From assembly GCF_011682175.1 (NCBI RefSeq), contig NZ_WHJG01000053.1:1-43583 (forward strand): a stretch of DNA of 43,583 nt. The letters run 5' to 3'. Made by a program: the position numbers and the translations under genes. A model generated the notes under the pieces. It was not told the DNA's origin and did not search any database. It saw nothing but the letters and a program-made list of their open reading frames with translations. This DNA is from Massilia frigida. Lineage in GTDB: Bacteria; Pseudomonadota; Gammaproteobacteria; Burkholderiales; Burkholderiaceae_D. Below, piece after piece: positions 1 through 43,583 of the stretch (within the stretch, counting starts at the first letter, position 1; each line of letters opens with the position of its first letter).

Positions 1-2
1 CC

Positions 3-1565
3 CTCACCCCCACCACCACCCCCCCCCACCCCACACCCCCGTCCCCCCCACCCCCACCCCCCCACGCGCCCCCGCCAACGCCGACGCCAACACCAACGCC
101 GACGCCAACACCGACGCCGACACCGACACCTGTCCCAACGCCGACGCCTGTCCCAACGCCGACGCCAGTGCCGACCCCAACCCCGGTGCCGACACCTGTA
201 CCAACGCCGGTTCCAACACCCGTGCCGACACCTGTACCGACTCCGGTACCGACACCGGTACCAACGCCTGTTCCTACGCCGGTGCCGACACCCGTCCCTG
301 TGCCGACCCCCGTCCCGACGCCGGTGCCAACACCGGTGCCGGTGCCAACACCGGTCCCAGTGCCCACTCCCGTCCCCGTGCCGACACCGGTTCCAACGCC
401 CGTCCCGACGCCACCGCTGCCGCCAATCGTGCAGCCACCGGCCAACACCGCCATCTCGGCCATCGTGGCCACCGGGAATTCGTCCGGGGGCGGCGCAGCG
501 CGCGTATTCGACACCCTGATCGCCAACAGCTCCGGCGGCGACATGGGCCAGGTCATCACCGCTCTGGGCAAGCTGTCGACCGCGAAAGAAGTGTCCGATG
601 CCGTCGGCCAGACCATCCCGCTGGCGGCCGGTGGCACTGCCGCCGCCATCGCCAGTACCATGAACCTGACCGACCGCGTGGTGCAAGCGCGCATCGAAGC
701 CAATCGCGGCCTCTCGGCCGGCGACAGCTACGGCAACGAGCGCGCGCTGTGGGCCAAGCCGTTCGGCGCCTGGGCGCGCCAGAGCGACCGCGACGGCACG
801 GCCGGCTACCAGGCCAATAGCGGCGGCCTGATCGTCGGGGCGGACGGCGTTGTCAGCAGCGCCGACCGGGTCGGCTTCGCCGTGACCTATGCCAAGACCA
901 AGCTGGACGGCAACGGCGCGAGCCCGCAGTCGGCCGATATCGACCTGCTGCAACTGATGACCTACGGCAGCCACAACCTGGACGCCGACACCGACATCAG
1001 CTGGCAGCTCGACATGGGCACCAACAAGACCGAGGGCCGGCGGCTCATCAGCTTCGGCGGCCTGACGCGCACGGCCAACAGCGATTATCGCGGCACCAGC
1101 CTGCATGTCGCCGGCGGCCTCGCCCGCGTGCTGCGGCTCAGCGAGCAAACCAACATGACGCCATCGATGCGCCTGGACTACACCACCGTCAAGAACAAGG
1201 CCTACGCTGAAACCGGCGCCGGCGCCCTGAGCTTGCTGGTCAATAGCCAGCGCGCCAAGCAGTTCATCCTGTACGGCGACGTCAAGTTCAATCATTCGCC
1301 GTCGACGCAATTGACGTTCTCGGGCAACTTTGGGTTCGGCTACGATTTCCTGGCCGAGCAGACTGCGGTGGTGGCCACCTTTGCCGGTGGCGGACCGGCG
1401 TTCACCACCAGCGGCATCGATCCCAAGCCGCTGTTTGCGCGCGCCGGCGCCGGTGTGACGCTGCTACGGACCGGCAGCACCGAACTGACGGCGCGCTACG
1501 ACGCGGAAGCGCATCGCGGTTTCCGGGCCCAAAGCATGTCGCTCAAACTGCGCAAGCAGTTCTGA
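3..1565 (+). CDS. Autotransporter, C-terminal part (Pro-Thr repeat linker plus beta-barrel), 5' partial
   Basis: The frame is open from the window edge, so the true start lies upstream. The first ~140 codons are a PT/PV repeat (PTPVPTP units), a stiff extended linker common in surface proteins. About 100 residues of spacer follow, including the segment [17 protein letters not shown], then a ~260-residue domain with alternating polar and hydrophobic strands ([35 protein letters not shown]) that ends in SLKLRKQF. A terminal Phe and this strand pattern are typical of type V secretion (autotransporter) barrels, which insert in the outer membrane via BAM and export an N-terminal passenger. The passenger is not visible, so its function is unknown. 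The ligase gene follows 31 bp later on the same strand. The barrel assignment is confident; the repeat sequence near the edge may contain errors. Confidence 0.8.
60..417 (+). repeat. Pro-Thr coding repeat (6-bp and 12-bp units)
   Basis: Degenerate tandem units of the form ccgacg/ccaaca/ccggtg encode PT and PV dipeptides for over 110 codons. Third positions vary between units while the dipeptide is kept, which suggests selection on the protein. Upstream of about position 60 the pattern dissolves into long C runs. Confidence 0.85.
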
Positions 1566-1596
1566 GCGGCGCCGCGACCATGACTGAAGGAGGCCG

Positions 1597-2997
1597 ATGT
1601 CGAACGACGTACCCGCATGGCGTTTGAAGAGCAGTTTGAGCGGCATCGAGTGGCCGGCTGTCCCGGATGTGCGGGGCAGCCTGGTCTACTCCCTGTTCCG
1701 CCAGATGGAAAGCGAGCAATGGCTGGCCCCGCAGGAGATCGCGGCGCGCCAGTCGGTGCAGCTGGGGCAGATCGTGCGGCATGCCGCGCTGAACGTCCCC
1801 TGGTACCGCGAGCACTGGCCGCCCGGCCTGCTCGCGCGGCTAAGCGATGGTGAGGCGCTGTCCGCCGAGGCCTTCGCAAGCCTGCCGTGCTTGCGCAGGC
1901 GCGATCTGCAGGCGCAGTTTGTGCAGCTGCAAAGCGGCGCGCTGCCGGCCGAACACGGCCCGCTCACCGACAGCAGCAGTTCGGGCTCCACCGGCACTCC
2001 GGTACGCTTGCGCAAAACCTACCTGAACCAGCTGATATGGGAAGCGCTGACCTTGCGCGACCACGCATGGCACCGGCGCGACTTGCAGCAAACGCTATGC
2101 ATCATCCGGCGCGGCGAGGCGGACCAGGCCGACAACTGGGGCTTACCCACCCGCATGTTCCACACCGGCCCGGCCTATCTGTGTCCGGTCAGCGTGGATG
2201 TCCAGGCCCAGCTGGCGTGGCTGGTCGAGCGCGCGCCCGGCTATCTGCTGACCTATCCCTCGCTCGCCCTGCAACTGGCCAGCCTGGCGCTCGCGCAAGG
2301 CGTGCGCTTGCCGGGCCTGCGCGAAGTGCGCACCTTCGGCGAACCGCTCGATGCGCAGGTGCGCCAGGCATGCCACGAGGCGTGGGGCGTGCCGGTCAAC
2401 GATACCTATTCTTCCGAGGAATTCGGCTACCTCGCCATCCGCTGCCCGCACAGCGGCCACTATCATGTTCAATCCGAAAACGTCCTGCTCGAAGTGCTGG
2501 ACGACGATGACCAAGCCTGCGCGCCGGGCGTGTGCGGACGGGTGGTGGTCACCGGCTTGCTGAATTTCGCGATGCCCCTGATCCGTTACGAGCTGGGCGA
2601 CATGGCCGAAGCCGGCCCGCCCTGCCCCTGCGGACGCGGCCTGCCCGTGCTGACGCGCATCCTTGGACGCACCCGCAACATGCTGGTGACGGCCGACGCC
2701 AAACGCTACTGGCCCACCTTCGGCTTTCGCGACAGTGCCGCAGGCGTTGGCAGCGGCGGTCCGCGCATCATCCAGCGCCAGGTGGTCCAGACCGCGCTCG
2801 ACCATGTGCAAATCCGCTATGTCAGCGCCAGCGCGCTCGCGCCGGAGGAAGAAGGCCGGCTGGCGGCGCAGGTGGCGCAGCGTTTGCCGCCGGGCGTGAG
2901 CGTGAGCGCGCAGCGGGTGGACGCGATTGCGCGCAGCGCGAACGGCAAATTCGAGGAGTTTGTGTCGGCCATGACGGCGCCGCCGGACGCGCCGTGA
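1597..2997 (+). CDS. Phenylacetate-CoA ligase-like (PaaK/CapK family) adenylate-forming enzyme
   Basis: The 466-residue protein has the glycine/serine-rich adenylation loop SSSSGSTGTPVRLRK near residues 125-140, the acidic motif YSSEEFGYL near 270, and a C-terminal LIRYELGDMA followed by a CPCGRG zinc-ribbon-like turn near 343. This order is that of the PaaK/CapK branch of ANL enzymes, which activate an aromatic or other carboxylate as acyl-AMP and usually transfer it to CoA or a carrier. Catabolic PaaK normally sits with paaABCDE, which are absent, so phenylacetate is not the assured substrate. The start is set by GAAGGAGG a few bases before the ATG. It converges on a methyltransferase gene with only 6 bp between the stop codons. 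Confidence 0.8.
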   Translation: MSNDVPAWRLKSSLSGIEWPAVPDVRGSLVYSLFRQMESEQWLAPQEIAARQSVQLGQIVRHAALNVPWYREHWPPGLLARLSDGEALSAEAFASLPCLRRRDLQAQFVQLQSGALPAEHGPLTDSSSSGSTGTPVRLRKTYLNQLIWEALTLRDHAWHRRDLQQTLCIIRRGEADQADNWGLPTRMFHTGPAYLCPVSVDVQAQLAWLVERAPGYLLTYPSLALQLASLALAQGVRLPGLREVRTFGEPLDAQVRQACHEAWGVPVNDTYSSEEFGYLAIRCPHSGHYHVQSENVLLEVLDDDDQACAPGVCGRVVVTGLLNFAMPLIRYELGDMAEAGPPCPCGRGLPVLTRILGRTRNMLVTADAKRYWPTFGFRDSAAGVGSGGPRIIQRQVVQTALDHVQIRYVSASALAPEEEGRLAAQVAQRLPPGVSVSAQRVDAIARSANGKFEEFVSAMTAPPDAP

Positions 2998-3003
2998 CGG
3001 CGT

Positions 3004-3873
3004 TCAGGCGGCCCGCTGTCCCTGCAACATCCATTTGACGTAGCGGCTTTCCGGGGTGGCGGGCCGGTGCCCGGCCAATTCCCGCTCCGACAGCGGCTCG
3101 CAGCGCACGCCGGCCAGGCCGGCGGCGCGGGCACTGTGGATCAGCTCATCCTCCGAGGCGACCGCATGGGTAATTTTGGCCGCGCAGAATGCGCGCACGA
3201 TCCCTTCGAGTTCATGCTCCGTCAGCATGGGCAGGCAGCGCGCCGCGCTGCGCTGGGCGGCCAGGCTGGCGCCGACCATGCTGTCAACCTGCTCCGGAGA
3301 GTACGATAGCAGCGGCGAGCCATGCCGCGCGCGCACGCTCTGGTACAGCAGCAAGCTGCCCGCCACGTCCAGCCGCGCCGCCAGATGGCCGACCAGCGCG
3401 GCGCGCGCGTCCGGCGCAATAAAACTGAGCAGGGAATGGGTCAGCACCAGGTCGTAGCGGCGTTCGGCCGGGCCGGGCGGTGCGCCCAGGTCGCACACTT
3501 CCAGCGCCACCGGAAAGCCCATCGCGGCCGCGTACTGGCGGCACAGCGCCAGCGGCACCGGGGAGCGGTCGGCGACGCGCACGTCCAGCCCCGCGATGTC
3601 CGCGCCGAAGGCTTCGTGCAGCACCGACAGCAGCCCGCAATCGGCGCTGCCGGCGACGTACACCGAAGCGATGGGCCGCGCGCGCGCCAGCGCCCGTACA
3701 TGGCGCACGATGTGCGCGCGCTCGCTGTCCAGGCCACTGATGATGCCCAACAATTGCAGCACCACCCAGCCGGCATGGTAAGCCGATTGCATCGGCAGCA
3801 AGGCCGGCAAGGCATGCAGCAGTTGGCCGCGCCGCGCCGCATGGCCGTAGGCAGCGCAGGGCGGCGCCGTCAC
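3004..3873 (-). CDS. SAM-dependent methyltransferase-like protein
   Basis: Residues 71-81 (VYVAGSADCGL) resemble a class I methyltransferase motif I. An acidic strand end follows (LDVRVADRSP, 97-104), then DLVLTHSLLSFI at 141-152 in the motif IV position. The 289-residue length fits a small-molecule methyltransferase. The GTG start at 3873 shares GTGA with the TGA stop of the upstream epimerase, a classic coupling overlap; the open frame continues upstream only as antisense of that gene. The SAM loop reads AGSADCG rather than the usual GxGxG, so it is a divergent member. The substrate is unknown; coupling to an epimerase and the facing ligase suggests modification of an amino-acid or peptide-like acid (inference). 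Confidence 0.65.
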   Translation of the reverse strand: MTAPPCAAYGHAARRGQLLHALPALLPMQSAYHAGWVVLQLLGIISGLDSERAHIVRHVRALARARPIASVYVAGSADCGLLSVLHEAFGADIAGLDVRVADRSPVPLALCRQYAAAMGFPVALEVCDLGAPPGPAERRYDLVLTHSLLSFIAPDARAALVGHLAARLDVAGSLLLYQSVRARHGSPLLSYSPEQVDSMVGASLAAQRSAARCLPMLTEHELEGIVRAFCAAKITHAVASEDELIHSARAAGLAGVRCEPLSERELAGHRPATPESRYVKWMLQGQRAA

Positions 3874-5060
3874 CGCGCGCGTGCCCGCTCGGCCGACAGG
3901 TCGGCCGCCGCGAGCGCGTAACGCGCCACGGCCTGCTGGTCCAGCGTGACGCCGAAGCCGGGGCCGGGCGGCAGGCGGGCCTGGCCATCCCGGATGTCGA
4001 TGGTTTCGTTGATGATGTCGCCGACGAAGCGTTCGAGCGCGGAACCATAGCCGACGAACTCGCCGACAGCGGGATGGGCGGCGGCAAAGTGCAGCAGGGC
4101 CGCCGTGCCCACGCCCAGGGTATGTTTCGAGCCCAGGTTGCACTGCAAGCCACCAGCGTCGGCGATCGCCACGATGGCCGAGGAAGCGCGCAAGCCGCCG
4201 GACTTCGCCAGCTTGACCGTGATGATGTCGGCCGCGCGCGCACGCACCACGCGCATGGCGTCGGCCGGGCTCAATACGCTTTCGTCGGCCGCGATGGGCG
4301 CATGCGCGCGCTCGGTGATCAGCTGCATGCCCTCGATATCCCACCAGGCGCACGGCTGCTCGATGCATTCGAGTTCGCACTCCTGCAAGGCGGCATCGAC
4401 GGCCAGCGTCGCCTTGCAGTGCCAGGCCTGGTTGGGATCGATCTCGATGCGCGCGCTGGCGCCCACGGCGCGCTGCACCGCGCGCGCCATGCGGATATCG
4501 TGGCGCCAGTCGGCGCTGCCCTTCAGGGTGAGCAGGCGGTAGCCCATCTCGGCCAACGCGCAGGCCGACCGCACCGCCGCGCCTTCGTCCGGCATCGCCA
4601 TGCTGCGCGAGAGGGCAAAGCGTTCGCGCGTTGCGCCGCCGAGCAGGTCGGCCACGGACATGCCGAGGTGGCGCGCCTTCAGGTCGTGCAGCGCCAGGTC
4701 AATGGCGCACAGGGAAGTGGGAAAGGCGTGGCGTTCCGACGACAAGCCCGCCAGTGTCTGCAAGATGGTGACGATGCGCGCGCCATCCTCGCCCAGCAGC
4801 AGCGGGCCGCTGACCTCGGCGAGGCGGCGGAACACGGAGTCGGCGCTTTCGCCGTCGCGCGCGGGGAAAATGATCGAGGCCTCGCCCAGGCCCACGCTGC
4901 CGTCGAGCGCGGTCAGGCGCAGCAGCACCTTCTCGCCCACCTCCAAGCGGCCGCGCGACGATTGCATCGGCGCGATATACGGCACGCGCACCTTCCACAC
5001 TTGCACCCGCACGATCGTCAGCGGCGCGTCACGCGCACTTCCAGGAGAAAAATCAGCCAT
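3870..5060 (-). CDS. Enolase-superfamily enzyme (dipeptide epimerase / muconate cycloisomerase subgroup)
   Basis: Numbering from the ATG at 5060, the 396-residue protein shows the full active-site set of the muconate-lactonizing-enzyme subgroup: catalytic Lys180 (LLTLKGSAD), metal ligands Asp208 (EIDPNQAW), Glu234 (ECIEQPCAW) and Asp259 (IAADES), and the second catalytic Lys283 (TVKLAKSGG). The first Lys of the usual KxK pair is Thr178. These enzymes abstract a proton alpha to a carboxylate on Mg2+; in bacteria they are often L-Ala-D/L-Glu or other dipeptide epimerases, but the substrate cannot be fixed by eye. An alternative in-frame ATG lies at 5090; neither start has a strong ribosome site. 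The gene overlaps the methyltransferase by 4 bp. Confidence 0.8.
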   Translation of the reverse strand: MADFSPGSARDAPLTIVRVQVWKVRVPYIAPMQSSRGRLEVGEKVLLRLTALDGSVGLGEASIIFPARDGESADSVFRRLAEVSGPLLLGEDGARIVTILQTLAGLSSERHAFPTSLCAIDLALHDLKARHLGMSVADLLGGATRERFALSRSMAMPDEGAAVRSACALAEMGYRLLTLKGSADWRHDIRMARAVQRAVGASARIEIDPNQAWHCKATLAVDAALQECELECIEQPCAWWDIEGMQLITERAHAPIAADESVLSPADAMRVVRARAADIITVKLAKSGGLRASSAIVAIADAGGLQCNLGSKHTLGVGTAALLHFAAAHPAVGEFVGYGSALERFVGDIINETIDIRDGQARLPPGPGFGVTLDQQAVARYALAAADLSAERARAR

Positions 5061-5203
5061 GAGCACATCACGCCAGTAAGGTCGGGCCATCGGACATCCG
5101 CTGCGCCGGCACGTCGTGCGGGCCGGCACAGGACTTTTGCAGCGCCGGTCGCGGGACCGGCGCACGGGCTATTGTACTGTCAACCCGGGCACTGCGGAGC
5201 GGC

Positions 5204-6040
5204 TCAGATTCCGCTGGCCATCAAGCCTTCGGTATGGCCCGACCAGATGTTCCCGCTGCGCAGGAAGGGCTCGGTTTTCATCAGCGAAAACCGCAAGCCG
5301 ACTTCGTCCCAGCCGTAGCGGTCCACTTCCACCCGCTCGCGCTCGACCCGCACCACGTTGAAGGAATTGACCTCACCCCGGCCGCGCGTCGAGGTCGCGG
5401 TGCCCGCCTGCACCACCAGCGCCGCGTACTCGCTCATCTGGTAACGCTCCGAAGTGTTGCCGGCATGGCTGGTATGCATATGCCCCGACAACAGCAAGTC
5501 CACCCCGCAATCGGCAAACGCCTTCATCGCCATCGGCGCGCGGTCGACCAGGTCGTCGTCATCCGCGCTCATGGGCAGGTCGAACGGATGATGGGTCACG
5601 ATGATGCGCGTGATGGCCGGGTCCAGCCCGTCGAGCTGCTTGCGGATCATGGCCACCTGTTCGTCATTGACCCGGCCATCCTTGAAGGTCAGCGAGCGCG
5701 CGGTGTTCACCCCCAGCACGGCGATTTCTTCATCCACGTAGATCGGATCGAGGTCGTCGGTGATGTAGCGCTTGTAGCGCGTCAAGGGCTGCAAAAAGCG
5801 CCGGAACACGTTGTACAGCGAAATATCGTGATTGCCCGGCACGATGATCTGCGGACCCGGCAGGGTGTCGAGCCAGGCCTTGGCCGCCTCGAATTCCTCG
5901 CTCTTGGCGCGCTGGGTCAGGTCGCCCGACACCACCACCACGTCCGGCGCGATGCGTTCGACCAGTTCGCGCAGCGGCGCCAGCAGTTTTTCGTCGACCC
6001 GGCCGAAATGCAGGTCTGAAAGATGAACCAAAGTACGCAT
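5204..6040 (-). CDS. Calcineurin-like metallophosphoesterase (cyclic nucleotide phosphodiesterase-like)
   Basis: All five metal-site blocks of the family are present in order: DLHFG (Asp9, His11), SGDLTQ (Asp40), PGNHD (Asn70-His71), VTHHPFD and LSGHMH. At 278 residues, with the N-terminus starting directly in the first strand, this is a stand-alone cytoplasmic enzyme hydrolysing phosphodiesters or phosphomonoesters with two metals. It resembles CpdA-type proteins, but cAMP as substrate is not proven. GAGGAG lies 6 bases before the ATG and overlaps the end of the lipid kinase gene, so the two are cotranscribed and probably coupled. With PAP2 and the lipid kinase it forms a phosphate-ester set. 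Confidence 0.85.
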   Translation of the reverse strand: MRTLVHLSDLHFGRVDEKLLAPLRELVERIAPDVVVVSGDLTQRAKSEEFEAAKAWLDTLPGPQIIVPGNHDISLYNVFRRFLQPLTRYKRYITDDLDPIYVDEEIAVLGVNTARSLTFKDGRVNDEQVAMIRKQLDGLDPAITRIIVTHHPFDLPMSADDDDLVDRAPMAMKAFADCGVDLLLSGHMHTSHAGNTSERYQMSEYAALVVQAGTATSTRGRGEVNSFNVVRVERERVEVDRYGWDEVGLRFSLMKTEPFLRSGNIWSGHTEGLMASGI

Positions 6041-6049
6041 GCTAACTCC

Positions 6050-6940
6050 TCAAGTTGGGACGACGACCGTCAGCGCGGCCGGGCGGATCCGGTAGCGCAG
6101 CGGCGTCGTCATGACGCTCACTTCGCCATCCGTGGCCACGCGCAGGCGCTTGTGGCGGGTGGCGATTTCCATGTCTTCCACGGCAAGCACGTCGAAATCG
6201 CGTTCCTGCGCCAGGCTGCCCCACAGGGCGCTCCAGCCCAGCCGCAGCAATCCCAGGCGGCCGGGACGCTGCGCCACGTACAGGCTCAGCTTGCCGCCAT
6301 CGAGGCGCTGGCGCTCGCCCACGCTCAAGCCCTGCATCGTGTATTCGTTATTGCCGATGAAGACGAACGGTGTGCGCCGCGCATGTTCCTGCTCGCCCAC
6401 CGTCAGGCGCAGGCTGAGAAAGGGATAGCGGCGCAGCGCCGTCAAGGTGGCCCAGCCGGCCGCCAGCCACTTGCCGCGCCCGAGCCGGCGCTGCTGCTTT
6501 TCGCGGTCGCGCACGATGTCCGGATACAGGCCGAGGCTAGAATTGTTGAGGAAAATCGTGCCGTTCACCTCGCCCACATCGACCTGGGTGCGACGGCCCT
6601 GGGCCACGTTGCGGATCGCCTCGTCCAGCGCCAGCGGAATGCCGAGGTCCTTGGCGAAATGGTTCAGGGTGCCCATCGGCAGCACGCCGAAGGCCACCTC
6701 GCTGCCGACCAGCTGCGAAGCGACCGCATTGATGGTGCCGTCGCCGCCGCCGGCCACCACGATCTGCTTGCCGCTGGCGCGCGCCGCGCGGGCGGCCTCG
6801 ATCAACTCGCTGCCGCCGCGCGCCAGGGTCACGTGCGCGTCCAGGCCGTGGGCGGCGAACTTGGCGCGCAGCTCGGCGGCGCGCTGGTCGTCGTGGCCGC
6901 TGCCGGCACTGCCGTTGATGATGACTGCGATCGGGGTCAG
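6050..6940 (-). CDS. Diacylglycerol kinase-family lipid kinase (DagK/YegS-like)
   Basis: The protein begins LTPIAVIINGSAGSG and carries VVAGGGDGTINAVAS, the ATP-binding GGDGT signature of the DAGK catalytic domain, then FGVLPMGTLNHFAKDLGIP, typical of bacterial lipid kinases. The C-terminal part (FLNNSSLGLYPDIV, FVFIGNNEY) matches the second half of the fold. It likely phosphorylates diacylglycerol, ceramide or a sphingoid base at the inner membrane. The chosen start at 6940 is a CTG 7 bases after GAGGAG; an ATC lies one codon before it. Canonical in-frame GTG codons exist only inside the upstream PAP2 gene. With this start it has 296 residues, normal for the family. It sits between PAP2 and the metallophosphoesterase. 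Confidence 0.82.
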   Translation of the reverse strand: MTPIAVIINGSAGSGHDDQRAAELRAKFAAHGLDAHVTLARGGSELIEAARAARASGKQIVVAGGGDGTINAVASQLVGSEVAFGVLPMGTLNHFAKDLGIPLALDEAIRNVAQGRRTQVDVGEVNGTIFLNNSSLGLYPDIVRDREKQQRRLGRGKWLAAGWATLTALRRYPFLSLRLTVGEQEHARRTPFVFIGNNEYTMQGLSVGERQRLDGGKLSLYVAQRPGRLGLLRLGWSALWGSLAQERDFDVLAVEDMEIATRHKRLRVATDGEVSVMTTPLRYRIRPAALTVVVPT

Positions 6941-6981
6941 GATGAAGCTCCTCGGGATTGGTTCAGGGTTGGGGAAATGCG

Positions 6982-7731
6982 CTATTCGGTGATGCGCGCC
7001 GCGCGCTGGCGGCGCAGGGTCGAGCACGAGGTGATGCACACCGCCAGCCAGCCGCAGCCTTCGACCATGGCCGCCAGCACGTCGCTCAGGTAATGGGCGC
7101 CGAGATAGACCCGGCTCAGGGCCACCAGCGCGACCATGGCACAGGCGCCCAGCACCACCAGCAGGCGCACGCGCCAGCGCGGCAGCACGCACACCAGATA
7201 AGCCGCCAGCAAGCCGTAGAACACGGTCGCGCCCAGGGTATGGCCGCTGGGGAAGCTGTAGGTGGACAAGGTCAGCAGCGGCTCGTCGAAGCTCGGCCGC
7301 GCGCGCTGGAAGATATATTTGAGCATGACGTTGAGCAGCTGGCCGCCCGGCACCGCCAGCACCAGGCAGATCAGCCAGTAGCGCGCTTTGTTGAAATAAA
7401 AATAGAGGCCCAGCGCGCTCGCCATCAGCGACACGCCCAGCACGTCGTGGGTGTTGGTGATGAACAGCATGGGGCCGGTCCAGGCGCTGTTCTTGTGTCC
7501 GTGGAACCAGTTGGCCAGGAAGGCGTCAAGTACGGTGATGTCATCATGCGAGACGACATCGGCCGCCAGGTTGCCGAACAGTGCGGCGGCCAGCATCATC
7601 AGCACGGCGCCGATGGTGACGTGCAGGCCGAGCTCGCCTTCGGGACTGAGGCGGGCGGCGACGAAGCTGCGCACGCGGGGATGGAAAGGGATCACGGTTG
7701 GACGATGGGCAACGGCCGGCACCAGCGGCAC
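6982..7731 (-). CDS. PAP2-family membrane phosphatase
   Basis: The 249-residue protein has about six hydrophobic segments and the three-part type 2 phosphatidic acid phosphatase signature: KYIFQRARPS (KX6RP), YSFPSGH, and SRVYLGAHYLSD (SRX5HX3D). The catalytic His of the third block and the His of PSGH are intact. Such enzymes dephosphorylate phosphatidate, undecaprenyl pyrophosphate or lipid phosphates on the periplasmic face. The gene lies about 40 bp upstream of a lipid kinase, so the pair could interconvert diacylglycerol and phosphatidate (inference). Confidence 0.85.
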   Translation of the reverse strand: MPLVPAVAHRPTVIPFHPRVRSFVAARLSPEGELGLHVTIGAVLMMLAAALFGNLAADVVSHDDITVLDAFLANWFHGHKNSAWTGPMLFITNTHDVLGVSLMASALGLYFYFNKARYWLICLVLAVPGGQLLNVMLKYIFQRARPSFDEPLLTLSTYSFPSGHTLGATVFYGLLAAYLVCVLPRWRVRLLVVLGACAMVALVALSRVYLGAHYLSDVLAAMVEGCGWLAVCITSCSTLRRQRAARITE

Positions 7732-7806
7732 GGCAACGTTTGCAATCGTACACGAGGCGCCACCCTTTGCAGCGCACAGACCGCCAGGAAGCTGCCCCGC
7801 CCGGCG

Positions 7807-8172
7807 CTATTCGAGGGTGTTGACCAGCTCCAGCAGCGCGGCGTGATCGAGCGGCTTGTTCATGAACGCGGTCGCGCCCTGGCGCAGCGCCCAGATGCGG
7901 TCCGAATCCATATCCTTGCTGGTGAGCAGGATGACCGGGATATGCCAGGTGGTTTCATCGCTGGTGATGGCGCGCGTGGCCTGGAAACCGTTCAGGTTGG
8001 GCATGACCACATCCATGATGATCAGGTCTGGCAGCTCGCTGCGCGCCATCGCCACCGCTTCCACGCCGTCGGTGGCGAGGATCACGCGGTGCCCGTGGGC
8101 CAGCAGCAGTTCGGAGACGATCAGGCGCTGCACCAGCGAATCGTCGACGACGAGGATTTTTTGACTAGCCAT
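7807..8172 (-). CDS. Single-domain response regulator (CheY/PilH-like)
   Basis: The 121-residue protein is a lone receiver domain: acidic pair Asp10-Asp11 (ILVVDDS), phosphoacceptor Asp54 (LIIMDVVMP), Thr84 (ILLTSKD) and Lys106 (FMNKPLD). With no output domain it must act by protein contact, as in chemotaxis or twitching-motility relays. No histidine kinase is adjacent; the nearest neighbour, 12 bp upstream, encodes an unknown 106-residue protein. A 75-bp gap separates it from the PAP2 gene. Confidence 0.85.
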   Translation of the reverse strand: MASQKILVVDDSLVQRLIVSELLLAHGHRVILATDGVEAVAMARSELPDLIIMDVVMPNLNGFQATRAITSDETTWHIPVILLTSKDMDSDRIWALRQGATAFMNKPLDHAALLELVNTLE

Positions 8173-8184
8173 GACAAATCGATT

Positions 8185-8505
8185 TCAATGGGCGGAGGGG
8201 GAAGGCGCCACCTCCTCCGCTACTTTACGTTCGGGACAATAGCGCCAGTAAAAGGCATCGGGACGCAGGCCGAATTCTTTCTGCAACTCCTGGCAGACGA
8301 TGGTTTCGGCCAGGTACAGTGCCTTCAGGTTGGTGGTCCGGCTGACCGTGACGTACACGCGCAAGGTCTTGGTCGAACTGGAGTTATGCAGTTCGAGGGC
8401 GGTGACATCGAGTTCCATGCTCCGCAACTTGTTTCTGACGTAGCGCGCCACGTCTTTCCGCACCGTGTTGTACAGCGCGGAATTGACCGCCTTTGGGTCA
8501 GGCAT
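8185..8505 (-). CDS. Small hypothetical protein cotranscribed with a response regulator
   Basis: I do not recognise this 106-residue protein. It has a basic, helical N-terminal half (NTVRKDVARYVRNKLRS), a beta strand ending in TLRVYVTVSRTT, a helix ALYLAETIVCQELQKEF and a polar tail. No signal peptide or membrane segment is visible. The start at 8505 (MPDPKAV) is preferred over a frame extension of 20 residues whose composition looks non-coding. The 12-bp gap to the receiver gene suggests that they work together. It is divergent from the PEP-CTERM operon across about 390 bp. Confidence 0.6.
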   Translation of the reverse strand: MPDPKAVNSALYNTVRKDVARYVRNKLRSMELDVTALELHNSSSTKTLRVYVTVSRTTNLKALYLAETIVCQELQKEFGLRPDAFYWRYCPERKVAEEVAPSPSAH

Positions 8506-8899
8506 GAATAGAACCCCAATCAATGAACGAGCGCCACAGGCTCCCGCGGGCACTGCTGACGGCACACAAAACCGGTTTTACCTGGTCCACCGGGCATGGG
8601 CGTAACAATCAACATGATACGTCAGATCATATTGCGTAACAGCCAGCTTGGGCGCAGTATCGCCGCGACTTGCACAGTAGTCAATCAAATTGTTGCTGTG
8701 CGCCAAATATTACACCTCGCGCAGCCCAACCAGCGGCTTGTTGAGCGAACGCAGATGCCGCAGTCAAGCCGCGTCAAACGCCGGCATGAGGCGGGTAGCG
8801 CAAGGTGGGCGGATGGAGATGAATCAAACCCGGCGCTGGAAGCTTCTTACAAAATCGGCAAAACAGCAGCGCCCCCATCCCTTCCCGCCGGAGAAACCT
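8506..8899. promoter_or_regulatory. Divergent intergenic region with a candidate operator
   Basis: No gene is supported between the divergent starts at 8505 and 8900. Positions 8614-8630 hold the palindrome ATGAT-N7-ATCAT. It is flanked by the direct repeat GCGTAAC at 8600-8606 and 8634-8640, 34 bp apart. This arrangement could bind a dimeric regulator serving one or both operons, but no clear -35/-10 pair was found. Confidence 0.35.
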
Positions 8900-9436
8900 G
8901 TGCGATTGAACCGATTAGCCACCCTCCTCGCCGCGCTGACCGTGTTCTGGTCCGCGCCCGCACCAGCGTCGCTGCTGTCAATCACGCCCGACGTCCGCAG
9001 CGTCACCCTGGCACCCGGAGCGGCCTGGGATGCCACGGGCACCATCACCAACCTGAGCGGCTTCGACCTGCTCAGCACGGAGATATTCCTTGAGTTCAGC
9101 GCTTACCCGCATGCCACGCTGGCGCCGTACCAGCGCCTGGGCGGGGTTGAATTTACCATTGGCGACCGGACGATCTCGCGCTTGACCGAACTGTTCCACG
9201 TTGACATCGCGCCCGACGCCGCGCGCGGCCTGGCCTGGTCCATGGATGTATTCGCGGCCGATGTGCGTGGCAATTTCAGCGACGTCACCACCTATTCCTT
9301 CTATATCGATGGCCCTGCGGTCGCGGTGCCGGAGCCGTCCACGCTGCCGCTGCTGGCCGCCGGATTCATCGCACTGCTGGCCGGCGCCGGCCTGGCGCGG
9401 CCGCGCACTGTCCATCCCGGCCGCTCAGGAGGCTGA
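8900..9436 (+). CDS. PEP-CTERM sorted extracellular protein
   Basis: The 178-residue product has a Sec signal (MRLNRLATLLAALTVFWSA, then PAPAS), a ~115-residue beta-rich body (ITNLSGFDLL, YSFYIDG), and the C-terminal tripartite tag VPEPSTLPLL, a hydrophobic helix and the basic ARPR. This is the PEP-CTERM signal recognised by exosortase, which cleaves near PEP and releases the protein to the envelope or matrix. No exosortase lies in the window. The GTG start is chosen because GGAG precedes it and it begins the signal peptide; the upstream in-frame sequence lacks such a signal. It is the first gene of a four-gene run. The next ATG follows the stop by one base, with its ribosome site inside this gene. 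Confidence 0.8.
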   Translation: MRLNRLATLLAALTVFWSAPAPASLLSITPDVRSVTLAPGAAWDATGTITNLSGFDLLSTEIFLEFSAYPHATLAPYQRLGGVEFTIGDRTISRLTELFHVDIAPDAARGLAWSMDVFAADVRGNFSDVTTYSFYIDGPAVAVPEPSTLPLLAAGFIALLAGAGLARPRTVHPGRSGG

Positions 9437-9437
9437 C

Positions 9438-10187
9438 ATGGTCAAGCTTGCAGCCGCAACCAAGGTCGTGCTGGGGGAGCCGGGGATTGAACATGTCGAC
9501 GGCCAGGTGTTCCTCAATCTGCACATCATGAACGTGGGCGAGGCGCCGCTCGGCAATCTGCACATCGGCGCGATGACGCTCGGCGGCGCGCAGCGCAGCA
9601 GCCCGCCGGGATTTCCCATCGTGATCGATCTCATCGGCGCCAGTTCCACCGGCCATGTGAGCGCGCGTTTTTCCAGCGAAGCGCTGGCCGTGGGCGGCAA
9701 ATACCTGTTCACGCTCAGCGGGACCTACACGGTTGGCGCTGTCGCACACGGGCTGAGCCTGAACCGCTTCATCCGCCTGCCTGCCGCCACGGCCGCCACG
9801 CTGCCGGGCCTGAAGGCGCGGGTGGCGTCGTCCTCCCGGGGCCATTACTGGAACTACACGCTCTTCAACGACGAGAGCGCCGCCAGCCGCAAGTCGCTCG
9901 CCACCTTTTCCCTGTCGATCGGCGCGCCGGTGGCCGTCACCGGCATCCCCGCCGGCTGGGCGGTGGAAACCGACGGCCAGACCTTTGTGCTGTGGTACGC
10001 CGCCGACGATGCGCCGCCCTACCCGCATCAGCTCGCGCCCGGCCACTCCTTGCCGGGATTTCAATTGATGAGCACCCGAACCCGGTCGGAAGCCAGCCCG
10101 GCCGCGCTGACCTCCTGGAACCACGCCAGCGACGAGGCCGGCCCCGTCGTCACCGACTACGTGATGACGCCGTACCGGCGTGCCTGA
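9438..10187 (+). CDS. Hypothetical beta-rich protein in the PEP-CTERM/PLA2-like operon
   Basis: I do not recognise the family. The 249-residue protein lacks a signal peptide or membrane helix. It appears to consist of two beta-sandwich-like halves: residues ~15-115 (LHIMNVGEAPLG, YLFTLSGTYTVG) and ~130-249 (YWNYTLFNDES, GWAVETDGQTFVLWYA). The second half resembles the body of PEP-CTERM-type proteins without the tag. AGGAGG 6 bases before the ATG is a strong ribosome site and lies within the last codons of the upstream gene, so the two are coupled. Its place between two exported proteins suggests export by an unusual route or a chaperone-like role (inference). Confidence 0.65.
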   Translation: MVKLAAATKVVLGEPGIEHVDGQVFLNLHIMNVGEAPLGNLHIGAMTLGGAQRSSPPGFPIVIDLIGASSTGHVSARFSSEALAVGGKYLFTLSGTYTVGAVAHGLSLNRFIRLPAATAATLPGLKARVASSSRGHYWNYTLFNDESAASRKSLATFSLSIGAPVAVTGIPAGWAVETDGQTFVLWYAADDAPPYPHQLAPGHSLPGFQLMSTRTRSEASPAALTSWNHASDEAGPVVTDYVMTPYRRA

Positions 10188-10221
10188 ACCCATTGAATGC
10201 ATGTATGACGCGGGAGAAAGT

Positions 10222-11214
10222 ATGGATGCCACTCGTTCGGCCATGTCGGCACTGGCGCATGCGCTGCGGCGCTGGACGCGCGCCGCCACGCCGGCCAGCC
10301 CGGCCGGGGATGACACCGGCTTCGACCATTTTGCGCGATCGCTGGGCAGCCAGGTCGGGCGCCGTGACGTGATGAAAGTGGCGCTGTTCGGGACGGTCTC
10401 GGCGCTGCTCGGCAGCGTCGGCGTGAAGCAGGCATGGGCCGCGGCCAACTGCCTGTGCGGCCGCCAGCTGTACGACGTGGCGACCCAATGCTGCACGCCG
10501 GCCGGGGTGCGCCCCAAGCATCCGCTGGCGGACCTGGCGGCCTGCCCCGAGCGGGTCGCTCACCCCGGCTACGTCTGCCGTCCGAACGGCTGCGGCGCCG
10601 CCGGCGGACAATCCTTCCCCGCCGCGTTCGGCGCGGCGCGCTTTGGCGCCTGTTGCGACGGCCACGACTGCTGTTGGGGCAACTGCAACAGCAGCCGGCC
10701 ACGCTGCGACGGCGATTTCGCCGGCTGCCTGCGCGACGCCTGCGATGCCGCTTATCCGCCGCTCCTCAATGCGCTCGGCCTGGACAGCAACCGGATCCGG
10801 CGTTCCTCGTGCCGCGCCACGGCGCGCGCTTACTTTGACGGCGTCGAGAGCGCCACCTGGGGCACGCCGGCTTACGTCGCGGCGCAGCAGGCGGCCTGCG
10901 ACTGCTGCGGCGCGCAAACCTGCAAGACCTGCCCCGGCGGCAGCTGCGAGGCCTTGCCTAGCTGCGAGGATCCCGGCTGCGTATGCTTCCAGACCATCGA
11001 AGGCACGGGATTTTGCCATCATCCGCAGGTGTGCGCGGGCTTGTCGAGCTGCACGTCCAGCGCCGGCTGCCCTCCCGGATGGGCTTGCGTCAGCGTCACT
11101 TGCTGCGGCAGCAATCCGGTTTGCATCCAGCCCTGCTTCGTCGTTGGCGGCCCCCGCGTGCCGCCCTTTGCCAAGGCGCCGGCGGCGGGACCGAGCACCG
11201 CCCGCAGGCACTGA
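10222..11214 (+). CDS. Tat-exported cysteine-rich protein with group XII-like phospholipase A2 domain
   Basis: The 330-residue protein has a twin-arginine leader: GRRDVMK at 46-52, then a hydrophobic stretch ending AWA near 73. The mature part holds 34 cysteines. Residues ~138-229 contain ACCDGHDCCWGNC (His148-Asp149, the PLA2 catalytic/calcium pair within CCxxHDxC), then CDGDFAGCLRDAC, a helix LLNALGL, and YFDGVES with AYVAAQQAACDCC. This cysteine spacing recalls secreted group XII PLA2 proteins from animals rather than the short Streptomyces type. Residues 231-330 form a second cysteine module. PLA2 enzymes cleave the sn-2 ester of phospholipids. ATG at 10222 follows GGGAG; an earlier ATG at 10201 is less likely. 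The downstream redox protein probably oxidises its cysteines. Confidence 0.75.
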   Translation: MDATRSAMSALAHALRRWTRAATPASPAGDDTGFDHFARSLGSQVGRRDVMKVALFGTVSALLGSVGVKQAWAAANCLCGRQLYDVATQCCTPAGVRPKHPLADLAACPERVAHPGYVCRPNGCGAAGGQSFPAAFGAARFGACCDGHDCCWGNCNSSRPRCDGDFAGCLRDACDAAYPPLLNALGLDSNRIRRSSCRATARAYFDGVESATWGTPAYVAAQQAACDCCGAQTCKTCPGGSCEALPSCEDPGCVCFQTIEGTGFCHHPQVCAGLSSCTSSAGCPPGWACVSVTCCGSNPVCIQPCFVVGGPRVPPFAKAPAAGPSTARRH

Positions 11215-11267
11215 CCGGGGCAGGCACGCAGCACCATTCAAATCCAGCCACTGACCGGAGGTAATCG

Positions 11268-12329
11268 ATGGGTATCCTGTTTGTCGTATGCGGCATTACG
11301 GTCGTGCTGGTCATGACCCTGGCCGGCGTGTCCAAGTTCGGCCACGCTGGTGAAACCGCCAGCTCCATGCGCGAGTTCGGCTTGCCCGCGCGCCTGGCGC
11401 AATGGACCGCTCCCGCGTTGCCTGCGGCGGAGCTCGGGATCGCCGCCTGCCTGCTCACGCCCGGCCTGGCATGGGCCGGCGCGCTGGCGGCGACCCTGTT
11501 CATGGCGCTGGTGACCATGCTGGTGACGGCCGCGCTGCTGCAAGACAAACATCCCAGCTGCAACTGCTTCGGACAGGTGCGTGCCGCGCCGGTCAGCTGG
11601 GGCGTTGCCCTGCGCAGCCTGCTGCTGACCCTGTGCGCCGCCTATCTGTTGTGGGACGGGCGCGCACGGCTCGATCACGGGCTGCTGGCCGAAACCGGCA
11701 AGCTGGGCGCGGCCATGCTGGCGTCGCTGGCCGTGGCGTGCATCGTTGTGCTGCAGGGCTGGCTGTCGCTGAACCTGGTGCGCCAGCAAGGGCGGCTGCT
11801 CTTGAAAATCGATAACCTGGAGCTGCGCCTGGCGGCGGCCGGCATTCCGGCAAGCCAGTCCGCGCCACTGACAGGTCCCCTGCCCGGCAGCCCCGCGCCC
11901 GCGTTCAGCGCCGTCACGCTGGCGGAGATGCCGGTCTCCTCGACGGCGCTGCTCGGCGACGGCACACCGACGCTGCTCCTGTTCGTGAGCGCCGACTGCG
12001 CACCGTGCCAGAACCTGCTGGCCGGCCTGCTGGCATGGCGCGCCGCGCATCCGTCCCAGGAGCGGCTGGTGACCGTGACCAGCGGGACAGCCCAGGCCAA
12101 CCGCGACAAGCTCGGTGGCCTGATCGGCGGCGATGCCCTGCTCCAGGAAGAACGCGAAATCAACGCCCTGTTCGGGGTGATGGCGACGCCCAGCGCCTTG
12201 CTGATTGGCGCCGACGGCAGCATCGCCGCACCGATGGCCATCGGCAAGGACCAGATCATGGCGCTGGTCCAGGCCCCGTCCGGGCAGGGCGGCGGCGAGC
12301 GGCGGCGGCCACACATCGCCTATTCCTGA
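11268..12329 (+). CDS. MauE-like membrane protein fused to a thioredoxin-like (MauD/TlpA) domain
   Basis: The N-terminal ~165 residues form four to five membrane helices with the MauE/DoxX-type pair CNCFG (Cys98, Cys100). A short coiled segment (~168-192) leads to a periplasmic thioredoxin fold with the active site DCAPC (Cys244, Cys247) and MATPSALL, giving the cis-Pro at 308. In methylamine dehydrogenase operons MauE and MauD are separate proteins needed to form the disulfides of the cysteine-rich, Tat-exported light chain. Here both are fused in one 353-residue chain. The gene lies 53 bp after a 34-cysteine Tat substrate, with GGAGG before the ATG. The simplest reading is a dedicated disulfide-forming or isomerising enzyme for that neighbour (inference from family and context). 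Confidence 0.82.
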   Translation: MGILFVVCGITVVLVMTLAGVSKFGHAGETASSMREFGLPARLAQWTAPALPAAELGIAACLLTPGLAWAGALAATLFMALVTMLVTAALLQDKHPSCNCFGQVRAAPVSWGVALRSLLLTLCAAYLLWDGRARLDHGLLAETGKLGAAMLASLAVACIVVLQGWLSLNLVRQQGRLLLKIDNLELRLAAAGIPASQSAPLTGPLPGSPAPAFSAVTLAEMPVSSTALLGDGTPTLLLFVSADCAPCQNLLAGLLAWRAAHPSQERLVTVTSGTAQANRDKLGGLIGGDALLQEEREINALFGVMATPSALLIGADGSIAAPMAIGKDQIMALVQAPSGQGGGERRRPHIAYS

Positions 12330-12365
12330 CGGGCAACGAGGCCGATGCCGCAAAACGACAAACAA

Positions 12366-12381
12366 CTGTTTATTTATACAG
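12366..12381. promoter_or_regulatory. LexA (SOS) box 1
   Basis: CTGTTTATTTATACAG matches the CTGT-N8-ACAG LexA consensus perfectly, with an AT-rich core as in strong E. coli boxes. It lies 90 bp before the ATG of the 70-residue gene. Confidence 0.85.
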
Positions 12382-12384
12382 TAC

Positions 12385-12400
12385 CTGTGGATTCATACAG
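12385..12400. promoter_or_regulatory. LexA (SOS) box 2
   Basis: CTGTGGATTCATACAG is a second perfect CTGT-N8-ACAG site, starting 19 bp after the first, so two LexA dimers could sit on nearly the same helix face. A possible -10 (TATTCT, 12410-12415) lies just downstream, so bound LexA would cover the -35 region. Confidence 0.85.
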
Positions 12401-12455
12401 TAGTTGTGCTATTCTTGAATCACTCGATCAACGCACACCCACAAAGGAATTCGTC

Positions 12456-12668
12456 ATGACTCCACTGAACGGTAACTTCGGCCTCGAATACGCTCCCACC
12501 CCATTCCTGATGCGCCTCGGCCGCCGCGAAGTGCTGGTGACGCGCGATTTCCGCAAGCGCTTCTACACGGTCAACCCCATCATCGAATGCGACACTGGCG
12601 TCGAGCCAGGCCATGTGGAAGTGCTGCTGATGCGCCGCTGGCTGCTGATCCTCTCCAAGGCGCATTAA
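12456..12668 (+). CDS. Small SOS-controlled protein of unknown function
   Basis: The 70-residue product starts at ATG 12456 after AAAGGA. It is basic (LGRREVLVTRDFRKRFY) with an acidic middle (IIECDTGVEPGHVEV) and a C-terminal basic-hydrophobic segment (LLMRRWLLILSKAH). It has no signal peptide and no complete membrane helix. I do not recognise a family. Two tandem LexA boxes upstream predict tight repression and strong induction by DNA damage. SOS-induced small proteins often inhibit cell division or act on the replisome or membrane; any of these is possible and none is shown. It is an isolated unit between the redox fusion gene and the sulfate-binding protein gene. Confidence 0.75.
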   Translation: MTPLNGNFGLEYAPTPFLMRLGRREVLVTRDFRKRFYTVNPIIECDTGVEPGHVEVLLMRRWLLILSKAH

Positions 12669-12761
12669 ACGCATATGCAAAGCTGATTTAATTCGTGTTC
12701 TTTCCGGTGGGGGGCATTTATGCTTTTATTCCCCGAACTTGCCACCGAGAGAGAGCGCACC

Positions 12762-13769
12762 ATGCTGTTAAAAAAAATAAGCCAGTCGCTGATCGCACTG
12801 ACCCTGCTGTCACAAGCTGCCATCGCCGCTGATGTTACCTTGCTCAATGTGTCGTACGATCCGACCCGCGAGCTGTACCAGGACGTCAATACCGCATTTG
12901 CCAAGCAATGGAAAGCCAAGACGGGCGACAACGTCTCGATCAAGCAATCCCACGGCGGTTCGGGCAAGCAAGCCCGCGCGGTGATCGACGGGCTGGAAGC
13001 GGACGTGGTCACGCTCGCGCTGGCCTACGACATCGACGCCATCGCCGAGCGCGGCAGCGTGTCGCCCCAGTGGCAAAAGCGCTTGCAGCACAACAGCGCC
13101 GCCTACACGTCCACGATCGTGTTTTTGGTACGCAAAGGCAATCCGAAAGGCATCAAGGATTGGAACGACCTGGTCAGGCCGGGTGTCGCCGTGATCACGC
13201 CGAACCCCAAGACCTCGGGCGGGGCGCGCTGGAACCACCTTGCTGCCTGGGGCTACGCCCTGCGCCAGCCGGGCGCCACCGAAGCGACGGCCAAGGAATT
13301 CATCAGCAAGCTGTATAAAAACGTGCCGGTGCTCGATTCCGGCGCGCGCGGCGCGACCACGACGTTTGTGGAACGCGGCATCGGTGACGTGCTGATCGCC
13401 TGGGAAAACGAAGCGCTGCTGGCGATCAAGGAACTCGGCCCGGACAAGGTCGACATTGTCGCCCCATCGCTCAGCATCCTGGCCGAACCGCCGGTTGCCG
13501 TGGTCGACAAGGTGGTCGACAAGCGTGGCACGCGCAAGGTGGCGGAAGCCTATCTGCAATTCCTGTACACCGATGAAGGCCAGGAAATCGCGGCCAAGAA
13601 TTACTACCGTCCGGTGGTGCCGAAGATTGCCGCCAAATACGCCGCGCAGTTCCCCAAGGTCAAGCTGTTCACCATTGATGAAGTGGCCGGCGGCTGGACC
13701 AAGGCCCAGAAGGCCCACTTCGCCGATGGCGGCGTGTTCGACCAGGTTTACCTGACCGGCAAGAAGTAA
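12762..13769 (+). CDS. sbp: Periplasmic sulfate/thiosulfate-binding protein
   Basis: The 335-residue protein has a Sec signal ([18 protein letters not shown], then AAIAA) and the signature blocks of the Sbp/CysP family: [60 protein letters not shown] and [14 protein letters not shown]. It binds sulfate by hydrogen bonds in the periplasm and delivers it to the CysTWA ABC transporter. The start at 12762 follows GAGAG and begins the signal peptide; an upstream in-frame ATG at 12720 would spoil it. No cysT, cysW or cysA gene follows, so the permease must be encoded elsewhere. Confidence 0.92.
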
Positions 13770-13800
13770 TAATGTAGCCCGTTCGGGCAACCGTTCAAGC

Positions 13801-13852
13801 GCGGAGCCGTCGCCTCCGCCGAGTGTCATCCTGGCGCGAAGGCGATGGCTCC
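13801..13852. repeat. Dispersed palindromic repeat, copy A
   Basis: A ~52-bp element with imperfect outer arms (AGCCGTCGCC and GGCGATGGCT, pairing with one G-T) and the inner motif CCGCCGAGTG...CCTGGCGCG. A related element lies at 16846-16901. It sits just after sbp and runs into the minisatellite. It could form a hairpin in RNA from either strand. Confidence 0.5.
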
Positions 13853-14140
13853 GGCTCCCAGCGATGCGACGACTCCCTGCGATGCGGCCGCTCCATGCGC
13901 GACTTCGGCTCCCCGCGAGGCGTGGGCTCCTGCGAAGCGTCAGCTCCTGCGAGGCGGCGACTCCCCGTGAGGCGTCGGCTCCTGCGAAGCGTCAGTTCCT
14001 GCAAGGCGGCGACTCCCCCATGAGGCGTCGGCTCCTGCGAAGCGTCAGCTCCTGCGAGACGGCGGCTCTTGCGAAGCGGCGGCTCCATACGTGGCCTCGA
14101 CACCATGCGATGCGGCGGCTCCTGCGAGGCATCGGCATGC
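13852..14140. repeat. Minisatellite of about sixteen 17-19-bp units, with a 52-53-bp higher-order repeat
   Basis: Units follow the pattern cGGCTCC(c)TGCGAaGCGt and are joined without spacers. From 13922, 13974 and 14027 three-unit blocks of 52-53 bp repeat almost exactly, so recent duplication acted on a higher-order unit. The mix of 17-, 18- and 19-bp units breaks every reading frame, and no translation keeps a consistent pattern, so I treat it as non-coding. It fills the gap between sbp and the dienelactone hydrolase. Confidence 0.75.
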
Positions 14141-14317
14141 GATGAATCTGCGCGCGCACCCTCGACAGTCGCACCTCCCTCACGCCGCCTCCGCGCCCCT
14201 CCTCCACGTCTGTTTCATCACGCCGCTCCCCGGCGGCATCAAGCCCTTAACCGGGGTATGATCGGAGCGCCAAGGAACTCTTCCCGGCCACACTGCAACT
14301 ACGAGGAGACGTCAACG

Positions 14318-15202
14318 ATGACACGCATGACCGCTAAAGATTTCGATCCCGAAGTGCTGAAGTTATTCGACCAGTACGTACACGGCCAGCTCGACCGCCG
14401 CGGCTTCCTCTCGCAGGCGGGCCGCTACGCGGTCGGCGGCGCCACGGCGGCCGGCATGCTGGCGGCGCTCTCCCCCAGTTTCGCGGCCCAGGTGGTGGCG
14501 CCCACCGACCCGCGCATCAAGGCCAGCTACGTCGAATATCCCTCGCCCCAGGGCTACGGCACACTGCGCGGCTACCTGGTGCAGCCCGCCAATGCCAAAG
14601 GCAAGCTGCCGGCCGTGCTGGTCGTGCACGAAAACCGCGGCCTCAATCCGCACATCGAAGACATCGCCCGCCGCGTCGCCCTCGACAACTATATCGCCTT
14701 CGCTCCCGATGCCCTGTTCCCGCTCGGCGGCTATCCCGGCGACGAAGACAAGGCGCGCGAACTGTTCGGCAAACTCGACCAGGCCAAGACGCGCGCCGAT
14801 GTCGTCGAAGCGGCCGCCATCCTCAAGGCCCTGCCCAACAGCACCGGCAAGGTCGGCGTGGTCGGCTTCTGCTACGGCGGCGGCATCGCCAACTACCTGC
14901 CGACCGTGGTCAAGCACCTGGCCGCCTCGGTAGCGTTCTACGGTGCCCAGACGCCCGCCGCCGAAGTGCCCAAGATCAAAACGCCACTGCTGATCCACGA
15001 CGCCGAAAAGGATGAACGCATCCTGGCCGGCTGGCCCGCGTACGAAGCGGCGCTCAAGGCCAACAAGGTCGAGTACCAGCACTACGTGTATCCGGGCGTC
15101 GAGCACGGCTTCAACAACGACACCACCCCGCGCTACGATGAAGCGGCCGCCAAGCTGGCCTGGCAGCGCACCATGGATTTCTTCAAGAAGCACTTGGGCT
15201 GA
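14318..15202 (+). CDS. Tat-exported dienelactone hydrolase family protein
   Basis: The 294-residue protein carries a twin-arginine leader (DRRGFLSQAG, 26-35, then an alanine-rich hydrophobic stretch to about residue 57). The alpha/beta-hydrolase body shows the DLH triad: nucleophile Cys185 in GFCYGG, Asp232 in DAEKDERI, and His263 in GVEHGFNND. Family enzymes hydrolyse dienelactones or other activated esters; Tat-exported versions are frequent and of unclear substrate. GAGGAG precedes the ATG at 14318. It is monocistronic, bounded upstream by the minisatellite and downstream by a hairpin. Confidence 0.88.
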   Translation: MTRMTAKDFDPEVLKLFDQYVHGQLDRRGFLSQAGRYAVGGATAAGMLAALSPSFAAQVVAPTDPRIKASYVEYPSPQGYGTLRGYLVQPANAKGKLPAVLVVHENRGLNPHIEDIARRVALDNYIAFAPDALFPLGGYPGDEDKARELFGKLDQAKTRADVVEAAAILKALPNSTGKVGVVGFCYGGGIANYLPTVVKHLAASVAFYGAQTPAAEVPKIKTPLLIHDAEKDERILAGWPAYEAALKANKVEYQHYVYPGVEHGFNNDTTPRYDEAAAKLAWQRTMDFFKKHLG

Positions 15203-15209
15203 CCGGCCC

Positions 15210-15240
15210 GCCATCCCCGCCAGCGCCTGGCGGGGATGGC
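15210..15240 (+). terminator. Strong hairpin after the dienelactone hydrolase gene
   Basis: A perfect 12-bp stem (GCCATCCCCGCC / GGCGGGGATGGC) with a 7-base loop begins 8 bp after the stop codon. There is no T run, so it may act as a transcript-stabilising or weak terminator structure rather than a classical intrinsic terminator. Confidence 0.6.
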
Positions 15241-15332
15241 CCTCCCGCACCCGGCCATCCGCCGGCAGCGGCGAACCAAACACCGTCCCGCGCTGTCTGT
15301 CCTTTGTGAGCTTACCCACGAAAGGATGCCTG

Positions 15333-16376
15333 ATGAAACCCCGACTCAAACCCCTCAAGGAGCAGGTGATCGTGATCACCGGCGCCACCAGCGGCATCGG
15401 CCTGACCACGGCGCGCATGGCCGCCGACGAAGGCGCCAGCCTGGTGCTGGCCGCGCGCGGGCGCGATGCCCTCGAGCAGCTGGCCGGCGAGCTGCGCCTG
15501 CACGGCGCCAGGGTGGTCGCCGTCACCGCCGATGTGGGCGTGCCGCACGATGTGGCGCGCATCGGCCATGCCGCGCTCGAGCGCTTCGGCCGCGTCGATA
15601 CCTGGATCAACAATGCCGGCGTGGCGATTTTCGGCAAGCTGGAAGATGTCACGCTGCAAGACCAGCAGCGCCTGTTCCAGACCAATTTCTGGGGCGTGGT
15701 GCACGGCTCGCTCGAAGCGCTCAAGCACATGAAGGCGCGCGGCGGCGCCCTGATCAACCTGGGCAGCGAAGTATCGGACGTGGCGCTGCCGCTGCAGGGG
15801 ATGTACTCGGCATCGAAGCACGCGGTCAAAGGCTTCACGGATGCGCTGCGGATCGAGCTGGCGCACGATGGGGTGCCGGTATCGGTCACCCTGATCAAGC
15901 CGGCGGCGGTCGATACCCTGTTCACCGTGCATGCAAAAAACTATATGGACAGGGAACCAGCCCTGCCCCCGCCCATCTACGCGCCCGAACTGGTGGCGCA
16001 AGCCATCCTGTACGCGGCGCGCCATCCGCGCCGCGACGTGGTCGTGGGCGCGGCGTCGAGGCTGATGTCGCTCGCCGGCTTTCACCTGCCGTCGCTGATG
16101 GACCGCTACCTGCGGCGGGTGCTGTTTCGCAAGCAGATGCGCGAACCTTCCATGACGCGCGCCACGCAGCGCCGCCACGATGCCCTGCACGCACCCGACC
16201 CGGCCAATGCCATGCGCGAACGCCAGGGCATGGGCATGGTGGCGCGGGTGGCCGAATCGAGCACCTACACGGCGCTGTCGATGCGTACCAGGCCCTTGCT
16301 ATGCGCGCTGTTAGGGGTGGGCGCCCTTTTTGCCGCCTGGCGCCTGTCCCGGCGGCGCACTGGCCATGAATGCTAG
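15333..16376 (+). CDS. Short-chain dehydrogenase/reductase with C-terminal membrane anchor
   Basis: The 347-residue protein has the classical SDR blocks: TGATSGIG (16-23) for NAD(P) binding, NNAG (93-96), Ser145, and Tyr158-xxx-Lys162 (YSASK). Residues after 250 are unusual for a classical SDR. They form an extension with a basic region and a terminal hydrophobic helix (PLLCALLGVGALFAAWRL) followed by RRR, suggesting attachment to the inner membrane. AAAGGA lies before the ATG. The oxidised or reduced substrate is unknown. The 3' end overlaps the antisense acidic-protein gene by 66 bp. Confidence 0.85.
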   Translation: MKPRLKPLKEQVIVITGATSGIGLTTARMAADEGASLVLAARGRDALEQLAGELRLHGARVVAVTADVGVPHDVARIGHAALERFGRVDTWINNAGVAIFGKLEDVTLQDQQRLFQTNFWGVVHGSLEALKHMKARGGALINLGSEVSDVALPLQGMYSASKHAVKGFTDALRIELAHDGVPVSVTLIKPAAVDTLFTVHAKNYMDREPALPPPIYAPELVAQAILYAARHPRRDVVVGAASRLMSLAGFHLPSLMDRYLRRVLFRKQMREPSMTRATQRRHDALHAPDPANAMRERQGMGMVARVAESSTYTALSMRTRPLLCALLGVGALFAAWRLSRRRTGHEC

Positions 16377-16748
16377 ATCGTCCTCGTCGAGCGGGACCGA
16401 GGGAATCGATTCAATGTGGTCGACGTCGATGTCGGCGCCGTCGCGCACGGTGGTGTCGCGCCCGGCGGCGGCGCGCTCGCCGGTGCCGCTGGCATCGGTA
16501 TCGCTGTCGAGGTCGGAGTCGCCGATGCCGGGACCGGCGCCACCGGCACTGCCCGCTTCAAGGTCGGAGGTGGTGCCGCTGCCGAGGTCGAGCACGTCGT
16601 CGCGCGCCAGGCCCGATGCGCCGACCAGGTCGCTGCCGCTGTCGGAGGAATCGCTGGGGCCGAGGGCGCCCGTACCGTGGCCGGTGCCGAGCTTGCGGTC
16701 CGGTGTTTCAGGAAAGTTATCGGGGTCGAGCGTGCTCGTGCCTGTCAT
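16311..16748 (-). CDS. Acidic low-complexity protein of a Burkholderiales-type family
   Basis: The 145-residue protein begins MTGTSTLDPDNFPETPDRKL and contains LGTGHGTGALGPSDSSDSGSD, then an Asp/Gly/Thr-rich region and DIDVDHIESIP. I recognise this style of acidic, probably disordered protein from related genomes, where it is annotated only as hypothetical. There is no signal or membrane segment. Its last 22 codons are antisense to the SDR 3' end. Possible roles such as a stress-related or nucleoid-shielding acidic protein are guesses. Confidence 0.65.
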   Translation of the reverse strand: MTGTSTLDPDNFPETPDRKLGTGHGTGALGPSDSSDSGSDLVGASGLARDDVLDLGSGTTSDLEAGSAGGAGPGIGDSDLDSDTDASGTGERAAAGRDTTVRDGADIDVDHIESIPSVPLDEDDLAFMASAPPGQAPGGKKGAHP

Positions 16749-16978
16749 GGTGCCTCCGGAAATGGTGGGTGCTGTGTGGTGACAGCGTACCCAAAATCGG
16801 CGGATGGTGTCGCACGGACAAGGTTGATAGATGGCGTACGAGGCTGCGGAGCGAACTTGCCCCCCCGCCGAGCGCCGCCTTGGCGCGGGGGCGACGGCTC
16901 TACAGGTGGTGGTCGAGCGGAACAGCTTACAGCTCCGCCATGCGGCACCGACCGATCAACAGGTAGAGGCCCCGCAGC
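16749..16978. other. Intergenic region with repeat copy B
   Basis: No gene is supported. The right part lies downstream of the REC-PAS gene and the left part is the presumed promoter of the acidic-protein gene. The repeat at 16846-16901 occupies the middle. Confidence 0.5.
16846..16901. repeat. Dispersed palindromic repeat, copy B
   Basis: Shares with copy A (13801-13852) the order GCGGAGC, CCGCCGAG, TGGCGCG and GGCGACGGCTC in the same orientation and with similar spacing. Differences between copies are mostly transitions within a possible hairpin, as in REP-type elements. Confidence 0.5.
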
Positions 16979-17812
16979 TCAGGCAGGCGTTGTGGTTGCG
17001 GCCGGCCGCCAGTTCATGCGCTCGGTGATATCCATGCCGATCCCGCGATACCCCGTGAACCGGCTCGACGAATCGAACATCGGCTCGCCGCTCACTTGCA
17101 GGTACTGCACCGTGCCATCGGCGCGCGTGCGCGTGAAAATGAAATCGAGAAATGGCGTGCGGCTGGCGATATTCTCCTTCAGCTGGGCGCGCTCGTCCGG
17201 GTTCCAGCCGCCGTCGCCGTCGCTGTCGGCGCCGATGCCCAGCATCTCGCTGACGGGACCGGAAAACCGGGTCAGCTGGCCCTGCGCATCCTGCTCCCAG
17301 TACCAGTCCGACGACAGTTCGGTGAACCGCTGGAAGCGCGCTTCGCTGGCGCGCAGTTCGGCGGTGCGCTCCAGCACCGTCTGTTCGAGCTGGCGGTTGT
17401 AATCGGCCAGGCGGCGGTACAGCAGGCGCACTTCCAGCATGTTGTGGATGCGCGTCTGCACCTCGATCAGGTCGAATGGCTTGCTGACGAAATCCTTGGC
17501 GCCAGCCTTGAGCGCGCGCAGCTTGTGCCCTGGCTGGGCGGTAATCACCAGCACCGGCAGATAGCCGCCGCGCTCGATCAGCTTGAGTCCTTCGATCACT
17601 TCGAACCCGTCCATCTCCGGCATCTGCAGGTCGAGCAGGATCAGGTCGTAGGCGTGTTCGGCGTGGGCGGCGCACACGGTGCGCGGATCCTGAGTCGTGG
17701 AAATGTTGACGTAACCCGCGTTACGCAACATTTGTTCAAGCAGCATCACGTTCGCTTCCTGATCATCGACGATCAGGATGTTGCCGCTCAGGATTTCAGA
17801 AGGGTCAAGCAT
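16979..17812 (-). CDS. Response regulator with receiver and PAS domains
   Basis: Residues 1-125 are a receiver domain (ILIVDDQEA, phosphoacceptor Asp61 in LILLDLQMP, Lys in FVSKPFD). A helical linker (RRLADYNRQLEQTVLERTAELRAS across ~138-160) and a PAS domain ending with the PAC-like GIGMDITERM follow. There is no DNA-binding or enzymatic output, so the 277-residue protein must signal by contact. It starts 9 bp after the stop of the hybrid kinase and is the last gene of a Crp-kinase-REC run. Confidence 0.85.
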   Translation of the reverse strand: MLDPSEILSGNILIVDDQEANVMLLEQMLRNAGYVNISTTQDPRTVCAAHAEHAYDLILLDLQMPEMDGFEVIEGLKLIERGGYLPVLVITAQPGHKLRALKAGAKDFVSKPFDLIEVQTRIHNMLEVRLLYRRLADYNRQLEQTVLERTAELRASEARFQRFTELSSDWYWEQDAQGQLTRFSGPVSEMLGIGADSDGDGGWNPDERAQLKENIASRTPFLDFIFTRTRADGTVQYLQVSGEPMFDSSSRFTGYRGIGMDITERMNWRPAATTTPA

Positions 17813-17821
17813 GTCGTTCTT

Positions 17822-20128
17822 TCAAAATGGTGCATTGGTGCCGGAGTCGACAGGTTCGGCGAGGCCGTGTTCAGCCGCGTGCTGGATGGCGAGATCGAGC
17901 GCATCCATGAATTCGCGCACGCGGATCGGCTTGGTGAGGTAGCGGAAAAATCCCGCTTCCAAGCCCTTTTCTATGTCGCGCGGCATGGCGTTGGCGGACA
18001 GCGCCACCACCGGAATGTGCGCGGTACCGCTGTCTTCGCGCAGGATCTTGAGCGCGCCGTAGCCGCTCATGCCGGGCAGGTTGATATCCATCAGGATCAC
18101 GTCGGGCTTGCAGGCGCGCGCCATTTCGACGCCATGGTAGCCGTCGACGGCGGTCAGCAGTTGCAGGTCGCCGCGGCGCTCCATCAATTGCTCGACCAGC
18201 GCCAGGTTGGCCGGATTGTCTTCCACGTACAGCAGGCTCGGCTGCCGGCCGATCCTGCGCGCGGCAGCCTGGCGCCGGCCGCGCTCCAGTTCGTCATCGT
18301 GGTCCGGCGCCAGCGCAGGTTCGGCGGCGCTGGCGAATTCGACCCAGAACACCGTGCCCGAACCGACCGTGCTGTCGACGCCGATACGGCCATCCATCAA
18401 CTCGACCAGGCGCTTGGTGACCACCAGCCCGATGCCGGTGCCTTCCTCGGTACTGTTTTCCTGGCCCAGGCGGTTAAACGGCTGGAACAGTTGCGCCAGC
18501 TGCATGGGCGCCAGGCCGGCGCCGGTGTCTTCCACGCTCACGCGCACCCGGCCGTCGGCCACCAGGTCGCAGGTCACGCTCACCGAGCCGCCTTCGCGGT
18601 TGTACTTGATCGCGTTCGACAGCAGGTTGATCATCACCTGTTTCACGCGGGTGCGGTCGGCGTGAATAAAGAGCTGCTTGTCGACGACCGGAAAATGCAG
18701 GCCCAGGTTGCGGGTGGCGGCCTGCGGGCCGATCATGCCATGGCAGTCGAGCAGCACCTCGCCCAGCGACATCGATTCCTGCGACATGGTTACCTTGCCC
18801 GATTCGATCATGGCCAGGTCGAGGATTTCGTTGATCAGGCGCAGCAGATACCAGCCGCCCTTGAGGATCTGGTCGATCGAGCGCTGCTGGTGCGGGGCCG
18901 GCGGCGGCACGTCGGAGGCCATCAGTTGGGCAAAGCCGAGCACGGCGTTGAGCGGGGTGCGCAGTTCGTGGCTCATCGACGACAGGAATTCGGACTTGGC
19001 GCGGTTGGCCTTGTCGGCCGTGGCGCGCGCGCTTTCGAGCTCGACGTTGGTTTCTTGCAGCGCGTACTCGAACTGCTTGCGCTCGGTCACGTCGCGCGCG
19101 GCGGCGAACACGCCCTGCAGCTTGCGGTCGCGGTCGTAGAAGGTGCTGGCGTTATACGACACCACCGTCTGCGTACCATCGCGCGCCATCGCCGTCAGCT
19201 CGTAATTGGTCACCTTGCCTTCGCGCAGCACCCGCGTGACGGCTTCCTGCGCCCGTTCCGGCTCGGAAAAATAGCTTTTGAAGGGCGCGCCGATCAGTTC
19301 GTCGCGGGTGCAGCCGGTCAGCGCTTCCATCTGCTGGTTGACGTCGCTGATGATGCCGCGCGGATCGGTGGCGATCAGGGCATCGGTATTCGATTCGATC
19401 AGCGAGCGCGTGTAGAACTGCTGGTCGCGCAGGCGCTGGTCGAGCAGCGCCTGTTCGGCCTCGACCTGCTTGCGGGCGGTATTGTCGCTGCCGATCAGCA
19501 GGTAGCCGATCACCCGGCCGGGCGCGTCGCGCAGCGCCGTAACCGACACCAGCGCCGGAAAGCGGGTGCCATCCTTGCGGATATAGGTCAGTTCGTAAAT
19601 GTCTTCGATGCCGCGCAGGGCCTTGTACACCATCGATTCGAAGCCGGTGGCGATCGGCTCGCCCATTTCGTGGCTCAGTTCGACGGCGCGCGCTTCCAGT
19701 TCCGGGCGGTCGGAAATGTCGGCCGGGGTCAGCTTGTCGACCACTTCGGCGGCCGTGTAGCCCAGCATGCGCTCGGCGCCGACGTTGAAGATCTGGATCA
19801 CGCCCTGGGCATCGGTGGCGATGCTGGAAAAATTGGCGCTGTTGAAAATCGCATCTTGCAGCGCGCCGGCTTTGAGCAGCGGTACCGCGTGCAGCGCCCG
19901 GTCGGCCTCGGTACGCTGGCTGATCGCGCGCTGCACCCGCACGAACAGCAGCGCCAGGAAAATGAGCAGCAGGATGATGCTGGCCTTGATCAGGTTGACC
20001 GCCCCTGCCGAGTCCACCGCGTAGTTCAGGGCGATGCCGCCGACCAGCAGCAGCACCGTCAGGGTGGCGCCGAAGCCGATCACCATCAGGCGTTCGACCG
20101 AGGTGTTGTGCAGGAAACCGTTACTCAT
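17822..20128 (-). CDS. Hybrid sensor histidine kinase (2 TM, three PAS, HisKA, HATPase, REC)
   Basis: The 768-residue protein starts at MSNGFLHN with two membrane helices near residues 13-34 and 45-65, then about three PAS/PAC repeats (for example MLGYTAAEVVD, LTGCTRDELIG). The HisKA box SHELRTPLNAVLGFAQ has the phospho-His near 385. The ATPase has N (LLSNAIKYN), G1 (DTGAGL) and G2 (GTGIGL) boxes, and a C-terminal receiver has Asp near 680 (VILMDINLP). No HPt domain is present. The ATG shares ATGA with the stop of the Crp-family gene upstream, so translation is coupled. Confidence 0.9.
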   Translation of the reverse strand: MSNGFLHNTSVERLMVIGFGATLTVLLLVGGIALNYAVDSAGAVNLIKASIILLLIFLALLFVRVQRAISQRTEADRALHAVPLLKAGALQDAIFNSANFSSIATDAQGVIQIFNVGAERMLGYTAAEVVDKLTPADISDRPELEARAVELSHEMGEPIATGFESMVYKALRGIEDIYELTYIRKDGTRFPALVSVTALRDAPGRVIGYLLIGSDNTARKQVEAEQALLDQRLRDQQFYTRSLIESNTDALIATDPRGIISDVNQQMEALTGCTRDELIGAPFKSYFSEPERAQEAVTRVLREGKVTNYELTAMARDGTQTVVSYNASTFYDRDRKLQGVFAAARDVTERKQFEYALQETNVELESARATADKANRAKSEFLSSMSHELRTPLNAVLGFAQLMASDVPPPAPHQQRSIDQILKGGWYLLRLINEILDLAMIESGKVTMSQESMSLGEVLLDCHGMIGPQAATRNLGLHFPVVDKQLFIHADRTRVKQVMINLLSNAIKYNREGGSVSVTCDLVADGRVRVSVEDTGAGLAPMQLAQLFQPFNRLGQENSTEEGTGIGLVVTKRLVELMDGRIGVDSTVGSGTVFWVEFASAAEPALAPDHDDELERGRRQAAARRIGRQPSLLYVEDNPANLALVEQLMERRGDLQLLTAVDGYHGVEMARACKPDVILMDINLPGMSGYGALKILREDSGTAHIPVVALSANAMPRDIEKGLEAGFFRYLTKPIRVREFMDALDLAIQHAAEHGLAEPVDSGTNAPF

Positions 20129-20859
20129 CCGATGTTTCCCTGGCGGTGACGCACATCCGACAGCAGGCGCGTGAATTCCTTCTTGACGACGGCGTAGCAT
20201 TCGCACACATCGTCTTCCAGCCCGGCCCGGTCGAGCACCGTGATATGCCCGCGCCGGTAACTGATGTAGCCGTAGCCTTGCAGGCGCCCGGCCGCCTCGG
20301 TCACGCCCTCGCGCCGCACGCCGAGCATGTTGGCGATCAATTCCTGGGTCATGGTCAATTCGTTGGACGGCAGGCGGTCCAGGGTCAGCAGCAGCCAGCG
20401 GCACAGTTGCTGCTCCACCGAATGGTGCCGGTTGCACACCGCCGTTTGCGACATTTGCGTCAGCAGGGCCTGGGTGTAGCGCAGCAGCAAGCGCATCACG
20501 TGGCCGCCGCGGTTGAATTCTTCCATCAGGATCGCCGCCGGCAAGCGGTAGGCATGGCCGCGCGTCTGCACCACGGCGCGGCTGGGCGTGCTGTCGCCAC
20601 CCATGAATACCGATACGCCGAGCACGCCTTCATTGCCGACCCCGGCAATTTCGGACGAGCCGCCATTTTCCAGCAGATAATGGAGCGAGACGATCGCGGT
20701 GGTGGGGAAGTACAAATGGTGCAACTTGTCGCCGGATTCGGACAACACGTCGCCAAGCAACAGGGGAATCAGTTCGAGGTGCGGCGCCAGACGGTCGAAT
20801 TCGGCGTCGAGCAGCGCTGCCAACAAGTGGTTCTGGTTCGGGTCGTGCTTACTGGACAT
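20125..20859 (-). CDS. Crp/Fnr-family transcriptional regulator
   Basis: The 244-residue protein has an N-terminal cyclic-nucleotide-binding-like beta roll (LHHLYFPTTAIVSLHYLLENG, with VGNEGVLGVSVFMGG) and a C-terminal winged helix (MTQELIANMLGVRREGVTEAAGRL). The classical cAMP-binding Arg/Glu motif is not evident, so the ligand is unknown. It is the first gene of a coupled operon with a hybrid kinase and a receiver protein, and divergent from a GGDEF-EAL gene across 196 bp, which it may control (inference). Confidence 0.88.
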   Translation of the reverse strand: MSSKHDPNQNHLLAALLDAEFDRLAPHLELIPLLLGDVLSESGDKLHHLYFPTTAIVSLHYLLENGGSSEIAGVGNEGVLGVSVFMGGDSTPSRAVVQTRGHAYRLPAAILMEEFNRGGHVMRLLLRYTQALLTQMSQTAVCNRHHSVEQQLCRWLLLTLDRLPSNELTMTQELIANMLGVRREGVTEAAGRLQGYGYISYRRGHITVLDRAGLEDDVCECYAVVKKEFTRLLSDVRHRQGNIG

Positions 20860-21055
20860 TGGAGACAGCCTATTCTTCCAGTGAAAGATGGGTGGTTAAT
20901 CCGATAGAATATCACGCGCAGTCATTCCACGACGCAATGCTGGACGTAAACGCCGCGCGCGTCCGTACGCAAGCGTACATACAAAGGGCGCGTTTTCAGG
21001 TATCGTGTTCTTACGGCGAGCGGTGACCGGGCGCATGCGGGCGGGAGATGGTCTG

Positions 21056-23902
21056 ATGAGAAATTTATTGCGCCGGGTGCGCATTTCTGTCTCGGTATCG
21101 GCGCTCCTCGCGCTGCTGATCGGCCTGGCACTGACGGCACTGGTGTTCGCCTCGGTGCGGCGGGTCGAGTCGCATGCGCGCACCTTGCAGTTCAAGCAAG
21201 AGGCGAACCTGCGCATCAATGCGGTGTCCGGCGGGCTGGCGGACGCAATCGAGCAGCTCATGGTCGTCAACCAGCTGTTCAATACCTTCGGCGTGGTCGA
21301 ACGCGAACAATTCCGCAGCTTTACCGCCCCCTTGCTGGCGCGTTATCCCGAACTGCAAGCGCTCAGCTTCCAGCGCCTGGTGAGCGACGCCGAGCGTCCG
21401 GCTTACGAGGCGCTGCAACGCCGCCGCGTACCGGACTTTACCATCACCGAATTCATCAACGAGCGCCACGTTCCGGCGCCCCGGCGCCCCTTCTACAACG
21501 TGGTCGAGTACATCGAACCGGCCAGCGGCAATGGCATCGCGCTCGGGCTCGATACCGCCGCCATGACGACCTACGGCGATGCGCGCTCGCGTTCGCGCCG
21601 CAACGGCCGGGTTGCCGCCACCGGCCTGCTGTCGCTGGTGCAGTACCGGGGCTTTCATACCGGCTTCCTGGTGCTCGCCCCGGTGTACCAGCGTCTGGCC
21701 CCGCAAGACACCGTCCGCCAGCGCCAGCGCGCCGTGATCGGCGAGACCGCCGCCGTGTTCCGCGTCGGCCACCTGATCCATACCCTGCTGGGCAACGCCA
21801 GGCTGCTCGACCAGCCGGGCATGTCGATCAATATCTATGCATCGGGCTCGGCGCAAGCGACCCAGCTCGCGTTTTCCAACGGCAAGGCGGAGCCCCCGTC
21901 CGGCGCCACCGGGGCGCTGCCGGTCTGGCTGCTGTACAACTATCCGGCGCCGGTGAATGCGGTGTTCCAGGTGGCGGGCGAGCCATGGTTCATCGAGGTG
22001 GCCCAGCAACCGCGCTCGTTCATCGATATCCGCGCCGGCTCCTGGTACGCGCTGCTCGGCGGCTTATTGTCGAGCCTGCTGGCGGCCGCGTATATCTACA
22101 ACCTGGTGACGCGCCATTCAACGATCGAACGCGTCGCCGGCGAACGCACCGCGGCGCTCCAGTTCGCCAACCTGCGCCTGACCGAAGACCTGGCCCTGCG
22201 CAAACGCACCGAAAAGGCGCTGCGCCTGCGCGAAAAAGTCATTGAAGTGTCGGCCAATGCCGTCATCATCTGCAACGCGCAAGGGCCCGACTATGCCGTC
22301 GAATACGTCAATCCGGCGTTCGAATCGATCACCGGCTACAGCGCTGCCGAGGTCATTGGCAAGAGCCTCAAATCCCTGCATGGCGCCGGGCACGACCAGC
22401 AGAATACCGAGGAAATCAGCGCCGCCCTGCGCGAGCAGCGCGAAGGCCACGTCGTGCTGCGCAATTACCGCAAGGATGGCAGCGGCTACTGGAACGACCT
22501 GTTCATCGCGCCGGTGCGCGACGAGGGCGGCGCGATCAGCCACTTCGTGGTGGCCCAGTACGATATCAGCGCCGTGATGCGCTTCGAGGCCGAGCTGGAA
22601 TACCAGGCCAATCATGACGCCCTGACCGGGCTGGCCAACCGCCACTTGCTGGCCGAGCGGCTCTCCAGCGCCATCGCGCAGGCGCACCGCGCGGGCACCG
22701 AACTGTGGGTCGTGTTCGTCGACCTCGACCGCTTCAAGTTCGTCAACGACACGCTCGGCCATGAAGCCGGCGACGCCATGCTGCGCGTGCTGGGCGAGCG
22801 CATCAAGGGCGCCGTGGGCGAGGGCGACACGGTGTCGCGCATGGGCGGCGACGAGTTCGTGCTGGTCTTGCCCGGCCATCCCGGCGACGGCGACGGCTTG
22901 CGCGTGCTCCAGCGCATCATGGACGCGGTGGCCGAGCCGCTGCGGATCCAGGCGCACGAATTTTTCGTTACCTGCAGCCTGGGCGTGGCGGTCTACCCGG
23001 CCGACGGCGGCAACGCCGACACCCTCACCAAGCATGCCGACATCGCCATGTACCGGGCCAAGGAACTGGGACGCAACACCTACCAGTTCTATCGCCCCGA
23101 CATGAATGCGAGCACCCTGGAGCGCCTGCGGATCGAGGCCGACCTGCGCCACGCGCTCGAACGCAACGAACTGGTGCTGCACTACCAGCCGCAGATCGAC
23201 GTCAAGAGCGGCGCCATCGTCGGCATGGAAGCGCTGCTGCGCTGGGAGCATCCGGTGCTGGGGGTGGTTTCGCCGCTGCGCTTCATCGGCCTGGCCGAAG
23301 AAATGGGCCTGATCATCCCGATCGGCGCATGGGTGATCCGCACCGCCTGCCTGCAAAACATGGCCTGGCAAACGGCCGGGATGGGCCGGCTGCGCATGGC
23401 CGTCAATTTGTCGGCGCGCCAGTTCACCGGCAAGGATTTGCTGCAATCGGTAACGGACGCCCTGCAGGAAAGCGGCCTGTCACCTGGCTGCCTGGAGCTG
23501 GAGCTGACCGAGAGCATGGTCATGAGCGATGTCGAGAACACCATCACCATCTTGCGCATGCTCAAGCAACTGGGCGTGCATCTGGCCATCGACGATTTCG
23601 GTACCGGCTACTCCAGCCTGTCGTACCTGAGCCGCTTTCCGCTCGACGTACTCAAGATCGACCAGTCCTTTGTGCGCGACATCGCGCTGGGAACCGACGC
23701 GGCCGCGATCGTGGTGTCGATCATTTCGCTGGCGCACAGCCTGCGCCTGAAAGTCATTGCCGAAGGGGTGGAGACCGCCGAACAGCTCGCTTTCCTGCGC
23801 GAGCATGGCTGCGATGAAGTGCAAGGCTATTTCTTCAGCCGCCCGGTGGGCGCGCTGGAATTTGCCAGCCTGATGGCGCATGCGCCGTGCACGATGGCCT
23901 GA
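21056..23902 (+). CDS. CHASE-PAS-GGDEF-EAL cyclic-di-GMP signalling protein
   Basis: The 948-residue protein has a first membrane helix at about 11-30, a periplasmic CHASE-type sensor (~50-280, including LLARYPELQALSFQRLV), a second helix near 330-352, a PAS domain (~400-510), then GGDEF and EAL. The diguanylate cyclase motif MGGDEF is intact at ~597-601; the RxxD inhibitory site upstream is absent (GEGD). The phosphodiesterase domain keeps EALLRW near 725, DDFGTGYS, KIDQSFV and EGVET, so it should be active. It can make and/or degrade c-di-GMP. The ATG at 21056 is preferred for its GGGAG site. Confidence 0.92.
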   Translation: MRNLLRRVRISVSVSALLALLIGLALTALVFASVRRVESHARTLQFKQEANLRINAVSGGLADAIEQLMVVNQLFNTFGVVEREQFRSFTAPLLARYPELQALSFQRLVSDAERPAYEALQRRRVPDFTITEFINERHVPAPRRPFYNVVEYIEPASGNGIALGLDTAAMTTYGDARSRSRRNGRVAATGLLSLVQYRGFHTGFLVLAPVYQRLAPQDTVRQRQRAVIGETAAVFRVGHLIHTLLGNARLLDQPGMSINIYASGSAQATQLAFSNGKAEPPSGATGALPVWLLYNYPAPVNAVFQVAGEPWFIEVAQQPRSFIDIRAGSWYALLGGLLSSLLAAAYIYNLVTRHSTIERVAGERTAALQFANLRLTEDLALRKRTEKALRLREKVIEVSANAVIICNAQGPDYAVEYVNPAFESITGYSAAEVIGKSLKSLHGAGHDQQNTEEISAALREQREGHVVLRNYRKDGSGYWNDLFIAPVRDEGGAISHFVVAQYDISAVMRFEAELEYQANHDALTGLANRHLLAERLSSAIAQAHRAGTELWVVFVDLDRFKFVNDTLGHEAGDAMLRVLGERIKGAVGEGDTVSRMGGDEFVLVLPGHPGDGDGLRVLQRIMDAVAEPLRIQAHEFFVTCSLGVAVYPADGGNADTLTKHADIAMYRAKELGRNTYQFYRPDMNASTLERLRIEADLRHALERNELVLHYQPQIDVKSGAIVGMEALLRWEHPVLGVVSPLRFIGLAEEMGLIIPIGAWVIRTACLQNMAWQTAGMGRLRMAVNLSARQFTGKDLLQSVTDALQESGLSPGCLELELTESMVMSDVENTITILRMLKQLGVHLAIDDFGTGYSSLSYLSRFPLDVLKIDQSFVRDIALGTDAAAIVVSIISLAHSLRLKVIAEGVETAEQLAFLREHGCDEVQGYFFSRPVGALEFASLMAHAPCTMA

Positions 23903-23956
23903 AGCGCCTTGCGGGCGGGCGCTGTGGCCCGGCGCCGCCCTCCGGACCGGAGTGGC

Positions 23957-24766
23957 TCAGAACGAGTGGCGCATGCCGATATTGAGGGCCGACCAGCCTT
24001 TGCCGCCGTCGGGCGCCGTCGTGGCCATGTAGCCCGGGCCGGTACGGTGCTTGACCAGCGAAAAGGCGGTATAGAAATCGGTACTGCGCGAAACCTTATA
24101 GGTGGCGCCGAAAGCGAGCATGTCCACATCGCGGTTGGCGCGGTCGCGGTCGTTCTTGCGCACGAACGACACCAGATAGGTCATGGCGCGCATCGGCACG
24201 GCAACGCCCACCAGGATGTCGCGGCTATCGGTCGAGGGCGTGCTGGCCATGGCGGCGCCGTACGGGTTATCCGGATTCCACAAGGGCGAAGCCCCCCAGC
24301 CACGGTTGGCGCTGTAGGCGGCATAGGCCTTCATATTGCCCAGGTCGACATTGGCGGCGACGATGGAATTCTTCGCATCCATGCGGTTGCCGAGCGCGGT
24401 TGCCGGTGCCACCTTGGCGACGCTCTTGTTCTGGTGCGCCAGGCGCAGGGTGACCGGGCCGCCTGAGATACCGACCGACAAGCCCCAGGCGCGGCTGTTC
24501 TGGCGGTCGCGTTCAAAATTACTGAGGGCAAAGCGGCGTGGTTCGGTGACGTCCTGCAAGCCCATGCGTTTGCCGGGATAGCCGAACACCTTGGTGGCGG
24601 TCTCGGGCGTGCCCGAGTCGAACAGATCGCTGACATCGACCAGCGCCAGTCCATGCTTCGCTTCCGACGGTGTCAGGGCGGCCCGGTACACGGAAGTATG
24701 TGTTTGGGCATTCGCACCCGCCGCGCAGGCGCACAAGGCAACAACGGCAAAAGAAGATGGTTTCAT
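23957..24766 (-). CDS. Shortened Gram-negative porin (Burkholderiales type)
   Basis: The product has a signal peptide (MKPSSFAVVALCACAAG, then ANAQ) and ends with the porin-like strand ALNIGMRHSF with terminal Phe. Middle strands such as RAWGLSVGISGGPVTLRLAHQ and TYKVSRSTDFYTAFSLVKH fit general porins of the family. At 269 residues it is some 80-100 residues shorter than usual, and the N-terminal ~80 mature residues do not show the normal first strands (SSVTLYGxxD). It is either a deleted, perhaps non-functional barrel or a small specialised one. It converges on the c-di-GMP gene. Confidence 0.72.
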   Translation of the reverse strand: MKPSSFAVVALCACAAGANAQTHTSVYRAALTPSEAKHGLALVDVSDLFDSGTPETATKVFGYPGKRMGLQDVTEPRRFALSNFERDRQNSRAWGLSVGISGGPVTLRLAHQNKSVAKVAPATALGNRMDAKNSIVAANVDLGNMKAYAAYSANRGWGASPLWNPDNPYGAAMASTPSTDSRDILVGVAVPMRAMTYLVSFVRKNDRDRANRDVDMLAFGATYKVSRSTDFYTAFSLVKHRTGPGYMATTAPDGGKGWSALNIGMRHSF

Positions 24767-24892
24767 GATGGAACTCCGTACAATGAATTCTACGCTAGTT
24801 ACGTTATCCTCCAACCGGTATTTTTGTTCTGTCCGTTACCCCACATAGCAAGCTATCATCGTCGGCATTTGATTGATTCCCGGCCTGACAGG

Positions 24893-25309
24893 ATGACCAC
24901 AGTGAGTAACAGCAGCAGCAAAACCTTCCGTTATCCCAAGATGCCAGGCACCTTGCGCGCCGATGTGCTGGCGGTCTTGCTGGCATCGGACGACATGACC
25001 GGTATTGAGAGTATTTTCGACCAAAGAAAGCAAAGCTTGAGCACGGTAATCCGGGCGCTGATCCGAAAGTACGGCTGGCCGATCGAGCGGCGCGACTTTC
25101 CGACCAACACAGCCGATGGCCGGGCTGGCTGGGCCTCGGTGTATTGCCTGCCGCAAGAGGTGATCGACGCCGCCCTGGCCGGCGCCGGGCGCGACTGGCT
25201 GGACGGGGTACGGGCGGCCCGCGCGGCGCGCCGGCGCCGTCCGCTGCGCTCGCCGGGGTCCGCCAAAGGCAAAATAGTTGCCGAGGCAGAGGAGCACGAG
25301 GGCGAATGA
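24893..25309 (+). CDS. Helix-turn-helix domain protein
   Basis: The 138-residue protein contains ADVLAVLLASDDMTGIESIF and LSTVIRALIRKYGWPIERRD, followed by GWASVYCLPQEVIDAAL. This layout matches small winged-helix proteins often found near phage genes, where a first helix pair and a GWPIERR wing recur. The C-terminal 35 residues are basic and low-complexity. DNA binding is likely; the target is unknown. The ATG at 24893 follows an AGG and a GTG three codons later is an alternative. A phosphatase gene follows 58 bp on. Confidence 0.6.
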   Translation: MTTVSNSSSKTFRYPKMPGTLRADVLAVLLASDDMTGIESIFDQRKQSLSTVIRALIRKYGWPIERRDFPTNTADGRAGWASVYCLPQEVIDAALAGAGRDWLDGVRAARAARRRRPLRSPGSAKGKIVAEAEEHEGE

Positions 25310-25367
25310 GGACCGCCTGCAACGCTGGCGGCGGCTTACGTCAACGCGACGAACAATCAAGGGTGAT

Positions 25368-25865
25368 ATGGGTCCGGAGATTTACAAGGTGGCCGACATT
25401 GGGCGCGGGTACCTGGCCGTGATGGCAAAGCCGGTGGCCGGCGAATGGATAGACGACGAGTTTGCCGGGATCGCCAGGTATGGCATTACCGCCATGGTTT
25501 CCCTGCTGGAGCGGCACGAGATACACGAACTCGGCCTGGTCAATGCGCCGGCGCTGTGCGCGTCGAACGGCATCGTCTTCACGCATTTCCCGATTGCCGA
25601 CCGGGGCTTGCCGGGCGTGCCGGGCGTGTTTGCACTGGTGCAAGCGCTCGGTCGCCGCATCGAGGATGGTGAACATATCGTCATTCATTGTCGGGCAGGC
25701 ATCGGACGCACCGGATTGATGGCCGCGGCGGTGCTGGTAAGGCACGGCTGGACGCCCGAGGCCGCGTTCAGGCAGGTGTCGGCGGCGCGGGGCGTACAGG
25801 TGCCGGATACCCCTGAACAGCTTGCCTGGGTAGGAACGCACCAGAAGCGCTTGCTCACGGCCTGA
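25368..25865 (+). CDS. Dual-specificity/tyrosine protein phosphatase-like protein
   Basis: The 165-residue protein has the PTP loop HCRAGIGRTG with nucleophile Cys108 and Arg114, and a candidate general acid Asp78 in FPIADRGLP. The small size and the HCxAGxGRT loop resemble cyclin-dependent-kinase-inhibitor-like and archaeal dual-specificity phosphatases. It would hydrolyse phosphotyrosine, phosphoserine or a soluble phosphate ester through a cysteine intermediate in the cytoplasm. AAGGGTG lies 5 bases before the ATG. Confidence 0.85.
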   Translation: MGPEIYKVADIGRGYLAVMAKPVAGEWIDDEFAGIARYGITAMVSLLERHEIHELGLVNAPALCASNGIVFTHFPIADRGLPGVPGVFALVQALGRRIEDGEHIVIHCRAGIGRTGLMAAAVLVRHGWTPEAAFRQVSAARGVQVPDTPEQLAWVGTHQKRLLTA

Positions 25866-25958
25866 GTGGTTCGCCGTCCTTGCAAGCCGACCGTGACTTT
25901 CCACGGGAGCGCCCAGCCCACGCGGGAACCAAGCGGCGTGCCGGTGCCAGGCGACAGG

Positions 25959-27476
25959 CTACGTCACCACCTGCGCGCGGCATGGAACGCCGCCCGTGAC
26001 GGACAAACGCAATGGAACGGCATGGTCCGCATAGCCGTCCGGCCGCACCACAAGCGCCGCCACGCCTTCCAGTTCCGCCTCCCTCCCCGGCACCGATGCC
26101 GTCACTAAATTCACCCAGGCGCCGTCCAGCGCAGGCTGATAATGTCCCTGCACGCCGCCATCGAGCTGCAACACCAGCCAGCGCCCGCCCGCCAGATGCT
26201 GGTACAGCGACGACGCCGCCCCATCGGCATGCCTCAGTGGCCAATCGGGCAACCTGCGGCCGGTCCAGCGCGCGCACGCGTCCCCGCCCGGCGCCCCGGA
26301 AAGCAGCGCAGCCGGATAGCGGATGCCGAAACCCGACAACTCGTGCGCCAGCGTCGCATTGAGTTCCGCCCCCTTCATCAGCTCGCTGAGCGTGGCGCGC
26401 AGGGCTTGCCCTGCCGGGCCGAAAGAATCCATCATCAGCGCACTCTGGGCCAGCGTATTGCGGTACAGCGCCGCTCCCACCGGATGGCGTTCGCCTTCAT
26501 AACTATCGAGCAGCACGGCATCCGCCCTGCCGCGCAGCACGCCAGCGAGCTTCCAGCCCAGGTTCATGGCATCTTGCATGCCCACATTCATCCCCTGCCC
26601 GCCAGCCGGCAAATGGATGTGGGCCGCATCGCCCGCCAAAAATATCCGCCCTTTACGATAAGACTGCGCCAGGCAGGTTTGGTTCGAAAAACGTGACAGC
26701 CATGCCGGCGAATGCATGCCGAAATCCTCCCCCGCCACGCGCCGCGTCGCTGCCGACAGTTCCTGCAGGGTGAGCGGAACCTCCAGCGCTACCTCGATCT
26801 CCTGCGCATCGACCACGATCACCCGGTACAGCTCGCCGCCGAGCGGCACCACCATCAGGCCGCCCGCCGGGTTACCCAGACTGATCGCCCGGCCCGGCGG
26901 GGGCGTGAGCAGACGGACATCCCCCAGCATGGCCGTTTTGGTCGGCGCCACGCCATCGAAGGCGATGCCGGCCTGCCGCCGCACCAGGCTGCGCGCGCCA
27001 TCCGCACCGGCCAGATAAGGCGCCGCCAGCCTGAACGGCTCCCCGGCCCGGGTGCCGCTGACCCATACGCCATCCTCATCCTGCCCGCTTGCCTCGACCG
27101 TCGCCCCGCGCCGCAAGTCCACGCCCAGTTCGCCGGCCCAGGCTTCGAGCAACTGCTCCGTCACGCTCTGGGGAATGAACAGGGTGAAGGGATACGTGCT
27201 GTCGCAGGCGCTGAAATCGAGCCGGGTCGGCAGTCCGGCAAAATGGCCGCTGGGAATGGGCATGCCGCGCGCCAGGAAGCGCCCGGCCACGCCGCGCAGC
27301 GCCAGCATTTCCAGCGTGCGTCCGTGCATGGTCAGTGCGCGCGATTGCGGCACCGTCTCCGTCCGCCGTTCGAGCACCGTCACCCGCACGCCGGCCAGCG
27401 CCAGTTCACACGCCAGCAACAGCCCGACCGGGCCGGCGCCAACCACGATTACCTCTGCATTGCTTGTCATCGTCAT
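25959..27476 (-). CDS. FAD-dependent aromatic-type monooxygenase (PheA/TfdB-like)
   Basis: From the ATG at 27476 the ~505-residue protein begins with the dinucleotide fold VIVVGAGPVGLLLACELA and has the second FAD motif GDAAHIHLPAGGQGMNVGMQD. A shared segment YLAGADGARSLVRRQAG contains the GADGxxS element of group A flavoprotein hydroxylases. The C-terminal ~120 residues fit the thioredoxin-like domain of phenol and polyketide hydroxylases. It inserts oxygen into an aromatic or drug-like substrate using NAD(P)H. Alternative ATGs lie at 27488 (inside an operator) and 27470. The divergent TetR regulator and paired operators argue for induction by the substrate, as in drug-inactivating oxygenases. 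Confidence 0.85.
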   Translation of the reverse strand: MTMTSNAEVIVVGAGPVGLLLACELALAGVRVTVLERRTETVPQSRALTMHGRTLEMLALRGVAGRFLARGMPIPSGHFAGLPTRLDFSACDSTYPFTLFIPQSVTEQLLEAWAGELGVDLRRGATVEASGQDEDGVWVSGTRAGEPFRLAAPYLAGADGARSLVRRQAGIAFDGVAPTKTAMLGDVRLLTPPPGRAISLGNPAGGLMVVPLGGELYRVIVVDAQEIEVALEVPLTLQELSAATRRVAGEDFGMHSPAWLSRFSNQTCLAQSYRKGRIFLAGDAAHIHLPAGGQGMNVGMQDAMNLGWKLAGVLRGRADAVLLDSYEGERHPVGAALYRNTLAQSALMMDSFGPAGQALRATLSELMKGAELNATLAHELSGFGIRYPAALLSGAPGGDACARWTGRRLPDWPLRHADGAASSLYQHLAGGRWLVLQLDGGVQGHYQPALDGAWVNLVTASVPGREAELEGVAALVVRPDGYADHAVPLRLSVTGGVPCRAQVVT

Positions 27477-27481
27477 ATAAG

Positions 27482-27494
27482 CTAACATTGTTAG
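27482..27494. promoter_or_regulatory. TetR-type operator 1
   Basis: CTAACATTGTTAG is a perfect inverted repeat CTAAC-N3-GTTAG. It lies at the 5' end of the monooxygenase gene; the earliest possible start codon of that gene is inside it. Confidence 0.75.
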
Positions 27495-27512
27495 GGAGCT
27501 GCAAAGGTAAGC

Positions 27513-27525
27513 CTAACGCCGTTAG
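27513..27525. promoter_or_regulatory. TetR-type operator 2
   Basis: CTAACGCCGTTAG repeats the same CTAAC-N3-GTTAG arms with its centre 31 bp from operator 1, about three helical turns, and 25 bp before the tetR-like ATG. Two identical-arm sites in a divergent tetR intergenic region are the expected control layout. Confidence 0.75.
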
Positions 27526-27549
27526 ATTGTCAACAAAAAGAGGAAAACA

Positions 27550-28188
27550 ATGGGAATTTCGCGCGCGGCGGTGATCGCCACGGCATTGGGCTTGCTCGAT
27601 GAAGTCGGCCTGGAAGGATTGACCATGCGCCGGCTGGCCGACGCCCTCGACATCAAGGCCGCATCGCTCTACTGGCACTTTGCCAACAAGCAGGTGTTGA
27701 TGGACGGCATGGCCGACGCCCTGATGGCGGAGGTGGCGCAGGCAGTGGCGCCGGCCTCATGGCGCGACGCGGCCGGCGCCACGGCGCGGGCGGTGCGCGC
27801 CGCCCTGCTCGCCCGGCGCGACGGCGCGCGCGTGTTCGCCGGCACCTATGTGGTCACCGACAACGTACTGCGCGTGGCCGAGTCGATGATCGGCCCGCTG
27901 CGTACGGCTGGCGCCAGCACCCGCATGGCGGGCTGGGGCGCGTTTTCCATCCTGTACTACGTGCTCGGGTTTGTGATGGAGGAACAGGGCCTGGACCCGG
28001 CCGCCGCCGCCCCCATCGATGCGGCCAGCCGGCGCGCTCCGTTCGAGGAACTGGCCGCGCAACGCTATCCGCACGTGCTGGCCGCCATGGACGATCTGTT
28101 CGACATGGATTTCGAGGCCCGCTTCGAGGCCGGGTTGGACCTGATCCTCACCGGCCTCGACGTCAAGATCAAGGCCGGCGCCGGCTAG
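27550..28188 (+). CDS. TetR-family repressor (TetR C-terminal type)
   Basis: The 212-residue protein starts with a helix-turn-helix ([20 protein letters not shown] then LYWHFANK) and continues with a helical ligand-binding domain whose sequence ([29 protein letters not shown]) resembles the tetracycline-repressor C-terminal family. AGAGGAAAA precedes the ATG. It is divergent from the FAD monooxygenase and probably represses both genes until an aromatic or polyketide ligand binds (inference). Its TAG stop overlaps the stop of the convergent MCP gene in CTAG. Confidence 0.88.
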
Positions 28189-29888
28189 AACTGTTCCCAC
28201 TCATCGGCCTGGACCGACGGCTTGACGCTCCGGGCCGCGGCTTTGGCCGGGGCCTTGGCTGGCGCCTTGGCGACCACCCTGGCACGCGCTGGCGCGGCAA
28301 CGGCACTGCGCGCCGGCGTGCGCGGCGGCGCGCCGTGCGCATCGTCGCCATGCAGCTTGAACACGCTAACCGCCTCGGCCAGTTGCACTGCCTGCCCCTG
28401 CATGCTCGCGGCGGCGGCGGCAGCCTCCTCGACCAGGGCTGCGTTTTGTTGGGTGGCATTGTCCATCGCCACGATGGCCACATTCACCTGCCCGATCCCG
28501 GCGCTCTGCTCGGCGCTGGCGGCGGCGATTTCGCCCATGATGTCAGCCACCTGGCGCACCGACGCCATGATCTGCGCCATCGTTTCGCCGGCCTGGTTGA
28601 CCAGCGCGCTGCCATTGTCGACCTTGCCTACCGAATCGTCGATCAGCGCCTTGATCTCCTTGGCGGCGCTGGCCGAGCGCTGCGCCAGGTTACGCACTTC
28701 CGACGCCACCACCGCGAAGCCGCGCCCCTGCTCGCCCGCGCGCGCCGCTTCGACCGCGGCATTGAGCGCCAGGATGTTGGTCTGGAAAGCGATAGCGTCG
28801 ATCACGCTGATGATATCGACGATCTTGCCGGAACTTTCCTTGATCGCGCCCATCGTTTCGACCACTTCGCTGACCACGCGGCCACCCTTGTTGGCGTGCT
28901 CGGCGGCGGAAACCACGAGTGTGTTGGCCTGGCGCGCATTGTCGGCGTTCTGGCTGACGATGGATGTCAGTTCTTCCATCGACGACGCGGTTTCTTCCAG
29001 GCTGGCGGCCTGGTTTTCGGTGCGCGACGCCAAGTCCATATTGCCGGCGGCGATTTCGGACGAGGCGGTCGTGATCGTATCGGTGCTGCTGCGCACGGCG
29101 CCGACGGTGCGGGTCAGGCCCTCCACCATGTCCTTCAAGGCCGTCAGCAGGCGCCCGGTTTCATCCTGGCGGGTGACCTCGATGCGGCTGGTCAGGTCGC
29201 CGCGCGCGACCGTTTCGGCCAGGGTCACCGCTTCGCCGATGGGCACGGTCACGGAACGGGTGATCAGGAAGCCGGCCACGGCCGAGATCGCGCTGGCCAG
29301 CGCCAGCAGCATCAACATCATCAGCGCCGCCGAGCTGGACGCGTCCGCCGCGTCCTTGCCGTCGCGCGCCATCAGCCCGGTCTGGTATTTGAGCACGGCA
29401 TCGAGCCGGCCGAAGTACGCGTTCTGTATCGGAATGACTTCCTTGAACAGGAACTGGATGGCCGCGTCGCGCTCGCCCGCTTCGAAGCGCTTGACCGCTT
29501 GCGAGCGCAGCTGGAAATAGGCGTCGAAGGCCTTGGCCTGATCCTGGAATAGTTGTTTCGCTTCGTCGGCGCCCATCATCGCGCCCAGCTTGGCGGATGC
29601 CTCGGCGCCGGTGCGGTCGGCATCGAGCATGCCGCTCATCAAAGCCTTGGACTGGGCCGGATCGGGCGCCAGCATGGCGTTGCGCAGCGACTGGGCGCCG
29701 CGGTTGGCGTAGCTGCGCATGACATTGGTCAGTTCGACCTGGACGTAGCGGTCGTTGACGATATGGTCGGTCAGGGAACTGGTGTAGCGGATGCGGCTGA
29801 TGCCGAACAGGGACATCACCAGCAAGATGCAAATCGTCAAGCCAAACCCAATTGCCAGACGCGCACCAATTTTCAGATGAGAAAACAT
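28185..29888 (-). CDS. Methyl-accepting chemotaxis protein
   Basis: The ~567-residue protein has an N-terminal membrane helix ([20 protein letters not shown]), a periplasmic four-helix-bundle sensor (~35-185), a second helix near 190-212, a HAMP domain and the highly conserved signalling hairpin with [21 protein letters not shown] basic Ala/Pro/Lys-rich tether ends in EWEQF, like the C-terminal pentapeptide that docks CheR/CheB. The ATG at 29888 follows GGGGGA; a GTG one codon earlier is possible. The promoter region carries a Fur-like box. It converges on the tetR-like gene with overlapping stops. Confidence 0.93.
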
Positions 29889-29927
29889 CACGACAATCCC
29901 CCTTGACAGCGTTCACATGGGCTAAGC

Positions 29928-29940
29928 AATGAGAATCATT
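29928..29940. promoter_or_regulatory. Putative Fur box in the MCP promoter
   Basis: AATGAGAATCATT matches the core of the Fur consensus (AATGATAATCATT) with one mismatch. On the minus strand a TACAAT -10 (29943-29938) overlaps it and a TTGACT -35 lies at 29968-29963, with a long 19-bp spacer. Iron-loaded Fur would block this promoter. Confidence 0.55.
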
Positions 29941-30000
29941 GTAAGCCTGCTTCATGTAACGCAGTCAAAGGGTGTTGTTAAGCGGAACAGCCGCCCCGGT

Positions 30001-31779
30001 TTAGCGCTGGGCCGGCACGAACTCTTGCAGCACGGCCTGGCGCAGCAGCGTCGGCGGCACCAGCCCCTGCGCCAGCACGAAGTCGTTGAAAGCCTGGCGG
30101 TTGAACTTCTTGCGCAGGGCGACCTCGGCTGCCTGGCGCGTTTCCATCAAGCGCTGGTAACCGTAGAAATACGAGGTTGCCTGGCCCGGCGCGCGGAAGG
30201 TGTAGCGCTGCACTTCCTGGGTCGCCATGCCTTCCGACAGCCCCACCTCATCCATCAGGAAGGCCTTGACGCCTTCCGGCGTGATCTCGCCCAGGTTGAC
30301 CATCGGATCGAGGAAGGCGCGGGCGGCGCGGTGCATGCGGGCTTGCAGCGCGAACAACTGGCCGTCGAGCGGCTCGTAGGGCTGCATTTCCGCTTCCGCG
30401 TACAAGGCCCATCCTTCGACGTTGACGCTGTTGAATGCAAATACCGCGCGCGCGGTCGAGACGCCGGTTTCGATCATCTTGGCAAATTGCAGCTCGTGCC
30501 CGGGGCGCGCTTCGTGCGCCGTCAGCGTCCAGGTTGCCGCTTCGTGGGTGAAGTCGTCGAAGGCCAGCGTTTTGCCTTTGGCGTCGGGCGGCATGCCGGC
30601 GGTCAGCACGAATTCGCCATATTCGCCGGTGTTGCCGATCAGGCGCGGCGGGTTCATGTGCGGGGCCGGCTGCGCCGCGCTCTCGGCGGTGCTGGCCATG
30701 CGGATGACCGCCTTGCGCTCCGGCAGCGACACGATATTCTGCGCGCGCACGGCCGCTTCGATCTGGTTCAGGCGGTCGGCGTACAAGGGCATGACCTGCT
30801 CGGGCGCCACCTGCTGCTTTTTCAGCTCGGCCATCACGGCGCGGTAATCGGGATTGGCCAGCTTGCGCTCGCGCGCGATCAGGCCGGCGGTGATATTCAT
30901 CTGGTTGCGGATTTCGGCGAACGATGTCAGCGCCTTGGCGATCAATTCCTGCGGACTGATATCGACCCCGAACTGGCGCAGGTTATTCGCATAGACCTCG
31001 GCCGGCAAACGATGGTCGCTGCGCGCGCGCGGCAGGATCTGCTTTTTCACGTGCTCGTTGTAGGCCGTCAGCTGCGTTTCCAGCGCGGCGAAACTCGGTT
31101 CCCAGCCTTTCAGCTCGCTCTTGCTCAGCAAATCCTTGATGCCCTTGATCAGGGTCGGGCTATCGTTGATCGCCTGCTCCACTTCATCCTTGAAAGGGCC
31201 GACCAGGTTCTTGTTCGCTTTCAGGCGCTCCTGCAAGCGTTCGACCGCCAGTTCGGTGGCCGGGCGATATCCCTTGGCGAGGCCGGCGTATTTCTGCAGC
31301 CGGACCAGCAGCGTCTTCTGGCGCTCCTTGGGAATGCGCGGATCGAGCGTCTGGCGCACCACGCCGAACAATTGGTCGGCCAGATTATCGAACGGCACAA
31401 AATACTTGCGGTCCAGGGCGGTCCCGCGCATCTGGTCCTCGGCGCTGCCGATCAGGATATCGATATCCTGGCGGATTTTGACGTCGGTTTCGGCTTTGCG
31501 GCGCTTTTGCAGTTCCGCGATGACGGCGCGGGTATCTTTATTGGTCAATTCGAAGCGGTCGCGCGACAGGTCGGTGATCTCCTCGTCGTAACCGTCGACA
31601 CCCAGGCCGCTGGCGCCTTCGGGTGAATATTTGGCCATCACGTTGAGCACAAGCTTGGCGTTGGTATTACTTTTGGTAACCCACTCCGGTTCGGCCGCAG
31701 AAACAGTGGCGCACAGCGACAGCATGGCCAGGGCGACGGCGGCGCGGATAGTACGGATGGTGGTGTGAGGCTTCGGCAT
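30001..31779 (-). CDS. DUF885 family secreted putative metallopeptidase
   Basis: The 592-residue protein has a signal peptide (TIRTIRAAVALAMLSLCATV, then SAA) and the DUF885 hallmark TAHEARPGHELQF, a HExxPGH variant of a zinc site, followed by VEGWALYAE, where Glu is a likely third ligand. Helical segments rich in Lys/Gln precede it, as in the family. Members are proposed carboxypeptidases or dipeptidases of the periplasm, with few proven substrates. The start at 31779 follows AAGGAG; an upstream frame extension lacks a signal peptide. Confidence 0.88.
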   Translation of the reverse strand: MPKPHTTIRTIRAAVALAMLSLCATVSAAEPEWVTKSNTNAKLVLNVMAKYSPEGASGLGVDGYDEEITDLSRDRFELTNKDTRAVIAELQKRRKAETDVKIRQDIDILIGSAEDQMRGTALDRKYFVPFDNLADQLFGVVRQTLDPRIPKERQKTLLVRLQKYAGLAKGYRPATELAVERLQERLKANKNLVGPFKDEVEQAINDSPTLIKGIKDLLSKSELKGWEPSFAALETQLTAYNEHVKKQILPRARSDHRLPAEVYANNLRQFGVDISPQELIAKALTSFAEIRNQMNITAGLIARERKLANPDYRAVMAELKKQQVAPEQVMPLYADRLNQIEAAVRAQNIVSLPERKAVIRMASTAESAAQPAPHMNPPRLIGNTGEYGEFVLTAGMPPDAKGKTLAFDDFTHEAATWTLTAHEARPGHELQFAKMIETGVSTARAVFAFNSVNVEGWALYAEAEMQPYEPLDGQLFALQARMHRAARAFLDPMVNLGEITPEGVKAFLMDEVGLSEGMATQEVQRYTFRAPGQATSYFYGYQRLMETRQAAEVALRKKFNRQAFNDFVLAQGLVPPTLLRQAVLQEFVPAQR

Positions 31780-31926
31780 GACGCTCCTTGATTTATACAT
31801 ATGCGGCCTGACCGGGAACCGGCCGGATGCGCGGACCACTGTTTTACCAGATACCGGCCGATTGATCAAAGCTTGCATGTCAGCCTGCGGCCATCGAACC
31901 GGCAGGCTGTGGCAGCGGCGGAAAAT

Positions 31927-32769
31927 TTACAGCCGCCCGAACACCTGCTCGAATGCGGCGAACGTCCCGCGGTCTTTACGATCGAGCACCGCGAACGTCA
32001 CGTGGCGGAATGCATTCTTGTAGCGCGGGTTATACAGCAACTGGGCGGCGAACCAGCCCGCCATTTCCTCAGGCAGATTGCCGAACACGCCGCAGCCCCA
32101 GGCCCCGAGAATCACATCCTGATGACCGTGATGCAGGGCCAGCGCCAGCAGCATGTCGATTCGCTGCAGCATGCGCGGCGCCACATCCTGCATCCGCTCC
32201 GGCTCATTGCGGGAAAGCGCACCCCGGTTGACGGCCGGCGCGGTCACGATGGAGACGACATACGGCGCATCGAGCAAGGCATACGCATCGTCGCGAAAAA
32301 CCGGCACCTTGGGCGAATAGATCATGTCGTCGTTGTAGATGCAGGACTTGAGCGCGCGATTGGCCTCGTACATCGCGTTCATCTGCACGATGCAGGGATA
32401 CAGGCCGGACGATTTGGCCAGGTTTTCTTCCTGCGCCTCGGCGCCGCCCAGAAAGCCGCCGCCGGGGTTTTTCGCGGAGGCGAAATTGAGACACAGCGGA
32501 TTCTCGCGCCCTTCAGCAACGCCGCGCCGGGCTGCGGCCAGGGTCGATTCATTGCGCACTTCAAAGCGCGTGAGCGCCGCTTCGCCCGACACCGGCGCCG
32601 CGCTCAGTTGCGCCAGCTGCTCGGATGAATAATGAAGGGATTGCGCTTTGGCGAACGCCAGGGCCTCGGCAATGGACACGGTTTCGCCGTGCGCATTTTC
32701 ATAGTTCCCCCGCTCCAGCACGGCCAGGGTTTCTTGCGCAACGGCTGCGCGATAATGTCGATTATTCAT
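31927..32769 (-). CDS. Microbial PARG-like poly(ADP-ribose)/ADP-ribose glycohydrolase (TIGR02452/DUF2263)
   Basis: The 280-residue protein carries the macrodomain PARG signature GGG-X7-QEE: Gly103-105 and Gln113-Glu114-Glu115 in SAKNPGGGFLGGAEAQEE. Further family blocks are CIYNDDMIYSPKVPVFR and LGAWGCGVFGN. Enzymes of this family cleave the ribose-ribose bond of poly(ADP-ribose) or release ADP-ribose using the second Glu. AAAAGGA precedes the ATG. It is divergent from an NrtR-type regulator across a region with two 21-bp palindromes, and near an ADP-ribosylglycohydrolase, so ADP-ribose turnover is the common theme. Confidence 0.87.
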   Translation of the reverse strand: MNNRHYRAAVAQETLAVLERGNYENAHGETVSIAEALAFAKAQSLHYSSEQLAQLSAAPVSGEAALTRFEVRNESTLAAARRGVAEGRENPLCLNFASAKNPGGGFLGGAEAQEENLAKSSGLYPCIVQMNAMYEANRALKSCIYNDDMIYSPKVPVFRDDAYALLDAPYVVSIVTAPAVNRGALSRNEPERMQDVAPRMLQRIDMLLALALHHGHQDVILGAWGCGVFGNLPEEMAGWFAAQLLYNPRYKNAFRHVTFAVLDRKDRGTFAAFEQVFGRL

Positions 32770-32859
32770 TGGTGTTCCTTTTTCTTTTTATGATGGTCAT
32801 TACGTAAAACACGCACGGCGGCAGCGTTGCACCGGCCGCGCTTCTGCATCATAAATCAC

Positions 32860-32880
32860 TTAGTTGGAATGCGCAACTAA
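32860..32880. promoter_or_regulatory. NrtR-type operator 1 (21-bp palindrome)
   Basis: Arms TTAGTTG and CAACTAA are perfect inverted repeats separated by 7 bp (gaatgcg). NrtR proteins are known to bind 21-bp palindromes. Confidence 0.75.
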
Positions 32881-32881
32881 C

Positions 32882-32902
32882 TTAGTTTGTATTTTCAACT
32901 AA
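32882..32902. promoter_or_regulatory. NrtR-type operator 2 (21-bp palindrome)
   Basis: Arms TTAGTTT and CAACTAA with a 7-bp spacer (gtatttt), centred 22 bp (two turns) from operator 1. It overlaps the -35 region of a promoter with an extended -10 (TGGTAAAAT, 32914-32922) facing the nrtR-like gene. Confidence 0.72.
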
Positions 32903-32948
32903 GGGGTGGAAAGTGGTAAAATCCGCGCTCGCCACAACGAGGAAAACA

Positions 32949-33686
32949 ATGAGTACCGCCGATCTCACTGAACAGGAATATCTCGCCAGTTACAACATCC
33001 ACGCGTTCGATGTGCCGTTGACCAGCGTCGACCTGGTGATCTTCACGGTCAGGGAGCAGGCGCTGCATGTGCTGCTGGTGCAGCGCGGCGCACATCCGGC
33101 CAAGGGGCAATGGGCTTTGCCGGGCGGGTTTATCGATGTCCGGCGCGACGTCGACCTGGACGCGACGGCCTTGCGCAAGCTGCGCGAAAAGACCGGGGTG
33201 TCGGCCCCTTATCTGGAGCAATTGCAGGGATTCGGCAGCAGCACGCGCGACCCGCGCGGCTGGTCGGCCACATTCGCCTATTTCGCGCTGATCGGGTCGG
33301 ATCAGATTGAACTCCAGCACGGAGCAGGGGCGGACGCCGCTTGCTGGCACTCGATCAGCGAGCATGGCGCGGATATCGACCTGGCGTTCGACCACGCCAT
33401 GATCGTGGCCACGGCGGTGCAGCGGCTGCGTAACAAGGTCGAATACACGTCGCTACCGGCGCATTTGCTGGCGGAGGAATTCACCTTGTCCGATCTGCAG
33501 CGCGTGTATGAAATCGTGCTGGGGCGGCCGATCGATAAAAGCGCCTTTCGCAAACGCGTCAAGGAAGGCGATTTTCTGGAAGAGATCACCGGCAAGCAGC
33601 GCCACGGCAGCAATCGCCCGGCGCAGCTGTACCGCATTCGCAGCGGGCAGCCGACCGTCTTTTTCAGCAGGACGATGGGGGCATGA
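32949..33686 (+). CDS. NrtR-type transcriptional regulator (degenerate Nudix domain plus winged helix)
   Basis: The 245-residue protein has an N-terminal Nudix fold (LHVLLVQRGAHPAKGQWALP then GGFID) with a damaged Nudix box: in residues 60-84 the REUxEE catalytic core reads RKLREK, so hydrolysis is unlikely. The C-terminal winged helix has FTLSDLQRVYEIVLGRPIDK, typical of NrtR. NrtR proteins repress NAD-related genes and release DNA on binding ADP-ribose or a related nucleotide. GAGGAAAA precedes the ATG. Two 21-bp palindromes lie between it and the divergent PARG-like gene, so autoregulation and control of ADP-ribose release are likely. Confidence 0.88.
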   Translation: MSTADLTEQEYLASYNIHAFDVPLTSVDLVIFTVREQALHVLLVQRGAHPAKGQWALPGGFIDVRRDVDLDATALRKLREKTGVSAPYLEQLQGFGSSTRDPRGWSATFAYFALIGSDQIELQHGAGADAACWHSISEHGADIDLAFDHAMIVATAVQRLRNKVEYTSLPAHLLAEEFTLSDLQRVYEIVLGRPIDKSAFRKRVKEGDFLEEITGKQRHGSNRPAQLYRIRSGQPTVFFSRTMGA

Positions 33687-33696
33687 ACGCGGCACG

Positions 33697-33716
33697 CGTC
33701 CTGCACGACGTTTTTT
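33697..33716 (+). terminator. Possible intrinsic terminator after the NrtR-type gene
   Basis: A short stem CGTC/GACG with a 6-base loop is followed by TTTTTT. The stem is weak, so termination would be partial. Confidence 0.35.
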
Positions 33717-33741
33717 CATCCATTTTTGACTGGCCGGGGCG

Positions 33742-34155
33742 ATGAGTAAATTAGCTTGTACCTGCGGAAAAATTATCAGCGACGTCAGCGATTCGCTGCC
33801 CTACAAGGCATCGTTCCTCCCGGATGTCAACTGCAACCCCTTCTTTGACTGGGTTATCGACGAGACGCAGAGTTTCGTCACGGCGGCCGTCAATGGCAGT
33901 GTTGACGAATGGCTTCTGCAAAAGGGCTACGGCCAGGGTTATGTCGATTTGAAGCTAAGCCACGGCAGTATCATCCACGACCACATTCACACGAAATACC
34001 TCAGTCTCTCGCGGGATATATTTGAATGCAAGGAATGCGGACGCGTCCTCGTCGAACTGAGCACCAAAAACCAGTTCACTGCGTACACACCTGATAGCGG
34101 TAGCTACAACCGTGTACTTGATGGCGAACCGCCGGTCGACGCGGAGGATCTGTAA
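33742..34155 (+). CDS. Small hypothetical protein with zinc-ribbon-like cysteines
   Basis: I do not recognise the family. The 137-residue protein has CTCGK at residues 6-10 and CKECG near 100, four cysteines that could form one zinc site. A middle part is rich in aromatic and acidic residues (NPFFDWVIDETQSF). No signal or membrane helix is present. Its GC content is lower than that of its neighbours. It lies 55 bp after the NrtR-type gene and converges on the ADP-ribosylglycohydrolase pseudogene. Confidence 0.65.
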   Translation: MSKLACTCGKIISDVSDSLPYKASFLPDVNCNPFFDWVIDETQSFVTAAVNGSVDEWLLQKGYGQGYVDLKLSHGSIIHDHIHTKYLSLSRDIFECKECGRVLVELSTKNQFTAYTPDSGSYNRVLDGEPPVDAEDL

Positions 34156-34199
34156 CGATCAATCCCGGGATGGACTGCGCCGGCGTTTGTCCCATTCAC

Positions 34200-35112
34200 T
34201 CATTGCTCGTCCGGCCCATTTGCCACATGCCACGCCGGCAACGGCTCGCGCTTGCCTTTCCACTCGTCCGGAATACCTGACAGGCCAGTATATGAGGCTA
34301 CGATGCCGCCCACGATAGCGCAAACGGTATCGCGATCCCCGCCTGCGCTGACGGCGAGCCACAGCGCCTCCGGGTAACTATCAAGATGGTGGCTGCAGCA
34401 CCACAGTGCAAACGGCACCGTATCCTGCGCGGACATGCCGGTGCCGTTGCCAAGAATGGATACCGCGAATTGGACCGATTGTGACGCTGCCGATCGACTG
34501 CGCCCGCACGATACGCGAGCGCACCTCGCTTGGGGGCAGCAGCGCCAGCACGCTTTCCAGAAAGTCGCGCGGCGTTGGCAGGGAAACGCAGCCGCGCAGA
34601 CGGACCGCCTGCGCGGCTGCAAGGGCCACGGCGACGGCGCCAGCTTCCCCTTCGGCATGCGCATGCGTGACTTGCGCGGACAGCAGCGCCTGCCCGGCCG
34701 CCATCTCCAGATCGTCCGCGAAGAAAGCACCCAACGGGGCCGCGCGCATGGCCGCGCCATTCCCCCACGAGCCCTGCCCCTCAAAGGTACTGCCGGCCAC
34801 CACGCGCCAATGTTCGCCCTCGCGAATGCGGGCCAGTACCCGATGCATCGACGGACCGTAGGCCCGGTCGTAATCGTAATGCCCGGCCAGGCTGGCGGCC
34901 AGCCGGTCCTGATCGATGCGGCCGCATTGAGCGAGCATGGACACCACCGACAGCGACATCTCCGTGTCGTCGGTGTAATGCCATGGCGCCGCTGGCGACT
35001 GGCGTTCGGCAACGTGGCGGTCCGGATCGGCAAGCTGAAAAAAACACTGACCGAACGCATCCCCAACCGACAGGCCCTCAAGTGATTCAAGTGCACGTGC
35101 TAATGGACTCAT
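34200..35112 (-). pseudogene. ADP-ribosylglycohydrolase (DraG family), frameshifted
   Basis: The N-terminal frame from ATG 35112 has GLSVGDAFGQ, WHYTDDTEMSLSV (Asp48, Asp49 metal ligands) and GSWGNGAAMRAAPLGAF. After about residue 207 the homologous reading passes to another frame, which gives SILGNGTGMSAQDTVPFALW and SAGGDRDTVCAIVGGIVAS with the second metal motif GDxDT. One extra base between roughly 34475 and 34490 explains the break; no stop occurs in the second frame until 34200. The intact enzyme removes ADP-ribose from proteins or small molecules using two Mg2+. It may be a recent pseudogene or a sequencing error, since both halves are otherwise well kept. It sits beside PARG-like and NrtR genes. 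Confidence 0.8.
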
Positions 35113-35255
35113 CAAGGATCGACCTTCATATAACGTGAATGGACGCTGCACACTACCTTGCATGCGATAGCAGGCGCGCTTTCAGTGCGTCGGGCAGCTA
35201 ACGCAACTCTTCGGGGCGATCCTTTGAAAACGTCCAGCCACCAAACAGGCGTGCC

Positions 35256-35405
35256 ACTCCTTCCATCGGGGTCGAGCTGGCGCACGAATCGCCGCCGGAT
35301 GCGACGACCATACCAATGTTCCGGCGCCAGCTGGAGAAGCACAATCCGACACGGCGAATTTTCTACGAGATCAATGACTACCTGGCCAGCAAAGGCACGC
35401 TTCCT
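35256..35405 (+). mobile_element. IS5-family transposase remnant
   Basis: In one frame the segment reads IGVELAHESPPDATTI and FRRQLEKHNPTRRIFYEIND then YLASKG. This matches the N-terminal third of IS5-type transposases (ESPPDxTTI..FR..LE.H...R.IF.E.N.YL...G). The DDE catalytic core is absent and the similarity fades at about 35405, so only a decayed fragment remains. No terminal inverted repeats were found. It lies between the ADP-ribosylglycohydrolase start and the ferredoxin-annotated gene. Confidence 0.65.
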
Positions 35406-35453
35406 TACCTGTTGCGCCGTGAAGCAGGTGACATACTGCGAATTGATCATGGA

Positions 35454-35837
35454 TCATCCGTCATTCTTCCTGCAAAAGAGGGACCGGAAAAGCTTGTACA
35501 AGCGCCCTGATTTGGGGTAATCACAACTCGATGGGTCCAGCTTTGCCAGGATTCCGGGATCGCATCCACCGTAGCGAAGTGCGCCGGTACAGCAGACGTT
35601 GATGGCTGCGCATGCCTGATCGATGTCATCGCCGGTCGCCGGCTGCCGAACAAAATAGGTATCGCTGTTATTGTTGGTTAAGAGCGCGAGCAGCGACGGC
35701 GCCTCATTTTCAGGCAGCTCGCAGGACATGCAGTCGCTACACCATGTGCCGTTGCGCAGTTGACTTCCTGTTGTGTAGAAGGGACCTTCCGCGTTTTTGG
35801 GGAATCGTTGGGGATGAAGGTAATAGTCGTGTTCCAT
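35454..35837 (-). CDS. Small cysteine-containing protein of a family annotated as ferredoxin
   Basis: The 127-residue protein (start MEHDYYLHPQRFPKNAEGPF) contains WCSDCMSCELPENEAPSLL, DTYFVRQPATGDDIDQAC and INVCCTGALRYGGCDP. I recall homologues called ferredoxin in other proteobacteria, but no classical CxxCxxC..C cluster for a 2Fe-2S or 4Fe-4S protein is obvious, so that name is doubtful. It starts 8 bp after the stop of the secreted SH3-like gene and is probably cotranscribed with it. The 3' end abuts the IS5 remnant. Confidence 0.65.
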   Translation of the reverse strand: MEHDYYLHPQRFPKNAEGPFYTTGSQLRNGTWCSDCMSCELPENEAPSLLALLTNNNSDTYFVRQPATGDDIDQACAAINVCCTGALRYGGCDPGILAKLDPSSCDYPKSGRLYKLFRSLFCRKNDG

Positions 35838-35845
35838 GGCGGGCG

Positions 35846-36583
35846 TCACAGGTCCGACAGGCGCTCCCGCGGCACCCATCCCTGCACTTTGCGTCCGCTT
35901 TTGGGATTGGTGTAGCTCGCATACACGAACGCAGCGGAGGCCAGGGTGGCTGTCACCTTATCGCCCGGCACCACAAACACGCCAGGCATCGCGCAGCCGG
36001 CATCGGGAGCGCTCAGGAATTGCAAGCGTCCGGAACCCTTGACGCGGCTGGCAAGCGGCGCGCGCACCGGCGCGGCATTTTTCTGGGCCACGAACCCGGT
36101 TGCGCCGCACAGGGTGGGCGATTCAAACACCAGATTGACGTCATCGCCCTGCCACTGATAGGTTTCGACCCCGGCTTCCGGGTCCACCCGACTGTTCAGA
36201 TGCACTACCGGCTCGGCCCCGGACATGCCGGCGCCGCCAAGGTCGAGGCATTCTCCGAATTCCTTCGACACCTTCGGCCCACTATCGGACAATGCCAGCA
36301 AGCGATATGAGTAATGGCAATGCAAACCAGGGCGGCTGCCTTGCACGATGATGTATTCCCGCTCCGCCGCGGAAGTAATGCGAAACAGGGATGCGCTGCC
36401 GACGCCGAGGGTCGCGATTTTCTTGCCCGCGACAAGCAGGTGCGTGGCATCCGCGTCCGCAATCACGTCTACCCTGCCATGGCGCGTCTCGATACTGTCC
36501 GTGCTGCCGGGTGCCGCCGCAAAGGCCAGCAGCGGGACGAACAAGATCGCGGCCGTCAGTGTTTTGATGTGTGTATTGGTCAT
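35846..36583 (-). CDS. Secreted hypothetical protein with C-terminal SH3-like domain
   Basis: The 245-residue protein has a signal peptide (MTNTHIKTLTAAILFVPLLA then FAAA) and a beta-rich body. Its last 45 residues (VVPGDKVTATLASAAFVYAS, then GWVPRERLSDL) look like a bacterial SH3 domain, which often contacts peptidoglycan or protein ligands. Four cysteines (HCHYS, GECLDL, TLCGAT, AGCAMP) could form two periplasmic disulfides. The function is unknown. It forms a two-gene unit with the small cysteine protein downstream. Confidence 0.65.
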   Translation of the reverse strand: MTNTHIKTLTAAILFVPLLAFAAAPGSTDSIETRHGRVDVIADADATHLLVAGKKIATLGVGSASLFRITSAAEREYIIVQGSRPGLHCHYSYRLLALSDSGPKVSKEFGECLDLGGAGMSGAEPVVHLNSRVDPEAGVETYQWQGDDVNLVFESPTLCGATGFVAQKNAAPVRAPLASRVKGSGRLQFLSAPDAGCAMPGVFVVPGDKVTATLASAAFVYASYTNPKSGRKVQGWVPRERLSDL

Positions 36584-36732
36584 GTATGTGCCAAAAAGTA
36601 CGCCGTATTCTATCAGTCATGCGAACGCCGGCCGCAGCCGGTCCGCTTGCGTATCCCAACGCACGCACCTTGGTCATGGGATAGATTATGATAGGCCCAC
36701 AATAATTATCGAAATCATATCGCAAAGCTCCT

Positions 36733-37791
36733 ATGCACCACTACACCCTCCAGCAAAAATCGTTTCTGCTTCTTCTCGCCCTGGTCACCATCGGCTTCGG
36801 CTGGATCCTGGCGCCCTACGCCGGCGCCGTGTTCTGGGGCGTGGTGCTGGCGATCCTGTTCGCGCCGCTGAACCGCTGGCTGCTCAAGAAGACCAATAAC
36901 AAACCCAACCTGGCAGCCTTCCTGACGCTGCTGTCGATCGTGGTCATGGTGATCTTGCCGCTGTCGCTGGTCGCGGTGTCCCTGGTCGACCAGGCCGCCG
37001 GCATCTACGAGATGGTCCGTTCGGGCGATCTGAGCGTGGGCACCTACTTCAAGAAAATCATGGCCGCGCTGCCGCAGTGGGCTGTCAATCTGCTGGAACG
37101 TTTCGACCTGTCCACCCTGTCGAAGCTGCAGCAGAAAATGACCGAAGGCGCATCGCAGGTCAGCCAGACCGTCGCGCGCCAGGCCATCCATGTGGGCAGC
37201 TACACCGTCGACCTGATGGTCAGCATGTGCATCATGCTGTACCTGCTGTATTTCCTGCTGCGCGATGGCCAGGCGCTCGCTGCGCGCATCAAGGGCGCAG
37301 TTCCGCTGAGCCGCAAATACAAACAGCGCCTGTTCAACAATTTCACCGCCGTGACCCGCGCTACCGTCAAGGGCAATATCCTGGTCGCGATTGCGCAAGG
37401 TGCGCTCGGTGGACTGATCTTCTGGTTCCTGGACGTGCAGGCGCCGGTGCTGTGGGCCGTGGTGATGGCATTCCTGTCGCTGCTGCCGGCGGTCGGGGCG
37501 GCGCTGGTGTGGGCGCCGGTCGCCATCTATTTCCTGGCCACCGGATCGATCTGGGAAGGCGTCGTACTGAGCGCCTTTGGCGTGGTCGTGATCGGACTGG
37601 TCGACAATATCCTGCGCCCTATCCTGGTGGGCAAGGACACCAAGATGCCAGACTACGTGGTGCTGCTTTCCACCGTGGGCGGCATGGCGCTGTTCGGCCT
37701 GAACGGCTTTGTGATCGGCCCGGTGGTGGCGGCGCTGTTCATCGCGGCGTGGGACCTGTTTGCCTCGGCCAGCGAGTTCCACACCGATTAA
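36733..37791 (+). CDS. AI-2E family transporter (PerM/YdiK-like membrane protein)
   Basis: The 352-residue protein has about seven to eight hydrophobic segments. Its conserved C-terminal half, with ILVAIAQGALGGLIFWFLDV, LLPAVGAALVWAPVAIYFLA, LVDNILRPILVG and FGLNGFVIGPVVAALFIA, is diagnostic of the AI-2E/PerM family. Members export small molecules such as autoinducer-2 or act in Na+/H+ exchange; the substrate here is unknown. It is divergent from the secreted SH3-like gene and converges on a receiver gene with 18 bp between stops. Confidence 0.88.
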   Translation: MHHYTLQQKSFLLLLALVTIGFGWILAPYAGAVFWGVVLAILFAPLNRWLLKKTNNKPNLAAFLTLLSIVVMVILPLSLVAVSLVDQAAGIYEMVRSGDLSVGTYFKKIMAALPQWAVNLLERFDLSTLSKLQQKMTEGASQVSQTVARQAIHVGSYTVDLMVSMCIMLYLLYFLLRDGQALAARIKGAVPLSRKYKQRLFNNFTAVTRATVKGNILVAIAQGALGGLIFWFLDVQAPVLWAVVMAFLSLLPAVGAALVWAPVAIYFLATGSIWEGVVLSAFGVVVIGLVDNILRPILVGKDTKMPDYVVLLSTVGGMALFGLNGFVIGPVVAALFIAAWDLFASASEFHTD

Positions 37792-37809
37792 GCGCCAGGC
37801 CGCATCGGC

Positions 37810-38280
37810 TCAGTCGTCCGCCTTCGGGTGCCAGCGCTGCAGCGGCGGCTCCGGCGACGTGAGCGCTTGCAGGCGCTTGTACAGCAGGCTGGTTTCGAGC
37901 AGATTGCAAATGCGCAGCATCGTCTCGATCAGATCGAACGGCTTGGCCAGGAAATCCTTGGCCCCCAGCGACAGCGCGCGCCGCCTGGCTTCCTGAGTGA
38001 CGTCGGCGCTGATGACCATGACCGGACGAAACTCATTGGGCGGCGTGCGGCGCGCCAGTTGCTCCAGGACCGCGTAACCGTCCAGGTCCGGCATCATCAG
38101 GTCGAGCAGCACCAGGTCGGGATCGAACGCCGACACCAGATCGAGCGTGCGGCGCGGATCGGTGGTGCTGACGACATTGCGAAACCCTTCTCCCGCCAGC
38201 ATGTCTTCGAGAATCTTGACGTTCTCGATCTTGTCGTCGACGATCAGCAGCCGCATGGCAAGCAGTTCGGAAATATTCAT
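37810..38280 (-). CDS. Response regulator receiver protein
   Basis: The 156-residue protein is a receiver domain (LLIVDDKIEN, phosphoacceptor Asp60 in LVLLDLMMP, Lys in FLAKPFD) with a short helical tail (LLETSLLYKRLQALTS) and no output domain. The tail resembles the linker of the REC-PAS protein at 16979-17812. The ATG shares ATGA with the stop of the hybrid kinase upstream, so translation is coupled. Confidence 0.88.
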   Translation of the reverse strand: MNISELLAMRLLIVDDKIENVKILEDMLAGEGFRNVVSTTDPRRTLDLVSAFDPDLVLLDLMMPDLDGYAVLEQLARRTPPNEFRPVMVISADVTQEARRRALSLGAKDFLAKPFDLIETMLRICNLLETSLLYKRLQALTSPEPPLQRWHPKADD

Positions 38281-40208
38281 GGCAGCAATCGGTCCAAGGT
38301 AGCAAAAAACAGGGGCACGTCGAGCGGCTTGGTCAGGTAGCCGGCGGCGCCGGCGGCCAGCGCGCCTGCAATGGTCGCAGGTAGGGCGTCGGCGCTGACC
38401 ATCACCACCGGCGTCTGGCTCAACCCGGCCGTGGCGCGCAGCTGGGCGAGCAAGTCGAGTCCGGATACGTCGGGCAGGTGCAGGTCGAGCAGCACCAGAT
38501 CGGGCGCGTGGCGTTGCGCCAGCGCCAGGCCCGCGCTGCCGGTGGATGCGCTGAGCAAGGTGATGCTGGGGCGCCGCGCCAGCAGGATCTCGACCAGCGC
38601 CAGGTTGGAGGACTGATCCTCTATATAGAGCACGGTACAGGCCCGCTGCGATGGCGGCGCCGCCATGTCCGCAGGCCGTGCTGCAAGCGCATGGCCCGCC
38701 GCGGCACTCAGCGGCAGCTCGACCCGGAACGTGCTGCCCTGCCCCACCGTGCTTTCCATTCCGATATCGCCGCCCATGGCGCGTACCATCTGCAGCGACA
38801 CCGCCAGCCCCAGGCCGGTACCCTCGCCGGGACGGTGCTCGGCGCCCAGCCGGTCGAACGGCGTGAACAGGCGCGCCTGCAAGGAGGGATCGATGCCCGG
38901 GCCGTTGTCGATCACGCCGATGCGCGCACGCTCGGCGTCGGCCTCGACGCGCAACGATACAGTCCCGTTCGGATGGTTATACTTGACCGCGTTCGACAGC
39001 AGATTGAGCATCACCTGCAGCAAGCGCTTGCGGTCGGCCAGCACGTGCACGACGGACGACGGTGCCGGGGCAGCCAGGGTCACGCCGCGCTCGCCGGCCA
39101 TCGGGGCGATCAGGGCCAGCGCTTCGCGCAGCAGGCTGTCCACCTCGACCGGCTCCGGATCGAGGTCCAGATGGCCGGTTTCGATGCGGGCGATATCGAG
39201 CACTTCATTGATCAGCGCCAGCAGGTGACGGCCGCCTTTCAGGATATGGCCGACATGCTCGCGCTCGGCCGGCGTGGTGAGATCACGTTCGAGCAGTTGG
39301 GCAAAGCCCAGGATCGCGTTGAGCGGCGTACGCAGTTCATGGCTGGTGCGCGACAGAAATTCGGTCTTGGCCTGGCTGGCGCGTTCGGCTTCGCGATAGG
39401 CTTGCTCGGCGTCGGCGCTGCGGGCCGCCAAGAGCATGCTGGCATGCTCCATGCGCGCCGCCAGCTGGCCCAGTTCATCGGTGGCGGGCGAGATTGGCGC
39501 CAGCGGCGCGCCGCGCGCCAGCCGCTGCGCGTTATCGGCCAGGTCGCGCACGCGGCGCCCGATGCCGGTTGAAAACAGCAGCACCACGACGAGCGCGCCC
39601 AGCACCCCGGCCGCGCTGGCCACGCCGGTGGCGACCATGGTGCGCGTGTAGACCTGGTCGGCAAAACGCTCGCTTTCGCGCCGCAGCACGTCTTCCCGCG
39701 CCAGCATGGCGTCGATGTGGCCGCGCAGCTCGTCCAGCACCACTTTGTTCGAGACCAGGATCGGCACCAGCGTTGCCGCCGGCGTGGTGTTGCCGAGGGC
39801 GACCAGTTCGCTCAAGCCCTCGCTTTTCCTGGCGGCCAGGGCGGCCACCTGGTCGAGCAAGGCGCGCTGCTGCGGATCGCGGATCTGCCCGCGCAGCCGG
39901 CGCAAGGTGCGTGGCAGCTCGGTTTCTGCAATCCGGTAGCGCTCCAGGAAATTCGCCCGCCCCGTCAACAGGTAGCCGCGCACGCCGGTGGCGGCCTCGG
40001 CCAGCAAAGTATGCACTTCCTGGATGTCGTGCTGGATCTGCAAGGTGCGCTGCACGCCCTGCTGGGCGCGGCGGCTTTCGGCCCCCATCAGGTAGCTTGA
40101 GGCGAGCGCGCCCAGCAGGATCACCAGTGGCACCGCGATCAGCACCAGGCCCTTGACGCGCAAGGAGCGGTTCGACCACCACTGGGACCAGCTCGACAGC
40201 GCGCTCAT
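38277..40208 (-). CDS. Hybrid sensor histidine kinase (CHASE3-HAMP-HisKA-HATPase-REC)
   Basis: The 643-residue protein has a membrane helix near 20-40, a CHASE3-like helical periplasmic sensor (~41-185, GVRGYLLTGRANFLERY), a second helix near 195-215, HAMP, and the HisKA box SHELRTPLNAILGFAQ with His ~290. The ATPase has LLSNAVKYN, DNGPGI and GTGLGL; a receiver domain has Asp ~575 (LVLLDLHLP). There is no HPt. The ATG overlaps the stop of the LuxR-type gene (ATGA), and the stop overlaps the next receiver gene in the same way. Confidence 0.92.
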   Translation of the reverse strand: MSALSSWSQWWSNRSLRVKGLVLIAVPLVILLGALASSYLMGAESRRAQQGVQRTLQIQHDIQEVHTLLAEAATGVRGYLLTGRANFLERYRIAETELPRTLRRLRGQIRDPQQRALLDQVAALAARKSEGLSELVALGNTTPAATLVPILVSNKVVLDELRGHIDAMLAREDVLRRESERFADQVYTRTMVATGVASAAGVLGALVVVLLFSTGIGRRVRDLADNAQRLARGAPLAPISPATDELGQLAARMEHASMLLAARSADAEQAYREAERASQAKTEFLSRTSHELRTPLNAILGFAQLLERDLTTPAEREHVGHILKGGRHLLALINEVLDIARIETGHLDLDPEPVEVDSLLREALALIAPMAGERGVTLAAPAPSSVVHVLADRKRLLQVMLNLLSNAVKYNHPNGTVSLRVEADAERARIGVIDNGPGIDPSLQARLFTPFDRLGAEHRPGEGTGLGLAVSLQMVRAMGGDIGMESTVGQGSTFRVELPLSAAAGHALAARPADMAAPPSQRACTVLYIEDQSSNLALVEILLARRPSITLLSASTGSAGLALAQRHAPDLVLLDLHLPDVSGLDLLAQLRATAGLSQTPVVMVSADALPATIAGALAAGAAGYLTKPLDVPLFFATLDRLLP

Positions 40209-40978
40209 GGGTTCGTCGCGCCGGAATGGCCGAAGCCCAGTTCGACCGCGCGGGCGGCGACCTGGGTGCGGTCGGCCAGGCCGAACTTGTGGATGATGCG
40301 TTCCACATGCACCTTCACCGTGCCGGGTGCGATACCCAGGCGCAGGGCGATGTCGGCATTGGTCAGTCCGTGCGGCAGCAAGCCCAGCACCTCGCGCTCG
40401 CGCGGCGTGAGCGGGGTGAGCAGCTTGGCCGATTGCGCGGGCGGGACCGTCGCCCGCGCGGCGCCCTGCGGCAAGGCCGAGGCCAGCATGCTGGCCAGGG
40501 TGAACAAGGCGGCCAGGTCGGCCTCGCCGGGAACCGGCAGCGGGCGGCGGCTGGCCAGTTGCAGCACGCCGAGCGCACGCCCGGCCGAACGCAGGGGAAA
40601 CAGCAGTTCGACGCCGGCCATCGCCCCGGCCGGCAGCAGCATGCGGCTGATGCTGTTGCGCCGGACCAGCACGCCGGCCTCGTCCTTCAGGCTGGCGGCG
40701 AGGGCGCCTTGCGCGGGAAACCGCATGCCGGCCGGCAGGACCTCGCCGCGCGCGGCCTGTACGCGCAGCGCGCCGTTGTCGTCGGCCAGCACGCTGCCGC
40801 AGTCGAAGGCGGAAAAGGCCAGGGCAAAGCCGAGCATCGCGTCCAGCGCGGTGGCGGCCTCGCGCGCGGCGAGCGCCTGGCCGGCCTCGTGCAGCAGACG
40901 CAGGCGGGCGGTATTGGCTTGCTGCTCGCGATAGTGCTCGCGCAGGGTGTGGGCGGAGGGAGAAGTGGTACGGGGCAT
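40205..40978 (-). CDS. LuxR-family regulator with GAF-like sensor
   Basis: The 257-residue protein has a GAF-like N-terminal domain (~20-165, including AGVELLFPLRSAGRALGVLQ) and a C-terminal LuxR-type helix-turn-helix (LTPREREVLGLLPHGLTNAD, then IALRLGIAPGTVKVHV). There is no receiver domain, so it probably senses a ligand or partner rather than phosphorylation. It heads a coupled three-gene operon with a hybrid kinase and a receiver. The operon is divergent from a secreted SnoaL-like gene. Confidence 0.88.
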   Translation of the reverse strand: MPRTTSPSAHTLREHYREQQANTARLRLLHEAGQALAAREAATALDAMLGFALAFSAFDCGSVLADDNGALRVQAARGEVLPAGMRFPAQGALAASLKDEAGVLVRRNSISRMLLPAGAMAGVELLFPLRSAGRALGVLQLASRRPLPVPGEADLAALFTLASMLASALPQGAARATVPPAQSAKLLTPLTPREREVLGLLPHGLTNADIALRLGIAPGTVKVHVERIIHKFGLADRTQVAARAVELGFGHSGATNP

Positions 40979-41110
40979 ATGCGCAGTATATGCCGAACGG
41001 CAGAGTTCCAGCTAGGCCTGGCGGCGGACGGCAAGGCGCTGGCGGCGGGCGATAGTGTGCCTGTCGCAGCAAACAATGCGCCATCCACTTTGATTTAACA
41101 GGAGAACTTC

Positions 41111-41605
41111 ATGAAAAAACTGATCCTTGCCGCTTCCCTCTTCGCTTGCAGCCTTGCTTATGCCAAGGAACCGCCACGGGTATACGGCAACGAAGCCGTC
41201 GCGCCCGTCACCAAGCAGGACCGCGAGATTGCCGGCCTGTTCGACCGCTGGAACGCCGCGCTGGGCACGGGGAAGCCGGCGGAAGTGGTCAAGCTGTATC
41301 ACCCGAAGGCGGTATTGCAGCCGACCGTGTCGAACCAGGTGAGGACCACGCCGGCGGAAATCGAGGATTATTTCGTGCACTTCCTGGAACTGAAGCCGCA
41401 CGGCGTGATCAATTCGCGTCATATCCAGATGCTGAGCAAGGATAGCGCGGTCGACAGTGGCGTGTACACCTTTGACATCGTCAAGGATGGCAAGCCGGCC
41501 AAGGTGCAGGCGCGCTACACCTTCGTGTACAAGAAGCTGGGGAAGGAATGGCTGATCCTGAAGCACCATTCGTCGGCGATGCCGGAGCAGGTGGCGGTGA
41601 ACTAA
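41111..41605 (+). CDS. Secreted SnoaL/CaMKII-association-domain-like protein
   Basis: The 164-residue protein has a signal peptide (MKKLILAASLFACSLAYAK) and an NTF2-like fold: AGLFDRWNAALGTGKPAEVV, YHPKAVLQPTVSN, VHFLELKPHG and WLILKHHSSAMPE. Similar proteins are annotated SgcJ/EcaC or DUF4440 and are of unknown periplasmic function; none of the catalytic residues of SnoaL cyclases can be assigned. AGGAG precedes the ATG. Confidence 0.78.
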   Translation: MKKLILAASLFACSLAYAKEPPRVYGNEAVAPVTKQDREIAGLFDRWNAALGTGKPAEVVKLYHPKAVLQPTVSNQVRTTPAEIEDYFVHFLELKPHGVINSRHIQMLSKDSAVDSGVYTFDIVKDGKPAKVQARYTFVYKKLGKEWLILKHHSSAMPEQVAVN

Positions 41606-42206
41606 GAGGGCCACCGCCGGGACACGACGGAGACAGGCCGGGTGTCGGGCCTGCACGCTGACCTTGGTCATAAGCGTCCATGAAGCAGGCCGAAGCTGGA
41701 CGAGTCAGAAAATGATGGCAGCGGGATGACGGCAACTGGAAAGTTTATGCGCGCGCTTGCCATAGCGAGTCGCAATGGCGCGCTAGGCGTTGCAGCGCGC
41801 GATAGCGGGTCCGACGATATTGCGGCTTAAGGCTTGTGCATCGAATCAGGGTACTGCCGGGGCGTGCGGCTAGCCAATCGCAAATCGCAGCATGGTAAGC
41901 AGCGGAATATAAAATATTACCGATAATTCAGTCCACGGAGTTAATGTCAAGTTTTTTAATGTATTTAAACGTAACTGTTAAAGTAAAAATCATAATCTGG
42001 ATAGATTCGTATATAGTTCATGGCCCGACTACTTGTCTTTTATTCACCATACTTTCTCATTGTAAATAGCAGATTAAGAATGAAATGTATGACAATGTTA
42101 TCACATATGATATATCATGGCCATGGCTGGTAACAGTTGCTAGCGCCACTAGTTACCCGCTAATTTTTTCAACAGATATTTATAAATCGGGAACCTGAGA
42201 CTACGT
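41606..42206. other. 600-bp gene-free region turning AT-rich
   Basis: The first ~280 bp have the usual GC-rich composition and hold no supported gene. From about 41895 to 42206 the sequence is strongly AT-rich (for example TATAAAATATTACCGATAAT), unlike the rest of the window. It may hold the promoter of the beta-propeller gene and could mark an acquired segment. No inverted-repeat element was recognised. Confidence 0.6.
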
Positions 42207-43511
42207 ATGAAGATATTTATTCGCTCATCCAAGCAGACAAGCAAATGCATGGCGCTCTTACTGCTTTATATGGGGTCGATAACAACAATGTCGACCACGC
42301 AAGCCGCGACAAATCTCGTTCTGAGAAATCCGAAGTTTACAACCGACCCGAAAATCGCCACGACCCCGCCAGGCTGGACGTTTTCCAATCCTGCCTTGGT
42401 TACATGGTCCACCACCGGGGGATATGACAATTCGGGTGCCATCAAACTCTCCGACCCGGGTCCGAATGTGTCGGCGGTGGCCGAAAGCGAGCAAGTGGCG
42501 GTGAAGGCCGGCGCGCAAATCGATGTTTCCGCCCAGGTAAAGTTGCAGAACAATACCGACCCGGCAACCGTGATGCTGGCAATTAAGTTCTATGCTGGCA
42601 CTACGGCTTTACCCATTACAACGTCGATGGGTGCTGTCGGCAATAACGATCAATGGTTGCTGACCAAGCTTTCCGTTATTGCGCCGGCAGGCGCAACAAA
42701 AGCCTCGGTGGTGCTATTTACCGCAAATGCGGCGCCTGCAACCGCCTATTTCGATAACATCACCTTCACTACCCCCGACATTCAAGATAAAGGCGACCAG
42801 ATAACACGCTCCCTCGTCTCTGCTGCGGCATTCGACGGTGATGTCCTGTATGTTGGCGCCACTGGCTTTCCAGCGAAATTCGCCGCGTACAACGTTAGTA
42901 ATGGTGAGCGACGTTTTGAAGTCGAATTGCCAAAGACCGAAGAAATACTGAGCGTCGCTGTTGCGACCGACCGGACCGTTTATATCGGAACCGCCTCCGG
43001 CCGGCTTTACCAACATGGTTATGGATCGACGACTGTCAAGCTCGTGGGAACATCAATTTCCGAGGCAATTTGGACACTCAAGCCAGGTTCCAATGGGAGC
43101 ATGTATGGCGGTGGATCGAAGGATGCTGCTGCGTTCCATTTCACGCCAAGCGATTCTAAAATGTATCCGATCCCGGGTCCGGTAAGCACCGCGAAGAATG
43201 TGCGTTCGCTTGCTGTTGATAAAATTGGTGAAAAGATTTATTGGGGGCTTGGAACCTCTGCAGCCTCGTATCAGACTGATTTGTCCGGAAACAACCCTAA
43301 GGACTTACTTAGCGGCGTTGCGAAAGGCACTAACTGGGATTATACTTATTATACTGATTATGTCGGTGGAAAAGTATTCGCACGAATAACGGGAAGCTTG
43401 TTGAATCAAACGCTGGTACTGGATCCAAGTACACCAACGGCCAAGCCACCTGAGCCCATCTCGTTATACACAACTCAGGCGCCTTCCTCCCGTAGTGCCT
43501 GCAATGTTTGA
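42207..43511 (+). CDS. Secreted beta-propeller protein with N-terminal CBM-like domain, truncated by an IS
   Basis: The open frame codes for 434 residues. A long signal peptide (KCMALLLLYMGSITTMSTTQ, cleavage near AA) leads to a carbohydrate-binding-module-like beta sandwich (~35-195, including PPGWTFSNPALVTW and ATAYFDNITFTTP). Then come propeller-like repeats (VLYVGATGFPAKFAAYNVSN, TVYIGTASGRLYQHGYG, IYWGLGTSAASYQTDLSG). The last ~17 residues are encoded by an insertion element, so the natural C-terminus and probably further blades are missing. Codon use is less GC-rich than in the neighbouring genes. It was probably an extracellular binding protein; now it is likely non-functional or altered. 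Confidence 0.7.
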   Translation: MKIFIRSSKQTSKCMALLLLYMGSITTMSTTQAATNLVLRNPKFTTDPKIATTPPGWTFSNPALVTWSTTGGYDNSGAIKLSDPGPNVSAVAESEQVAVKAGAQIDVSAQVKLQNNTDPATVMLAIKFYAGTTALPITTSMGAVGNNDQWLLTKLSVIAPAGATKASVVLFTANAAPATAYFDNITFTTPDIQDKGDQITRSLVSAAAFDGDVLYVGATGFPAKFAAYNVSNGERRFEVELPKTEEILSVAVATDRTVYIGTASGRLYQHGYGSTTVKLVGTSISEAIWTLKPGSNGSMYGGGSKDAAAFHFTPSDSKMYPIPGPVSTAKNVRSLAVDKIGEKIYWGLGTSAASYQTDLSGNNPKDLLSGVAKGTNWDYTYYTDYVGGKVFARITGSLLNQTLVLDPSTPTAKPPEPISLYTTQAPSSRSACNV

Positions 43512-43583
43512 GCTGCGGTCATTACTTGGTCCAATCCTCGCCAGATGGTCTTGACGCCGGGCTCGCCATCGCTTTTGCGGGCA
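43452..43583 (-). mobile_element. IS4/Tn5-like insertion element end
   Basis: From about 43460 inward lies CTCGTTATACACAACT, similar to the IS50 outer end core CTCTTATACACAAGT. The transposase C-terminus reads inward from 43475. The exact boundary and the target duplication cannot be set because the other end is outside the window. Confidence 0.6.
43475..43582 (-). CDS. IS4-family transposase, C-terminal 35 residues (partial)
   Basis: On the minus strand the frame runs in from the window edge: ARKSDGEPGVKTIWRGLDQV, then ten further residues to TLQALREEGA and a stop. The DGEPGxxTIWRG segment is a well-known C-terminal block of Tn5/IS4-type DDE transposases. The stop lies about 15-20 bp from the likely element end. 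The gene faces the truncated beta-propeller gene. Confidence 0.7.
   Translation of the reverse strand, partial: ARKSDGEPGVKTIWRGLDQVMTAAQTLQALREEGA

Follow-up and report, generated by a model that had tools for sequence, protein, structure and literature searches.

How does a bacterium make and export a protein with 34 cysteines that resembles an animal secreted phospholipase A2 (PLA2), and what might such a protein do outside the cell? The question is raised by a 43,583-nucleotide contig of Massilia frigida (hereafter the window), in which four same-strand genes encode, in order, a PEP-CTERM-like protein, a signal-less Ig-like protein, a Tat-leader PLA2-like protein and a MauE-thioredoxin fusion (MauE-Trx), here called genes 1 to 4. 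The open reading frame of gene 3 begins with an ATG at 10222 and its stop codon ends at 11214 on the forward strand, giving a protein of 330 aa with 34 cysteines; a preliminary description made from the sequence had given the coordinates and the cysteine count correctly. PF06951 (PLA2G12) is the sole Pfam family for this protein at E<=1; it is matched at 43.9 bits against a cut-off of 34 (E 3.4e-11) over residues 117-230 (10570..10911, forward strand), which correspond to model positions 74-178 of 184, with the N-terminal part of the model unmatched. This domain holds a calcium loop (NGCG, 122-125), His148, Asp149 and Asp163, and the motifs singled out in the preliminary description are all present, its histidine and aspartate being correctly numbered: CCDGHDCCWGNC (residues 144-155), CDGDFAGCL (162-170), YFDGVES (204-210) and AAQQAACDCC (220-229). 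An NCBIfam scan of the protein gave no match, and a single-sequence PDB search returned 0 hits. The predicted structure of the core is of high confidence (ten-residue pLDDT means of 81-98 across the PLA2G12 domain), and its four best structural matches are all phospholipases A2 rather than an unrelated fold, though the best PLA2 in Foldseek reached only E 0.016 and nothing was found at E<=0.001. The tripeptide LGL (185-187), previously described as a helix, lies instead in a variable loop between the model's helices at 159-177 and 191-209.

A protein search identified 72 homologues of the gene 3 protein at E<=0.001, all of which were aligned with the window protein (alignment A1, n=73, none dropped). 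N122, G123, C124, G125, H148, D149 and D163 are invariant in 73/73 sequences while many neighbouring positions vary, and these columns include both the His-Asp pair and the calcium site by which the earlier assignment was to be checked. At E<=0.01, PF06951 is matched by 70/73 members of the alignment and PF09056 (prokaryotic PLA2) by 18/73. Searched against the PDB, the alignment profile retrieved 4aup (E 2e-7), 1faz (1.4e-4), 8k1w (0.0016) and 7ygk (0.013), all solved PLA2 structures; in the two PDB alignments displayed, the HD pair falls opposite its counterpart, as does the D of CDxxF. The gene 3 family reads, in these comparisons, as also related to the fungal and actinobacterial PLA2s of groups XIII/XIV. 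The window protein has no PF09056 match at E<=1, but the earlier contrast with known short bacterial PLA2s is tempered by the profile hits to 4aup and 1faz and by the 18 members that match PF09056; the likeness to the cysteine order of animal group XII, compared through the Pfam model, is also weaker than had been claimed. Given the E-value of 3.4e-11 and the invariant catalytic residues, we reject chance similarity to PLA2G12, and the view of the core as a bacterial PLA2G12-type enzyme appears largely right, with the activity itself predicted from sequence and model.

In relation to known enzymes, gene 3 resembles the group XII secreted PLA2s (PLA2G12A/B, PF06951) in its Pfam match, calcium loop, CCxxHD motif and second aspartate, and adds to them a Tat leader, an N-terminal cysteine-rich stretch, a C-terminal 15-cysteine module and a bacterial operon. 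The group XIII/XIV enzymes (PF09056; 4aup, 1faz) share its predicted fold and His/Asp arrangement, whereas the 4aup and 1faz chains have 122-123 residues against 330 in gene 3. A second, alignment-based protein search, limited to scoring the 7997 candidates with the most words in common, listed 60 proteins, five of them new and distant and four of those five carrying a Big_1 domain. Among the matches listed from the open-access literature, no title concerned the gene 3 protein.

The N-terminus (10222..10440, forward strand) has the features of a Tat leader, with twin arginines at residues 47-48 (GRRDVMK), a moderately hydrophobic h-region at about 50-68 and an AWA site ending at 73. The arginines are kept in 71/73 aligned sequences, the exceptions being P0070, which has a gap there, and P0072, a 490-aa protein of another architecture; A71 and A73 of the AxA site occur in at least 90%. 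TatC is encoded in the source genome, and the Tat leader of the preliminary description is borne out as a prediction of export. The same description regarded a Tat leader on a heavily disulfide-bonded protein as unusual, which is too strong in that a precedent exists, the small subunit of methylamine dehydrogenase being a disulfide-rich Tat substrate; a MauE-type partner at the locus would address the paradox.

The cysteines of gene 3 are very probably disulfide-bonded in pairs, because cysteines are lost jointly across the family and the mature part has an even count in 69/73 sequences. Cys 119 and 150 are absent from the same 15/73 sequences, Cys 144 and 169 from the same 17/73, and Cys 151 and 162 are both absent in one sequence of 73; when parsimony is applied to a FastTree tree from which these columns were left out, the 119/150 pair changes 5 times and the 144/169 pair 2 times. 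The bonds that we infer from the alignment are accordingly 119/150, 144/169 and, from that one sequence, 151/162. The second cysteine-rich module noted previously is present after the core, at about 75 residues rather than the 100 or so first proposed (residues 234-305, 10921..11136, forward strand, 15 Cys), and its cysteine columns are kept in 69-72 of 73 sequences. It matched 0 Pfam families at E<=10, and a search of 398 genomes of the phylum returned the module itself and one weak match, broken by a stop, at 39% over 36 residues.

All four genes occur in the same order in 8/8 close-clade genomes examined (the window, L004-L008, L038 and L039; judged from position and length of the contig, L003 and L016 are repeats of L004, and L062 is a repeat of L008), which span Massilia, Roseateles, Rubrivivax and Janthinobacterium. 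Within the genus, the window PLA2 protein is matched in 5/17 genomes, and gene 2 together with full-length MauE-Trx is found in exactly those five; weaker MauE or thioredoxin matches also occur elsewhere, including in two genomes without PLA2. Gene 4 (11268..12329, forward strand) joins a MauE membrane domain (PF07291, 78.9 bits against a cut-off of 27) to a thioredoxin-like domain, with CNC at residues 98-100, CAPC at 244-247 and TP at 307-308. Its thioredoxin-type Pfam hits all fall below their cut-offs, as does its score against the MauD model TIGR02661 (19.9 against 188.6 bits), and CNC, CxPC and TP are invariant in 8/8 MauE-Trx proteins.

We hypothesize, with a probability of roughly 0.65, that the product of gene 3 is a secreted PLA2 of the PLA2G12 type that depends on calcium and on His/Asp catalysis, is exported by Tat and carries about 17 disulfides, with MauE-Trx as its dedicated thiol-disulfide catalyst. 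The PLA2 would be made with a Tat leader and leave the cytoplasm by that route, held rigid by its disulfide bonds, while MauE-Trx would help to oxidise it, with the CNC pair of the MauE domain and the CxPC pair of the thioredoxin domain relaying electrons between the membrane and the PLA2 cysteines. Outside the cytoplasm the enzyme would act through His148/Asp163 and calcium, the likely output being sn-2 hydrolysis of foreign or environmental phospholipid. The proteins of genes 1 and 2 would probably place, bind or restrain the PLA2, which is the weakest part of the scheme. Computed support comes from family membership, invariant catalytic residues, the predicted fold, paired cysteines, operon conservation and redox motifs; the PLA2 activity, its substrate, the direction of the redox relay and the final location are what we infer.

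The part proposed for MauE-Trx is drawn by analogy with MauD/MauE and the small subunit of methylamine dehydrogenase, in which MauE and thioredoxin-like domains likewise accompany a cysteine-rich exported protein; here, in contrast, the substrate would be a PLA2 and the redox domains are fused in gene 4. Published text, citing van der Palen 1997, describes it as a speculation that MauE helps to form disulfides in the beta-subunit of methylamine dehydrogenase (PMC7794033). The locus is not itself a methylamine dehydrogenase cluster, no subunit of that enzyme being matched by any of the four operon genes or by the gene that follows them, which encodes a solute-binding protein. Elsewhere in the source genome (L037, 4883-9663), genes for an ATP-grasp peptide maturase-like protein and a Clp-like serine protease (both below NCBIfam cut-offs), a MauE, a MauD-like protein and an ABC transporter lie together, which suggests, from gene content, a graspetide-like system for modified peptides that has a MauE/MauD of its own. 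These MauE/MauD-like genes, together with the weaker MauE-Trx matches in further genomes, indicate that such proteins are not PLA2-specific.

The product of gene 1 (8690..9436, forward strand; true start uncertain) is probably secreted and has a PEP-CTERM-like C-terminus (VPEPSTLPLLAAG), which scores below the cut-off in Pfam (18.3 against 20.7 bits) and just above it in NCBIfam (17.2 against 16); the source genome has two exosortase genes. Relatives of gene 1 are found in L004-L008, L038 and L039, the match in L039 falling in two frames. The ATG of gene 2 (9438..10187, forward strand) lies one base past the gene 1 stop, with AGGAGG upstream, and its 249-aa product has no signal peptide and no cysteine. 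An AF2 model of moderate confidence (pLDDT 72.4) predicts two tandem Ig-like beta-sandwiches, for which a fold search found generic beta-sandwiches only, and a protein-database search gave 14 hits including gene 2 itself. The two promoter-like sites that a promoter and terminator scan returned lie on the minus strand. Upstream, on the minus strand (5204-7731), are genes for a calcineurin-like phosphoesterase, a diacylglycerol-kinase-like protein and a PAP2 phosphatase, which look lipid- or phosphate-related.

Gene 2 invites comparison with PlcR2 of Pseudomonas aeruginosa, the small partner of the Tat-exported phospholipase PlcH, and its protein could act as a chaperone in the cytoplasm and then pass through Tat together with the PLA2. 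PlcH-PlcR2 is a published precedent for a co-exported partner (PMC3601568), and gene 2 lies directly upstream of the PLA2 gene in 8/8 operons, with a signal-like start absent in 17/17 relatives (by eye) and no cysteine in 16/17. PlcH, however, is a phospholipase C and not A2, PlcR2 is likened to gene 2 by its proposed role, and the predicted fold of gene 2 is generically Ig-like. A further argument against it comes from a relict locus. A search with MauE-Trx gave any match in 27/294 genomes of the family; nine of these regions were fetched and eight compared with the operon genes, the ninth, L062, being the L008 locus. One of them, L063 from genome G133, carries at 4981-6761 a PEP-CTERM-like ORF, a gene 2 homologue (45% identity) and a short thioredoxin, with no PLA2 match within the 12-kb stretch; by its handle number, G133 is among the 145 family genomes scanned for PF06951, in which only two others matched. 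The L063 thioredoxin has 195 aa and no MauE domain, SAPC replaces CAPC, and no Pfam family is matched at E<=0.01. In this one case, then, where the cysteine-rich substrate is missing, redox function has been lost as well. Retention of genes 1 and 2 at L063 without PLA2 points to a role beyond PLA2 and speaks against their being purely a chaperone or an immunity factor; the notion that gene 2 exists for PLA2 alone is weakened by the same observation. We regard the chaperone proposal as unlikely, if worth keeping in mind. In the other seven MauE-Trx regions, none of the ORFs listed matched PLA2, gene 1 or gene 2 with an E-value below 0.1.

A different reading leaves the PLA2 fold looking catalytically competent while giving the protein binding as its main job, as a structural or lipid-binding surface protein. 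Much of gene 3 lies outside the PLA2 core, the conserved 15-cysteine module follows that core, and the operon also encodes Ig-like and PEP-CTERM-like proteins, all of which would suit such a function. A pure binder, however, would be expected to lose some of the histidine, aspartate and calcium-loop residues, which are retained throughout the 73 sequences, and we consider binding as the main function quite improbable.

The distribution of the family bears on a further alternative, in which the PLA2 is an interbacterial antimicrobial lipase and gene 1 or gene 2 supplies the immunity protein or inhibitor. At E<=0.001, PF06951 is matched in 2/145 genomes of the family, in 2/399 of the order (one below cut-off) and in 1/398 of the phylum, the last being the window's own. 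Among genome contigs, 24 stretches matched a pattern and eight encoded a PLA2 relative: two Massilia, Roseateles noduli, a Rubrivivax MAG and Janthinobacterium, and three more distant ones in Rubrivivax A210, a planctomycete and a kiritimatiellae MAG. In the planctomycete (L010, 1451-2941 and 2-1240), PLA2G12 domains lie at or near the C-terminal end of RHS-type proteins, one of them placed after the RHS core domain, and in the kiritimatiellae MAG (L011, to 8354) a PLA2G12 domain forms the end of an open frame of 1,899 residues in which RHS/YD-type repeats were recognised by eye; these domains look like effector tips. A passage of one published study places a PLA2G12 domain in an archaeal candidate associated with contractile injection, there scored as negative in yeast and left untested in E. 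coli (PMC11297309), and prokaryotic PLA2G12 domains as such are already published and not new. The RHS-type and injection-associated contexts, together with the sporadic occurrence in the genus, favour a weapon. Against it, gene 3 is fused to no RHS or injection module and brings a Tat leader of its own, the signal-less gene 2 persists at L063, where no PLA2 was found, and the archaeal candidate offers the negative yeast result. An antimicrobial role thus seems to us a poor prospect. In another family of the order, L041 (4672-5361) encodes a short, probably secreted PLA2-like protein that falls short of the cut-off for PF06951 as well as for PF09056 and is roughly as close to one as to the other.

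The side of the membrane on which MauE-Trx would work is a separate matter. A simple scan called five hydrophobic segments before the thioredoxin domain in 7/8 proteins, and only three in that of L008; a weak extra segment within the thioredoxin domain was called in 5/8. Five segments would put CNC and CxPC on the same membrane side. With segment bounds set by hand, lysines and arginines number 8-11 on the redox-site side and 1-3 on the other in 8/8 proteins, and by the positive-inside rule the positively charged side is cytoplasmic. These charge counts would place the redox sites on the cytoplasmic face. The separate MauE/MauD-like pair in the source genome has a similar charge bias. MauD is commonly taken to act in the periplasm, and the charge bias of MauE-Trx is at odds with the idea of a catalyst that simply works there. 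If its redox sites do face the cytoplasm, MauE-Trx could oxidise the PLA2 ahead of Tat export, and the reason for using Tat might be precisely that the enzyme has to fold and acquire its disulfides inside the cell. A passage of a Tat review describes an antibody fragment that was not exported without cytoplasmic disulfide formation, and the reference list of the same review holds a report of export without prior disulfides (PMC6708511). With evidence both ways in that source, Tat by itself does not settle the timing of bond formation. We think oxidation by MauE-Trx before export highly doubtful.

Two elements are new here: a PLA2G12 protein that is cysteine-rich and has a Tat leader, and a conserved operon in which MauE and thioredoxin are fused. 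If our preferred reading, a Tat-exported PLA2 with MauE-Trx as its oxidant, is true, animal-type group XII PLA2s have relatives in bacteria that are free-standing and exported, and these could help to settle what the PLA2G12 fold does and where it comes from. The operon would also serve as a compact natural test of the making and Tat export of a protein with about 17 disulfides, and it bears on which membrane side MauE/MauD-type catalysts act. Were oxidation at the cytoplasmic face true instead, it would constitute natural, substrate-dedicated cytoplasmic disulfide formation coupled to Tat, and might extend to other MauE/MauD partners.

A viral or plasmid origin was considered and rejected: a pattern search of viral contigs picked out a single stretch, no encoded relative was found in them, and the PLA2 had no plasmid match. 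Searched against plasmids, MauE-Trx gave one partial match (29.8% over 53%). At the left end of the window, a forward-strand gene (168-1565) encodes an autotransporter beta-domain protein.
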